Shown here one piece after another: positions 1-64,000 of a stretch of DNA of 64,000 nt. The notes under the pieces are model-generated. The model ran no database searches. It saw only the letters and a list, made by a program, of their open reading frames with translations, and had not been told where the DNA came from. The stretch is from Argopecten irradians (taxonomy: Eukaryota; Mollusca; Bivalvia; Pectinida; Pectinidae). Made by a program: the position numbers and the translations under genes. Position 1 is the stretch's first letter. Every line of letters begins with the position of its first letter. The stretch is taken from positions 54,881,944 to 54,945,943 of the forward strand of contig NC_091134.1 of NCBI RefSeq assembly GCF_041381155.1. Direction: 5' to 3'.

Positions 1-1089
1 TTTTAATATGATAAATGTTGATTGTGTTGAATTTGTTATTATGAAGAGAATGAGTTGTTACGTATGTCACTACTAATGCATCAGTATGATATATTTATTT
101 CCTTGAACACTTTCATTACCGGTAAGACATAAATGGCATTATATATATATACTATTATTTTAACTGATGACATATAAACATGATAATGAATTGTACATTT
201 TTGAAATTTTTACGGCTTTGCCAGTGTTCATTATATTATACTAGTACTGTATTAAATCAAAACATTGGGCATTGTTTACTTTATTTTGTAATATAAAGGT
301 TCAATAATCTGCTCTTTTTGGTAAAGTTGTTTATGCATTCACAGCAAGGAATAATTTTTTTAATTTTTTTTTAGTGTTTTGGGTAAGATTTTTACCTTTA
401 ATTACTGATACAAAATGTGGTAGGCTTCTCTGAAAATTATAACATGTAATTACACTAAGATTTTATTAAAGTGGTTAAAATGACATGATATTTGTCTAAG
501 TTGGGTTGCTATTGACATAGCTGCAATATTGTAGCTCAAAAGACTTTTAGACAGAAAATGGTATCGTCTTTAGAGCTACAATTCCTAAATTGGTGTCTGT
601 TACTGCTAATGGAGCGAATCATTGATCATGCAAATCATTACAAAAACATTTATATACATTTTATAGTACTGTACTTGTTTTATATCGCTTATCTAGTAGG
701 CAATAAAACTGAATCGTCTAAAATATCAAATTCACAGCGAGACAGTAGTTTTTTAAATATATATATGCAATAATTGCCTTTCCGGATGGGGATTTATACA
801 GCAAGTCTACAAATTGTGAATTTGACATGTTGTGAGTGGTAGGGTAGATATTAAGAAGGATCGTGATGTTTGTTTTAGACAAAAACAATATAAAAATGCA
901 TATATATGCATAAAATAATTGGAAACCCAAAAAAGTACAGAAAATTGTGCACGAGTGATTTTCAGAGGCAGTGCTCCACTAAGACATATAGGGACCATTT
1001 CGTACGTGGCTGAATGGTATAGTAGGCCGAGTACATACATTCGTTCTATTGACATAACCATATCACTAGAACCAGAAGATACTGAACTC
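1..1089. other. AT-rich non-coding
   Basis: Only short frames without motifs, splice partners or similarity; nothing called. Confidence 0.5.
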
Positions 1090-1172
1090 TTAAGAAATAT
1101 GATACAAAGGGAAGTAACTCTGGTATACCTTTTGGTCTATCAGAGTTACTTCATTTTGTACCATATTCTTAA
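1090..1172. repeat. Foldback, 33-bp arms
   Basis: Arms at 1090-1122 and 1141-1172 pair with few mismatches (TTAAGAATATGGTACAAA...CAGAGTTACTTC). Confidence 0.7.
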
Positions 1173-1203
1173 TATTTTTATTAAAGTAAGAATTGATTGT
1201 GAT

Positions 1204-1309
1204 ATTTTTGACATACATTGGGTGTTCTAGCATATCCAGTGGTGCGCTACCATGATACATATGCTAGAACACCCAATGTGTGCTACACACTAATATGAAT
1301 GTCAAAAAT
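1204..1309. repeat. Foldback around TGGGTGTTCTAGCATAT
   Basis: Arm 1204-1235 pairs with 1259-1308. The second arm carries an 18-nt insertion (GTGCTACACACTAATATG). It lies 32 bp from the preceding foldback, so the two may be one compound element. Confidence 0.65.
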
Positions 1310-1586
1310 TTGACAAACAATGCTTATATTTACATTTAAAATAGTCATTATCGTTTTAAAAAGGAAAATGTTAAAAAATAAAGCAAGTAAATAAAACAAC
1401 CGACTTAACAATAGCAGTAGATGAAATATTCTCCCACCATTCACTGATTTGGTTTTAGCCGTGGGAGATTTCTCTGTCAACCCCTAGGGTACACATATGA
1501 TAGATTGCGCGCTCTAACCTTTTGAACCTGAAGACAGGCTATTATCTCTTCTTTTTCTTTTGTATATGGGAGAAAAAGAATTATTC

Positions 1587-1720
1587 CCTACCTATGAGGG
1601 TGTGACAACAAAATCACAATCCTAGGGGGAATTCCTGAATGTCAAACCCTCGGCAAGCCTCGGGTTGGACGTTCATGAATTACGGGTTGTGATTTTGTTG
1701 TCACACCCTCTAGGTAGGTA
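1587..1720. repeat. Foldback element, about 65-bp arms
   Basis: Outer arms GAGGGTGTGACAACAAAATC (and complement at about 1690-1711) and inner arms TGAATGTCAAACCCTCGG / CCTCGGGTTGGACGTTCA make one long hairpin with a loop of only a few bases. Confidence 0.8.
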
Positions 1721-2322
1721 AAGATTCTATTAGTCATATCAATAAACCAGATATACAAAGATAGATACAATAATTCAATCCATTTCAAATATTTTAATTA
1801 GAATATATTTTCATATTGGTCAATTTTAAGAATATTTTAACAGTTTTTGCTTTGAATTCTCACACTGACCTATACCCAGTGTTTTTGTGACCTTTTCAAG
1901 TCTGATTATGGTATTAGTACGCCAGAACCTAACTGCCAATGTTGATATTGGAAAATAACATGCATTGGGCCTAGTAGCAACATATAGGTACTGTTCAATG
2001 GTTATGTAAATATTGTTAGATATGATATTATGATTTCTTTCTTGATATTTAAAATACAAATTTGAAACATCAGTTTTACTTTATCTATTTATCTTAGAAA
2101 TTTTAATGTAAATATTGTAACTATTCTATTATAGTTCAGGATATCTTGTACATGTATAACAATTAGTGTACACAGGATGAGATACAAAAAACAGTTTTAT
2201 AGAAACTTTTCCTAATTCTGATATTTTAATCAAGAAAATTTAACAACATGAACATTTTCTAGCCTGCCTAAAATATTTCTGATAATTAAAATAAAATAAT
2301 TGGTCCAGAATAATTTCAGAAA

Positions 2323-2483
2323 ATATTACAGAGTTATATCCCTTGCGGGTAGGTATAGATTGTTACGTCATTATATTGTGAGCGCAATTTACTTTGTTTT
2401 CTCCTAAACGTTTGACTTTACACTCACAAACACATGACATCACAATCAATACCTACCCGCAAGTGCAGATAACTCTGTAATAT
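2323..2483. repeat. Foldback element, about 50-bp arms
   Basis: ATATTACAGAGTTATATCCC / CTTGCGGGTAGGTATAGATT at the left is mirrored at the right (ATCAATACCTACCCGCAAG ... AACTCTGTAATAT), with a roughly 60-nt centre. Confidence 0.8.
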
Positions 2484-4371
2484 GGAAATTCGGAATAGTA
2501 CATTGTACATTTATCTGCAATAAAAGATTTAGATGCTAAAACTAATAAAGTCATCTCGAGGTTTAAATTTTTGCCCGGCAAGGCTTGCAAAAATAAAAAT
2601 TTCTTAGACTTGTTTCATAAAATTTCATATGAAATAAACACTCATTTAAGATCTTATTTTTATCAAAATCAATGTTAGATTACCATTCATAAACTCCACT
2701 TATAATGATAATTTTACTTTACTCTCTTTTCATTTTGCTGGAGTGATTTGTAACAGTAATTTGTTTTTATGAAACATGTTACCTTAGTGTCAAGATGCAG
2801 GGAAGCTAGTGTTTGACTACATGTAAAATTTCTTGTGATAAAATTTTGTCTCCATACGTATGTGATATTGTGATGTGGTATTAGTTTGTATTTTGGAGTC
2901 ATGAAAGGATGTTGTGTTTGGCAAATTTGAGATTTTCATGAGTACTCGGTAGTTCTGTCAAAATGGTGAGAATATACATTATTTTATGCAGAATTATAAT
3001 GTATTGTATATCTATACCAAATTAATTATTCATATTTGTAGAATGATATTGCAGTTTTTTGTAGTCATACTAAATGAGTAATAACTGAAAAGTTTTAAAT
3101 GACAGAAGAAAAAAATTATGACTTTAAAAGAATAATCAATCATTCTTTGCCTTATAATTTTGGATTCAGTTTGAATTTGTGATACTTCTGGTTGGTCAGA
3201 TCTTTCTGATTGGCCGATGCTGTTTTGCATACCATGTAAAAAGAAAAATTCGAGAACGGCATGAAACCCTGACATCATCGTGACACCACAATAGAAACAT
3301 TGATGTTACGTATTGATTTGGAAAAATAATCCCTCAAAAAATCACTAGAATGGTACATTTAAACACATTATATTTATCAAATATATAATAAAATGATTAT
3401 AAGCATTGGTGTCACTATGCGGATTCACACAGTTTGCAAACAATTTTTTTTTCATATTCCGATTTAATTAAAAAAATCGTGACATCAATGCTTATGTACT
3501 AAAAAAAACCCAAAACAAATAGGATTTTCAATAAGTCACCAAATCAAATATTTTGGCATACAAATTGCTAAAATAACCTCGTACACAGTATCTCATAGAT
3601 AATATTATACTTCCAATTCTATCTGAAGTAAGTGTTTTTTAATGAAGTCTTTAATGAAGTATGATTTGTCATGGAATACCCGTATAATGTTGAGACTCTA
3701 ATCAAGCTAACTAGATAAAGTGTACTTCAATGTAGGAGTTACCTCCCTTAGTGTATCAATATCGCTCCAATAAACGGTTGAAATTGTAATGTGCCTTTTT
3801 ACTGCATATACACACATGTAAAGGCACAATTTAAAATGGTATAGTGGATACCACTAACATTTTACCGGTAGTATCGCTTATACCTTATAACCGGGTTGAA
3901 CTGTATTATCAAATTATCAAACTGTCAGAAAATCCCATATTACTTTGGACCTATTACTTTACAAAATTAAATGCCATTTAACTAAATGATATATTTAAAC
4001 TATATAACTTTTTTTTCTGTCTGATGTATCAATCATGTTGATCAGATTCTCTTGAATTCCATGTCCTTGTCACAATACATATATACACATTTATGTGAAT
4101 CATTGAGGTTATGTTATTGCTTCAAAACATATCTGCATGCTGGTCATAAAACCATTAATGTGAGACAGTTTTGTATATTGTAAATTTTCGAGCCAATTTT
4201 CGTGTATAGGAGGTGGTCAGAAGTCCAAAATTAGATATTGTTTACAATAAATATATTTCAGATATATGGTAACCTCTGATCAAGTGTTTATTGTTTATGG
4301 TACACATCCAGCCTCACAGTGAACATTGTCTCATGGAGGTGACAGAAGAAGTGGGATACTATATAATATCC
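2484..4371. other. AT-rich non-coding
   Basis: No supported gene. Short frames at 2714-2902 and 3030-3278 (minus) have no domain. Confidence 0.5.
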
Positions 4372-4474
4372 TAGCTACTGTTGTAGCGGAAAAGATAACA
4401 CCTTCTGACTGACTTATCAGTCAGCAGGAAAAGTCAGTCAGAAGGTGTTATCTTTTCCGCTACAACAGTAGCTA
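4372..4474. repeat. Perfect hairpin, 44-bp arms, 15-nt loop
   Basis: Arms 4372-4415 and 4431-4474 are exact reverse complements (start TAGCTACTGTTGTAGCGG). The loop is 4416-4430. Perfect identity implies a recent origin or ongoing correction. Confidence 0.9.
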
Positions 4475-7400
4475 CTAATATCCAAACATAACACAAACAA
4501 GTAATGACTGTGTAATAGTAGGCATCAAAGATGTTAGAAAAAAAATAATTGCATTCATTTCATTATAATACATAGTAATTAGTTAATAGTTGCTATACAT
4601 AATGACATAGATTTCCGTCTATTCGATACTCTCTTTTTTATATTAGATGTAATATTGTTTATCATAAAGAACAACTGCGTGTACTAAGATAAGCAGCGTC
4701 GCGTTGGCCCAGTGGTTGCAATTACCGGTATGTCACATCAAATTATCACAAGACCTCAACTTCTGAACATTGAATTGGAATTCTATGTGAAGAAGTTAAC
4801 TGATATCGGATTGGTGATAGTTCCTGTTAGTACGCCGCTTTTTTAACCAGATTATATATACAAGTTTGCTTTCCTTTAAAAAAAGGAAAGCAATACGTGG
4901 ACCCATGGTAGTTTTTATTTTTTATGAAGATTGATTAAAATGGCTTCATGTCATTAAAGTTCGCCTTTATAAATGAAATATAAAATTGTTTATCGGTGTG
5001 CTTATGATTAGAACCATTCCATTGGTTTATGAAGAAGTTTACAAAACGCTACACTGTAACAATACAATTACCATTAATTTCGAAACGGCAATTTGATGTA
5101 AAAGTCTTGGTCTAAATTGACTGATTATAATGTATATCTTTGGATTGATCAACATCTCCTACGTTATGAATGGTGTTACTTAGGCCATTGTTAGAGTGAG
5201 GTTTATACACCAAATACATTTTGGGATCTTGATATTGATACCTTAAATATATTTTGCCTTAAACGTCTCCTTCATATAATGCAAATGCTTTCCATCAATA
5301 CCACTTATGAATGGTATATACACTAAATATGTAACAGCATTTCACAGATCAAATATATCAATACATTGAGCAAGTATGTTCTATGCATTTTTCAGATAAG
5401 TGATTATACGGTACAAAAAGATAAAATTCAGTAAATAAAATAAAGATTTTCAATACTTTTATATATGGCAAATCTTAAAACACATTGTGACTGATAATGT
5501 TTTTATCGAAAAAAAGCTAGCTACATGATACGAAATAACGATTTTCTTATATGTAAGACGGCTACATGATATGAAATCAAATGCAATTAAAATTTGACAT
5601 TTGGAAGACACTTTATCCCAGAAAATAAACATTCCGGTGTAAATGTCAATAATATACACAGTAAACTTGAAATAGTATACATATTGTCATCATTCTCCAT
5701 TGTAAGCCAAGAAATCAATGCCTGAAGACATGAAAACTGTAGTAAATTCAAACTGCCAAATGCAACATGCTGACTTATATCTAGGTCCTTTTTTAATTCA
5801 CTTGGTTAACAATACATATAATACTTTTTATACATATATTTCACCAATATTTAAAGCAGAACTAATATGATGATAAATTATTTTGAAGTATTTGTCTAGA
5901 AAAGGAGTCATGAGCATCACTCCTATTCCAGGACTGAACTTTTTAATAAGTATTTATTGATAGTGTTGCGACACATAAAATTCACATTTTTACACACATA
6001 TTATGCATTATTTCTTTATTTCCGTCACCATTGTACTCTATTGTGACACATTATTTCATTATTCACTATTCACATCACTTATAATTGCATTATTTCTCAT
6101 ACTTTTTACACCGTTGTACTATATTGTAACATATTTTATCCTTATCCACATAATTTTCAGAAATATCTACCTTACATGTTAATGGTACATGGAAATACTT
6201 ATCTTCATCATTTTGATAATTAGATCTTCAACGACTACATTTCTCTATATCTTTGATAGCAGGATAAATCTTTTGTTCATTGAGAGCAAGAAGATATAAA
6301 TCATCAATACTCTTAAGGCCACATATTCCATGGCTGGTTTAAACACCTCATTTCCAATTGATATAACACTTTCTATACATGCCCATGCTAAGATTAAGTG
6401 AACCTGTTATCTAATTATTATTCTCCAGTTACAAATCATTTGCAATAGCATTATTGTAATGTTCATTTTGTAGTATTCTGTTAATTTCAGGGTCATCAAA
6501 TTTAACATAACACTATATTGATATCATCTTTAGGATTCCATTGCCCCATTTACGAGCCCATGTCTGGGATTTGATGTTTCTGTAATAAACATAACTTTAG
6601 AACCTATGAAGAAAAAGTAGTGTTTTATTTTACGCAATCCTCTAGCCTCACGAATTTCTGAGTGAAGTATATTTTCATCAATAAAATCGTGTTTTTATAC
6701 CTTGTAATTTGTATTGCCTTCCTACCTAAAGGAGCAAACTTTGAGCTTCACTGTTCACTGTTTGCCTATAATGTATCTGTTAAAAGATTCACACAATGCA
6801 AAGTATGTAAGTCAACACAGAATCCGCTACAGGTCCCTCCCATCATTAAAATGTTGCTTGGTATTTTATAAAGGTCAGACTGCAGTTTCGGCCTCGCCTG
6901 TAGCTATGTGGCAATTTGATACCTGTGACATCTAAGATTAACACTGAGTGCTAATTGATGATTTAAATGTTTCCTCAGTCGATATCAGTTCTGAAGGGAA
7001 CGTGGTCTCTATGCTATTAAATGGCTTTCTACCACTGTCATGACATATTGATTTACTAAACTGTATAGATATCTTTTTGTATATATGCACACAGTTTATC
7101 TTCTATCATTCGGAACTTGTTTCTTCTTACACACCAGCCGCGAGAAATTCCGAATATAATACACATGCGTACTAAACAAATCTTACAGGGCTTCCGCTAA
7201 CTTGCCGCTGATACATTTACAGCAATTATTTTCAAATTAAGCAGTATTGCAATAAATCTTAACTAAAATTAAGTAGGATTCACTTTACTAGACATCTGAT
7301 ATAAGAATCCTACATATGTAGCACAACGGATTTATATATTCTCACTTAGAAATCCTTGGTAACACATTTGTAAAGTTGACGTTCTTGTCCACAAACTGGG

Positions 7401-7758
7401 AAATGACCTTGAGTGTTTGTCAAGGTGAAGGTCACTAAGTACATCCAATGTTGTCTATAAAGCGGTGAACATGGTAGTAAAAGTCACCACACAAACAAAT
7501 TACGCATGTTTGGTCAGTATAGCTTAGCAAACGCTACGTATTGAAGCTGTCTACACAGAGATAGAAATGCCAGTGTTCTTAAGGAGATCAAGTACTACAA
7601 TTTTCACAATATTTTTATAGGATTTTGAAAGTCTCAAATTCCATTGCGTTGTATTAATTGAAAAATTGGTGAAATGTCGAATTTTGCCACCATTACCATT
7701 TTGATTACGCAATAACTAATTATTTTCTGGAATGTGGAATTCTATATGTCGAGGTCAC
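4475..7758. other. AT-rich non-coding
   Basis: Around 4,692-4,715, GTCGCGTTGGCCCAGTGGTT resembles a tRNA-type A box and could be a SINE head, but no B box follows. At 5,990-6,145 there is a faint duplication of TTGTACTCTATTGTGACA. Confidence 0.4.
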
Positions 7759-7856
7759 ACGGAAATCATCTTTGCTAGCTAAAGCTTCTGATTACGTTAC
7801 ACTCCAACGTTCTTTGAGTGGAACGTAATCAGAAGCATTGGCAAGCAAAGATGCAT
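7759..7856. repeat. Foldback element around TTCTGATTACGTT
   Basis: CATCTTTGCTAGCTAAAGCT then TCTGATTACGTTACACTCC at the left pairs with AGTGGAACGTAATCAGAAGC then TTGGCAAGCAAAGATG at the right. Arms are about 45 bp with a few mismatches. Confidence 0.75.
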
Positions 7857-8170
7857 GGAAATATACATGATTTGTTTTTTAACCAGACATAACGTGATAA
7901 TATAAGTGTGGTTTCATTTATCTTAAATGTCCACGATATAAAAGGATTGGAGAACAACAGTATTTCCAATATCTAAAATCCTAGGACGATTCGGACTGTA
8001 AATATCGCACAAAGCTTTGCTGAATGCTGATGTCGCTACAATATACTGAACGCTATATATATATAACCTTTCATATAGGTTTATCTGAAGATAATAAAGA
8101 AGTAGACTGAATTAAAAAAAAATGATTATAAAACTAAAAGCAATACACGAATTATAATGTTCATGTTTAA

Positions 8171-8501
8171 AGATGCTCCACCGCCGACAGAGCCTAAATG
8201 ATATTCATAATTTGAACAATAATTGGTGTTTAATCGTGTAAATATATATGTCTAATTAACACATAATGTAATAAAAAATTATTTATTTTGCCTTTGGTGC
8301 ATGCGCAACCAGTACATCATTCCATAAAGGATATAGTTTAACGGATTTTTTTCGGGATGCAATTAATTATTATTAGAAGCTCAAACTTTTCCACGATGGT
8401 AATGGTGTAAAGTAAGTAACTTTTGTAACTAAAGAAAAATATTAAATCGTCTGGTGCTGTTTGATAGTGAAAAAATACTATTTGTCAGCGGTGGAGCATT
8501 T
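8171..8501. mobile_element. TTAA-flanked MITE, copy 1
   Basis: Terminal inverted repeats: AGATGCTCCACCGCCGACAG at the left and the complement of ATGCTCCACCGCTGACA at the right. TTAA sits at 8167-8170 and 8502-8505. About 330 bp, AT-rich, no ORF. The TTAA flanks recall piggyBac-type target duplications (inference). A second, inverted copy is at 12,884-13,675. Confidence 0.75.
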
Positions 8502-8639
8502 TTAACTAATTTTAAACAACAGGATAAAAACCGAATAACAATAATACAACATCTATTAAACACGGGAATGCATATGTAAACTAATTTTTTGGAGTAGTTA
8601 CCGTGTTATGATTAATCGACAATACCTACCATACATATC

Positions 8640-8960
8640 AGTTTATTTCACAGCGACATCCATCATACATATCAGTTTATATCACAGCGACATTTATCAT
8701 ACATATCTAGGTCACTGCGGCACCAATTGTACATATCTAAGTCACAGCGACATCCACCATACTTATCTAGGTCACTGCGGCACCAATTGTACATATCTAA
8801 GTCACAGCGACATCCACCATACATATCTAGGTCACTGCGTTACCAATTGTACATATCTAAGTCACAGCGACATCCACCATACTTATCTAGGTCACAGAGA
8901 CACCAATCACGTATATCTAGGTCACAGCGACACCAATCTTGCATAACTAGGTCACATTGA
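8640..8960. repeat. 30/60-bp minisatellite
   Basis: About ten 30-bp subunits in alternating 60-bp higher-order units (GGTCACTGCGGCACCAATTG and AAGTCACAGCGACATCCACC variants). Because the unit is a multiple of three, a 112-codon frame (8608-8946) stays open and would encode a ten-residue repeat (HTYLGHCGTN / CTYLSHSDIH). With no start context, splice sites or homologue, I treat the frame as a by-product. Confidence 0.85.
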
Positions 8961-11805
8961 CGCCAACCATTAGGTCAGTTCTGGGTCAAGTCACGGTCTT
9001 TGATGAGTATCGGTTTGCCGTAAACATTAGTAATGCCACAACAGTAGGCTGCAAAAAAATCTGATGTATGGTATTGTGATGGAGGAAACGCGTCGTATCT
9101 AGTTGTATTATAGTAATAAAGTAGCAACTACTTTTTGTAATTAACAAAGGAATATGTAATATCAGTTTATTTTACATACAAACTCCGACGCATCAATTCT
9201 GATGGTATTCTACGCAAATTCAACTCAAATGTTATAAATAAAAGAAACTTTCCGAAAACTAATACAACCATTTAAAGTCAACATAATTGACCAATACCGA
9301 TTAATGTTGTTGATTATTAAGCCGGCGATGTTATCATTGTCTCACATTACGGAAGATGTTTTCTTTCCCCATTGAGAATAGATGTGGTCTGTCATCAACA
9401 ATTAAAGTATGGAATGAATACTTAAGTGCGTCAATTGAAATAAACGAAAGTTGAAACATTTTTTTTTTAAATGAGGTTTAGATTTAGAACAGAAACCAAC
9501 GACATGATCGTTTCCCTGTATTAGTACCGACTCCTTATTTTTATTTCTGCTTTGTGACAAGATACATCATTCAGTACAAGAGGCAGATGTCTATATGCCA
9601 TACGTTACGCATGAAAATATTAAAACGTTTTGCAGACCAATTGGAAAGCAAACACTATTTTCGCTAATGACGTGGTCTTAAAAAAAAACCAAAAAAAAAC
9701 TATAACTTGCAAAATGTATTCCGTTCTGATGAAGACCCCTGTATTCTGCATTCTCATGTCATGCGCAGCTGCTTTGTAGCATAAAAATAAATACTATAAA
9801 TATGATAGGACTAGACGAAATATAAAAGTTGTTTGAGATGAGAGTTCAGTTTACCTTTATAAGGTGACTTGTTGTTTACGTACCGAGATAGAGTAATTGA
9901 TAACGCCTAAGAAAGCTCGTTCACCCCATTGTCTGTAACCTGTCTGGACAGATGTTGTTGTGGACTTTGGAACCACCTACTGAACTAATCGATCTCAACT
10001 TCTAGAAATTATTATACCGTAACATATCCTGTTCATTGTATACCAAAGGCCGATTAAATGTCTTGTGTTGCATTGGTAAATAAATAAGTTTGATTTAGAA
10101 GGAAAGAAGCTTTCGATAATTTCTTTGTAACTTTTACCTCTTATGTCTTCATTTAAATGTGATTGGTGTATTATTTGTAAATTGCGTTTTCAGTGCTTAC
10201 TAATTAGACGACCTAGTCTTCAATGTTGAATGAAATCATCATTTTTATATAAGGATTGGTCAGTTATACCTATTTATATTGCTATGGGCGGTGTTCATTT
10301 GTCCCCATCACCGAATTGCATCATAATTCGTTAATTAAACTGCTCAACACGACTTTTAAAACTTGATAAGTAAAATTATTTATTCTTTTTTCATAATTTT
10401 GTGTCGTAGTTATTGATTGTAAATTGTGAATTGATGCCATAACATTATAAATCGATTTGTTATTTCTTGTTTTCATGATAAAACGAGGGTTTCAATATAC
10501 CTTCGACAAGTCCAACCTTCGTCACTAACTTCACGTCACAATCATCGGAAGGTGGGACTAATCGACGTTAAATCTTATTTTACTCTTTTAGTTTTCGTAT
10601 CTCGAATTCGACGTATTGATATCAGCCACAATATATAAATACGCTACATTGTCTTTTACTGTTTGATCTAACTTCCATGTAAAATTTACATTTTCCATAA
10701 ATAGTCGACGATATAAAGTGAAAAGTCAATGGCCATAGTTATCACGCCACAATAAGAGGAGATTGTATTAGTTCAGAATATGTTTGCATGTACCCAAAGT
10801 TCTTTCAAAATTCAAAAAGTCTAATGGACTACTAAATCTTGAGCACTCTCACTTATGCATGGTATATACTATGATTGGAGACCCATCGTTTGGAAAAATA
10901 ATAACATTTATTGCACAATTAATCTGTACTAATGTAACCTGATATACCAGGATTTCAGTTTTAAAATATTATGGAGCTTAGTAAACTTAAATAACTTTCC
11001 GTGGAGAATAAGTAAATACTTATTGATGAAATCGAGTTTAAGCCAGCAAACAATAGTATAAAACTGGTTATGTATGTTTACAAGAAAACAACTTGTCAGA
11101 AGCCAGTACCTGGTATTAAAATGTTGTTATGACCTAAAATTGGGTACTCCAAATAGTTTGATCTGACGTAATCAAAATTGACCCATGTTAATCTTAACTA
11201 GGGAATCCCTACCTGACAATATACACGATACATAGTGTATGACCTCTTACGTTTTCCCTGTTTACCTGGACTTTGGACTTCCAGAAATGAGTGACACATT
11301 GCTTATGAGCACAATAACACACCTGCTTTGTCAATGGACCTGACGAGCTTGTAAACATCCTGTCTGTTTTAATTGTAAATAAATCTGGTATAAAGACGAT
11401 ACTTTTCCTCTCACAATTTGTTTTCGTTGAGTAAGATCAACACCACTTCTTACATTTGAATAAATATTTTTTGTACAATAAATTCTCTATTTCGCCACTT
11501 ATAATTACTCAACCCTACCTGAACATACAACACACGACTGTAAACATAACCAACGACCAAACAACAATTGATTGGTATATTTTCGTTTTAACTGTGACAA
11601 GTTAAATTAACATTCCAACTGAACATCAATTAACATCTTAGAAAGAATATATCTTTACAAGTAAGTCAAAACTTTTTTGCGCGAAAATCAAGGGGATTGC
11701 AATTTTGATGTACCGTCATTAATTTCTGACGTTTTGATATTTTCACATTGCCCAATTGCATGAACGCTATCAAACGCTATCTTTTTTAGCTGGGCTGATG
11801 AGTCC
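8961..11805. other. Non-coding, no feature recognised
   Basis: A small hairpin around AAGTCCAACCTTCG (about 10,508-10,560) is the only structure seen. Confidence 0.4.
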
Positions 11806-12180
11806 GTCGTCCGGAAGGGCGGGGCCCGATAGGGGAAATATAGCAAATTCTTTAAAATCCTTCTTCCCTAGCAATGAGGGGATTGATTTCTAATTTAGTC
11901 TGAAGCTTCCTTGGGTGAAAGGAAACCGATTTTGTTCAAACGGCGGGTCTGGTCCCCCAGAGGCCTGAGGGGCGGGGCCCAATAGGGGAAATATAGAAAT
12001 ATATCTTTAAAATCCTTCTTCTGCAGGAGTGAAGGGAATGATTTCTAAATAAGTCTGAAGCTTTCATGGATGAAGGGGAACCAAATTTGTATAAACCGTG
12101 GGGTGAGGGGGGGGGGGGCTGATCCGCAAGGAGCCAGAGGGGCGGGGTCGTATGGAGGCAATAAAGCAAATTCTTAAAAA
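11806..12180. repeat. GC-rich degenerate tandem repeat, about 150-165 bp unit
   Basis: Two and a half diverged copies, each with GAGGGGCGGGGCC, GGGGAAATATAG, AAAATCCTTCTT, and TAGTCTGAAGCTT then a GGATGAA block. It stands out from its AT-rich surroundings. No supported coding. Confidence 0.75.
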
Positions 12181-12883
12181 TCCTTCTGTAGAAATAAATA
12201 GATTAAGTTCAAATCTAACTAGCTAGCTTGTTTTCTTAGCCCGAAACCGGTGAGTGATACAAGCCCAATGGGTCTCGTGTTAGTTTTCCTATTTAAGTGT
12301 ATGTATTGCAACGGCTGCGACGATCACTTTACAGTCATAAACAACCCATTCATTAGAAATTGTCTTTTGTTTATTTGTGTGTCCTCGTTTCCCTTTGAAC
12401 GGATGACGTACGTGGTTTACTCGTGTTTTCTGTATATACACCTACTATCATGGCGTGAAACATCAATGAACAATAGCTCCAGGGGAAGCCGGTATGGTGA
12501 TGATAAAACCACGCAAACCTACACATGCTATGGGACTGTTTGTTCTAAAGGTACAAGATGACCAATATAGTAGGTCATACGTGCTTCGTCATTCTAAACA
12601 GCAACAAGTCCAAGATCTGGAATAACAAAACTAATCTAAACTAATCGGATTGCAATACTGTGGTGCCTCCCTCTTATGATCCATATTTGATGCGAAATGC
12701 TAAAGAGATGTTTCAGCCAAGTCCTTACTATCCAGTCAAAATAGTTGGATAAAACAAACAATTAATGTAATACTTGCTCACTGATGTACATTTTACAATG
12801 GATTTCAATTAGTTGTACATGGTTATTAGAATTTAAATTTTAAGATAACATTACATATTTACTTATTGTCTGAACTTTGTTAA

Positions 12884-13675
12884 AGATTCGATCTCCGCCG
12901 CCGACGAATGGTATTTTTCTCTATCAATAACAGGATCAGAACAATAAGAATTTTTCTTCAGTTACAAAAGTTACTTACTTTACACTGTTAACACCATTGA
13001 ATTTTTTTTTAATTTTAAGTCAAGATAAAAATATATAGAAAAAAAATTATTACTTGCGTCCCGAAAAAAATCCATGGCACTATGCCATATATGAAATTAC
13101 GTACTGATTGTGCATGCACCAAAAGCAAAATAAAATATTTTATATGCAATTTTGTTTTAATTAGACACATAAACACGATTATACATCAGTTTTTGTTCAA
13201 ATGATGGGTATCGTTTATGCTCTATCGGCGGTGGAGCCGATGGGTATCGTTTATGCTCTATCGGCGGTGGAGCTAAATGGGTATCGTTTAGTGCTCTATC
13301 GGCTTGTAACATTGGAGCTGATGGGTAGATCGTTTTAGCTCTATCGGCGGTGGAGCTGATGGGTATCGTTTATGCTCTATCTTGGCGGTGGAGCTGATGG
13401 GTAGGATCTTTATGCTCATATCGGCGGTAGGGAGCTGATGGGTATTCGTTTATGCTCTATCGGGAACGGTGGAGCGCCATCTTGGGTATCGTTAAAGTTG
13501 CTCTATCGGCGGTGGAGTACCGATGGGTATCGTTTATGCTCTATCGGCGGTGGAGCTGATGGGTATCGTTTATGCTTATGGGCGGTGGAGCTGATGGGTA
13601 GTCGTTTATGCTCTATCGGCGGTGGAGCCGATGGGTATATTGTTTATGCTCTATCGGCGGTGGAGCCATCTTGGA
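12884..13675. mobile_element. TTAA-flanked MITE, copy 2 with expanded minisatellite end
   Basis: The reverse-complement relative of the 8,171-8,501 element. Its left end (12,884 on, after TTAA 12,880-12,883) matches the right part of copy 1. Internal blocks such as TTACAAAAGTTACTTACTTT and GTGCATGCACCAAAAGC correspond. At the right end the terminal repeat has multiplied into a minisatellite. Confidence 0.7.
13203..13672. repeat. 36-bp minisatellite built from a MITE terminal repeat
   Basis: About 13-14 units of roughly 36 bp, GATGGGTATCGTTTATGCTC followed by TATCGGCGGTGGAGCT. The GGCGGTGGAGC part is the MITE terminal repeat. Units vary by short irregular insertions, which may be real or assembly errors. 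The ORF across it is a by-product. Confidence 0.85.
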
Positions 13676-16600
13676 TTTTGATAGTTGAGTTTGTTACTGC
13701 TATTTCTAAAAAAGTAATGAAGTTTCATATTTCATATATATTGTATGTTTGAAAAAGTTTGAAAAGCTTGAAGCAAGTCCTGGGCGGTAGTCATGAACTT
13801 GTTACATTGCACCGTTTTAAGGATGTAGATTTTCTTAAGAAATCGCTGAACGATTAGATGATATTTCCATATTCGATACATGCACATACGCATTATCATT
13901 TGTAAACTGATTTCATCCCCGTGTTTTAAACATTTTAAATTAAATGTCGTCATATACCTTAATTGTAATTAATACTATAGCAAGCACTGTAAACACATAT
14001 ATACATGTATATAATATTCTATCCTATTTAGTTTTGTACAGATCATCACCCAGTGAATAGTTAGCTATAGGCGTGCATTTAATGATTCGGGAGAGGATGT
14101 TACTAAGTTGGCAAAACTTGTGTCCAATCCCTGTTGTCAATAATTTACGACAATAAAAACATGTTTTAAAAAAAATGCAATTTTAATTTGATGTTATATT
14201 TCAGTCGTGCTATAGTTACAATGAGGATACCATAGTACATTTTTATGACATGAAGTATGTAAAAAAGCAAAAAATGATGAGATAAAAAAAGAATAGAAAA
14301 AAAGACTGTCACGTATACTTCAATATCTAGCGCCACTAAATCCTGGCCTGATCAGTGCATGTAGCTATCGTGAGACACTTCTCAGGCTTCGTTATTCAAT
14401 CGCATGTTTGAGGTAGCTTGCAATGTGGACCATGGACGTCTACTGATCGGATGTTGTTAGTATTTACATACAAGTTGAACCTGATCACAGGCCAATTGAG
14501 AGAATTTTATCTCGGTGTTTACAGCATTAAATATATTTTCAAAATAATAATGATGTCTTTTGTATATCAGCCTACCTACTTGGCTGACAAGTTCCAGTTT
14601 GTGGATGACATGTCAACGTAATGACTTTCATTAGAAACATTTGGTATTCCCATTTATATGTTACGGTTTTTTTTTTATTTATTTCACCTCCAGAGCGCAT
14701 TATAGATTATGTTGAGACTTCACCTAGATTTGCATGAGAAACTTTTTTTTTCATATAGAACTAATGCACATTATTAGATTTAATTTATCTCACTTCGCTT
14801 CACATTTCTATGAATAATTAGATTTGAGATTGTATAAGGACATATTTCAGCGGTAATGTCTAAGATGTTGATGAAAAAAACGTACGTTTTTGGTGATCGC
14901 TCGAATACGTCATAATCAATATTGATTTTGCGCGAAAAATTTGAATTTGGCTTAATATGTTTTATTTTATGTCCTGTTCCAATTGAACAGAAATTTGAAC
15001 ATTACCCAATATTGTTTGCAAAGAATGTCATGAATTCGTATGATGCTTTTAAACAGTCTTGTAGTGAATGTAAAAGTACTGCATCATCATTTCATTGTCT
15101 ATGAGGAAGCTTGTGTCGGTGACTTGATAAGTATCACGTTAGAAATGGAATGGAAGATAAATTGATGTTATATTTTACTTCCATATATCATTTACTTGTG
15201 CCGATTGATTGTAAAACAAGTTAATTAAGCATGATTTGTTTTAAATAAAGTAAACACGTTATTCATTTCAATGAATCAAAGTGTTCACTGTAATCCGTAA
15301 TAATTGGAGAGAGGTGCTAGATCAATGCTGAATGGTCACTTACATCTTCTACGTCCATGATTAAAGAGTGTTCACATCAATCTGTCGCTTTGGAAGAAAA
15401 TATTCGCCTCAAAAGTTTTTGATACCAAAGAAAAATTTTGCGATTCACATATGTATGAAAAACAGTTATATCAATATTCCATTCTTTCCTTGTCAGGTGG
15501 CATGCAACGTGCAGATTCAATTACTACACGTTCAGATCAAAGGTATGTGTCCCGTCCAAAAACAATGTCCGGGCAATGACACTCAACATCAGCAGTGAAC
15601 ATCAGGTCAATCTGGTAAGCCCTATCGCTTGGTAGGCAATATTTATAAAAAGTGTCACTAATGTAACGCTGGTAGAAACCGAGATCTATTATATAAGAAA
15701 ACTATAAAAATAAACAAATTATTGTGATTAAATTTATTTTTTGAAGTCCTTTAGTGTTAGATATAGTTTTTATATAAAAGTGATAGATCAGTCGCGGTGA
15801 TTGATCGATAAACTACGTTTACATTGACCTAAAGAATATCGGTAGATTTAATGTTAGTCAGATCAGTGTATAATTGAATGCTTGCGTTTTGATATTGAGT
15901 CGACACATCAATGACACAATAATAAAGAGTACATACTTGCATGCTAAGAATATTCTCGTTAAAAGAAATTTCATTGTTTTGGTGATTTGATCTTTTGGAT
16001 GGAAACGAATTCAGTCGTATTGAAAATTTAAAAAACTCTGTCCGTATTTATCTCTCGGAATAATTATGCTTATGAAACAAATTTATGCAAAGTAAGCGTC
16101 GATTTGTTTTTCCCTTAACGTTTCAAATGTTTTCTTAATAGTAATTTTATACGAACATTTGGAATAGATGCTACGAAAATTTTTTTAGGCAAAACCATTA
16201 CGTAAAATTTTAGTCAAATTGCAATGTTGGCATATTCAGTGATAGGTATATGCACAGTCCAAGTAAAAGGCCACCTGAAAATTTCGTGCTGACCAGATAA
16301 CTAGTGTAGACATTGGATGGCCAGGTCCAAGGCGATGTCCAGTCTCTATCAGATATCACCGGTATATGTTATGTTGTAATTCGTAAATGGGATCACGCCA
16401 CATCAGTGAACTTTGTAGTGATAGAAATGTCAGGATTACACATTACTATGAGTCACAAGTGTTATTTCATGAACAGAATTATATCCCTATTATGTAAAAG
16501 CTTACTCCATTTATCATTATTTTGTTTTTATTTCTTTTACTGTAAATTATTTACAGAGAGCTCACACGCGAATTTAAATGATTTTCGAATAATTGAATCA

Positions 16601-18005
16601 AACATAATTATCAATACATGTACTGTATACTCAACAGCGATTGATTGCGAATATGCTGAAATTAGTATATGCAAAAAATGAATTCCTTAACCATTCAATT
16701 TTATTATTGTATCAGAAAAAATGCTTTGATTGCATTGTTCATTCATGTGATTTGTTTGGCCTTTAAAAAGGTCGTTTTTAGGGAGGGGGAAATGTTGGTA
16801 TTTATTTATTTATTTATTTTCTATGAAAAAAAAAGATTTTTAAAGAATTGATCCTATCGACATTATGTTAATTTACTAATATGAGGTTATATTAAGTGTA
16901 TATGTGTAATATATAAGGTTTAGTTTCCAGCGATGTGTTACTGATATATTCATGTGATCCAAAGTCGCCTATTCAAAATGAAAATCAACAGAAGAAAACA
17001 TATATTTACCAACACACATGAATTGTTCCTTGAACATCAAATGACCGGTACAATTAATGTATATACTCTATTCTATAATTGCTATTTATATTATCCCCAT
17101 CCTATTGTCATTGTAATTTAACCCTCGTGTGAACTAACGTACTATCATGGTTGACGTTACTCTTCCGAAACCATTGGTTCCCCTTGTATATTCTTTTTTG
17201 TCTTTATTTAATCGCATTTTAGTTAATCGTGTTTTTATCACGTTTTTTGTTTTGTCCATATCTTTAGGCAACATATTTTCATATCATAGAGTTTACCTCA
17301 GATATACATGTTTAACAGAATATTATATCATAGGAGTTTGTAATAAAAAGAAACCACATATCGAATGTACTAGCTTTGACCACTACCATTATTATAGCAT
17401 AACCTACTTTTAAAAGTACATCTAATAGTCCAAATTGCGTTTTCGGTCGTTCATATCAGTGCGATGTTCAAAAGGTACAAGGTTCGAGATATATATACTT
17501 ATGCGAAAATAACCGCTTTATTTATAAATGAGGATACACCATTCATTCTTTATAGTAGTTAGTGGACCAAATATTCTAAATATGAAAAATATCCATTAAA
17601 AGAACAAAGAAGGTTGAAGTTATCTGCCACGAAAAAAGCATAATACAACACAAGCCTTCCAACATTATATGGTGATCAGTGACAGATAATTGAGTGGCAG
17701 AGATTTCAGTGTTTTATCAAGTCTGAATAGTCGATACGTTCAAAAAGATTTTAAAAAGATTTTATTATTGTCTCCCAGACACATTAAAATGTGTTACATG
17801 GATTATACAAATACAAGTTACATTTTTAACTGCACGTGGCAGGATGGACAACATATATATTTACCAATTACTAAAATATGGACAATTTGGAAATTAACAA
17901 TACTTATACCGTACTACTATCATAGTATACAGGAGTACTATCAGAGCGAAATTTTATATGCTTGTTGTTCTTGCATATTTGTAATTTTTGTAGATGTTTT
18001 TATAA
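13676..18005. other. No supported gene
   Basis: Longest frames are 122 codons (16,313-16,681) and 141 codons (17,690-18,115). Both are rich in Ile/Tyr/Phe, as random AT-rich frames are. A possible isolated 3' exon at about 15,498-15,597 follows a good acceptor (CATTCTTTCCTTGTCAG) and reads VACNVQIQLLHVQIKG to a TGA, but no partner exon was found. Confidence 0.35.
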
Positions 18006-18162
18006 TGAATTATTCAGATCTACCTACGGTAAATGGCCTTATCTTTGTGGAATTACCACCAATAAACACTTCGATTGAGATAACGAGAATTCAGTGTCAT
18101 ACAAATTGGCGGTAATTCCATTAAGATAAGGACATATACCGTATGGTATATCTGAATAATTA
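18006..18162. repeat. Foldback element, about 52-bp arms
   Basis: TGAATTATTCAGAT...ACGGTAAATGGCCTTATCTT...GGAATTACC at 18006-18058 is mirrored at 18111-18162. It overlaps the end of a 141-codon frame (17690-18115), which I therefore do not call a gene. Confidence 0.75.
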
Positions 18163-19946
18163 ATTATCCGCTAAAATCAATATATTGTTTTATCAAAATT
18201 TTGTCTCTCGTAAGTATTGCACGTGTATTGCGTATAAAGAGCATTAAACATTGTATTTGTCCCACGTAAAACAAAAGTAAAACGCGCAATGCAGAATGAC
18301 AGCGTTCGCTATACATATATAATCTACTACTATGGTACTTGTTTTAGTTTATATGTGAGAATGCACATGGGTCCAAATGTCGGATGTCTGTCGACGGATT
18401 TAAAAAAAATAGATATTTAAAAACCATGATTTAAAAACGATGATATCAGTAGATATTTATACTTATGACAGCAGTTTAATAGACATTACGCCTTTTAAGT
18501 GCGATAGAGTGTGTGGTGTGATAAGCATATCTGAGATGACTGATCATTCAGTACATTATGATGTCACTACAAAAGGAACTACTGGTAGTTTTATAATTAG
18601 TCCCAGACGGACTGTACGACTATATATACATGTATATCAGACAGTCAGGGACAGTGTATATCTACCCACCAGTTACAAAGTCCAGCTAGTAAGCATAGAT
18701 AGACAGATAAAATAAGTACACATGCTTCAATCGTCATATCAATATTAATAACTATCGATTTATTATTTGATTTGGAAACAAAGGGAACGTATGGGAAACA
18801 GAGAAATATAATATTGTTTTAAATATAATGTGATATGATGTTTCATACAAAATGTACTATTACTTCAAATGTGCTTTTCAGTGAAATTTATGTTGCAAGT
18901 TTTGCGCCGTACGGTATCGTGAATGTGTTTTAAATGTCAATTGATATCAGACAATAACGCCTGGTGAACACAGCGTTATCTTATTTCTTGAAATTCTTAG
19001 ATAACTTAACATTGGATTTTTGTCATACTCTTTTGTAATCAAAATCTATTTTAACGCACATCCAACTGTATTCAAAAACTTCAGATGATTCTATTTCATT
19101 TCATATCAAAATATTGCATTTTCTTAATGGAACTTCATGTTCTAGTAATTAAGACTAAGCATTGGTATATAAAGCATGGTTGATCATGTTAAATGATAAA
19201 CATTCACATGTTTTTTACCCAAAGACTTATCAATACATTCTATGTTTATTACATCATACATGATGTAAGCAGGGATAAGAGCTGATGAATCACGCTGTGC
19301 AATACAAGTGACACTGACTTCACAAATACTCATTTTGTTAATCTCGTGAAAACAAAACATGTTCAAAAAATTTCGAGATCTTTATCGTCATTATGGTCGT
19401 TTTAAGTGCGATAATGTTTTGAAGATAGCGAGAGGCCAGAGTACCAGAGGAAGAAATATCGACCAACGTCTAGTATATTTTACACATTATTAATTAATAA
19501 ACAAATCAAAGATAAGGCTACATGTTAAAGTGTCATTCGAGCAAGATTTTGATGTTAATAAATTAAAAAGATAGTGGCGAACATATGGTATCACGTCTAA
19601 CAACAATCACAGTATTTTTAACGGATTTGATGGTACTAGTTCAAACAATATTTAATTTGATATTCAGTAACATAACATGTGTGACTTTATCAATAATATG
19701 AATCGGAACTCAGGCTGTAAACGTAAATCAATATCTATTTATTTTATATCTAAATTTTGTTTGATTATCAATTCACTTACTATGTCAGAAGTACATTTGT
19801 ACTCAATATTTGGTACTTTATTTACTTAGCTATTAGTGCACGCCAGAGCTGTTAATAGGACGCTCAAATAAACAACTTGTAAGAAAGACAGTTATCAAAC
19901 AATATTATGTAATATTATTATGTGTCGGTACGTGATAACCATCACA
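18163..19946. other. Non-coding, nothing recognised
   Basis: Only short AT-rich frames, none with a motif. Confidence 0.4.
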
Positions 19947-19948
19947 TA

Positions 19949-20953
19949 CAGTCAAACCTCGATGTATCGAAGTTCAAGGGACCGTCAGAAAAACTTCGAA
20001 ATATCGAGACTTCGAATTATTCGTTTTTGAAATTAGACCTATGTTTTTTTTTACCATGACCAACTGTGGTAGTTGTTGTACATGTCGTTTCCGTTCCGTA
20101 AACTTTATAATCATTGTACCACAAGCAAAACAAAATAAAAACTAAGTATGCAATTAATCACATGTATTGCTATCGTTAGCAATACATACGTATATTATAA
20201 ACAAGACTTACGTGTACTAGGCCTAACCCATGTACAAGTGTTCGTTTGGTGACTATTAAAGCGATGGTTAATATTACGGAATGAATATAAAAACGAAAAC
20301 ACGTTGTAAAAACGAAACTAAAAAGGAGGAACCGAAAGCGCTACAACACCTTCAAAATACTTCGATTTAGAATGATCGATTTGCTCCAGAATTGTCCAGT
20401 ATGCCAAAGTTGTGCAATGTAACAGTTTTGAGTATGAGTTACTAATAATGTGGCTCGCTATTTACCGTTCCGTAAATTCTACAAACCGCTACCAATGGCG
20501 GCGGCGAACATAAAAAACGACCAACTGTATCTTTGCCTTACTAATGATTTAATAACGCAGCTTGTAAAAACAAAGCACCGGGTATCGGCCTGATTAGTGA
20601 TATTAATGATCTTGATGATATCAAGCTAGCAACACAAGCTGTCATAATCCCTATTGTCCGGCGAAGGGCCGTCGCGAGACAGCTAGGTGTGACAGCATGC
20701 CGCGGGGTATCGGCGAACACCTGATCTGTACAGGTAAATTTTTATTCGAATCATCGAGTGTCTGTTACCTATGATTCTATAACAAATGGTCCATGAAAAA
20801 GTTCGATACATCGAGAACTTCGATTCATAAAACTTCGATTCATACATGGGTTAGTTAGTAATGTTATATAGTGAAGAAATTCGGGACCAGACAAAAAGTT
20901 CGATACAGCGAGAAATTCGATTCATCGAAGTTCGAATCATCGAGGTTTGACTG
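19949..20953. mobile_element. pogo/Tigger-like non-autonomous DNA transposon
   Basis: Ends are inverted repeats beginning CAGTCAAACCTCGATG, flanked by TA on both sides (19947-19948 and 20954-20955), as expected of the Tc1/mariner pogo branch. The repeats continue with CGAAGTTC/TTCGATTCATCG motifs and are partly repeated inside near 20,790-20,850. At 1,005 bp and with no transposase ORF, it needs a transposase in trans. Confidence 0.85.
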
Positions 20954-20955
20954 TA

Positions 20956-21847
20956 CATGTTCACCGACTTTAGCGCAACTGCTCCCTAACAACACAGCAC
21001 TAAGTTAGAACGTGTGAGGAGGGGTTGCATGTTAATGATGAAATATACTATTTGCATATTAGAATACTCACGCCTTTTCCGCTTTGTAATGTAACTGGTG
21101 ATTATACTGCAACTGAAGTGGTTCATATTTGTCGAATCTGGTTATACCAGATTGTATCACTGGTGCCATTTTTATAAAGCAGAATACTGTTTTCCTCCGG
21201 AACTTACTGGTTTATTATGCCCTTAGGTATTTATCGTGTAACAATAAAATTAATAAGTATAGTCCTCCATTCTTCACTTTTAAATGCTATCTTTATTTGT
21301 TTTTTAGCATAACTGCCAAGGCCATTTAAGGCTGGGCCAGATTATGGAGACAGGGACGTCGCCGTATCCGGAAACAACAACCTACTTCATTCAGCACCTG
21401 TTTATATCAGCAAGGTCGTTCAAAACGTCGGAATGATTGTGGTATTTGATTTGAATTTTAGAGTGCTTGCTATAATTTTGTTTTTATTTTGCTAATGCTT
21501 ACAGTTTCTTTTAAAATTTTGAGGTCGTTGCTGAACGTATTTTCGATGGCATGTTCATTTCAAATACAATTTCGGTTTTTTTTTTTATTTTAATAATCCA
21601 TCATTAAAGTGTTCTGAAATTGGTATGTATAGTCATAAACTCGTGTAGTTGGATGTGGTGTCAATAAGCCGAAATAAAATATAAACGAACATAATTCATG
21701 CTAAGTGTAAACCAAGTGTTTACACAAGATATCATAGCGTCTGTGATTAAATACTATATATAATGACTTCACCTTAGGTGAACTGGACACAGTGATAATT
21801 CACAAGTACTGACCCTGACCTCTGTGCTGTGTCCTTAAGTAACCATG
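20956..21847. other. Non-coding, nothing recognised
   Basis: Spacer between the pogo-like element and the LTR element. Confidence 0.4.
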
Positions 21848-21851
21848 CTAT

Positions 21852-22609
21852 TGTAGCGTTCCGCAGGGAGCAGGTAATACAACAATTCGCAGAAGTTTTA
21901 TGTACAATTAAGTTTATTTACAATATTAACATCAGTCACAATTCACATCAAATATAGCGGTATCTTTAAGTCCTAAAACAGTAACTCCTCTTCAAACTCT
22001 AAACTCTCCAACTCTAAACTATCCGGCTCGCTAAAAACTTCCAACTAAAAACTAACAACCACTGAAACTCCCGACTCAAAACTAACGACCAAAAACTCAA
22101 AACTTCTGACCCCCGAACTATCTTACTTGCTCCTTATATACCCCTATACTCAAAACTGTATCTAAACTAGACCTAAAATAGACCTAAACTTTTGTATCTA
22201 AGTAGGGAGGGGGACATTTTAGATACCGAATGCCCGTATCTCAGAGAGTGGACCTAAATCCCATAAATCTATACTTGACCAGGGGGGAGGGGGACATTTA
22301 GATACAGAGAGCTCGGGGTACTTAGATACAGTTTGGGTTTCAGACCTAAAACTCATTAATCACTCCCAGCCCCAGAGAGCACTGCTAGCCCAGCAACCTT
22401 TATCTGCCGCGTACCTAATTTGTATCTGTCCCCTAACACCCATTCCCTCCCTTATTGAACACTAATGATATAAGAATATAGTTCTACAGTTTATACGCTA
22501 ATTACTACACACTAATGACTATTAACTAAGGATTCTACACTAGGAATATAGTTCTACAGAATATATGCTAATTACTACACACTTATGATTATTAATTAAG
22601 AATTCTACA
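21852..22609 (-). repeat. LTR (3' LTR in element orientation)
   Basis: 758 bp, TGTAG/CTACA ends on the + strand as written. It contains an internal imperfect duplication of about 80 bp around GAATATAGTTCTACAG near its right end, and two G-rich patches (GGGAGGGGGACATTT). Nearly identical to the copy at 26,422-27,182. Confidence 0.95.
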
Positions 22610-22947
22610 CTATCCCCTGCCTGCAATACGAGCTCCTGCGAGTTTATATCTACTCGACAAACTAAATAAAACTACATCATCTAGCATACGGATGTTCACA
22701 ATTAAAAGCTGATAACTCCAATCGAAATTCAATAATCCATTAGAATCATTTGATTGTCCGTCTTCAAAAAATGTTCCATTATCACTTAATCACTGGTAGA
22801 ATTAGGTGTTAACTCTATAAAATTAGTAAACACATTACAGTCAGATTTCAAATACTATAATAAGACACAAAATGTCAGCTCACTTATATATATGATCGTA
22901 CAAAGAGTCTTTTAGACTTCATATCTTTCTTCTAGTTAAAGTTCTGT

Positions 22948-23178
22948 TCACCGTTCACAGGAATCACGACCCGCGTCAGGTATGAATGACTCAGTCTTTC
23001 TTTTCTTGGACACTGGAAATTTCATTCGATTTGTTGACTTTCTTGACATTTTGGAAGACATTTCAGAGATGAAACGTTTTCGCCTGACCACAGCACTCTT
23101 CTTCGGACTTTGTATGGAACGTATATCCCTCCAGATGTCGTTGGCGATCTGGTACTCCCGAGTAAATCCCTTGGGCAT
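22948..23178 (-). CDS. Short basic ORF near the 3' LTR of the element
   Basis: 76 codons, starting MPKGFTREYQIANDIW. It has three basic clusters (KKSAVVRRKRF, SKMSRKS, SKKRKTES) that look like nuclear-localisation or nucleic-acid-binding patches. No domain recognised. It sits about 340 bp before the LTR and may be a second accessory frame or the end of a longer disrupted ORF. Confidence 0.35.
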   Translation of the reverse strand: MPKGFTREYQIANDIWRDIRSIQSPKKSAVVRRKRFISEMSSKMSRKSTNRMKFPVSKKRKTESFIPDAGRDSCER

Positions 23179-23199
23179 CTTTGATACTATGATTTAAAT

Positions 23200-24218
23200 T
23201 CCTTTCATATGTTTTAAATCCCAGTGGAATACTATTACTACTCCTTCGAACTGGCATCAATACCGTAACATTAACCTTGACAGGTGATTTTCGACTAACA
23301 CTTTTTTATCACTTTCACCACATTTACATAACTTTATGGTTGAACATCAAGTATAACTTTCATTTATTAGCCACAGCACAATCTAACCACCGTAAATCCC
23401 AATGGTAAAGGTAAATCCCAATTGCAACCGTTAATCCCAGTCGTATCTATAAATTCCAATGGTAAACGTAAATCCCAACCGTAACTGTAAATCCAGAATG
23501 AATAAACACAAAAACTCTCATGCCCCAGGCATTTTCACTTACTGCACATTATATACTCCAAATTCTTTTACATGAACTTCAGGTTTATACTTATATCCCA
23601 TGAACATAACTTTATTCTTATTTAACACTCATAATTAGAATTTTTGCTAATATGAACTTTTGCTCTACACTTCCACCAATCAGTCGAATCTTTATGATCC
23701 TTCAGAATAATCCAACATTTAAAAATGCACTTTTTATCGATATATCACGATCTTATTTTTCAATAAAACTTAAATTCCAAATATAACACACACTACCGGA
23801 ATGTAGACATACACTTTCAGAACTGACTTATATCCCAAAACTATAGAAACATTAATTATGCACTAAACTGGCCACACACACACATTATTCTATTTTTCTC
23901 TTTTTCCGTATTTGAAGAACTTATTTCACTACTTTAGCTCTGTTGGGGCAACACGCTGTAACTCTGCTGTTGTTTGCTGGATGAGTCCCCAGATTGAACA
24001 TAAAAGCTGTGGTGGAATTGCTCCTCTATTCCTTAAACCCTGGGTGGCAGTTAATGTTTTCTGAAGATCACCTTGTATATCTCCGCGAGTTGACGATTGT
24101 ACCTCCTTGATCTGGTTTCCATTGCTGCTAGTTGGTCCAAGACTTGACTATTTTGTGCTGTGTGTAGCTGCAGAAGATTTTTCAATTTTTACAGCAATAC
24201 TTTTTAAACTCAGTTCTA
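23200..24218 (-). other. Non-coding interior of LTR element
   Basis: No supported ORF. A degenerate run of AAATCCCAAT-GGTAA-like units is visible at about 23,390-23,500. Confidence 0.4.
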
Positions 24219-24599
24219 TTACACTTTCGTTGCTTTGAAAAAAGAAAGATTGTATGTTGGTGGTTCCGGTGACTCGGGATCAGGCAAGATCCCACAAATG
24301 AAATCATTTGCTGGGGAAACTGGCTGTATAGATGTTACATCATCAGCCAACGTATTGGTGAAATCTGTTTCCCTTTCATCCCTCACTGGAGTTGCTGCTC
24401 CCGAAGACATATCTGATTTTTTATGTAGCCTGGATCCTAAATGCTTTTTCAGTTTTTCGTTGGTTTGGAAACGTTTTTTACAAGTGGTACACTGGAATTC
24501 CGATAGTTCCCAAGATAAGTGTGTCTCTATATGTCGCCTTAATCCTTGTTTGGTGGTTAACTTCTTCTCACAAACGTCACAGTTGAAGGTCTTGCTCAT
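24219..24599 (-). CDS. C2H2 zinc-finger protein encoded inside the LTR element
   Basis: 126 codons from the ATG at 24599 (an upstream in-frame ATG at 24698 would add 33 residues). Starting MSKTF, it carries two C2H2 fingers: C-x2-C-x12-H-x3-H (CDVCEKK...HIETH) and C-x2-C-x12-H-x5-H (CTTCKKR...HLGSRLH). An acidic, Pro/Ser-rich tail of about 60 residues ends SFFKATKV. It lies after the pol relic and about 1.6 kb before the 3' LTR, the place env occupies in some gypsy elements. The frame is intact although pol is ruined. It could bind nucleic acid; role unknown. Confidence 0.65.
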   Translation of the reverse strand: MSKTFNCDVCEKKLTTKQGLRRHIETHLSWELSEFQCTTCKKRFQTNEKLKKHLGSRLHKKSDMSSGAATPVRDERETDFTNTLADDVTSIQPVSPANDFICGILPDPESPEPPTYNLSFFKATKV

Positions 24600-24779
24600 A
24601 CTGGTGAAAGTCCGGAATGGTCGCTGGGTCTTATAGTTAATTAACAATTTTGTCCATTTTCCCACACTGCTCAGAGGTGCCGGCCACGTTTGACACATGA
24701 CATCTACTATGAAGTTCTAGATTATGTCAATTTAATTGTTCTGACACTCATCCAACTAGTCCCGTATCTACGATCCCAT

Positions 24780-24900
24780 GATTAGCCAAAAATTAAAACT
24801 ATTCAAGTAATTATATCCTAATCTGTCAGGCTGCTTTCTCTGTCTGTTTCCCCATCTCAAGGTGTTCTTATCACCTGTAGCTGCAGTCCTGGTGGAGTAA
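24780..24900 (-). pseudogene. Probable C-terminal end of pol
   Basis: The minus strand encodes NRQRKQPDRLGYN, the basic RQRKQPDRLG-type ending common at the C-terminus of Ty3/gypsy integrases. It fixes where pol ended and shows that the zinc-finger ORF below lies downstream of pol. Confidence 0.45.
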
Positions 24901-25189
24901 TCTCAGATGAATTCAATTTCATGCCCATCATGATGAGCTTGATCAGAGTCAGGTTTGGTGTCTAGGTGTCGCTTCAGTAATTGGCTTTCTGTCACTTTCA
25001 CAGTTACTCCATATAACAGGTCACTAGCTTTATAACAATAAGTCAGGCTCATTCTTAAACAATACACCAAACCACCAGCCATATGTGTCCCATTAATTTC
25101 TCACTTACGTCATAATCCATTTTCTGTATGTGGACACAACTTTTGATTTTAGTTCTGATCAATTCATATATATTTGTTTCTCTCTCAAT

Positions 25190-25430
25190 TAAACAACAGG
25201 CATTCCATACCTCAAAATAAGTTCAAGCACTGTTTTATTTTGCAACACTCTTCGTACATTTGGTTCTCTAAAGGTCTTATATCAACATTACGCCTCCTTA
25301 ATAAACTGATCCACAACAAGGAGTATGTATTTATTTCCATCATTGGACACTGAAAACGGACCCAAAATATCCATTGCCAGGCGGTCCATAGGAGCACCTA
25401 CAACATACTGTCCAAGATGTGGATTCATCC
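25190..25430 (-). pseudogene. Integrase core relic of the LTR element
   Basis: In the minus-strand frames, HLGQYVVGAPMDRLAMDILG is followed by a frame-consistent PFSVSNDGNKYILLVVDQF, the rve-integrase start with its first catalytic Asp (MDILGPF). After a frameshift, PLENQMYEECCKI and a GMP-like stretch follow. The remaining catalytic residues are lost in indels and stops, so it is not functional. Confidence 0.75.
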
Positions 25431-26150
25431 TACCATCACACCAGTAAAACGCTGATTTCCACTTATCAACGTTTCCTTAATTCCAACAGTTACTGGATAC
25501 TTGCAGATATAGCCTCTCCCCGGACAACCTCAAGTCCAGAGATCTGTTTTACGCGTTTGTTAGGAGCCATTTTCGTCCTCACACATTTCTGTGATCCCCT
25601 GCCTAGATAAGTCCCTGGGTGCCAAGGTTGGAACGCGTCACTTATCCTTGGTAGCATATAGTCTCTACACCCGGAACACAACGAAAATGATAAAAGTATC
25701 TCAATGCGTGTTCACAACCATAACATACGACGTTCATTACAGCAAGAAACTCCTTCTTTTCGGGCTATTACCAACTATTAGAACATGCCAAACACTTTCA
25801 AGTTTTTCCTATTTTGAAATCCCATCAAAATATGGTGACACTGGACAATATACCGTTAACATTTCCACATTTCTTTCCATAGACGTCCCGTTTCAAAACC
25901 TCATTGAAACCGTCACAAGACAACTGGACAATGTTCCTATATTTCCAACGTTTCTCCGCACCAATCCACATTTTTGAAACCCCATCAAAACCGTTCAAAA
26001 CTTGAACAGCGTATGGTCAATTCCAATGGTAACTCTTGTCTGTCGCATGTTAATTAAACAATTAATCAACAATATCAAACCATAGCTCATTCACATGTCC
26101 ATTTTGATGATCCGGTCGTTTTGGCTAGTGCAGTCCTGTAGTTGATTCAA

Positions 26151-26360
26151 TTATTTGCCAGGATCCCACTGTTTTGATACAAGCTGGTTGCAATAATAAT
26201 CCAAATTATTGATAATTGTTCGAGAATAATCCAATATCTTTAAAGGTTTTCCAACTTTAAAGTACATCCTATTTCCTCGTTCCAGAAAATTGTTGTTCAG
26301 TGTAGAGTCAACAATTACAAACAGGAACAGTAGTACCAATACTGTGACATTCATCGTCAT
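26151..26360 (-). CDS. Small ORF with N-terminal hydrophobic segment just inside the 5' LTR
   Basis: 69 codons, starting MTMNVTVLVLLFLFVIVDS, which looks like a signal peptide or membrane anchor, followed by about 50 polar residues with no recognisable motif. It lies about 60 nt after the primer-binding site, where gag would be expected, but does not resemble gag. It may be a chance ORF or a remnant of a secreted or envelope-like reading frame (weak inference). Confidence 0.3.
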   Translation of the reverse strand: MTMNVTVLVLLFLFVIVDSTLNNNFLERGNRMYFKVGKPLKILDYSRTIINNLDYYCNQLVSKQWDPGK

Positions 26361-26399
26361 TTTCCAGTTACTGATAAGACACGTGTTAAAGTCCCTTCA

Positions 26400-26421
26400 T
26401 CCCACTTCTGACACCAAAATT
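26400..26421 (-). promoter_or_regulatory. Primer binding site next to 5' LTR
   Basis: Immediately inside the LTR, the minus strand reads AATTT then TGGTGTCAGAAGTGGGA, the usual form of a tRNA-derived primer-binding site (TGGTGNCAGAAGTGGGA type). The tRNA species is not assigned. Confidence 0.7.
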
Positions 26422-27182
26422 TGTAGCGTTCCGCAGGGAGCAGGTAATACAACAATTCGCAGAAGTTTTATGTACAATTAAGTTTATTTACAATATTAAC
26501 ATCAGTCACAATTCACATCAAATATAGCGGTATCTTTAAGTCCTAAAACAGTAACTCCTCTTCAAACTCTAAACTCTCCAACTCTAAACTATCCGGCTCG
26601 CTAAAAACTTCCAACTAAAAACTAACAACCACTGAAACTCCCGACTCAAAACTAACGACCAAAAACTCAAAACTTCTGACCCCCGAACTATCTTACTTGC
26701 TCCTTATATACCCCTATACTCAAAACTGTATCTAAACTAGACCTAAAATAGACCTAAACTTTTGTATCTAAGTAGGGAGGGGGACATTTTAGATACCGAA
26801 TGCCCGTATCTCAGAGAGTGGACCTAAATCCCATAAATCTATACTTGACCAGGGGGGAGGGGGACATTTAGATACAGAGAGCTCGGGGTACTTAGATACA
26901 GTTTGGGTTTCAGACCTAAAACTCATTAATCACTCCCAGCCCCAGAGAGCACTGCTAGCCCAGCAACCTTTATCTGCCGCGTACCTAATTTGTATCTGTC
27001 CCCTAACACCCATTCCCTCCCTTATTGAACACTAATGATATAAGAATATAGTTCTAGTACAGTTTATACGCTAATTAATACACACTAATGACTATTAACT
27101 AAGGATTCTACACTAGGAATATAGTTCTACAGAATATATGCTAATTACTACACACTTATGATTATTAATTAAGAATTCTACA
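26422..27182 (-). repeat. LTR (5' LTR in element orientation)
   Basis: 761 bp, with a 3-nt insertion (GTA) near 27,057 and one substitution relative to its partner. It should hold the element promoter; I could not place a TATA box with confidence. Confidence 0.95.
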
Positions 27183-27186
27183 CTAT

Positions 27187-29614
27187 GTATCAACTGGGCA
27201 TTCCTGTTTAATTTCCTTGAATAAAGGTTGAATCATTTATATTTATTAGTTCTTTGTGAACTCCATAGACATTTTAGATATTAATGACGATTGCTTCAAG
27301 TCAAAATGCTTTTGTACGGTGTACCTGTGTACATTTTTGTAAATTTTCACAAACGCAATGTTATATATATCCCCCAAGGCCAGAAGAAGCAAGTAATCGG
27401 CTTGTATCGTGTCGGGTGAAGAGTTCAGGGACCAAGCTATTAGTCAGTCAGATAACCAAAGATGGGGACAATATGATCTTTTTCTAACATTTTTGTTCCG
27501 ATTACTACAAATATAAATAAAAATTGAAACTGTGTCAACAATGGTGTACTATCATTTTGATACTTGAAAGTGTATAGTAAATTTGAGTAACCTTTCTGCG
27601 GTATACGTGATTTTACTCACAGATAAACTGCATTCACAGGCTATATCAACCAGCTGGTGAGTCGATCCTGGTCCTTATATTGGACTTGTATTGGACATTT
27701 TGGCCTTGAAGACCTGTTATTTTTGGCCTATGTGGTCTTCGTTATCACAACCAAGGATTGGTCACATCATGTTTTGAACACGACTGTTCTCAATGCTATA
27801 GCCTGAGTTTTGTGAATTTTGTGAAATTCGGTATGAATTGAGGAAACCGAAAAACAGAAAAAAATAAAAATCAAAACCACATCTCAGAACCACTATTCCA
27901 TCAAAACTCTTACTACCGCATTGTCATTGAGATAACATTGTGTCAATTAATATTTCTTAATATATGTATCAGAATGAAATCTATCATGGTAAGAAGATCA
28001 ACTGAGCATTATAGTCCTATTGTCTTAGTGAAAAAATTCAAAAATGAACCCGCTTTTAATTACTATTTCATTTGATATTCCAAGACTGATGATATCTGCC
28101 AGTTCTATTATTCATAACGTGTAAATGACTCATAACTGATAACGATACAATAATACTTTGACATTTGAAGGGTTTTAGATCCTGTTACTACTGTTGATAC
28201 TACATTGTACTTTAAATATTCGAGCCCATTATATATAACATATTTATTTTACTTGTATTGAAAACTATTTTTCCCCATGGTGTTCATTGCAAGCTATAAT
28301 GTACATGTATTGTGTATAAACATGGATCGAGTTTATAATGTACATGTATTGTGTATAAACATGGATCGAGTATATAATGTACATATATTGTGTATAAACA
28401 TTTTAATCGAATAACTGAAAAAACTGAAGTCGTACTGAAATTTGTTGTGTTGTGTTTTGTTACTTATGTCTCACTCCGTTGTTTGAAGGCATTGACGTTT
28501 ATTTTTTTATGAACAAAATCTGTTACTTTAAAACAAGACTGACATATAATAATTTACCAATTACCAAATAAGAAATGAAGTTAGTAGATGTTTGGAGCGA
28601 ATAGACTTAAGATGAAGCCAAGATTGGCAATCAAGATGAAATTGTACTTAGTATTTGGTATTAACGCAAAGACAATAATTACTCGCATTGTTTTCTACAT
28701 AAAATGAAAGGAGTCTTCCTCTGTAATATAGTGATGTTTCTACAGTGTCCCTGTTCAAACCCAAAGCCATGTGTAATAGACGTACTCCTACAGTTTTTTC
28801 TCTGTGTATACATTGCAAAAAAAGCAATTAGCTGCCTCCAACTATGTGTTTAGATAATTCATCATCAGTTCATAGTCATGCATGTCACTAATAAGGACTA
28901 ACAAGTATTTTTAGTACATGTATGTTGTTTTCTTAAACCATTTGGTTTTTTTCCTGTATACCCTGTCCATGTCCGTATCATGATAACATAATGGTCCAAT
29001 CCAGTTTCTATTAAGGTCCAGAACATTGAAAATCTGTGTCGTGAGTTTGTGGACCTTATTTGGCAATAGTTGTGTACTGACCAATACTTTAGCTTTTCTG
29101 TTTATTGGTACTCTTACTAGCTTCCTCCGGCACCAAAATCTAGCACAGAGTTTGTCATTTAATCTCACTCTTACTGATAGTATAACAAAAACAGTTCAAG
29201 ATAATCGTTTCATATTAAGAAATAATACTTAGAGAGATAACCAAGTAATCGGAATGATGATTGTTTGCGAGAAACAAATTATTGAGGTGCATTATGTAGT
29301 TGCTTACTGTTGTGATTGAAGTGCGAGTTGACGCTACGTTCAACTCATCACTATAAATTATAATTATAACGTACACGATGAAAATTATGCACTTTTTTCA
29401 ATCTCCGAGTTGCATATCTTACCTTTAAACGAATTTTAACTTTAACTTTACATTTTTGTAGTAAAACTTTTGGCATGAACGCAGATAATTTATTTGAATT
29501 GTATACCATTAAAATGCAAGCAATTCATTCATTGCTACCTTCATTTTTGTTTTGGTATCTGTGTTTTGTCGTAGGAATGAAGTAGTTACATAAATTGTGG
29601 AAACAATAAACACA
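27187..29614. other. Mostly non-coding
   Basis: Apart from the 37-bp repeat, frames at 28,911-29,168 (minus, basic, 85 codons) and 29,026-29,232 overlap each other and lack motifs. Confidence 0.35.
28297..28405. repeat. Tandem repeat, about 37-bp unit, three copies
   Basis: Units read TATAATGTACATGTATTGTG then TATAAACATGGATCGAGT; the third copy is diverged. Confidence 0.8.
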
Positions 29615-30455
29615 CGTATAAGTATTTTATACAGTTTATTAACAACAATTCTCTGTGAAAAACAACAGAGTAAAACATTAAATAAAATGCAGTATACAAA
29701 GGACTTCTGACCATTGACAGGAAAACTATTATCTTCCTATGGTCATAGCATTATGACCCTTAACTGACTATATCATACACTTACATTTGCATCCATTTCT
29801 CTCTCTTACTATCAAAATCACTTTCACACATGACATCATTCTGATAATAATAATTTTATACATAGCAATCATAAATCATTTTTGACTTAACATTAATTTG
29901 ACCAAGAGAGTAAAAACATATAAAATACTTCGAGATCATTTATTGCTATTTACATGTAGCATACACATGTTGTCCTTACATTCTCATTAAACTCTCATAC
30001 TTACATTTCAACCACGTTCTTCACCACTTGTTCTAATGCAATACAGATGGTAAAAAATCATCAATACGAATCTGTCATATTTGTTTTAAATTGCTGTTGA
30101 AGACAACTTGTACGTGTCACACCACTTGGTAATTAATAGGCCATTAAATGATGACAGATAATTAATGGATAGTGTCTGTTCGGCACATTCATTCTTCGTT
30201 CGTTTCTTTTCCGGATTTTGCAAGCGTTCAGGAGAACGGCAGTGTTCCTTTGACGTTTCATTACATATCATGCGTCCTGAATTCCTTAAATCGATGGAAC
30301 GTCAGCAACCTTTCGCAAATATTTTTGCAACTTGGCCAATCATTGTGCATATCACTTGGAGCGAAATAAGCACACCTAAAATATAGGCTAAATCACTTAA
30401 ACCGTTATTCGTCTGTCTAATGATATGTATATATTTAGAGTCGGGTAATGTTGTT
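29615..30455 (-). other. 3'UTR of paralogue A with polyadenylation signal
   Basis: About 830 nt after the stop. On the minus strand, a hairpin CTCTGT-8nt-ACAGAG (29670-29651) is followed by AATAAA (29640-29635). The cleavage site is presumably near 29,615-29,625. The hairpin-plus-signal block is repeated almost unchanged in paralogue B. Confidence 0.55.
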
Positions 30456-31200
30456 TCAACCCTTGTATATCCGAGCCCTCGTAGGCTTCGTATCCAGCTT
30501 TGTCACATGTTCAATGTTCCAGTATTGGTAACGTTTTATCACTAAGGACACTGCAAATAAAACAAAACTGTATCAACCTGTGTTTAAACGTTATGAAAAT
30601 GGTCAAAGAAGTAATATCAACAGGATTTTCCAGATGAAAAGCAAACATAAATTTTCGCTTGCTGTATATATTTCATATATTTAATATTAGGTTACAAACA
30701 TATTAAACAAAACGTTTGTTGCCAGATTATCATCTTTTTCAGTATGACTTAATATTCATATTAATTAAATATAATTAAAATTAAATGATTACAGTCATCA
30801 GCAAAGGGAATACGTGTTAATAAAGAAAACGACATCACTCTTTGAAACCAATTGCAAAAATAGAAATTAATAATTGCTTTACAAAAATGTAATGCAGTCC
30901 TATTAAAGGTTGAGACTTATCTTTGTTCCAAAACTGTTTCATAACTTGTTTTAAAATTGTTGATGACTTATTGTGTTTCAAACCCAATTATAGCAATGAT
31001 ATACTCAGTAAAATATACTGAAATATAACTTGGAGCGTACCTTTTGATTTTAAGGATGCTGAGGCCTTGCTGATGAACGCCGCCGTTAGGAACATTGCGA
31101 TGGTATAGAAGATGCATACCAACATCAGTATCACGCCTTTGATATCGAACCCCGATTTTGTTTCTAGTCTATTTAATCGTCTCACTGCAGGAGATTCCAT
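30456..31200 (-). CDS. Single-pass membrane micropeptide, paralogue A (84 aa)
   Basis: Two coding exons on the minus strand: 31200-31041 (160 nt, donor GTACG) and 30550-30456 (acceptor TTTTATTTGCAG, stop TGA 30458-30456). The phase-1 junction gives Val54. The protein starts MESPAVRRLNRLETKSGF. One hydrophobic helix spans residues 22-43 and ends FLTAAFIS. A basic tail carries YQYWNIE and ends IYKG. There is no cleavable-looking signal; the basic N-terminus suggests a cytoplasmic N-terminus (inference). The second paralogue 7 kb upstream on the same strand has the same exon lengths and phase, which is strong support that this short ORF is real. I do not recognise the family; the function is unknown. 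Confidence 0.85.
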
Positions 31201-31238
31201 GTTGTATTAGTTTATGTCTTTACTTTGAGAAATCGTAT

Positions 31239-31467
31239 CTGAAATAAAATGTGCAAAGACTACATAAAAATGTGAAGTATTGCGTAAATCTTTCATATGT
31301 ATTATGGAGTATTCATACAAAAATCTCGACCGCGGTGTTGATCTTTATCTATCGAAGACATGATAACTTTCCAAAAACGATACCTACCAGTACCGGTATA
31401 GCAGGTGAATGATGGGACTAAGAGCTTACGGGACAACTCTAGGTATACATGTGAATTGTGACGTCAC
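31239..31467 (-). promoter_or_regulatory. Promoter, 5'UTR exon and UTR intron of paralogue A
   Basis: Reading on the minus strand: a GTGACGTCAC palindrome at 31458-31467, then a likely 5'UTR exon ending GGTAG before a GT donor at 31383-31382, then an intron ending TTTTATTTCAG at about 31240, 39 nt before the ATG at 31200. The same order is seen upstream of paralogue B. The transcription start itself is not visible. Confidence 0.55.
31458..31467. promoter_or_regulatory. CRE palindrome GTGACGTCAC upstream of paralogue A
   Basis: Full consensus cAMP-response element TGACGTCA, extended to a ten-base palindrome, about 260 bp before the start codon. Such sites bind CREB/ATF bZIP dimers (family knowledge). 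Paralogue B has the identical ten bases at nearly the same distance. Confidence 0.6.
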
Positions 31468-33424
31468 CAGTTCTGGCTGCTGTCTACATGTACGGTATAT
31501 TATAATCAGCTGATAATTTCCGGAGTAAGTTCAAGTTCAAGGTAGCAGACCATGCATGTCATGAGTGTTATAAATACACTACCGCGTAAGTCCCATGTAG
31601 ATATCACGAGAGGGTGGCCAAATGCAGGAAGTATAATGTGTGGGGGCTACGTGAGGTGTTTTACAACACCATTGTAGAGTCCCCATTTGTATTTTGAACA
31701 TTACACAAGATCGTTCAGCACAATTTATCGTCAATCGATTGCAGGTCGTGTTTTTACGGTGATATTCACCTGGACATCTTTTTTTGTGAAATTGTATCTT
31801 CAAAGTGACAAATTACATGCATAATCAATTAGAGAAAAAATATGCAAATACATGAAATTAAAGTCTGTGTGACCTTTTGACCTGTCCCAATTTGACTTAT
31901 TAATCTATCGGGGAAATATTACTTTAACATGTATTGAATTCAATTACATGTATCTATGATGTGGAATTTGACTGTTCTAAAAAATCATCAATTGCAATCA
32001 CAGTTAACACAGAGGTTTCAACTTTATCAGACGACTGATGATTTTATAGCGGATAATAATCGAAGGTCTAGACAACTAGACAACATAGTGACCATGCAAC
32101 TGTAGCAATTATGTCTGAATCGCCAGTGGTGTCTGCTCGACTTTTTAATTATGTATACTAAAGACATTTAAAGTGAATAGTCGGGCAAAGGAAACCAGTC
32201 TAAATGCGTTCTTTGGCCTTCCAAAAGTCATTGTATACCATAATGATGGTCAAGTTCTGCTTACGGTGTCCAGTTTTGACCATTGAAATTTTGGGGAAGC
32301 CCCGTGTAAATTTAGCACAGTTCTAAATATAAATTCGCCAAACTCTTTGAAAACGAGGCTGCGTGGAAATGTCAACATGGACATGTGTTTCTCAGTCGTG
32401 TCGGTTTCGTTTCGTGTGATAAACCACTAATGCGGTATGCAAATTGTTGTTTTGAGATGATACATTTGATGCAAATGAAGTATTCTTACATTAATGACAA
32501 TGCTTTGTAATCATTTTTCGATAAAAGCATCTTGTACATGGAAATCGACACAAATATTCGGCCGATGCAGAGATGGGGCCCCGGCAAGGGGCAATTATTG
32601 CAGCATCGCATTCGTCGTATTTTACATCAACCGAATCATGAAGGTTAAATACAAATAATCGTAACATAATTTCCCATTTAAAACCACACGAAAACGTTCC
32701 ATAGAACGTCCATGCATGTAGCTGTCAAAGATGTGAAAATAAATTAGCTCATACATAGATATTTTACAAGTACAATATATGTGTTCAATTATTCGTGTAG
32801 TTTTTTGCAGAGATTTAATTAAATTATCTATGTCTCTGGTTTTTTTTTGTAAACAATATTTGAGTTCTGGAGAGAGATGACATGAATGTCCAGCTGGAAG
32901 GAAAGAAACTTTTATGATGTATATGTATCGTACAATGTATATATGTAAACGTACATTCCATGTAGCTGCTATAGAATTACAACTAGGAAATTCTCTCAAA
33001 CATTGATAATATTTAATTCTTCACATTCATGTAGGCCTATGCTGTGGGAATTAACACACCATATATATTTCCAGAAAACATATCGGCCTACATGTATGTT
33101 ACTTTCCTTTTCTGTTGTTTCCTGTTCATTTTTGTGCTCTGGAGAAAAAGATGATTGAGTTGAAGAAAAGTAATTAATTAAGAGAAATGTGTACCACAGT
33201 ACTTTGTCTGTAGCCGAGGGGTTCTATACTGTTTTAATAGTCCAGTAATTAATAATTAAATTGAAAATTTCAAAATTAAGATGAAATTGTAAATTCCATT
33301 TTTGAATGAAGTGGTTCCCCTCCTTTGAGAGTACACAGTGTGTATACCCTTTTTAGTTTTTAGGAATAATACCTGAATAGGAACCTGAAATAACATGACA
33401 ATCAATCAGGTATGTGTGTGTTGG

Positions 33425-33452
33425 GGGTGGGGGGGGGGGGGGGGGGGGGGGG
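33425..33452. repeat. Poly-G tract
   Basis: Nearly uninterrupted run of about 27 G after GGGGGT. Could form G-quadruplexes, and is also a typical site of length error. Confidence 0.9.
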
Positions 33453-33478
33453 CTAAAAGACAGAAGAATCATGAGGAT

Positions 33479-33723
33479 GGGAAGTTGTAACTTGAGTGGG
33501 GGGTTGAAATATAGAAGAAATAGCTACAGATAACTGGAAGTGGAAGGGTGTTTTATCATTGATCTGGCCATTGCATATTTGGGGTTTACATGGCTTTTTT
33601 TTGGTTATTTAGTCTCATTGATTTTGGAGCAACTTTGAATCCATATGGTACTGTATATCTTTCTTTTTTCCATGTGTAGCTATTTCTTCTGTATTTCACC
33701 CTCAGCCCAAGTCACAACTTCCC
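33479..33723. repeat. Inverted repeat, about 48-bp arms, 148-nt spacer
   Basis: GGGAAGTTGTAACTTGAGTG ... AGAAGAAATAGCTAC (33479-33527) pairs with GTAGCTATTTCTTCT ... CAAGTCACAACTTCCC (33676-33723). Confidence 0.75.
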
Positions 33724-35741
33724 AATAGGTACCACTTTTTTGTTTAGAACTCAAATCAAAGACAGATGTACATAGTACTACATACTACATTTTAGTCTAT
33801 GTGTTTGTAATCACTGTTACTACAGTATTAATACATAAATGGTCTATGTACAAGTTACACATAGACAATAAATGTGAAATTTGGTTCAGACAAAAAGATT
33901 TTTAACATTTCAGATAACTTGCTAGTTTTATGGTTTTATTTATATGTTGAGTCTACTCTCTTGTAAAGTAGAATTTAGAAATCCTAAGACAATGGTATCT
34001 ATATTGCTATATGTAAAAAAAAATCCTTATATTTTAAAAGTAATTGAAAAGCTATCTCACAAGCCCTGACAAACAAATGGGCCGGCATATGGATGCAAGA
34101 ATTATAATCACTGGATCTAGAGGACTAATATAAACAAATATTTCTACAAAGTTAAACAATGAAAAAGTATTGCATCATAATTTTATTTAATGATTACAGT
34201 TGAAAGGAACATTTAATGAATTAATACTGTTTAAATGTTCTGTTCATGATCTTCTAGGTCCATATTGGAAAAGTTTACTTTCAAGAGCACTCATATCAAC
34301 ATTCTTCAGTCTTCATATGATGCTAATTGTATGTATATGTATACATACACTTGTATACAGGTCCAAGGGATGAACTTTCTGTATTCATGTCACTATGCAT
34401 GCATGGTGCCTGAAAAAAAGAACCAACAATTTTTTATATCTGTTGAATATGACAAAAATTGAAATGATCAATTTCAAATATATATAAATGAATAAATGTA
34501 GGTTCATTCTACAGGGTTTTTTTTATTTTAGAGAAAACATTTTATAAGTTGTGAATGTGTCACTGATGCATTTGATAGAATCAAATATTGTTTCAAAAAA
34601 GATACAAAATTCATTATCTATAGTTCCAACAAAAATTCAGAATAATTATAAATGATACATGGCTGCAGTACATTTCAACTCTGTAAAGTTTGTCATATAC
34701 ACATGAACCAGGTACAGTTGTAATAAATATACAAACACTATTTATTATTATGACCAGAAATAATACTGTATGTGTCCTCCAAATATATCTAAAGAACAAG
34801 CTAAAACCTACATATACATATGTATATGTGTATATCAGAACATATACAATACAATTTTACCAATTAACCTACAATGTAAATCCTATATACAATGTATGTG
34901 TATAACACTACCAGAACATGTACAGAACAAAAATTTACAAATTAAAAATCTATAAATATATACATCAGAACTGTATGAATTGACCGGTAGCATAATATTA
35001 TAGATTAATTGAAACAAATCTTAGCTTGATAATGCACTAGCGGTTACATTCTAACTGTACATGCATTACAACGGTACATTTTATAAATATACAGGGCATT
35101 CATTACCCCTAAAGAGGCCCCACGAAAGAACCGCTATTTACCCCAGGGTTACGTTTTACGCGATTGGGGAACAGGTATGAAACATGTGACCATATGTGAC
35201 CACTCATTTATGAAAAAAATACTGCTAGGGACTATTTACATAATGATCAAAATACGAAGACTCACTCACTATCAGCTGAGCAGGGAGTACCGGGTAGTAG
35301 GCCTAGGTACGTACAGTAGCGGTCCGGAGCCGCGTGCTCGTTTGAACTGTTCTCTTCACTATAACAAGTTGTATTAACACTCTCAATGCGTCGTAATGTT
35401 TACCGAGTCATTTGTTGGGATTGTCGCTGCTCCATTGCCTTTCCTTTCGCATTTTAGGTGAGTCAGTTGGTTGTTTTGGCGGAAACCTTTTGGTTCAAAA
35501 CTACGGTAGCCATGTTTTGTTTACTACGGAGAGTGGTGGATGTTGCGCATGCGTTAAGGTTGAACTGCACTCATAGCCGGTCGGGAGGACTTTTAGGATT
35601 CCCATAGATATTATTATTTTCTTCGCATGTACAGCGATTTTGACGGAAAGTTTTATTTTTCTAATTCATAAGAAATTATACCGGATATATTAATACCATT
35701 TTTACCGATTTTACAGTCACTTGCCCGACTATTCGCTTTAA

Positions 35742-36859
35742 GACAATGATACCAAGCATAAAAAGTAATAGTTTAACAAACTAAATAAAGAACCAGAGCC
35801 CATTTCACGAACATTCCTTCACTTTGAGGAAATCTTTTTGAAATGATCCATCGGAAAACATTATTTAAAGGCAAGTTAATGTCATTAACTTTAGGGTTTT
35901 TTCTCGTGCTTCTTTAATATGCTTTCCTATGGCGAAAGTTTAAGTTAATGGACATGCTGTAGTTCCTGAGAAAGTAGAAGAGGTGCTTCAGTTCAATGAA
36001 AATCTGATTAGTTGGTAATAAATTGGTTCCCAAATCATAGAAAATGATACAAAACATATTTTTCAGATCATGAAAATAAGTCTATTTACGTATAAAATTA
36101 TAAAATTTTAGCTACTAAATGGGATTGTCAACGACAAACGTAAAACAACTAATGGCTCAGGGCTGCGTTCACGTTTCCTCTCTACGTTTGTGGAGTTTTA
36201 GTTTCGTAAAAGATAACATTTTAATATCATGGTTTCGAATCAGTCGGTATGTAATCTATACTGGGGTAGATTAACTCACAAAAAGATTTTGCAGTCAGAT
36301 CCTAAACTGTAAGTCAGACAGCTACAGTCGTTCCTTGTTTGCGGTTTGACGACTGTAACTGCACAAACTAATGTTGAATGCTAATCCAACGCGAAAGATC
36401 ATCCAGGTATTTGATGACGTTATATGGTTTGATCATTTACAGAATCCTTTATAAATATAAATCAGATAATTTTAGGGGAACAACAGCAAATTGTGATATG
36501 GTTTATCAGCCGTGCCACTTTTACAGATTAAAATAAATGTTTTGACAAAATGTATCTTAGATCAAATCTATTTCTGTATATTTCTTGTCAGACGTGGTTT
36601 TGATACCTATTAAGGAATAAGACTTGGTATCACCATCTCAGCGAAGGAATTCAAGAAAATTTAAAGGAATTCTAAAAAATTGGGTCATTTTAATAACTTG
36701 TATATCAATTGTAACAGAAAATGTCGGGATCGTTGAAAATAAATTATAGTTGTGCATTCAACTCCTATATATCTTGGTAGGTCTCCATGATCAATTTTTA
36801 TAGTACGTGAATACACACGAATAGACATATTCCGGGTATTTCAAAAGAAAACATAAACA
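35742..36859. other. Non-coding spacer
   Basis: Between the TTAA-bounded element and the 3' end of micropeptide gene B; no ORF or repeat recognised. Confidence 0.4.
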
Positions 36860-37836
36860 ATGAAATAGTATTATGTAATTTATTAACAACGGTTCTCTGT
36901 GAAAAACAACAGAATTTAACAATATACAAAAATTTATTATCATCATCTTTCACACACGAACTCTGGTGACTACCTTGTGCACATTTGATGATCCATACAG
37001 TCTTTCATTCTCGTATACTCTCACACAAACTTTCAATGTAAATGACATGGGGTCTCTTATAATTAATGAAAGGTTTACACAAATATTCAATTGATGAAAG
37101 CACGATGTATGTCAATGATTGAAATTATCATCAAGACTTGATAAAACGATGGATTTTGTATGGTAATTCTCTCATACTTACAAATAAATTTTACATTTTA
37201 ATTGTTCAATATTTTTCAAATTGTTGAAAATAACTTATCCGGAGAGATCAAAACAAATGAAGTCTCTCAAGATATTTTTTCTCGGTAATGTCTGTGTACA
37301 ATTAACATCAAGCTCCTATTCTAAGTAAAACTCGCTTGTTGTGTATCGTCCATAGTAACACATGGCACACAATTTATACTCAGTCAAACTATTATGATCA
37401 GTGTAACTACATTCATGCTATAACAATATGGCAGTTCAGTTTGAGACAGAACATCTCGATCGTTTTGACAAATGTCGCCGAATACTTTCTTTGAGAAGGT
37501 CGCCGCATATTTTGGGCAATTTTAGTGGACGCGGTATTCAAAACCTTGGCTGTCTAAATCATGCATGCCAGTCTGTGGAGTTCAGGCGCATTTGTATTGC
37601 ACAGAAAATAACACCGTGTATGTTACATACATGTGAGCGTCTAGTCCACGGGTTAGTTCAATTCCACATCGAGTAGATGAATCGCACAATCGCAAAGTTC
37701 CAAAATGTCCTTCTGCAATGAAGTGATAGACACCGTCACAGAACCCTGGGACATTTGGTCGTCGTTTGGTGACAATAGTCATCTGTTAATGACATTGCTG
37801 TCTAATGAGATTCAATAGATGTTACATAAGCGATGC
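36860..37836 (-). other. 3'UTR of paralogue B with polyadenylation signal
   Basis: About 970 nt after the stop, ending in the same hairpin-like block (36913-36895) and AATAAA (36884-36879) on the minus strand. ORFs of 60-80 codons inside it on either strand have no support. Confidence 0.55.
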
Positions 37837-38537
37837 TCAGCCTTGGTAGATGTGTTTCGTCGTACGAACGCTGGCTGGCTTTACGGCTAGATTTGTCTGC
37901 TGTTCAATACTCCAGAACTGGTAGCTCTTCAGCGTTGTGGAAACTGTAAGTACAAAGACGAGGGATGTGGTATATCTTATGAAGTATTAAAATTATAAAT
38001 GAAGTAAATATTTACATGATATGTCAGTCCGAATATTTTCCATCTTAAAAAGTTATGTAATCATCAGTGGTTAACCAATTAAATTAACGGAAATACATTA
38101 CATATGGGTTTTTTTTTCTTCTCAATTTATTTTAGAAGTGTTGGTTTATATTAAACCATTACCATTATATAAACCGGATTTAGATTACTAATATCGACTT
38201 CTTAGATCATCAGCAAAGCTATTAAAATGTTTAAAAGGATTTCAGTTATTACGGACACATACAACTCATCAGCAAAGTTATTAAAATGTTTAAAAGGATT
38301 TCAGTTATTACGGACACATACAACTCTATGAATATATGGATCCTTCATTTTATAACTAAGAAAATTTAAAACCATACCTGATGACATTGCGGAGGCGGCC
38401 GCCTTGCTGACAAATGCTGCCGTTAGAAATATCACTATGGCATACATGAAGCAAGCTGATGTCAAAACTATGGTCTTAAGTTCGAACCCCGCCTTGGGCT
38501 CAATCCTTGGAAGTCGTCTGTCTGTTGAACAATCCAT
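37837..38537 (-). CDS. Single-pass membrane micropeptide, paralogue B (88 aa)
   Basis: Coding exons 38537-38378 (160 nt, donor GTATGG) and 37943-37837 (acceptor TTTGTACTTACAG, stop TGA 37839-37837), phase-1 junction. The first 53 residues align without gaps to paralogue A, 26 of them identical. Shared parts are RRL-R-E-K-GF at the N-terminus, FLTAAF-SKA-AS at the end of the membrane helix, and after the intron YQFWSIE and a final IYQG. The exon-2 part is four residues longer than in A. The intron contains a 59-bp tandem duplication. No known family recognised; conservation across the two copies argues for a selected protein. Confidence 0.85.
38208..38325. repeat. 59-bp tandem duplication in micropeptide gene B intron
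   Basis: 38208-38266 and 38267-38325 differ at a single base (AAGC/AAGT). A very recent duplication inside the intron. Confidence 0.95.
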
Positions 38538-38701
38538 TTTTAGACGCGGGTTCTATGGAGAAGTATATGATGCAAAACAATCTGAAAAATACAACAATCC
38601 TGACATGAAGACATGTGAAATATCAATTATAGTATCATCATTTATAATAAAACTTAAAAAAGGCTGTCACCATCATAAGCATTAAAGAAAAATCACCTAC
38701 C

Positions 38702-38787
38702 CACAGTGATGGCAAACTCCGAACTGATAACTACATAGAGCGTTTGGTGAGTGTATATAATACCACACTGGCAGTTAGTGACGTCAC
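38702..38787 (-). promoter_or_regulatory. Promoter and 5'UTR exon of paralogue B
   Basis: On the minus strand: GTGACGTCAC at 38787-38778, a TATA-like TATTATATAC about 20-30 nt further on (around 38760-38750), then a 5'UTR exon ending GGTAG at 38697 before GTGATT. A matching acceptor (GTATTTTTCAG) lies at about 38583, 46 nt before the ATG. The CRE-to-donor spacing is 82 bp here and 75 bp in paralogue A. Confidence 0.55.
38778..38787. promoter_or_regulatory. CRE palindrome GTGACGTCAC upstream of paralogue B
   Basis: The same ten-base CREB/ATF-type site as upstream of paralogue A, about 242 bp before the start codon and just upstream of a TATA-like sequence. Confidence 0.6.
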
Positions 38788-39713
38788 TACATACAGGTAC
38801 AAACTTCAGGTATACCTAGCGATTTCACGGTCAAGGTTCACGCGATCTGTTTCACGTGTAAAAGGATATTGAACATCATCAATAAACATTTTGTATAAGC
38901 ATTTATTATGCTATCTATATCGCATGGTTTAAAAAGAAAACATCTATAGAAAGGAATACTCGTTAATCAATCTGATATGTATTACCTATACACATCAGAG
39001 AAAATCAAGCGTAATTATCCTGTCAGCCAGAGAATCTCTGTTTCAACATATGGATACAAGCAGTAATTACCTAATTGATAATTATAAACTACACATATCA
39101 AGCAGATACAATGCAATCCATGCACCTGATCACGCCTGCCTACCGGCCCACGTTTATATATACACACGTGAACACTGTCTGTCCTTAGATGACCAGACTG
39201 GTGTCTAGCGCATTGTCAGCTTAATACGACCTTCACCATGCTAAGCTTTTAATTGAACACTTGTTCGTGTTCTCAAGCTAATTCTTTTATTGATCATATA
39301 GTAATTAGAAATGTCTATCATTAGAGGTGTACGTTGTACTTATAGATATGAGTGCTTAGATGTTCTATTTTAATATTGTAAGCTAACCGAGCTTTGATTA
39401 ATTCAAAGCTCATACCGTAAATATATGAAGCTAGATTAGTACTATAAATAGTATACCAAAAAGTCAAGGTCAGTTACAGGTAATAATAGCACGTGATTAT
39501 CAGCTGTAGTTGCCCCGTCTAGCCATTGTTTGAACACTATATCACAGGTGTTTCTGATAATTCTGTGGTATATACATGTACATGCATGATACTTATTTTT
39601 GTTTTGTCAAACCGCTTCAGTTTATTGTAAAATGTGTAATTTTTGCACATAGGTAAAAATGAGCAATGAAAACTAGAAATTATGATTATCAAAAATTGTT
39701 CATCATTAACAGC
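38788..39713. other. Non-coding upstream region of micropeptide gene B
   Basis: No ORF. Contains AGGTATAC-type words also seen near the gene A promoter. Confidence 0.35.
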
Positions 39714-39882
39714 AACCAATGATTTATAAGTATACGTCCTTACAACAACCAAGGATTTATAAGAATACGTCCTTACAACAACCAAGGATTTATAAGTATA
39801 CGTCCTTACAACAACCAAGGATTTATAAGTATACGTCCTTGCAACAACCAAGGATTTATAAGTATACGTCCTTACAACAACA
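39714..39882. repeat. 33-bp minisatellite, five copies
   Basis: Unit AACCAAGGATTTATAAGTAT then ACGTCCTTACAAC; the unit itself is partly palindromic (AAGGATTTATA / GGACGTAT). The same words recur at 40,846-40,905 and 40,970. The unit is a multiple of three, so frames stay open on both strands without being genes. Confidence 0.9.
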
Positions 39883-41099
39883 TACAAAAAAATGTATGTA
39901 ATTCTTTCTTTCTTTTTTTTTTGTGAAAAAAATATGGCCAATGCAAGATGTTAACAAATAATTAAATAAACCGGGTTCTTAATAACACCATAAAAAGAAC
40001 TTCTACTACATGTTTCATGTAAAACAATTAGGATACCTTTTAAGAGATACAGAATGATTGGTAATTTTATTTGTAATTTAAGTATATTTTGCATACATGC
40101 AAAACAGGGTATATAAAAAATTGATATAAAACAATGCAGAAAAATACAGAGGGTTAAAACATCAGTGAATACATTTTGCAGATGCCGCAAACAGATAAAT
40201 ATGTATGTTCCTGTAGACAGTGTAAACCCGAATGATGATGACATCTATTGCTTGAATGATGAAACCCTATCATGTTTATAAACAATTCCAATAGCCTGAA
40301 TCAGTAAATAATCAATTTCAAAGAAAACGTAGCATGTATATACTGATGTCTCAATAATTGCAACATTAAAACTTACCGTCATAAAAGTGTCGATCCTGGG
40401 ACTCTAACATCTACGTCTGATCCCGAATCCGTCTTTGTTTATAATGTGTACTTGCATGTTCGGAAAGCTACACATGCCATGATCATGAACTCACCACGTG
40501 CCTTTGTGTATATACACTGTGCTTACATTCAGTATCTACCTTTGAACCCGTTCCGGTCAGTTGCACACGGATCGGGCCAATTTTACACGGTGACCACGCA
40601 CTGGAAGCATGAACATACGGAGAGGTGCCCGTATGTTAGCCGTTCGTTATCGCTGTTTACATAATAATTAACCAAAGGCTATTGCCTTGGTAGCTAGATA
40701 ACTTATAGGCATGCTAAGCTGACTTACGTTATAATTTCACACATCACATAGGAAAGATCATTTATTTTTAACCACATTTAGTAATTCTAATTAGAAATTT
40801 ACATAGTACGTACGTGTATTTACAATGTAAATCTCTATCTATATCAAGGATTTATATACATCAAGGACGTATATATTCACTTATAAATCCTTGCTTACAT
40901 TAAGTTTTTTTTTATTTCATTACACATGTATATTTGACGAGAGGCATATACCTACACACCAAGGACGTATCCGTCCCACACGCAATTTAATATGTAGTTA
41001 GGATATTTATAGCGGATTAAGATGTATTCCAGAGTAAACATTTAAGGAAATATAGCCCTAGATATTTTTTATTAAAAACAAATCTCATAGAAAACGACG
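39883..41099. other. Non-coding spacer
   Basis: Scattered AAGGATTTATA/GGACGTAT words related to the 39.7-kb minisatellite. The 72-codon frame at 40,446 is unsupported. Confidence 0.35.
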
Positions 41100-42990
41100 T
41101 AACCCAGCAGCACAAATGTCTGATTTTGATGATCATTTCAAAGATATTTATGTTATAAATAATGATCATGTACACCATGATAATACGAATGACTCTACTG
41201 TGTTTGAGAAATTAGATCAGCCATGGCCAATTACCACTGGAAATTGAAAAGTCAATAATGTTTTGAACTCAGTTCTTTTCCCTGAAGCTTGGTCGACTGC
41301 TGTTATTATACCTGTTTATGAGAAAGGAGACCTTAGTGACCCTGCCAATTATAGAGATATTAGTCTTCTTAGCTGTATGGCAAAACTTTAAAAAAAAAAA
41401 AAACTCTTTTGACTCTATAGATAGATGCAAATTGTGGTTTGAATTATTTCAACTTGGGATCAGAGGAAACCTACTCAAAACTATGAAATCAATGTATAGC
41501 CAAGTAAAATCCTGTGTAACCATAAATGGGAGATGTTCAGATTTTTTTTGTAAACAATATGGGCCTCGCTCAGTGGGAACTTATGCCACCGATAATACTT
41601 TCTTTGTATGTTAATGACTTTGAAAACCATTTTATAGAACATGGAGTAAAGATTACCACTTTGGTGGGTTAAACCTTTTTCTCATGATGTATGCTGATGA
41701 CTTGGTTTTGTTTGTGGAATCTGCCAGGGATTTACAAAACATGCTGGACAACATTCATAATTATTCGGTAACGTGGAATACAACTGTGAATGTAGAAAAA
41801 ATAATGGTTTTAGGAAAAGTGTCAAGTTACGTAAAGAAGACTGTTAGTTTTATGATGACAAACAGTTGGTAGTTGTAGACCAATTAACATATTGGGGAGT
41901 TGTTTTTAGAACAAGTTTAATGCATTACAAAAGTTGTCGGAACAAGGGCGAAAGGCTGTTTTTGCTTTGTTTTCAAAATGTAAATCCACGCAAAGAATTT
42001 TGGTTACTCTTTTAAATTTATCACATACATATGTTAACAGTATATCAATTAATTTTATGCATTGGAAGTCTAAGGTGGCTGTAAAGCTCCCGATATTGAA
42101 AAAATACAGCTTGAATTCTGTAAAAGGATATTACACGTTAAAAAATCCACATGCAATGTAATGATTTATTTTGAACTTGGGCGTTTTCCTCTTTTTTTTT
42201 CACCAGAAAGTATCGTATGATAAAATACTGATTGAAAACTATAATTTCTAATAAATGTATTTTGAAAACTACCTATAATGTTTTATTGAATTTACCAAAA
42301 TCGAACAATGTATTTAATTGGATAGAATTTGTTAAAGATATATTATACAGTCATGGTTTTGGTGATGTTTGGGTAAACCAGCATACAGTTGTTCCTTCAA
42401 ATGTTTTACCTATAATCAAACAAAGAATTAATGATATAGCTTTTCAATAGTTGTCATCTACATTAGAAAACTCTTCTAAGTTTTATTTATATCGTCACCT
42501 GGTGAATCGAGTTGTTTTACAAACTTATTTTGACAAAGTATATCCCAAACAAAAATCGCATTGTATTGACAAAAAAATAAGGTTATCGGCACATAACTTG
42601 TGTATTGAATTTGGACGTTTTTCAAATTTAGATAGAAGTGAGCGTGTTTGTTGGTTTTGTGACCCTAATCGTGATATTGAGGACGAATATAATTTTATTC
42701 TTACTTGTCCAATTTACCAAGATATTAGAATGAAATTTGTAAAAAGACATTATTGGGAAAAACCTTCTATATTTAAGTTAACCAAACTTTTGAGTACTGC
42801 GAGCATAAAAGAACTAAATCTACTGAGTAAATATTTATATAATGCAACTATTTTCAGAAAATCATTATTGTAATGCTATTATCCACTTATCCTGTATGCA
42901 TGTTAATCGTATTTGGATATTATTTTTATATTTTAAAAAAAACTAAATAAGTTGAAAAACTAACTGTTTAGAAAAGAATTTGAATTGGAA
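41100..42990 (+). pseudogene. Non-LTR retrotransposon (LINE) reverse transcriptase relic
   Basis: Fragments in shifting frames: FPEAWSTAVIIPVYEKGDLS and NYRDISLLSCMAKL (RT start); after an apparent deletion beside a poly-A run near 41,390, DSIDRCKLWFELFQLGIRGN and a QVKSCVTINGRCSDFF stretch; then MYADDLVLFVESARDLQNML with the catalytic YADD box (41,687). The C-terminal part (42,232-42,873) contains RVCWFCDPNRDIEDEYNFIL followed by TCPIY, the Cys/His-like motif of many animal LINEs. At least one stop splits that part (42,448). It lacks the endonuclease, so it is 5'-truncated and dead. Clade (CR1/I/Nimb-like) not resolved. Confidence 0.85.
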
Positions 42991-43729
42991 GGATTGCATG
43001 TGCTATCATTAGTTAAATGATCCATGGAAACAAGACATCCCCTTGGCGTAGATATACCGAGGATGAATGGTATTCCCTTAATGTGAATGCAGATATATAA
43101 CAGCAAGATATATGAAATATCATTTAGTCAGAAGTCCTATATCTTAAAAAGTTAATTTAGTTGTACACAAAATGAAAAACTGTTAAATACTTAAATATAG
43201 GTAAATATATTTTGTTATCTTAAAGGGACAATTCACTCAAGGTTATTTGTTTACGTAACCAAGAAGCAAAATGTGGCACAAATGTATTGTTCTACATTTC
43301 TTATGAAACATATAACACAAAATATTGACAAATTCCACGTCATTGTTTAGTATTTTAATTGATACCGTTGTAATTACAAATCGTTAATCAATACGATTAA
43401 GCAGATACAATATGTACTCTGTACCCATACCCGCGCCAACGTAACGCACGTTAAACAAATAAACTACATAACCACTGAGGAGGTGATAAAATGATTTTTT
43501 TAGGCAAGAAAACTCAACTTATAAGGTAAACACACTACTGTCAGGGCGATTTGAACAGTTCTAGACAAAAGTTGCATTACTCTACGAGCAAGGGACAGGG
43601 TTCGGCATACAAGATGTTCGACCACAATGTGTAATGGCGGACAGCGAGCGAGTTTGAACATTTCACACGCATTTCACCACCATGGGTTTTTCTGGCATAT
43701 CACAGTAAAACCGACTGATCTAATTTCCA
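42991..43729. other. Non-coding spacer
   Basis: Nothing recognised between the LINE relic and the 76-bp array. Confidence 0.4.
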
Positions 43730-44440
43730 GGTGAAAGTGTTATATTATATAGAATATATTATCAGACTTGTGTGAATGGTATGGTAGAATTAGATTGTAT
43801 TTGGAGGTGAAAGTGTTATATTATATAGAATATATTATCAGACTTGTGTGAATGGTATGATAGAATGAGCTTGTATTTGGAGGTGAAAGTGTTATATTAT
43901 ATAGAATATATTATCAGACTTGTGTGAATGGTATGGTAGAATTAGCTTGTATTTGGAGGTGAAAGTGTTATATTATATAGAATGTATTATCAGACTTGTG
44001 TGAATGGTATGATAGAATTAGCTTGAATTTGGAGGTGAAAGTGTTATATTATATAGAATATATTATCAGACTTGTGTGAATGGTATGATACAATTAGATT
44101 GTATTTGGAGGTGAAAGTGTTATATTATATAGACTATATTATCAGACTTGTGTGAATGGTATGATAGAATGAGCTTGTATTTGGAGGTGAAAGTGTTATA
44201 TTATATAGAATATATTATCAGACTTGTGTGAATGGTATGGTAGAATTAGATTGTATTTGGAGGTGAAAGTGTTATATCATATAGAATATATTATCAGACT
44301 GATGACTGGTATGATAGAATTAGATTGTACTTGGAGGTGAAAGTGTTATATTATATAGAATATATTATCAGACTGATGACTGGTATGATAGAATTAGATT
44401 GTACTTGGAGGTGAAAGTGTTATATTATATAGAATATAAT
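43730..44440. repeat. 76-bp tandem array, part 1 (about 9 copies)
   Basis: Unit TTGGAGGTGAAAGTGTTATA ... ATTATCAGACTTGTGTGAAT ... Copies are nearly identical; the last two share a deletion (GACTGATGACTGG in place of GACTTGTGTGAATGG). Confidence 0.92.
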
Positions 44441-44792
44441 TCAATTTTGCTTGCTACGAGCATTTTCATTGGCTTAAAAATTTACTTTATCAGCCCATAA
44501 AGGAAAAAATGGCGTCACCGTTTATAACGTTGCTTCTGATTGGCTGAGATGACGGCGTAATGATTTCATAGACAAAAGAGTCCCAAAATGAATCTTGAAT
44601 ATTGAAGAGATTATCTTTAGTAAATTGAATTATAAGGATTAATTTGAATATATTTTTTATGTTATGGAGATATAACACAAAAATCTGAGTGTACTCTCAT
44701 CATAAACCGCTTCGCGGTTTATTTAGAGTACACTCAGATTTTTGTGTTATATCTCCATAACATAAAAAATCTATTCAAGTTAATCCTTAAAT
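44440..44792. mobile_element. Insertion with long hairpin inside the tandem array
   Basis: The array stops at ...AGAATATA and resumes ATATTATCAG..., so about 350 bp has been inserted with duplication of a few A/T bases. The right half is a hairpin with 64-bp arms (44634-44697 and 44725-44788, two mismatches) around the palindrome AAACCGCTTCGCGGTTT. The left half has ATTGGCT-type boxes and no ORF worth calling. Confidence 0.8.
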
Positions 44793-44945
44793 ATTATCAG
44801 ACTTGTGTGAATGGTATGATAGAATTAGCTTGTATTTGGAGGTGAAAGTGTTATATTATATAGAATATATTATCAGACTTGTGTGAATGGTATGATAGAA
44901 TTAGATTGTATTTGGAGGTGAAAGTGTTATATAGACTATATAAGC
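44793..44945. repeat. 76-bp tandem array, part 2 (about 2 copies)
   Basis: Continuation of the array after the insertion, ending in a shortened unit. Confidence 0.9.
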
Positions 44946-45179
44946 TTGTTACCAAATCCTAATGTACATCATTGAATTGTATTCTACATGTATTGTCTTA
45001 TCCTTGAATAAATATTGTTTAAACTACACACTGTCCTATTTGTGGTAACCCTATTGGTATGTTAAATATTAAACAATATTTTAACAATAGCTTTCGTACT
45101 AAATAGCATAGAGACAAACTAAGTTTTATCCCAATTAAAAAAGCTGTGCTACGGAACTCAATTAAATGCTAGGCTACAT

Positions 45180-46470
45180 AAAAGTCAACTGTATGGGGGA
45201 TAGGTTTATTAGTATGGCTTAAGGTTATTTGATATGTGAAAACCAGGCACGATTTCGTAGAAAATAGCTTACGATTGATAATATTTTGTTCTTAATTCAT
45301 TAATTAAATTGTCATAAATGATAAAAAAAATCCAGTTGTATTATATCGTATAACCGTTGATTTTGAAAAAAAACTTCGTAAAATACGCTATGCCGAAAAG
45401 GTTTTTGGAATAATATAATGGATGAGATTAATGGAAACATGTTTAATAGTGATATTTTGATATGCATCTATGCATTATTAAAATGTATCGTTCAATTGTA
45501 AATTATCGGATTATTTTCCAAGTGGAAACGTCTTAAGCCTAGGGGTAAATTGATCCCACTTTTAATTTAGTCGATATCTCAGAGATCAAGTAATTGTGTT
45601 TGCCAATATAAAGCGCAAGATCGAAATATACACCAATGAAAATTAAGAACTTATTTGATTATTCATTTAAAGTTTTTTATTTCGCTTTACGTTAACCATA
45701 CTTTGTCCTCGCAAACTGTCCAGCTGATTTGCAATTACGCATGCAGCTGAATGTTTTAATGAATATTTTAAACACAAAACTAAATCTATGGACTTTGGGT
45801 AATAGATTTGAATTTATGTTCAATGAGACGGTAAAGTATGTGGATAGTTGTACTTATTTAGGCACAAGTTTTTATCGAACTGGTTCAGTTTGATTATTTG
45901 GATGTAAGTCTGGGGCTTTACTGATATCAAAGTACATTTACCTGTATGGTTTTTTTGTTGTTTTTTTTAAAGAAAAAAATATTATTACTTATAGCCAGTG
46001 ATTAGTTCCAAATTAAATGGTATATGAGGAGTTAGGTATAGTATAACCCCACTTAGTAATACAAGGCTTATTTCATATTGGTCACAGCTGAGCCATTCTC
46101 TGGTTAGTAAATTGAATTTCACTTTATACTGGCTTTTCTGTCATTTTTACTATCATCCTATTGAAGATAACCCTGTTGCATATACAACTTTTGTTAAATA
46201 AATGCTTAACCAAAATGAGTTTAGGTTTTTACCTCCGAATACAATCCTTTGTGGCTAAAACATGATATATATAACACAGAAAAATAACTACAAAAAACCA
46301 ACAGAAACAATAACACCAGAATTGGAGATTGAAATTTGGCGAGATGATGAGGACATAGACACTCAATACCTTTCAGTGGGATGGATTAATGTTCTAACAT
46401 ACCTTATCTATAAAGCAATAGTTATTGTTTTTAGAAACTGGTGTAAATACTGATAACTAGCCACATTAAG
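45180..46470 (+). pseudogene. Second LINE reverse transcriptase relic, strongly decayed
   Basis: RT-like fragments across frames: ENQARFRR then IDNIFVLNSLI (45,238-45,310), VDFEKK (about 45,358), YASL-KMYRSIVNYR, FQVETS followed by a degenerate GLRQG-like part, PADLQL and NVLMNILNTKLNLWTLGNRF, then KYVDSCTYLGTSFYRTGS (about 45,835-45,890). Many stops and indels; older than the 41-43 kb copy. Confidence 0.65.
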
Positions 46471-47559
46471 GTTAATTATTACATACGTCTACATGTTTTA
46501 ATAATGGTCGCGACCTTAGCTCCAAATTCAATCTTTATTCAATATATTGTCTGTGTCTATTACTCTTATTTTAACTACAATATCGTGTAAACAAACAAAA
46601 ATATTATTCACAATGGAAATTACTTTCTCTCTTAAATCATATTATAACTATGAAATCAAACATTGATCAAAGAATTAAGTATTTTATGGTCTAAATTGTA
46701 GATTTCTGTCTCTCTTTGACAAATAACGTTATATGAAATATCAATAAATAAAGTAAAGGGTTACACTTTGTTCTCTAAAAGCAATCAGGTAAGTGTACCA
46801 AATTAATGTCAACATTGTCAACATACAGTAAAATTATCAATCAAAATAAAAAAAAAACACCTGATTGATCTAAAATACCATAAGCGGCTAAACAGTGTGT
46901 TATAAAATCATTAAATGTACCCCATTTTACAATAATATCCAAACAAAGTGAACGCATTCAACCCGAAATAATAATGACAGATATTGAACTGAGAATAAAT
47001 GAAAAATAAAGATGATTTATTAACAGTAGAAATAGTAACAACGAACGTAAAACTACGTAAACGAAGTACACCGTGTTTAGCGACGTTGAAGAACGATAGA
47101 TAGCAAATGAAAGCAATTACCAAGCACTGTAGTATGTGGTTGTAGTTCGATGCCATGAGGCTACACATGCATATGGGACGCGAGTAATCAGTTAATGGGT
47201 CATTATCTAGGAAATTTATTTATCAGATTTTATAATTTCTCTAAAGACCAAGATAACTGCAGGAAGTTAGCATTATAAATTATTGCCTTTGATTTCTTAA
47301 ATCGCTGTAGTCTATATTAATTTGCAGATAACGAAATACGCCGCATCAATTATATTATGTAACGATGCTGTTGCATTGTTGTTAATGATCGTGCTAATGA
47401 TGTATTGTAATTTTAATTGGACAAAACCCTATCGTCCAATCCGTCCAGGTGCATTCGTCCCGGAATTGGATATTACATGTAGTAGTGTGTTCTTATTGGA
47501 GTACTTTTTCTGGATAGAAAACCATGTTCTCTCTGATACTTTCGTATGTGATATTTCAG
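46471..47559. other. Upstream region of the receptor gene
   Basis: Should hold the missing 5' exon(s) or part of the first intron. An open stretch at 47,329-47,450 with a hydrophobic run (AVALLLMIVLMMYC) follows an acceptor-like TTTGCAG, but its phase and donor do not support a confident exon. Confidence 0.3.
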
Positions 47560-47605
47560 CTGGGGACTTTTGTTGATGTGTCAGGGACAAAGGGATATAA
47601 GTCAG
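47560..47605 (+). CDS. Receptor exon (first one found), start of N-terminal domain
   Basis: A 46-nt exon between an acceptor (atatttcag) and a strong donor (gtaagt). It begins in phase 0 and leaves one base, G, that joins AT of the next exon to make Asp. It is short, so it is the least certain exon of the set. The 5' exon or exons that should feed it are not identified. Confidence 0.6.
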
Positions 47606-50600
47606 GTAAGTCAGGATTATATATATGTAATTAATGGGGTATCATAAGTATAGTGTTGATTCATCGATGTTTATACGACAGTGTGTTATGACTCTTATTA
47701 TATCATCACGTTTGTTATGTCTGGAAATTCAAAATATGCTGAATGTGATCACGTATATCATTGACATCTTCTAACAAATGTTAGTTGTGAGAAAAATAAC
47801 CCTCCATTACTTAGTAAGAACATTTGAATCATCCAATACCCGAGACGAATACGGTTATGAGAGACTGCATATCTTTTCGAAGCAATTCTTTAAAAAGAAA
47901 TAGGAATGCTAATTGACACGGACTGCATGGATGTGGTACTTCAAATCAGATGAGGGAGTTTATTCTAAAGAGTTATTTACAAATTAACGAGCTAGTTTCA
48001 GGCTACTTAGTCAGAATCGTTCTATAAAAAACATAGAACGGTATGATGAAACTGTAACGGTCTACAGTGCAGTGTAATATTTTGCTTCAACAAAGGTTAG
48101 CAATACTATACTGAATGATCTGCCTTCGTTTTTCCCTTTTCTGACTCTGAGCAGTATCGCGTCACTTCATGTTTATACTGATTCAAGTTACCACTGTCAC
48201 ACGAAAACGTTCCTAGAGAACATTTAGGTATCCCTCATACTTCATAGCTCCAGCACGAAGTCGTTCGATACCTGTATGCCGCGTCGTTATCTCGCCTGTA
48301 ATTGCAATGCATTGTTTCCGATGTCGATTCAATAGTGAAGGATTGGACATTTTGCTTTTGTTGGGCTCATATAACGTCAGAAGTGGCTTCATTAAATATA
48401 ATGCGATGATTAGGGAATGTAACAAACATGCATAATTATATACAATCGCCCAATTTAGATATATTCTGGACATCTTTCAGATATTCTGCTGAATCCGTGT
48501 GGTTACAATGGAAACTTCACAAACACCACGCATCACCTACACGTACCTAATGGAATCATGTGGGTTCGACTGCAAGAGGTCCACGAAAGGGAAATATTTC
48601 TGATAGCCAAGCAACGTAAGAAATATGCTCATTTTCTAAAATTATGTTGACATAACGTCTGTTTTGATTGGACTATTTTCATGATCTAATCCTCGTTAGA
48701 TTCATAGAAAATGACGAGGCGTTGTCGAAACCTACTATACATTCTGACATTCCGACCTACTGCATGCTTATAGGGGATCGACTGACAAACTGGACACGGT
48801 ACAGCAGATCCCAATCACGAATAGACTAACTGTTATATATATTTTATAACCTTTTTACTAAGAATAAACGTAAGTTGCCGTTAGATATGTATTTTCTTAC
48901 CTTTATTCAGAAAATATTATGTTAATCCCAAAATAACCATTCGAAAACATCGTTAGCCTCAATTTTTGTGATCAAGGTGACAGTGAGCAGTAGATTTGAA
49001 CAATTTATGAAAATAAGGCACAAGCCTTAGAAATCTTAATAGTCATTTCATTGTATTTACAAAAGTATGTATATGTTTAATCTTCTCAACATTTGGAATA
49101 GCAATATGAAATTGAGATAAAGATTTCGTTATTTTCTAAGCTTAATCATGCATGTAAATACCATGGTAACTACAAAAAAAATACCTGAAAATTAACAAAA
49201 TATAATTATTTTATTAGCGAAATATTGCAGAAAATTGTACACATTTTTTTTCTTGAGACCTGCATCAAATTAAGCATTTTTATCGCAATGGCAAAATAGG
49301 CTAACTTATTTCATAGACCAATCCAACAGACTTTTCGATAATGCCTGAATCTGCGCCATGGAGTTTGCTTCAAGTAAAGCTAGCATTTCCAGTCAAGACG
49401 AACTCTTGGAGGAACCTAAAATTGTAATTTCTAACCCATTTCAGTTATATTTATTTTAAAATAAATGAAACTTAAATCAAAACTTGAATATCGATTGTAC
49501 CAATTTTCAAATATATATATATTTTTTATGTATGGTTCAAAACATGGACTCCCAACTTAATAAAACCATGGATGTTATTTTTATCAAAGATACAAGTTAA
49601 AACATTTTGATCGAAATCGAGTACATCGTTGGTTTAGACACTAAATGTTAATTGAAGAACCCTATCGAGCTATGTCCTTTCACGAGGACGAAAGAACTTT
49701 TCTCATTCTATAGCGAAACATTGATCCAGATATATTAGACAAAATGTAATAAGTATCTTGTAAGCAATAAGTGTGTACTTACTAATGCACATTTCCTCTG
49801 ATAAAGGACTCAAACTATCTTCAATTAAATGAAGACATGTTGCATAATATTGACATATACCCGTAATTAATTTCATTGTGTTGAATATAGAAGTTTTTGA
49901 TAATCTCGTATCGACAATATAGTTGCCGGATCGATTGAAATTTTTTAATATTAAATTGCATTTATCTTTGAACAGTGATGGCCTTAAAAAGAAACCATAC
50001 AGATTTAGTGATAATGTCGTCAAAACTGATGAGAGCTTTTCCTGTCCAAATCCAACAATCATTCGCACCTATGGAGGTGATTTCCATGACCGCTCTGGCT
50101 AATCCTCCGTATACCCCTCAAATGTTTGATCAATCTCAAGATGGCGGCAATGACTGTTTCCCCTGCACAGATAACGCAAGTGTCCATTTTGGAATTTCGA
50201 GTATCCCCGAGAAGGGCGAAGACTGGTGGTCGTATCAAGCGATGACTTTTGCTGACGCTATTTTCGAGCATTTGAAATGGTCAACTGTATATGTATTTTA
50301 CGAAGAAAAAATGCGTAAGTAGATTATCTATAATCATGTCTATAAATGATTTAATGATACATTTTCATTATTCGGTACGATGCGGTTTTTATTGCTCTAC
50401 ATGGTTAAGATTTTTGTCCTAAATGTGTATTTACATATTCAAAACTTCCTACTCTTCTGTCTAAAATGACAGACAAAAGACGTTACCATCGCTGTCTAGA
50501 AAAGACATACCGGTAATTAATTGTCTATTTGTATGGTGTATTGTAAATGTAACTCAAAATCATGTACATGCTAAAATAGTTTGAAATATTTCTTGTATCA

Positions 50601-53600
50601 AATTTTATTTTGAGTAGAACATGAAACACGGAAAACAATATGAAATACATGTATATACATTTTATATGGGATACTTACAATAAGCGGTAAACGTATACGC
50701 ATACGGAGACGTATTTGACTGGGATCGATCATTATACGTAATGTTTACCATCAATTGTATAAAACCCTTTACTTCCTACATCTTTTGAGGCTGGTTTTCG
50801 ACACAGTGTTACAAATAAATAAAGATGACCGTAAAACTTCAGAGCTAAAGGCCTGATGAGCGATCGGAGATCACGTGTTCAAACATGTGATACTTTTACT
50901 CATGCATGTACTTTTATTAACGCATGTACAGATTAATGCTATCTTGTAGTTGATTTAATTTTGAAACATAGAAAGTAAAGGATTTTTTTTTACAGAATTG
51001 ATGGTAAAGATTACATACATGTATAAAGATCGATCACAGTCAAATACGTCTCCGTATGCGTATACGTATACGTAAGTATCCCTAATAAGTACTACAGTAT
51101 GTATAGTTTGGGCCCTTTTTTTGCCCCCCAAATCCATAAAATTTCAAAACAGTTATCTTCTGATTAATTTGTTTAAAATAAAATTTTTAGTACATCCTTG
51201 ATTGGTTCAACTATAATAACAATGTTGGTCATTTCTTGCAAAGGTGTTGTCTACTACACTATAGAGCGCATCCTTGCACAAATTTGATATTTTCTGATAA
51301 TATGTATGCCATCTACATCTTTAGAAGAGATATAAAGTTTGTTCAAGGATGCACTCTATGGTTTCTAAAATAAAAACTTATCAAAAAATGGCCAAAATTG
51401 TCAAAATTTCCACATCTTCATAATTCATGCATATTTCGAGTGGCTACCATGGCAACTGAAGCTGAAAAATTAGAAATCTATCATTACAATTAAATTAGGA
51501 ATGTACTATATACATGTATGTCAAATCTAACAATTTAAATTATAATTATTGTTTTGAAAATTTGAAAAACAGGGACAATATATGGAATTAACTGATTAAT
51601 GATACTTTTATTAATTAACTACTTTCATAATCAATAACAATATTCAATTCATAAATTACAAAAAACAAACTGACTAGATTACCAAATTTTAACCAAAGTG
51701 AAAAGTATTTGATTTCTTGAAACATGACATTGAGACGTTGAATGACTAATCTTTTTCATTCTAAGACACGTCAATGTTACCAGGGCTACCCCTATTGCAG
51801 CTTTGAATATGTTTATACGATCAAGTTTTATCGGCATGCCAACGACGGATCGATTTTGACAGTGTCAGCTAACGTTACTACATACATGTAATGTTACATT
51901 ACAGACTTACAGTACATCTACTGTAATGCATCGCATTTGTATTACAGATGAATAAGTTGAGGTGAACGATACGTTCAATGTTCCAGAACCCAGTTAAATC
52001 AACACGATGCGTAAAAAACATGCTAATTCTACCGTGACATGCCCCTGTGTCTGTGTGTTGTCATTGAGGCGTCTTCAAATTATGTTAATCGGAACACCCG
52101 TCGTATACTGTAGTCACCATGCTGGGTCTAGAAATGTTCCGAATATCGGCCCAGTTTATCTTGTATTGGTCCAGTTTATCGATATAGGCCCAGTTTTGCT
52201 TTGATATTGACCAGCCAGGATTCTCATAGTGTTACCAATATGAAAGTAATTAATCAATAAATAGTCCTTTAACATTTTTAACATTGTTTTATGCTTTCAA
52301 TTACAATTAAAATATTGATTATTTGGGCATTAATTACAAACCATGTCATAGATATACTAGAAACAGAAACGTATTTGATTTTTTTTTTTTTTTTTTTTTT
52401 TTTTTGTAAATTGAAATTGCTTGAAATATCGAAATGATATGTGTACATAGTGGTTGTTCACACAGTGATACAGTGAGACAGTGATGGTTATATTTTGATT
52501 ATTGTGTTGAAGAGCATCTCGTGGATGTGTTGCTGGATCACTGGTCAAACAGCAGCGTTATGTTCAATACCTATGCTGTCGAACAAATGTCTGAAGAAGA
52601 TATTGTAGCCGTTCTTGAAAGCGTGACCCCCGAACACAACATCACCAAAGGCATGGCCAATTTTTTGGTCTTGTGTGAGGAATACTTCACATTGTATATT
52701 CTGCACGTGGTAAGGATGACAGTAAATTGATGATATACACATGAAGTGCCATGCATACTATACTCATTCTCTTATATTTTATTCTAAGCCATGCATTAAT
52801 GTATAAGGACTGTATTCAATTTGACGAGGTTCATCGTCCCTGGTCGAACTAGAATATTATAATAAGTGGTATGATTTGTTGATTTATTGAAGATTTTAAG
52901 CCATACTTAAAAATGTTGATTCTGTAATTCTATTGTCCGGGTATGACAAATGATTTATCGAAAGGAAGTTTAATATTTTGTACGGTCTTATTGTTTATAT
53001 ATCTATTTACAGGTGTCGGATTACTCCCAGAAACACATTCGAGACTCTGCCATTCAGCATCACACTCACTGGATGTTATTTTTGTTCAGTAATGACGTCA
53101 TCGGAGAAAGAATTTTTAACAACGTATTCCTCGATAACTTAGCTCTTATTGTTCTGGAAACAGAGGACCACATTGAGCAAAAGGTATCGTATTAATACTT
53201 AAAAATAGTTTATTTTGGCGTGATTGCACACATAAACAGAAAGACGCACGTAAGCATTTCATTTTACACCTACATGCAATAAATGTTTTCTTGTTTCTGT
53301 TACAGACATGCCAATCCATCGAAAGTATTCTACTTGCAGATGAGTGTCCAGAGCATGGAACTTTAAGTGGCATTGAGTCACTAAAGCACACAATTGGGAG
53401 GATATTTCATGATGTAAGGACTTGGTGATCTATTGTGAAAGTCTTTGTGCGTTAACTTTGGCTTGTGAATACAATAACTTTAGTAGATATTAACCGAGCT
53501 TAATGAAACCTTTTGTGCAAATTAAAATTTAAGTAATATCTCGGATGAGTTCGACAATCGGACCTATTCAACTCAAACAGATTCGTTTCCCTTTATGATA

Positions 53601-56600
53601 ATAATATATAACAATCACTGTTTGATTTTCTGAACAAAATATCTTTAAATCACAATCCATTAGGTCGATTAGTTCCATGTCCTGTTCGCTCACAGCTCTA
53701 CTGTTCAATGGCGTTTTTTTCAATTTAGTTATTGTATTTATTTATTTAAATAATTTGTTAAGGGTTAAAGCCCTGTGGTTAGTGGTCTAACATCATGACC
53801 TACCATTTTGTTATGCGCTAAAAGTTAAGCATTTAGTTAGTACCAATTCATTAAGATTATTATTAATTTCAGAATAACAACTTGTGTCGCACTTTTCCTG
53901 TACAAACTCTGATGTGGCGAGACGACGGACGAGAACTGTCACGGGTCGGCGCTATCAACGTAAACGGAAAACTAATTTTACACTCAAAAATATTTCCAAA
54001 TGTAGATTTCGGTTTTAATCAAAGAAGATTCATTGTTTCTACGCAGCCAGTAAGTGAATCTATGTATGACGTCACTTCACCTCATGCTTACGAAAAATCA
54101 TGTTTTCATGTTACCTGGTTACAAAGTTTTATCCATGGGTCTACAGCGATGTATTAAAAATCAACATGTTTACATTAATTGTTTTTTAGTGTTTTCAGAT
54201 ATTTATAATCTCCAAGATATTTCAATATCTGTATATGTGTGTAAATAAATGGTTTAAGTGATCACAAAGTTATGGACGACAGGTTTATCTTACTTGACAT
54301 TATGGATAAAGTAATACAGTCAAAACCACATCATATACATGTACTAAGTAACCTACAACTTTAACGATGACAGATATATGCTGCAGGTGTATCCGTTTGA
54401 ATTCAGAACCAACACTTCCTTCGAAGGTCTATGTATTGATCTGTTGGCTCAGTTGGCAGTGGAACTAAATTTTACGTAAGTCAATGACAGTATCGATCGA
54501 AACTAACAATGTATATGGCTTTTTGGTATCCTAATGAAATTATCAAATTTAATTTGTGTTTTAGGCAATTATTTCGAAATACCTTGGTCTTCATTACCTA
54601 TTTTCCACCTAACACATGTTTGTTTCATTTAAATATTAATTTTAGCAGTTAGTGGCTGCAAGATACCAATTCACAATTGTTCTTTTCGAATATTTCGCTG
54701 TTGATGAGAAATCGCTAATATTATTTACTGCAAAAATTTGAAGTGCATATAACTAAATCGTCGAGAGAAAAAGTTTATGGTCACAGAAACGCAAATTAAG
54801 ATGTTATGGAAGTAATTTTATCCAAGCAACATTTGCTCGCATAAATGTTTCCTGAATAATAGCAGCAATATGATATTTTAGGATGATTGCTATTATTTTT
54901 TTAAAGTAAAGGTTTATGGTGGGTTTTTTACATCTTTATTCTGTTCAATCAGGTTTGAAGTGATACTACCTCCGGATGGAGATTTCGGAGTAATGTTGGA
55001 TAGTGGTAACTGGACAGGACTTATCGGACAGTTACAAAGACAGGTTCTTTTGTATTGTACACTATTGACCATTGTTTTATTATTTTTTCATAAATGTCGG
55101 AAAAATCATAATATCTGAAATTACTTATTATATAAATTATCTTATGGTCCAGCTGTTGTCATTCTATTCTCATGTAATAATTTGTTGATTTTACCTACCT
55201 TAGTATTGCGATTGCTGTCAACTAAGCAGAGAACGGTCACTCCTTTTGCACCTTTTGGGGGAGTTTTTGCTTAGATATTGTTTTGTTTTATTAAGTTTGG
55301 AAATTAAAAACATCATTAATCCATTTTTTAATTATTACTTCATCCAACGAGTTGGCGACAAAATGTATCAGAATAACAATTGTGATGACAGAAGCTTTGA
55401 GTAGTGAAGTTCATGAGAAAAGAAGTACGAGATTACCCTTGTTTTCGGTTTTGTCTTTAGGAAGTAGATCTTGTAGCAGCTCCCTTGTCGATAACTATTC
55501 AACGAGAACACGTCATGGATTTCATTCACCCATTTTTCCACGACCATTCTGTAGTTTTAATTCAAAAACCGGACCCACAAGAAACAAAATGGCGGACTTT
55601 GATCGACCCCTATAGTGACACTGTTATAATCAGTATAGGGATCTCCTTGCCACTGGCGTCACTTGTGCTTGTTGTCCTGGAAAACGTCAGCCCCGTCTAC
55701 ACGAGAGAGGAGAGGGAACTAAACGACAGTGATCTGAACTCCTTCCTGGGATCTTTCTGGTATCTGTTTGGAGCTTTGCTAACGCAAGGTAAAGTCCTTA
55801 TCCTTTTCCTTTTGTTCGCTGTTCGGTCAAAACGCCAGATATACATATATGACATATATGTGTAATTACATAATTGTTTGTCTGATCATTAAATTATTTT
55901 CTTCAATCCGTTATGTAATGAAATATTGTTACCTTTTTTTCAGTGCACTATGGTCTTATAGTGTTGTCTATCGATGGCATAGTACCCGAGCCGGAGGCGA
56001 TGGTACTATGCCATCATAAGACAACACTATAGTGCCCTCAAAAGCAGGCAATCATATATAAATGGTATATGGTAAAAATGTTATGATGGTAGATCAAAAT
56101 AACGGGGAAATAGTGGGTGATACAGAAATCCTTGATCTTGACTTTTCTTTAAGAGACTATCCTTAAGACATGTCGGATAGCAGCACATACATGTAAATTA
56201 TAAACGGTAAAGTAACGTTGAATGTATGTGATCCGCGCAGCATAATTGCTGTGGTAGGATATAAAGTTCTGACATAAAAAACATAAACAGAGCCATGAAA
56301 GCTTAATATTGTCTTTCTAAGAATCATTTAGCAGTCTAAACATACACTCTTTATTACTTTTATTTCAATTAGCTTAAAATTCAAGTTAGACCGAATTTTC
56401 TATATATGAATTTCCGGTGTTATTTACTCTATTATCATCCATTGGAACATTATATTGAATTATAATCATGTATGTACGTTCATTAGCATCATCAAGCGAC
56501 ACAGATGCGTGGTTATAATGTTTTTACTGCTTTAGATAAGAGGATTATTTTCCGGTATTAGACTTGCCCCACGTCAATTATCAAATGGTCTGATGCAAAC

Positions 56601-59315
56601 CTGACAGGAAATTAAAATTGCATGAGGATGTATTACTAAACTATAAAAGCGGCAGCTCACAATTTTCACATCCTTTTTAAAGTAATTTGAATATAAAATG
56701 CTGCTTAATATGAACTCCGTATACGGGATAACTAGGTATTGTAAGAATAAAATGACGGGGAACGCATAATGGTTTTGTAAACATGGCAAATGCAAATAGT
56801 CGAGAGAGTAAGATCAAATAATTAAATTGTAACACGTTTCATTTAATTTGGGCACGTAATTTCATTAGGATTAATGTCGTTATAAATTGGTATCATATAC
56901 CTAAAGAAAAAGAAAAAACAAACAAACAAACAAAAAAAAACATAAAAGGAAGTAGTAATACTTACTTTCCTCGCACACTTGATTCTGACAGCAAATTGTA
57001 TTAATATGATTATAAGAAGGCAGGAGTTATATCCCTTGGTCTTCAGGAATGCACAGTGACAACGCATCTTTTGATATTCTTCGATGCAGTAATACGTACA
57101 TATCTATTGTCTACATGAAATATGTGGTATATTATTATATACACTGTTTGTCCAAGCATTAAAACAAACATAAAAAGATATAGACTGATTACTATAAAGA
57201 GATATTATTCAGTACTAGTTAATGTACTTACCGGTATCAATGCATACATATATGGTTGCAATCGTATACTGAATATATATTGAATTGGTAAACTTAAACA
57301 TGTTTATTTTTAAAGAGGACAAACAGACATAATATAATACTAGCACATATTTAAAGAGTATTTAAAAAAAGTCACTGTGTTAGTATATTTTGCAATCATT
57401 AATCTTATAGTAAGTTTTAAGAAAACAATGTGAAACAACGTGAGACAAATGACAAAATACATGTATGAAATCAAATAAAACATAATTTCCAAAGATATGT
57501 TTTTCACGTCTGTAGAACTGTTTTAAAAAGAATCATAGCTTAGTTCAATTTGAATACTGCAGTTTTACCTTTGTTTTGAATTACTTTTGTTTACTTGCCT
57601 TTTCACGTGTTCCTGTCTTATCCCCAATACCTGTTGCTGTTCCAGGTGGGAAGTACACCCCCCATGCGCTCTCTAGCCGACTGTTTGTTGGTATGTGGTG
57701 GCTGTTTTGTATCATTTCTCTGGCGACATACAGCGGGAACCTCATCGCCTCGCTAACTGTCTCAAAAGAGAAACTGCCATTTACGTCTCTCAAAGAGATG
57801 GTGTCTCAGGATAATTTCAAATGGGGGACATATGGCGGCACTGTGTTTGTCACCATGTTTAAGGTAAATGGATTTCGGCGCATTTATAACAAAATCCCGT
57901 CTGGAATATATTGCATTTTACTTGTCTTGCAGATAATTCAATTGATTGCAAAACATCTAATTACTGAAAGAAACAATAGAACATGAAAATAACTGATCAT
58001 TGGAGGATATAATATGTTCATTTGACAAAAAAGAAGGCCTGAGCTGCTACTACATGTATTTTATTTCAGTTTCCATATACAATTATGTTAAAAGAATTTT
58101 GTTACTTTGACATTGTCAGTGAACTATATAATTTGACATTGTCAGTGAACTATATAATTTGACATTGTCAGTGAACTATATAATTTGACAATGTCAGTGA
58201 ACTATATTATTAACCGAATAATAAGAGAGAAAAATAGTGTTTACACCTGATAACTATTGAACATGTAGTGTTTACTTCTATTTTTGATCTTGATTACAGG
58301 ATTCTGTGATACCGGATTACAAAGCGATATGGCAAGGAATGGTCCGGTTTAACTCGACTGACCCATCCGTCCTTAACAAGAACCCTGACCAGCACATGCA
58401 GAAAGTCCTGGGAGGTCATTACGCCTACATAGCGGCTAAAACCGAGGTGGACACGCAGATGGCCAAACAGTGTGGCCTGGCTACCATTGACGAGAAGTTC
58501 CTACATATGCAGTATGCTTTTGGCGTTCCCAATAATTCACCATATACAGATATTTTCTCTCTTAAGTATGTTTTTACTAATTTGTATTGTTACGTTTTCC
58601 TTTCCATATGCCAATTGAAATAATGATCAGCTGATGAAACAAAACAATACCTTTGATTGACACACTAAAGTTTAGCTACAAAATAAAATACAAACTTTTC
58701 AGACATATTGTTTATTCTATTGATAATCATGTCGATGAATGTGCATCCAAAGTTACTGGATGCCTAACCTGTTAGCCTATTAATGAGGTATACTTTTGAA
58801 TAGTCCTTGAACGATGCTTGATTACTGATGAATTCCTGCATTTAAATGATCCTTTTTGTCATTATCGATAACTGAACATCAATATGCATTATGTAAATGA
58901 ATGATAAATGTTAAAGTATTTAAATCGCGGTTATCTATTAACCGTTCGATTTTCGATCAATTGAATTACAAAGGTGTGATTATATAAAGCTAATGGAAAC
59001 AATTAGGATGCTGTGATGTCTTTTAGCCGTAAATGTTTTTTTGTTATGTGTTTCAGAATCTTAAAGATTTTAGAGAGTGGGTTGATGAATATTTGGGAAA
59101 GAAAATGGTGGGCACGTCAGAAACTATGTTACGAGTTGACATGGGACCAGCGGAAGGTAATCAGCCTGATAGACGTCCAAAGTGCCTTTTACCTGATAGG
59201 TATAGGCATCGTGTTGGCTGTTGTAGTAATCGGACTAGAGTGGATCATCTACAGGATACTAAGTACTAGACCTACAGACTCGCATACTTCTGGGCCTTCA
59301 GCATTACCTGTATGA
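47560..59315 (+). CDS. Ionotropic glutamate receptor / IR-family channel subunit, 13 coding exons, 5' end incomplete
   Basis: Ligand-gated cation channel subunit of the plasma membrane. Exons: 47560-47605, 48481-48615, 49976-50314, 52513-52709, 53013-53183, 53306-53413, 53873-54049, 54387-54475, 54953-55043, 55461-55788, 57646-57863, 58300-58565, 59057-59315. All introns are GT-AG, and the phases agree at every junction, giving 2,424 nt (807 aa plus TGA). Order: N-terminal ligand-domain-like region (about 1-370), S1 ligand half (about 370-500, with PLSITIQRE), M1 (504-524), pore loop (545-561, FWYLFGALLTQG), M3 (573-600, TYSGNLIAS in place of the SYTANLAAF motif), S2 (600-760), M4 (765-787), and a short cytoplasmic tail. 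The ligand-binding Arg of S1 is kept (R466). The acidic residue of S2 that binds the amino-acid amine in AMPA receptors aligns with Ala679, so glutamate may not be the ligand. The pore Q/R position is Thr559. The signal peptide exon is not found, so one or two 5' exons are probably missing. Family is clear; subfamily (divergent iGluR versus IR-like) is not. Confidence 0.93.
48481..48615 (+). CDS. Receptor exon, N-terminal domain
   Basis: 135 nt after the acceptor ctttcag; donor gtaag. Only one frame is open. It includes NPCGYNGNFTNTTHH, with potential N-glycosylation sites NFT and NTT, then HVPNGIMWVRLQ. It ends with a single C that joins TG of the next exon to give Leu. No long open frame starts here, so the exon is easy to miss. 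Confidence 0.8.
49976..50314 (+). CDS. Receptor exon, N-terminal ligand-domain-like region
   Basis: 339 nt encoding 113 residues of the extracellular N-terminal lobe, including LVIMSSKLMRAFP, a CFPC dicysteine and WWSYQAMTFADAIFEHL. Acceptor tttgaacag, donor gtaagt at 50315. It starts in phase with two bases and leaves a C that pairs with AG of the next exon to give Gln. Confidence 0.88.
50668..51083. mobile_element. MITE with about 110-bp inverted terminal repeats (in a receptor intron)
   Basis: GGGATACTTAC ... GTATACGCATACGGAGACGT then ATTTGACTG-GATCGATC at the left (50668-50780) is mirrored at 50970-51083. The interior of about 190 bp has no ORF. Superfamily not assigned; the target duplication is unclear. 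Confidence 0.8.
51261..51359. repeat. Short foldback, 30-bp arms
   Basis: ATAGAGCGCATCCTTGCACA at 51261 pairs with TTGTTCAAGGATGCACTCTA at about 51339-51358. Confidence 0.65.
52378..52405. repeat. Poly-T tract
   Basis: A run of about 26 T in the receptor intron upstream of exon 52,513. Possibly the tail of a minus-strand retroposed copy; no body recognised. Confidence 0.8.
52513..52709 (+). CDS. Receptor exon, N-terminal domain
   Basis: 197 nt beginning AG-CAT-CTC after the acceptor gttgaag; donor gtaagg. It encodes HLVDVLLDHW...YAVEQMSEEDIVAVLESV, the helix-strand pattern expected in a periplasmic-binding-protein-like lobe. The polypyrimidine tract is weak, but phase fixes the acceptor. 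Confidence 0.85.
53013..53183 (+). CDS. Receptor exon, N-terminal domain
   Basis: 171 nt, phase 0 at both ends (acceptor ctatttacag, donor gtatcg). It encodes VSDYSQKHIRDSAIQHHTHW then MLFLFSNDVIGER, a helix followed by a hydrophobic strand. Confidence 0.88.
53306..53413 (+). CDS. Receptor exon, end of N-terminal domain
   Basis: 108 nt, phase 0 at both ends, after a strong pyrimidine-rich acceptor (cttgtttctgttacag); donor gtaagg. It encodes TCQSIESILLADECPEHGTL... and ends GRIFHD. The two cysteines may form a disulfide in the extracellular domain (inference). Confidence 0.88.
53873..54049 (+). CDS. Receptor exon, linker into ligand-binding S1
   Basis: 177 nt, phase 0 at both ends (acceptor ttaatttcag, donor gtaagt). 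It encodes LMWRDDGRELSRVGAINVNG then KIFPNVDFGFNQRRFIVST, the start of the S1 ligand-binding half. Confidence 0.9.
54387..54475 (+). CDS. Receptor exon, ligand-binding S1
   Basis: 89 nt after the acceptor atgctgcag; donor gtaagt; ends in phase 2. It encodes VYPFEF then FEGLCIDLLAQLAVELNFT, the iGluR S1 signature of the form G-CIDLL--LA--L-F. Confidence 0.93.
54953..55043 (+). CDS. Receptor exon, ligand-binding S1
   Basis: 91 nt after the acceptor gttcaatcag. It encodes FEVILPPDGDFGVMLDSG then NWTGLIGQLQRQ, matching the conserved W-G-IG-L motif of iGluR S1. The donor is a weak gttctt, and the exon ends in phase 0. Confidence 0.92.
55461..55788 (+). CDS. Receptor exon, end of S1, M1 and pore loop
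   Basis: 328 nt after the acceptor ttttgtctttag; donor gtaaag. It contains VAAPLSITIQREHVMDF with the ligand-binding Arg, then TKWRTLIDPY, the M1 helix, and the re-entrant pore loop FWYLFGALLTQG. A stop-free shadow frame overlaps it but lacks any domain. Confidence 0.96.
55945..56034. repeat. Foldback around GGTACTATGCCATC in receptor intron
   Basis: GCACTATGGTCTTATAGTGT then GATGGCATAGTACC pairs with GGTACTATGCCATC then ATAAGACAACACTATAGTGC. The loop CGAGCCGGAGGCGA is GC-rich. The cryptic acceptor in front (TTTTTTTCAG) is not used in the model. Confidence 0.8.
57646..57863 (+). CDS. Receptor exon, M3 and start of S2
   Basis: 218 nt after the acceptor gttgctgttccag; donor gtaaat. It encodes TPHALSSRLFVGMWWLFCII then TYSGNLIASLTV, the M3 gating helix, followed by the first part of S2. 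Confidence 0.96.
58108..58211. repeat. 26-bp tandem repeat, four copies, in receptor intron
   Basis: Unit TTTGACATTGTCAGTGAACT then ATATAA. Copies differ at one or two positions; the unit contains the inverted word TTGACA-TGTCA. Confidence 0.92.
58300..58565 (+). CDS. Receptor exon, ligand-binding S2
   Basis: 266 nt after the acceptor cttgattacag; donor gtatgt; ends in phase 2. It encodes most of S2, including VLGGHYAYIAAKTEVD and KQCGLATIDEKF. The Cys matches the conserved disulfide cysteine of S2. AAK stands where classical receptors carry the amine-binding Glu. Confidence 0.95.
59057..59315 (+). CDS. Receptor last coding exon, M4 and C-tail
   Basis: 259 nt after the acceptor tatgtgtttcag, ending at TGA 59313-59315. 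It encodes KILKILESGLMNIWERKWWA (the end of S2, with a following Cys for the disulfide), the M4 helix FYLIGIGIVLAVVVIGLEW, and a tail of about 20 residues with no obvious PDZ ligand. Confidence 0.95.
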
Positions 59316-60659
59316 TGTCAAGTTTCATTTTACATAACTTTTTACGTTCGTTATTAATTAGTCAAAATATTTCGTTATAAACAGTATTCATAAATAATGT
59401 TATATTCTCTTATGGCGGAAGGTGTAAGATTGTGTATGTGTCTTACTTGTACATCATAATAGTACATACATATTCTCTTCAGTATTTGACGACGTTAACT
59501 GTCATGAAACACTCTGTTCATTAACATTACAATTGAAAATCTCCCTCATAAATATTCGTTATGCCGAAAAAACAATACTTAGAACGTTATGCAGGTTGGG
59601 TCAGTTATTGTAATCAGTACATATGCCTATTTCTGACTCTCGATGACCAACCGCGTATGAATCGAATACCCCGTATTTCTCGAAGTATTGTCCTTGTATC
59701 CTGCAGTTCGAGATAAAGGGGGTTTACTGTATATCTTTCTATTAATGAATTTTTCGTATGTTATAGAAATATAAAAGAAGACCATCATGGACAACTATAA
59801 AACAGAAACACTTTCAAATATGATCCAAATTTTCCGATATTAAACCTATCCTAATTGAATAATGTCTCAACCTTCAAAAATAATAACGAATTTAAAATAA
59901 ATCAAATATTTTCGGCTTGCGACCGAGCCTTAAACACAAGAAATTTATTTAATTAGTATCACTTTTCTGCTTTAATTAATGTTCTCCATATATATTGTCT
60001 ATATTTTTGGTTTATCAGTAAAACAATATTAAAGACACGAGTTAAAATGCTTAGACTCCGAGATCCCAAAAAACGCCTACTAATGGTACTTTAGTGCAAT
60101 CTCAAACAACATCTTCTTTGTCGTGACTTTGGGTCACTGATATTGTTTGGTTTTTTAATATGCGGATGATTAATCCTTACTTCTGCCGTTCCCTTAATTA
60201 TTTCTGGCTTAGGGTGAGTATCTCGGTCAGTGATAATGTATGTACAGCGTATGTTCTGTGTATTAACATCTGGCCTCAGAAGCTTTGCACTTTACTTTTA
60301 TCCGAACTGGTAACGAAAAGCACAATATGTATGAACGTATGCACAATATAAATTTATGCATAATATAGAGAAAAAATCAAATTGTGCTTATTACAAAAAA
60401 AATCATGAAAGGGGTTTATTTTCATGGATTTTTTATTTGTTTAACGCCTTAATACGTTTCTTTATCTAAGTTATTAGTCTATTATAACTATGATACCTCT
60501 GCAGAAAATGTAACGAATGTATAAATATTGTTTTTAATTGACTTGATAAGATTTAAAAAGATCTGCCTGTATCTGATTTGCGAAAGAACCAATATTACCA
60601 AATAGGTATACTATCAAGTATATTTAGCATCACGTCACAATAATTTTGATTGTTATTTT
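59316..60659 (+). other. Receptor 3'UTR and downstream spacer
   Basis: No further coding exon seen. AATAAA-like words occur (for example near 59,896), but the transcript end cannot be fixed. Confidence 0.35.
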
Positions 60660-61409
60660 AAACATAGAAAATAAATGCTAATTTATAAAGTTAGAAACTG
60701 CACAAAGGTGTTTTGGAAGATTTATTCTTACTTTACATTCAACTATCACAGTATATTTTATAATTTTATCTCGTGTTCTCTGGGCAATTTCTTCAATGAC
60801 TATGTAATGCCAGATCCTGTTATATTCTCATTGATATTCTTTGTGGGTCCATTGTCATGGACTAAATGCATACTGCCTATTCAAATTCAATAACATGTAA
60901 TTTAATGTATATTGTTATAAAATATAAACTCGATTCTTTTTTTATAGAACAATTCATTAAAGATGGATACTTCCCATCAAAACTTCCACGGAAAAATATA
61001 AATATTGTAAACAACGTAAGTTATATTTACAAACGAAGAAAATACGTGGAAAAACAAAGTTAAACATAGATATGACTTGTAACTTTTTTGTTTAATTCAT
61101 ACATAATTAAAAGAACATTGTTTGATTGTATTGCTATCCAAACAGGATAATCTTAGGAAACATTATTATGCGTATTTGGTTGTATGGCCATTACACCAGG
61201 TATTTGTCGTCTGTGTGGAATGGTATCTGCTGATATCATTAAACATTTGATAACGAACTGCTAAGATTACTTATAAAGAAAGAAATACAATTGTTTTGTA
61301 TGAAAGTCGATATTTTGCCTGTAGAATGTACATGGTTCTTTGATTTTAATCAAAACGGCAACAAAATACTTTTGTTTTTACTGGTAAGGAGGGTGAAATA
61401 ATATCAATA

Positions 61410-61438
61410 TATATATATATATAAATATATATATAAAT
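61410..61438. repeat. AT microsatellite
   Basis: (AT)n with one interruption, next to the large hairpin. Confidence 0.85.
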
Positions 61439-61466
61439 GTTGAATATCCTTGTGATGGAACTTAAA

Positions 61467-61603
61467 TAGAAAAAACAAAACTAAAACAAATCTGCCATCG
61501 ATCTCTAACGTTTTCCCAGCTGCCGCTGTTCTCCTGAAAAACAGCGGCAGCTGGGAAAACGTTAGAGATCGATGGCAGATTTGTTTTAGTTTTGTTTTTT
61601 CTA
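61467..61603. repeat. Perfect hairpin, 64-bp arms, 9-nt loop
   Basis: 61467-61530 and 61540-61603 are exact reverse complements (inner part AGCTGCCGCTGTT / AACAGCGGCAGCT). Loop CTCCTGAAA. The arms are more GC-rich than the surroundings. Confidence 0.93.
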
Positions 61604-61925
61604 CATATATATAGAGTGAAAACTGGGAAAAATAATTTGAACGTCGCAAAATTAAAATAAAAAAATTAAAACCCATCAAAAATAACAATGAGGGAAAATG
61701 TCCAAATGTCTGAATTGACCTTTAGCAAATGCCTATAGATGTATGTTTGAGATATGTACCAGGAGTATGGCATGCAAGTGATTTTGTGTTAGTCATTTTA
61801 TTTTTATATGAATATGTATATGTGTTTTATATATATATTTGTGTTATAAATGTTCAATATATCATATTATAAACTAATCTTCATGCATGATGAAGGAAAT
61901 AAAGATCATTCATTCATTGTACTGG

Positions 61926-64000
61926 TATCAATTGACCTAGTTTATACATAGAATAGAGATAAATATATAACATTTCTTGTATCATGATGAATAACTGTTA
62001 CATCGTATTTCATCTCTTGAAGTGGAAATTTTATATAACTGTTATTCATTGAGAAATAAGCTCTATGTGTTCTGAAGAGAAAGCGCTCTCTGAGTATCGA
62101 CGACGACACCCATTATACCCCTGTGGTGAAATGTGTCTGATTAAATGAGTCGTACTTGTTTCACAAAGGGTAAGGTCGACTCAAAATAATATCAATCCTT
62201 AGAATATTAAAACAATTCTGACATGTTAACTCCTTTTCGATCCTATTGACTGTACCTCATATACCAATAACATTTATTGTGAACTCCTAAACAATAAGGA
62301 TCTAAGGAATAAAAAGAACCAGTAAGTCTTTATTAGAAAAGATGATTTAGTTAAAACTGAAATTATGGATGGAATGATGTTATAAACGGTAGAAATATTA
62401 TACATTATATATACATGTATACGATTCCAGAGACATAGCGTTCAGTGATAAATCTATATCATAGCTCTACTCTAAATGATTCAGGCAATGCAATAATCAA
62501 TTCACAGTAGAATAACTAAAATGCTTTTAATTTGGTCCTTTTCTCATGGAACTTTTTAAAGACATTGTTTATGTCTTATTGCGCATTCGAACGTCTGTAT
62601 ATAATTTTATTCTCCCTTGGTCTAAAAGTATTTAAAGTCAGCTCCTATTAATTTATTTATTTTCACCAGAGTGTACTTGTCTGAGATGATTTCATTGTGT
62701 TGATTCTCAATTCGTCTTTGAAGACGGGTATCCTTTATGGATTTGGCTGATTTATTGCTCTTTAAGATAAAAAAGATAATTACAAATGATAGCTATTACC
62801 GGCTTAAAATCCAATTGATTTTATTTTTTATAAAAAATAGCACATCCTTACTCGGTTAAATGATGTGTGCAGATCTCCCAAAATCCGGACTCAGTGGCTA
62901 GACAGATAGAATTCCATGGAATGACAACCTTTCAACTCGTCTGTGATTGGGTCTGTCAAACGTGCCTCAGCCCAGTAACGTCCCTGACAGATAAAACATC
63001 ACGTGATTTAGTGTTAAAGTGTTTGTATGCACAATTAATCCGAAACATACCGAAATAATAATAGAAATATGTACAACTCCAATTAAACATTAACAATATA
63101 ATCAATACAGAGACCAGTATGAAGGGAAAAAAATCGAGCCAGGTGTTCCTCAAGAGTAAGTGTTCTGAACAACCTCAACGATACACAGAAGTACAAAATC
63201 AGAATATGTTTTAATAAGCGGATATCAAACGAGAAGAATCAAGAATGTAATGGGTACAGAATATCTATACCTATTTTTGTCTTTTTTGATAAATCGATAA
63301 TAAGTCAAATAATTTTGAATTTCTTTGCATATTTTTATGCATGGTGGCCATATGAATATTGCTAAGATATTATTCATTTTCATTGTGGTTAAAAGCAATT
63401 GTTCAAACAAGATATCACAATGCCAACATATTAAAGACGATGGATTGAAAAATAATGACTAGTAAGCGGCGTCTAAGCAAGATATAATTGTTAATTTGTG
63501 CCAGCGAAACAATACCAGAAAGGATCAGTCACTAGTTCGCTATAGACTATTGTGGATATTGATTGCTTACTTGATATCATTGGACTCTATCGAATGCAAA
63601 ATGAAGTGATACACGGTCATTGATTAATTTATACCTAACAATTGAGACGACACCTGTTGATTCGAGTAGGATATTGAGACTGAACCAGTGTAAAGCCGAC
63701 GTATGCAAGATTTGTGTCAATTAATGGAGCAAAATTAAAGTATAACGATTGTTCTTTGTGTGTACGTCGACTCGTACATTTACATAGATGACACTATTGC
63801 ATTGCATTATTTCAACATATATTGCTTGATTTACACTATGCATGGTTGCAGGCAAAACAGTGTAATAATTCAAATGTTAATTGGTTATAAATATTTCCGA
63901 TCACATGATATTATAGGTTTCAGTATTAACAGAGACTAACAAAATAAACCCTGATTTAAAGATTTTTTAAGTTATTATCTCAACCGTATTTTGTGACACT
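61926..64000. other. Non-coding, nothing recognised
   Basis: Short frames only (up to 65 codons), on both strands, without motifs. Confidence 0.4.

What the first reader, a model, noticed from the sequence alone, without database searches (positions are those of the whole stretch)
30456..38537. Tandem pair of undescribed single-pass membrane micropeptide genes
Two minus-strand ORFs, 7 kb apart, have first coding exons of exactly 160 nt, the same phase-1 intron, 26 of 53 identical residues in exon 1, and matching exon-2 motifs (YQ-W-IE, final IY-G). The membrane helix end FLTAAF-SKA is the best-kept part. Both would be missed by length filters. This conservation in sequence and structure indicates selected proteins of 84 and 88 residues with no family I recognise.
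Basis: partly seen in the sequence, partly recalled or inferred. Interest (0 to 1): 0.8.

Follow-up and report, generated by a model that had tools for sequence, protein, structure and literature searches.

The report
Scallop pair of small membrane proteins
Two neighbouring genes, probably from a scallop, each encode a small protein of fewer than 90 amino acids with one predicted membrane-spanning helix; the genes look real and have relatives in the Yesso scallop, but their function is unknown and this kind of gene is not unusual.

Summary
Two minus-strand genes (A: 31200-31041 + 30550-30456, 84 aa; B: 38537-38378 + 37943-37837, 88 aa) share a 160-nt first coding exon, a phase-1 intron, 26 of 53 exon-1 residues and 42 of 84 overall, and diverge like coding sequence (dN 0.36, dS about 1.6). 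A protein identical to spliced A exists in a public source on contigs of at most 1193 nt, most simply a spliced transcript; nothing similar came up for B. The Yesso scallop has two relatives with consecutive locus tags, annotated as hypothetical, so the pair probably predates the split and the window is probably scallop DNA. No Pfam family or solved structure matches significantly. A CRE palindrome, GTGACGTCAC, lies about 250 bp upstream of both start codons and nowhere else in the window: suggestive only. Best reading: a family of single-pass membrane microproteins, perhaps accessory subunits of a larger membrane protein; a new member of a known kind, with function, partner and tissue open. 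'Missed by length filters' is wrong for the Yesso scallop.

The parts
31041..31200 (-). Gene A coding exon 1 (160 nt, 53 codons + 1 nt): N-terminus and membrane helix
   Evidence: ORF and donor read directly; inside the spliced protein P0003
30551..31040 (-). Gene A phase-1 intron, 490 nt, GT-AG
   Evidence: absent from P0003, whose 84 residues run across it
30456..30550 (-). Gene A coding exon 2 (95 nt with stop): C-terminal 31 residues
38378..38537 (-). Gene B coding exon 1 (160 nt)
   Evidence: relative P0004 in M. yessoensis, 39 of 53 identical over exon 1
37944..38377 (-). Gene B phase-1 intron, 434 nt, GT-AG; holds a 59-nt tandem duplication at 38207-38326
37837..37943 (-). Gene B coding exon 2 (107 nt with stop): C-terminal 35 residues, with a 4-residue insert relative to A
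   Evidence: P0004 and P0005 have the insert too
31458..31467 (.). CRE palindrome GTGACGTCAC, starting 267 nt upstream of the A start codon
38778..38787 (.). CRE palindrome GTGACGTCAC, starting 250 nt upstream of the B start codon; TATATA starts at 38759
31239..31387 (-). Putative 5'-UTR intron of A, 149 nt (GTAGGT ... TTTATTTCAG), ending 38 nt before the ATG; inferred
   Evidence: read; donor place
38582..38700 (-). Putative 5'-UTR intron of B, 119 nt (GTAGGT ... TTTTTCAG), ending 44 nt before the ATG; inferred
   Evidence: read; donor place

Best explanation
SHOWN: A and B are two intact, intron-bearing paralogues of one small-protein family under purifying selection. They are the only two exon-1 matches found in this genome (a lower bound, by the tool's own note), and M. 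yessoensis has two relatives with consecutive locus tags. PREDICTED: the protein has a short N-terminus, one hydrophobic helix of about 20 residues (around residues 22-42) and a basic C-terminal tail. INFERRED: the proteins are single-pass membrane microproteins that act as accessory or regulatory subunits. The helix sits in a cellular membrane and binds a larger membrane partner, or its paralogue, through the kept end of the helix (FLTAA..S.A..S); the tail, with the kept YQ.W.I followed by E or D, makes the contact at the membrane surface. A CREB/ATF-type factor on the shared CRE would switch both genes on together. The confidence below is for the identity (a real, selected, spliced family of small, predicted membrane proteins); I put the accessory-subunit mechanism at about 0.35 and CRE control at about 0.4.
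For: Gene reality. Splicing of A: P0003 is identical over 84 of 84 residues, source tag 'lgn', 4 contigs, longest 1193 nt. Relatives: P0004 (KP79_PYT06857, 62 of 88 identical to B) and P0005 (KP79_PYT06858, 50 of 84 identical to A), both listed with a longest contig of 1,868,261 bases. Orthology: 3 of 3 informative two-and-two sites group A with P0005 and B with P0004. Copy number: 2 exon-1 matches in the 845.8-Mb genome, no further copy in 20 kb on each side of the window (best E 0.62 over 11 residues). Membrane helix: best 19-residue hydropathy 2.3-2.5 at residues 23-41 in the three proteins tested, A, B and P0004; AlphaFold2 helix 20-73 (A) or 16-73 (P0004), block pLDDT 85-91 over residues 21-40. 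FLTAA and YQ.W.I are invariant in all four proteins. Shared CRE.
Against: No transcript-type hit for B was returned. The 'lgn' contigs were not seen, and a splice-aware prediction on a genomic contig could give P0003 too (the A coding span is 745 nt). dS is near saturation. A co-positioned shared word of 10 nt or more occurs in 221 of 2936 random 600-nt pairs, and GTGACGTCAC occurs 4 times in 200 kb of control DNA, so the CRE rests on being a known site, chosen after the fact. Conservation shows no significant helical face (12 tests, p 0.30-0.83), so a binding face has no statistical support. No partner, location or tissue is known. AlphaFold confidence is low (mean pLDDT 66, pTM 0.3), and the fold search found nothing.
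Confidence: 0.88

Rival explanations
1. Reproductive (sperm or spermatid) membrane proteins: lineage-restricted, quickly changing, testis-expressed under a CREM-like factor acting on the CRE.
For: Only 50 of 84 (A) and 62 of 88 (B) residues kept against the putative M. yessoensis orthologues; the only organism named among the hits is M. yessoensis; CRE upstream of both genes. That CREM drives spermatid genes in mammals: titles and abstract starts in the listing, and recalled.
Against: No expression data at all; CREs drive many other genes too; purifying selection between the copies; none of the 12 papers shown of 61 contains the word mollusc.
Confidence: 0.2
2. Small subunits or assembly factors of a mitochondrial inner-membrane complex, as the Drosophila single-pass pair Sloth1/Sloth2 is for complex III.
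For: Small size, one predicted helix and a paralogous pair resemble Sloth1/Sloth2 (79 and 61 aa, one predicted helix each; passages of PMC9681215).
Against: No significant Pfam match; such subunits are usually kept across animals (recalled), whereas no hit outside scallops came up, within the weak reach of the search; residues 2 and 13 are acidic in A and B, so the N-terminus is not a clear mitochondrial targeting sequence (read from the sequence, no predictor run).
Confidence: 0.15
3. Endosomal or ER regulator that works like Hemotin/Stannin (88-aa single-pass peptides that bind 14-3-3zeta).
For: Same length class and one helix (passages of PMC4807881).
Against: No stannin model among the Pfam matches of the family proteins (that Pfam holds such models is recalled). 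No direct comparison was run.
Confidence: 0.08
4. Chance ORFs or a decayed duplicate, not genes.
For: Short proteins; no transcript-type hit for B; no third species checked.
Against: Selection pattern, kept intron phase, a protein identical to spliced A, and annotated relatives.
Confidence: 0.02

Closest known systems
Mizuhopecten yessoensis hypothetical proteins KP79_PYT06857 and KP79_PYT06858
   Same: Same family: 62 of 88 residues shared by 06857 and B, 50 of 84 by 06858 and A; consecutive locus tags and the same listed contig length; both have the 4-residue insert that B has and A lacks.
   Different: Annotated only as hypothetical. KP79_PYT06858 is annotated with 25 more N-terminal residues; the window copies have in-frame stops 9 and 18 nt before their ATGs.
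Sloth1/Sloth2 (SMIM4/C12orf73), Drosophila and human
   Same: Pair of paralogous microproteins with one predicted membrane helix each (passages, PMC9681215).
   Different: Drosophila pair is encoded on one bicistronic transcript and conserved in other eukaryotes (passages); the genes here are 7 kb apart, each with its own intron. No sequence comparison with them was run.
Hemotin/Stannin
   Same: 88-aa class, one membrane helix (passages, PMC4807881).
   Different: No stannin model among Pfam matches; 14-3-3 binding not testable here.
Phospholamban/sarcolamban, FXYD and KCNE accessory peptides
   Same: General kind: small single-pass proteins that regulate a larger membrane protein (recalled; no call).
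   Different: None of these models among the Pfam matches.

Membership tests
M. yessoensis KP79_PYT06857/06858 family | Full-length sequence homology | tested here: met
   Profile E 4.1e-39 for KP79_PYT06857; E 3.0e-38 for KP79_PYT06858 with a query alignment that held two artificial consensus rows; identities
M. yessoensis KP79_PYT06857/06858 family | Genes adjacent in both species | tested here: inconclusive
   Neighbours here; in M. yessoensis inferred from consecutive locus tags and the same listed contig length; DNA not seen
Single-pass membrane microproteins (under 100 aa) | Dedicated ORF under 100 codons, under purifying selection | tested here: met
   84 and 88 aa; dN 0.36, dS 1.6 between the copies
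Single-pass membrane microproteins (under 100 aa) | One membrane helix | tested here: met
   Prediction only: hydropathy and AlphaFold2 helix of low overall confidence
Single-pass membrane microproteins (under 100 aa) | Protein made and found in a membrane | not testable with these tools
   No expression or location data on hand
Hemotin/Stannin | Recognisable stannin sequence | tested here: not met
   No stannin model among Pfam matches at E up to 10 for the 4 family proteins (HMMER's filters drop most matches above about 0.1; that Pfam holds stannin models is recalled)
Hemotin/Stannin | Binding to 14-3-3zeta | not testable with these tools
   Needs a bench assay
Sloth1/Sloth2 (SMIM4/C12orf73) | Sequence homology | tested here: inconclusive
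   Only chance-level Pfam matches; no direct comparison was run
Sloth1/Sloth2 (SMIM4/C12orf73) | Mitochondrial complex III role | not testable with these tools
   Needs a bench assay
Phospholamban/FXYD/KCNE accessory peptides | Match to the family model | tested here: not met
   No such family among Pfam matches; that Pfam holds these models is recalled

The most novel reading that the evidence does not exclude
A scallop-born two-part membrane microprotein: the paralogues A and B, kept together as neighbours since before the split of two scallop lineages and both driven by a cAMP-response element, form an obligate heteromer through the small-residue ladder at positions 40/44/48 (A, S, and A or T in all four proteins) and control a channel, pump or receptor in a cAMP-responsive tissue such as gonad or nerve. 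This would be a new family with no counterpart in other animals.
Probability: 0.08. Interest if true: 0.55.

Novelty: new member of a known kind. Interest (0 to 1): 0.3.

Why it matters
It shows that selected, apparently spliced small membrane proteins sit among the hypothetical genes of bivalve genomes, and offers a pair, with homologues in a second species, for asking how a lineage gains a membrane microprotein. A lineage-restricted microprotein pair with a shared promoter element would be a tractable test case. As it stands, it is one more uncharacterised small gene family.

Tried and rejected
Deeper homology: three protein searches of 5.77 billion sequences gave only P0003, P0004 and P0005. 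The absence elsewhere is weak evidence: the search needs shared exact 5-residue words, and P0004 as a lone query did not even find P0003, which is 57% identical to it (identity). Bacterial and archaeal genomes: 88 pattern matches, none a relative, as expected for a gene with spliceosomal introns.

Fold search of the A model against the PDB gave no match with E up to 10. Sequence search of solved structures gave only chance-level hits: six haemoglobin sequences at E 0.28-0.43 and a geopilin domain at 0.43, and the geopilin domain at 0.78. Pfam gave SieB at E 0.067 and Nudc_N at 0.14, one of 4 members each; rejected as chance.

Conserved helical face: tested on invariance and on BLOSUM scores over six stretches each, none significant (p 0.30-0.83); dropped as evidence. 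Antisense ORF at 38356-38685: the matching frame of A holds a stop, and third positions of the minus frame vary most; rejected. The YN00 estimate of dN/dS failed. A bacterial-type promoter and terminator scan upstream of B found nothing and is not informative here. Rfam: no match in the window.

Papers: the two locus tags are in no paper of the library searched. Searches with scallop, micropeptide and small-ORF terms (20 of 384 shown), with scallop, lineage-specific, testis and membrane terms (11 of 11 shown) and with Mizuhopecten and CREB terms (8 of 6,221 shown, none holding the species name) showed no title on these genes. Of two papers, both found in the listing, I saw passages; of all others only listings.

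Full report
OBSERVATION. On the minus strand, A runs 31200-31041 and 30550-30456 and encodes 84 residues; B runs 38537-38378 and 37943-37837 and encodes 88. Each first coding exon is 160 nt, so both introns are in phase 1; the introns are 490 and 434 nt with GT-AG ends. In-frame stops lie 9 nt (A) and 18 nt (B) before the start codons, so the starts are well fixed. A and B share 26 of 53 residues in exon 1 and 42 of 84 aligned residues in all.

MORE THAN CHANCE. tblastn on the window finds each copy from the other and nothing else below E 1. Differences at codon positions 1, 2 and 3 are 27, 19 and 48 of 85 codons, stop codon included; two counting methods give dN 0.36 and dS 1.5-1.6, a third failed. 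The ratio is 0.22-0.24, but dS is close to saturation, so it is rough. A simple neutral simulation at the observed third-position divergence keeps 8.6 +/- 2.6 of 53 exon-1 residues (maximum 20 in 2000 runs) against 26 observed, and 1831 of 2000 runs acquire a stop. Exons align at 62.5% and 63.2%, the intron at 49%, the flanks at 41-50%.

TRANSCRIPT. P0003 is identical to spliced A over 84 of 84 residues and comes from a source tagged 'lgn', on 4 contigs, the longest 1193 nt. I take 'lgn' to be the Logan assemblies of public reads (recalled; the output does not say). A protein that runs straight across a 490-nt intron is most simply read from spliced RNA, but the contigs were not seen and a splice-aware prediction on genomic DNA is not excluded. 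No such hit was returned for B.

RELATIVES. Mizuhopecten yessoensis has KP79_PYT06857 (P0004, 88 aa) and KP79_PYT06858 (P0005, 113 aa), consecutive locus tags, both listed with a longest contig of 1,868,261 bases. Identities: A with P0005 50 of 84, A with P0004 48 of 84, B with P0004 62 of 88, B with P0005 54 of 88, P0004 with P0005 60 of 88. The 3 informative two-and-two sites all group A with P0005 and B with P0004, so the duplication probably predates the split; three sites are few. No hit names another organism, and P0003 carries no name. The window is therefore most likely from a scallop, but the species was not identified. The genome holds 845.8 Mb and its contig C1 is 75.5 Mb long. Exon 1 of B finds two places in it, the two known copies (the tool calls such counts lower bounds); no copy lies within 20 kb on either side of the window. 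The search with full-length A did not complete.

PROTEIN. A, B and P0004 have one hydrophobic stretch, best at residues 23-41. AlphaFold2 gives one long helix, residues 20-73 (A) or 16-73 (P0004), with block pLDDT 85-91 over residues 21-40 but mean 66 and pTM 0.3. FLTAA at the helix end and YQ.W.I in exon 2 are invariant in all four proteins; the E after it is D in P0004, and the final IY.G is IN.G in P0005. The C-terminal part is net +8, +4 and +5, the N-terminal part +2, +1 and +1, in A, B and P0004, which leans weakly to a cytosolic C-terminus. The helix shows no significant conserved face. Residues 40, 44 and 48 are small in all four proteins (read), a ladder that could pack helices; I did not test it against chance.

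PROMOTERS. GTGACGTCAC, a full cAMP-response element (name recalled), occurs twice in the window, starting 267 and 250 nt upstream of the two ATGs; dinucleotide shuffles expect 0.01. Real DNA holds more: 4 in 200 kb of control (20 loci of 10 kb from C1; two of the four are 59 nt apart in one locus), and 2 in a repeat within the 40 kb of flanks. As a bare shared word of 10 nt or more at a like distance it is not rare, 221 of 2936 random pairs. It is suggestive because it is a known site, but it was picked after the fact. Each gene also shows a GTAGGT donor and a CAG acceptor that would make a short 5'-UTR intron (149 nt in A, 119 nt in B; read); these are inferred.

FUNCTION. No family was found: Pfam gives nothing for A and B and only chance-level matches in the four-member scan; solved structures give none of note; Foldseek none. 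The likeliest mechanism is an accessory single-pass subunit of a larger membrane protein, at about 0.35; reproductive, mitochondrial and endosomal rivals are listed. Sloth1/Sloth2 (passages) show that a paralogous pair of such peptides can act together, and Hemotin (passages) that an 88-aa single-pass peptide can have a defined role. These are likenesses in kind, not membership.

VERDICT. It is a new member of a known kind, of modest interest until expression, location or a partner is known.

Noticed in passing
window 55461-57986 (+): Exons of an ionotropic glutamate receptor gene: Lig_chan E 1.7e-12 at 57516-57986, above the curated cut-off, with weaker Lig_chan-Glu_bd and Lig_chan matches below their cut-offs at 55461-55865 (10 of the 35 listed ORFs scanned). 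Neighbourhood with the pair is probably coincidence.
   Followed up: partly
window 24219-24716 (-): C2H2 zinc-finger coding stretch, two fingers.
   Followed up: no
window 32168-35741: Inverted 21-nt ends, 95% complementary, 3532 nt between them, with TTAA at both outer ends: looks like a TTAA-type DNA transposon between the two genes, about half of the stretch that separates them.
   Followed up: no
window 38207-38326: 59-nt tandem duplication, two copies, 98% matches, inside the B intron.
   Followed up: no
L006 2286-3623: Three pairs of TGACGTCA sites, 20 nt apart within a pair and 709 and 600 nt from pair to pair; the first two pairs lie in near-identical sequence. A repeated CRE-bearing element in the flank of the window.
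   Followed up: no
window 39709-39881: 33-nt tandem repeat, 5.2 copies, within a 137-codon minus-strand stop-to-stop frame at 39537-39950.
   Followed up: no
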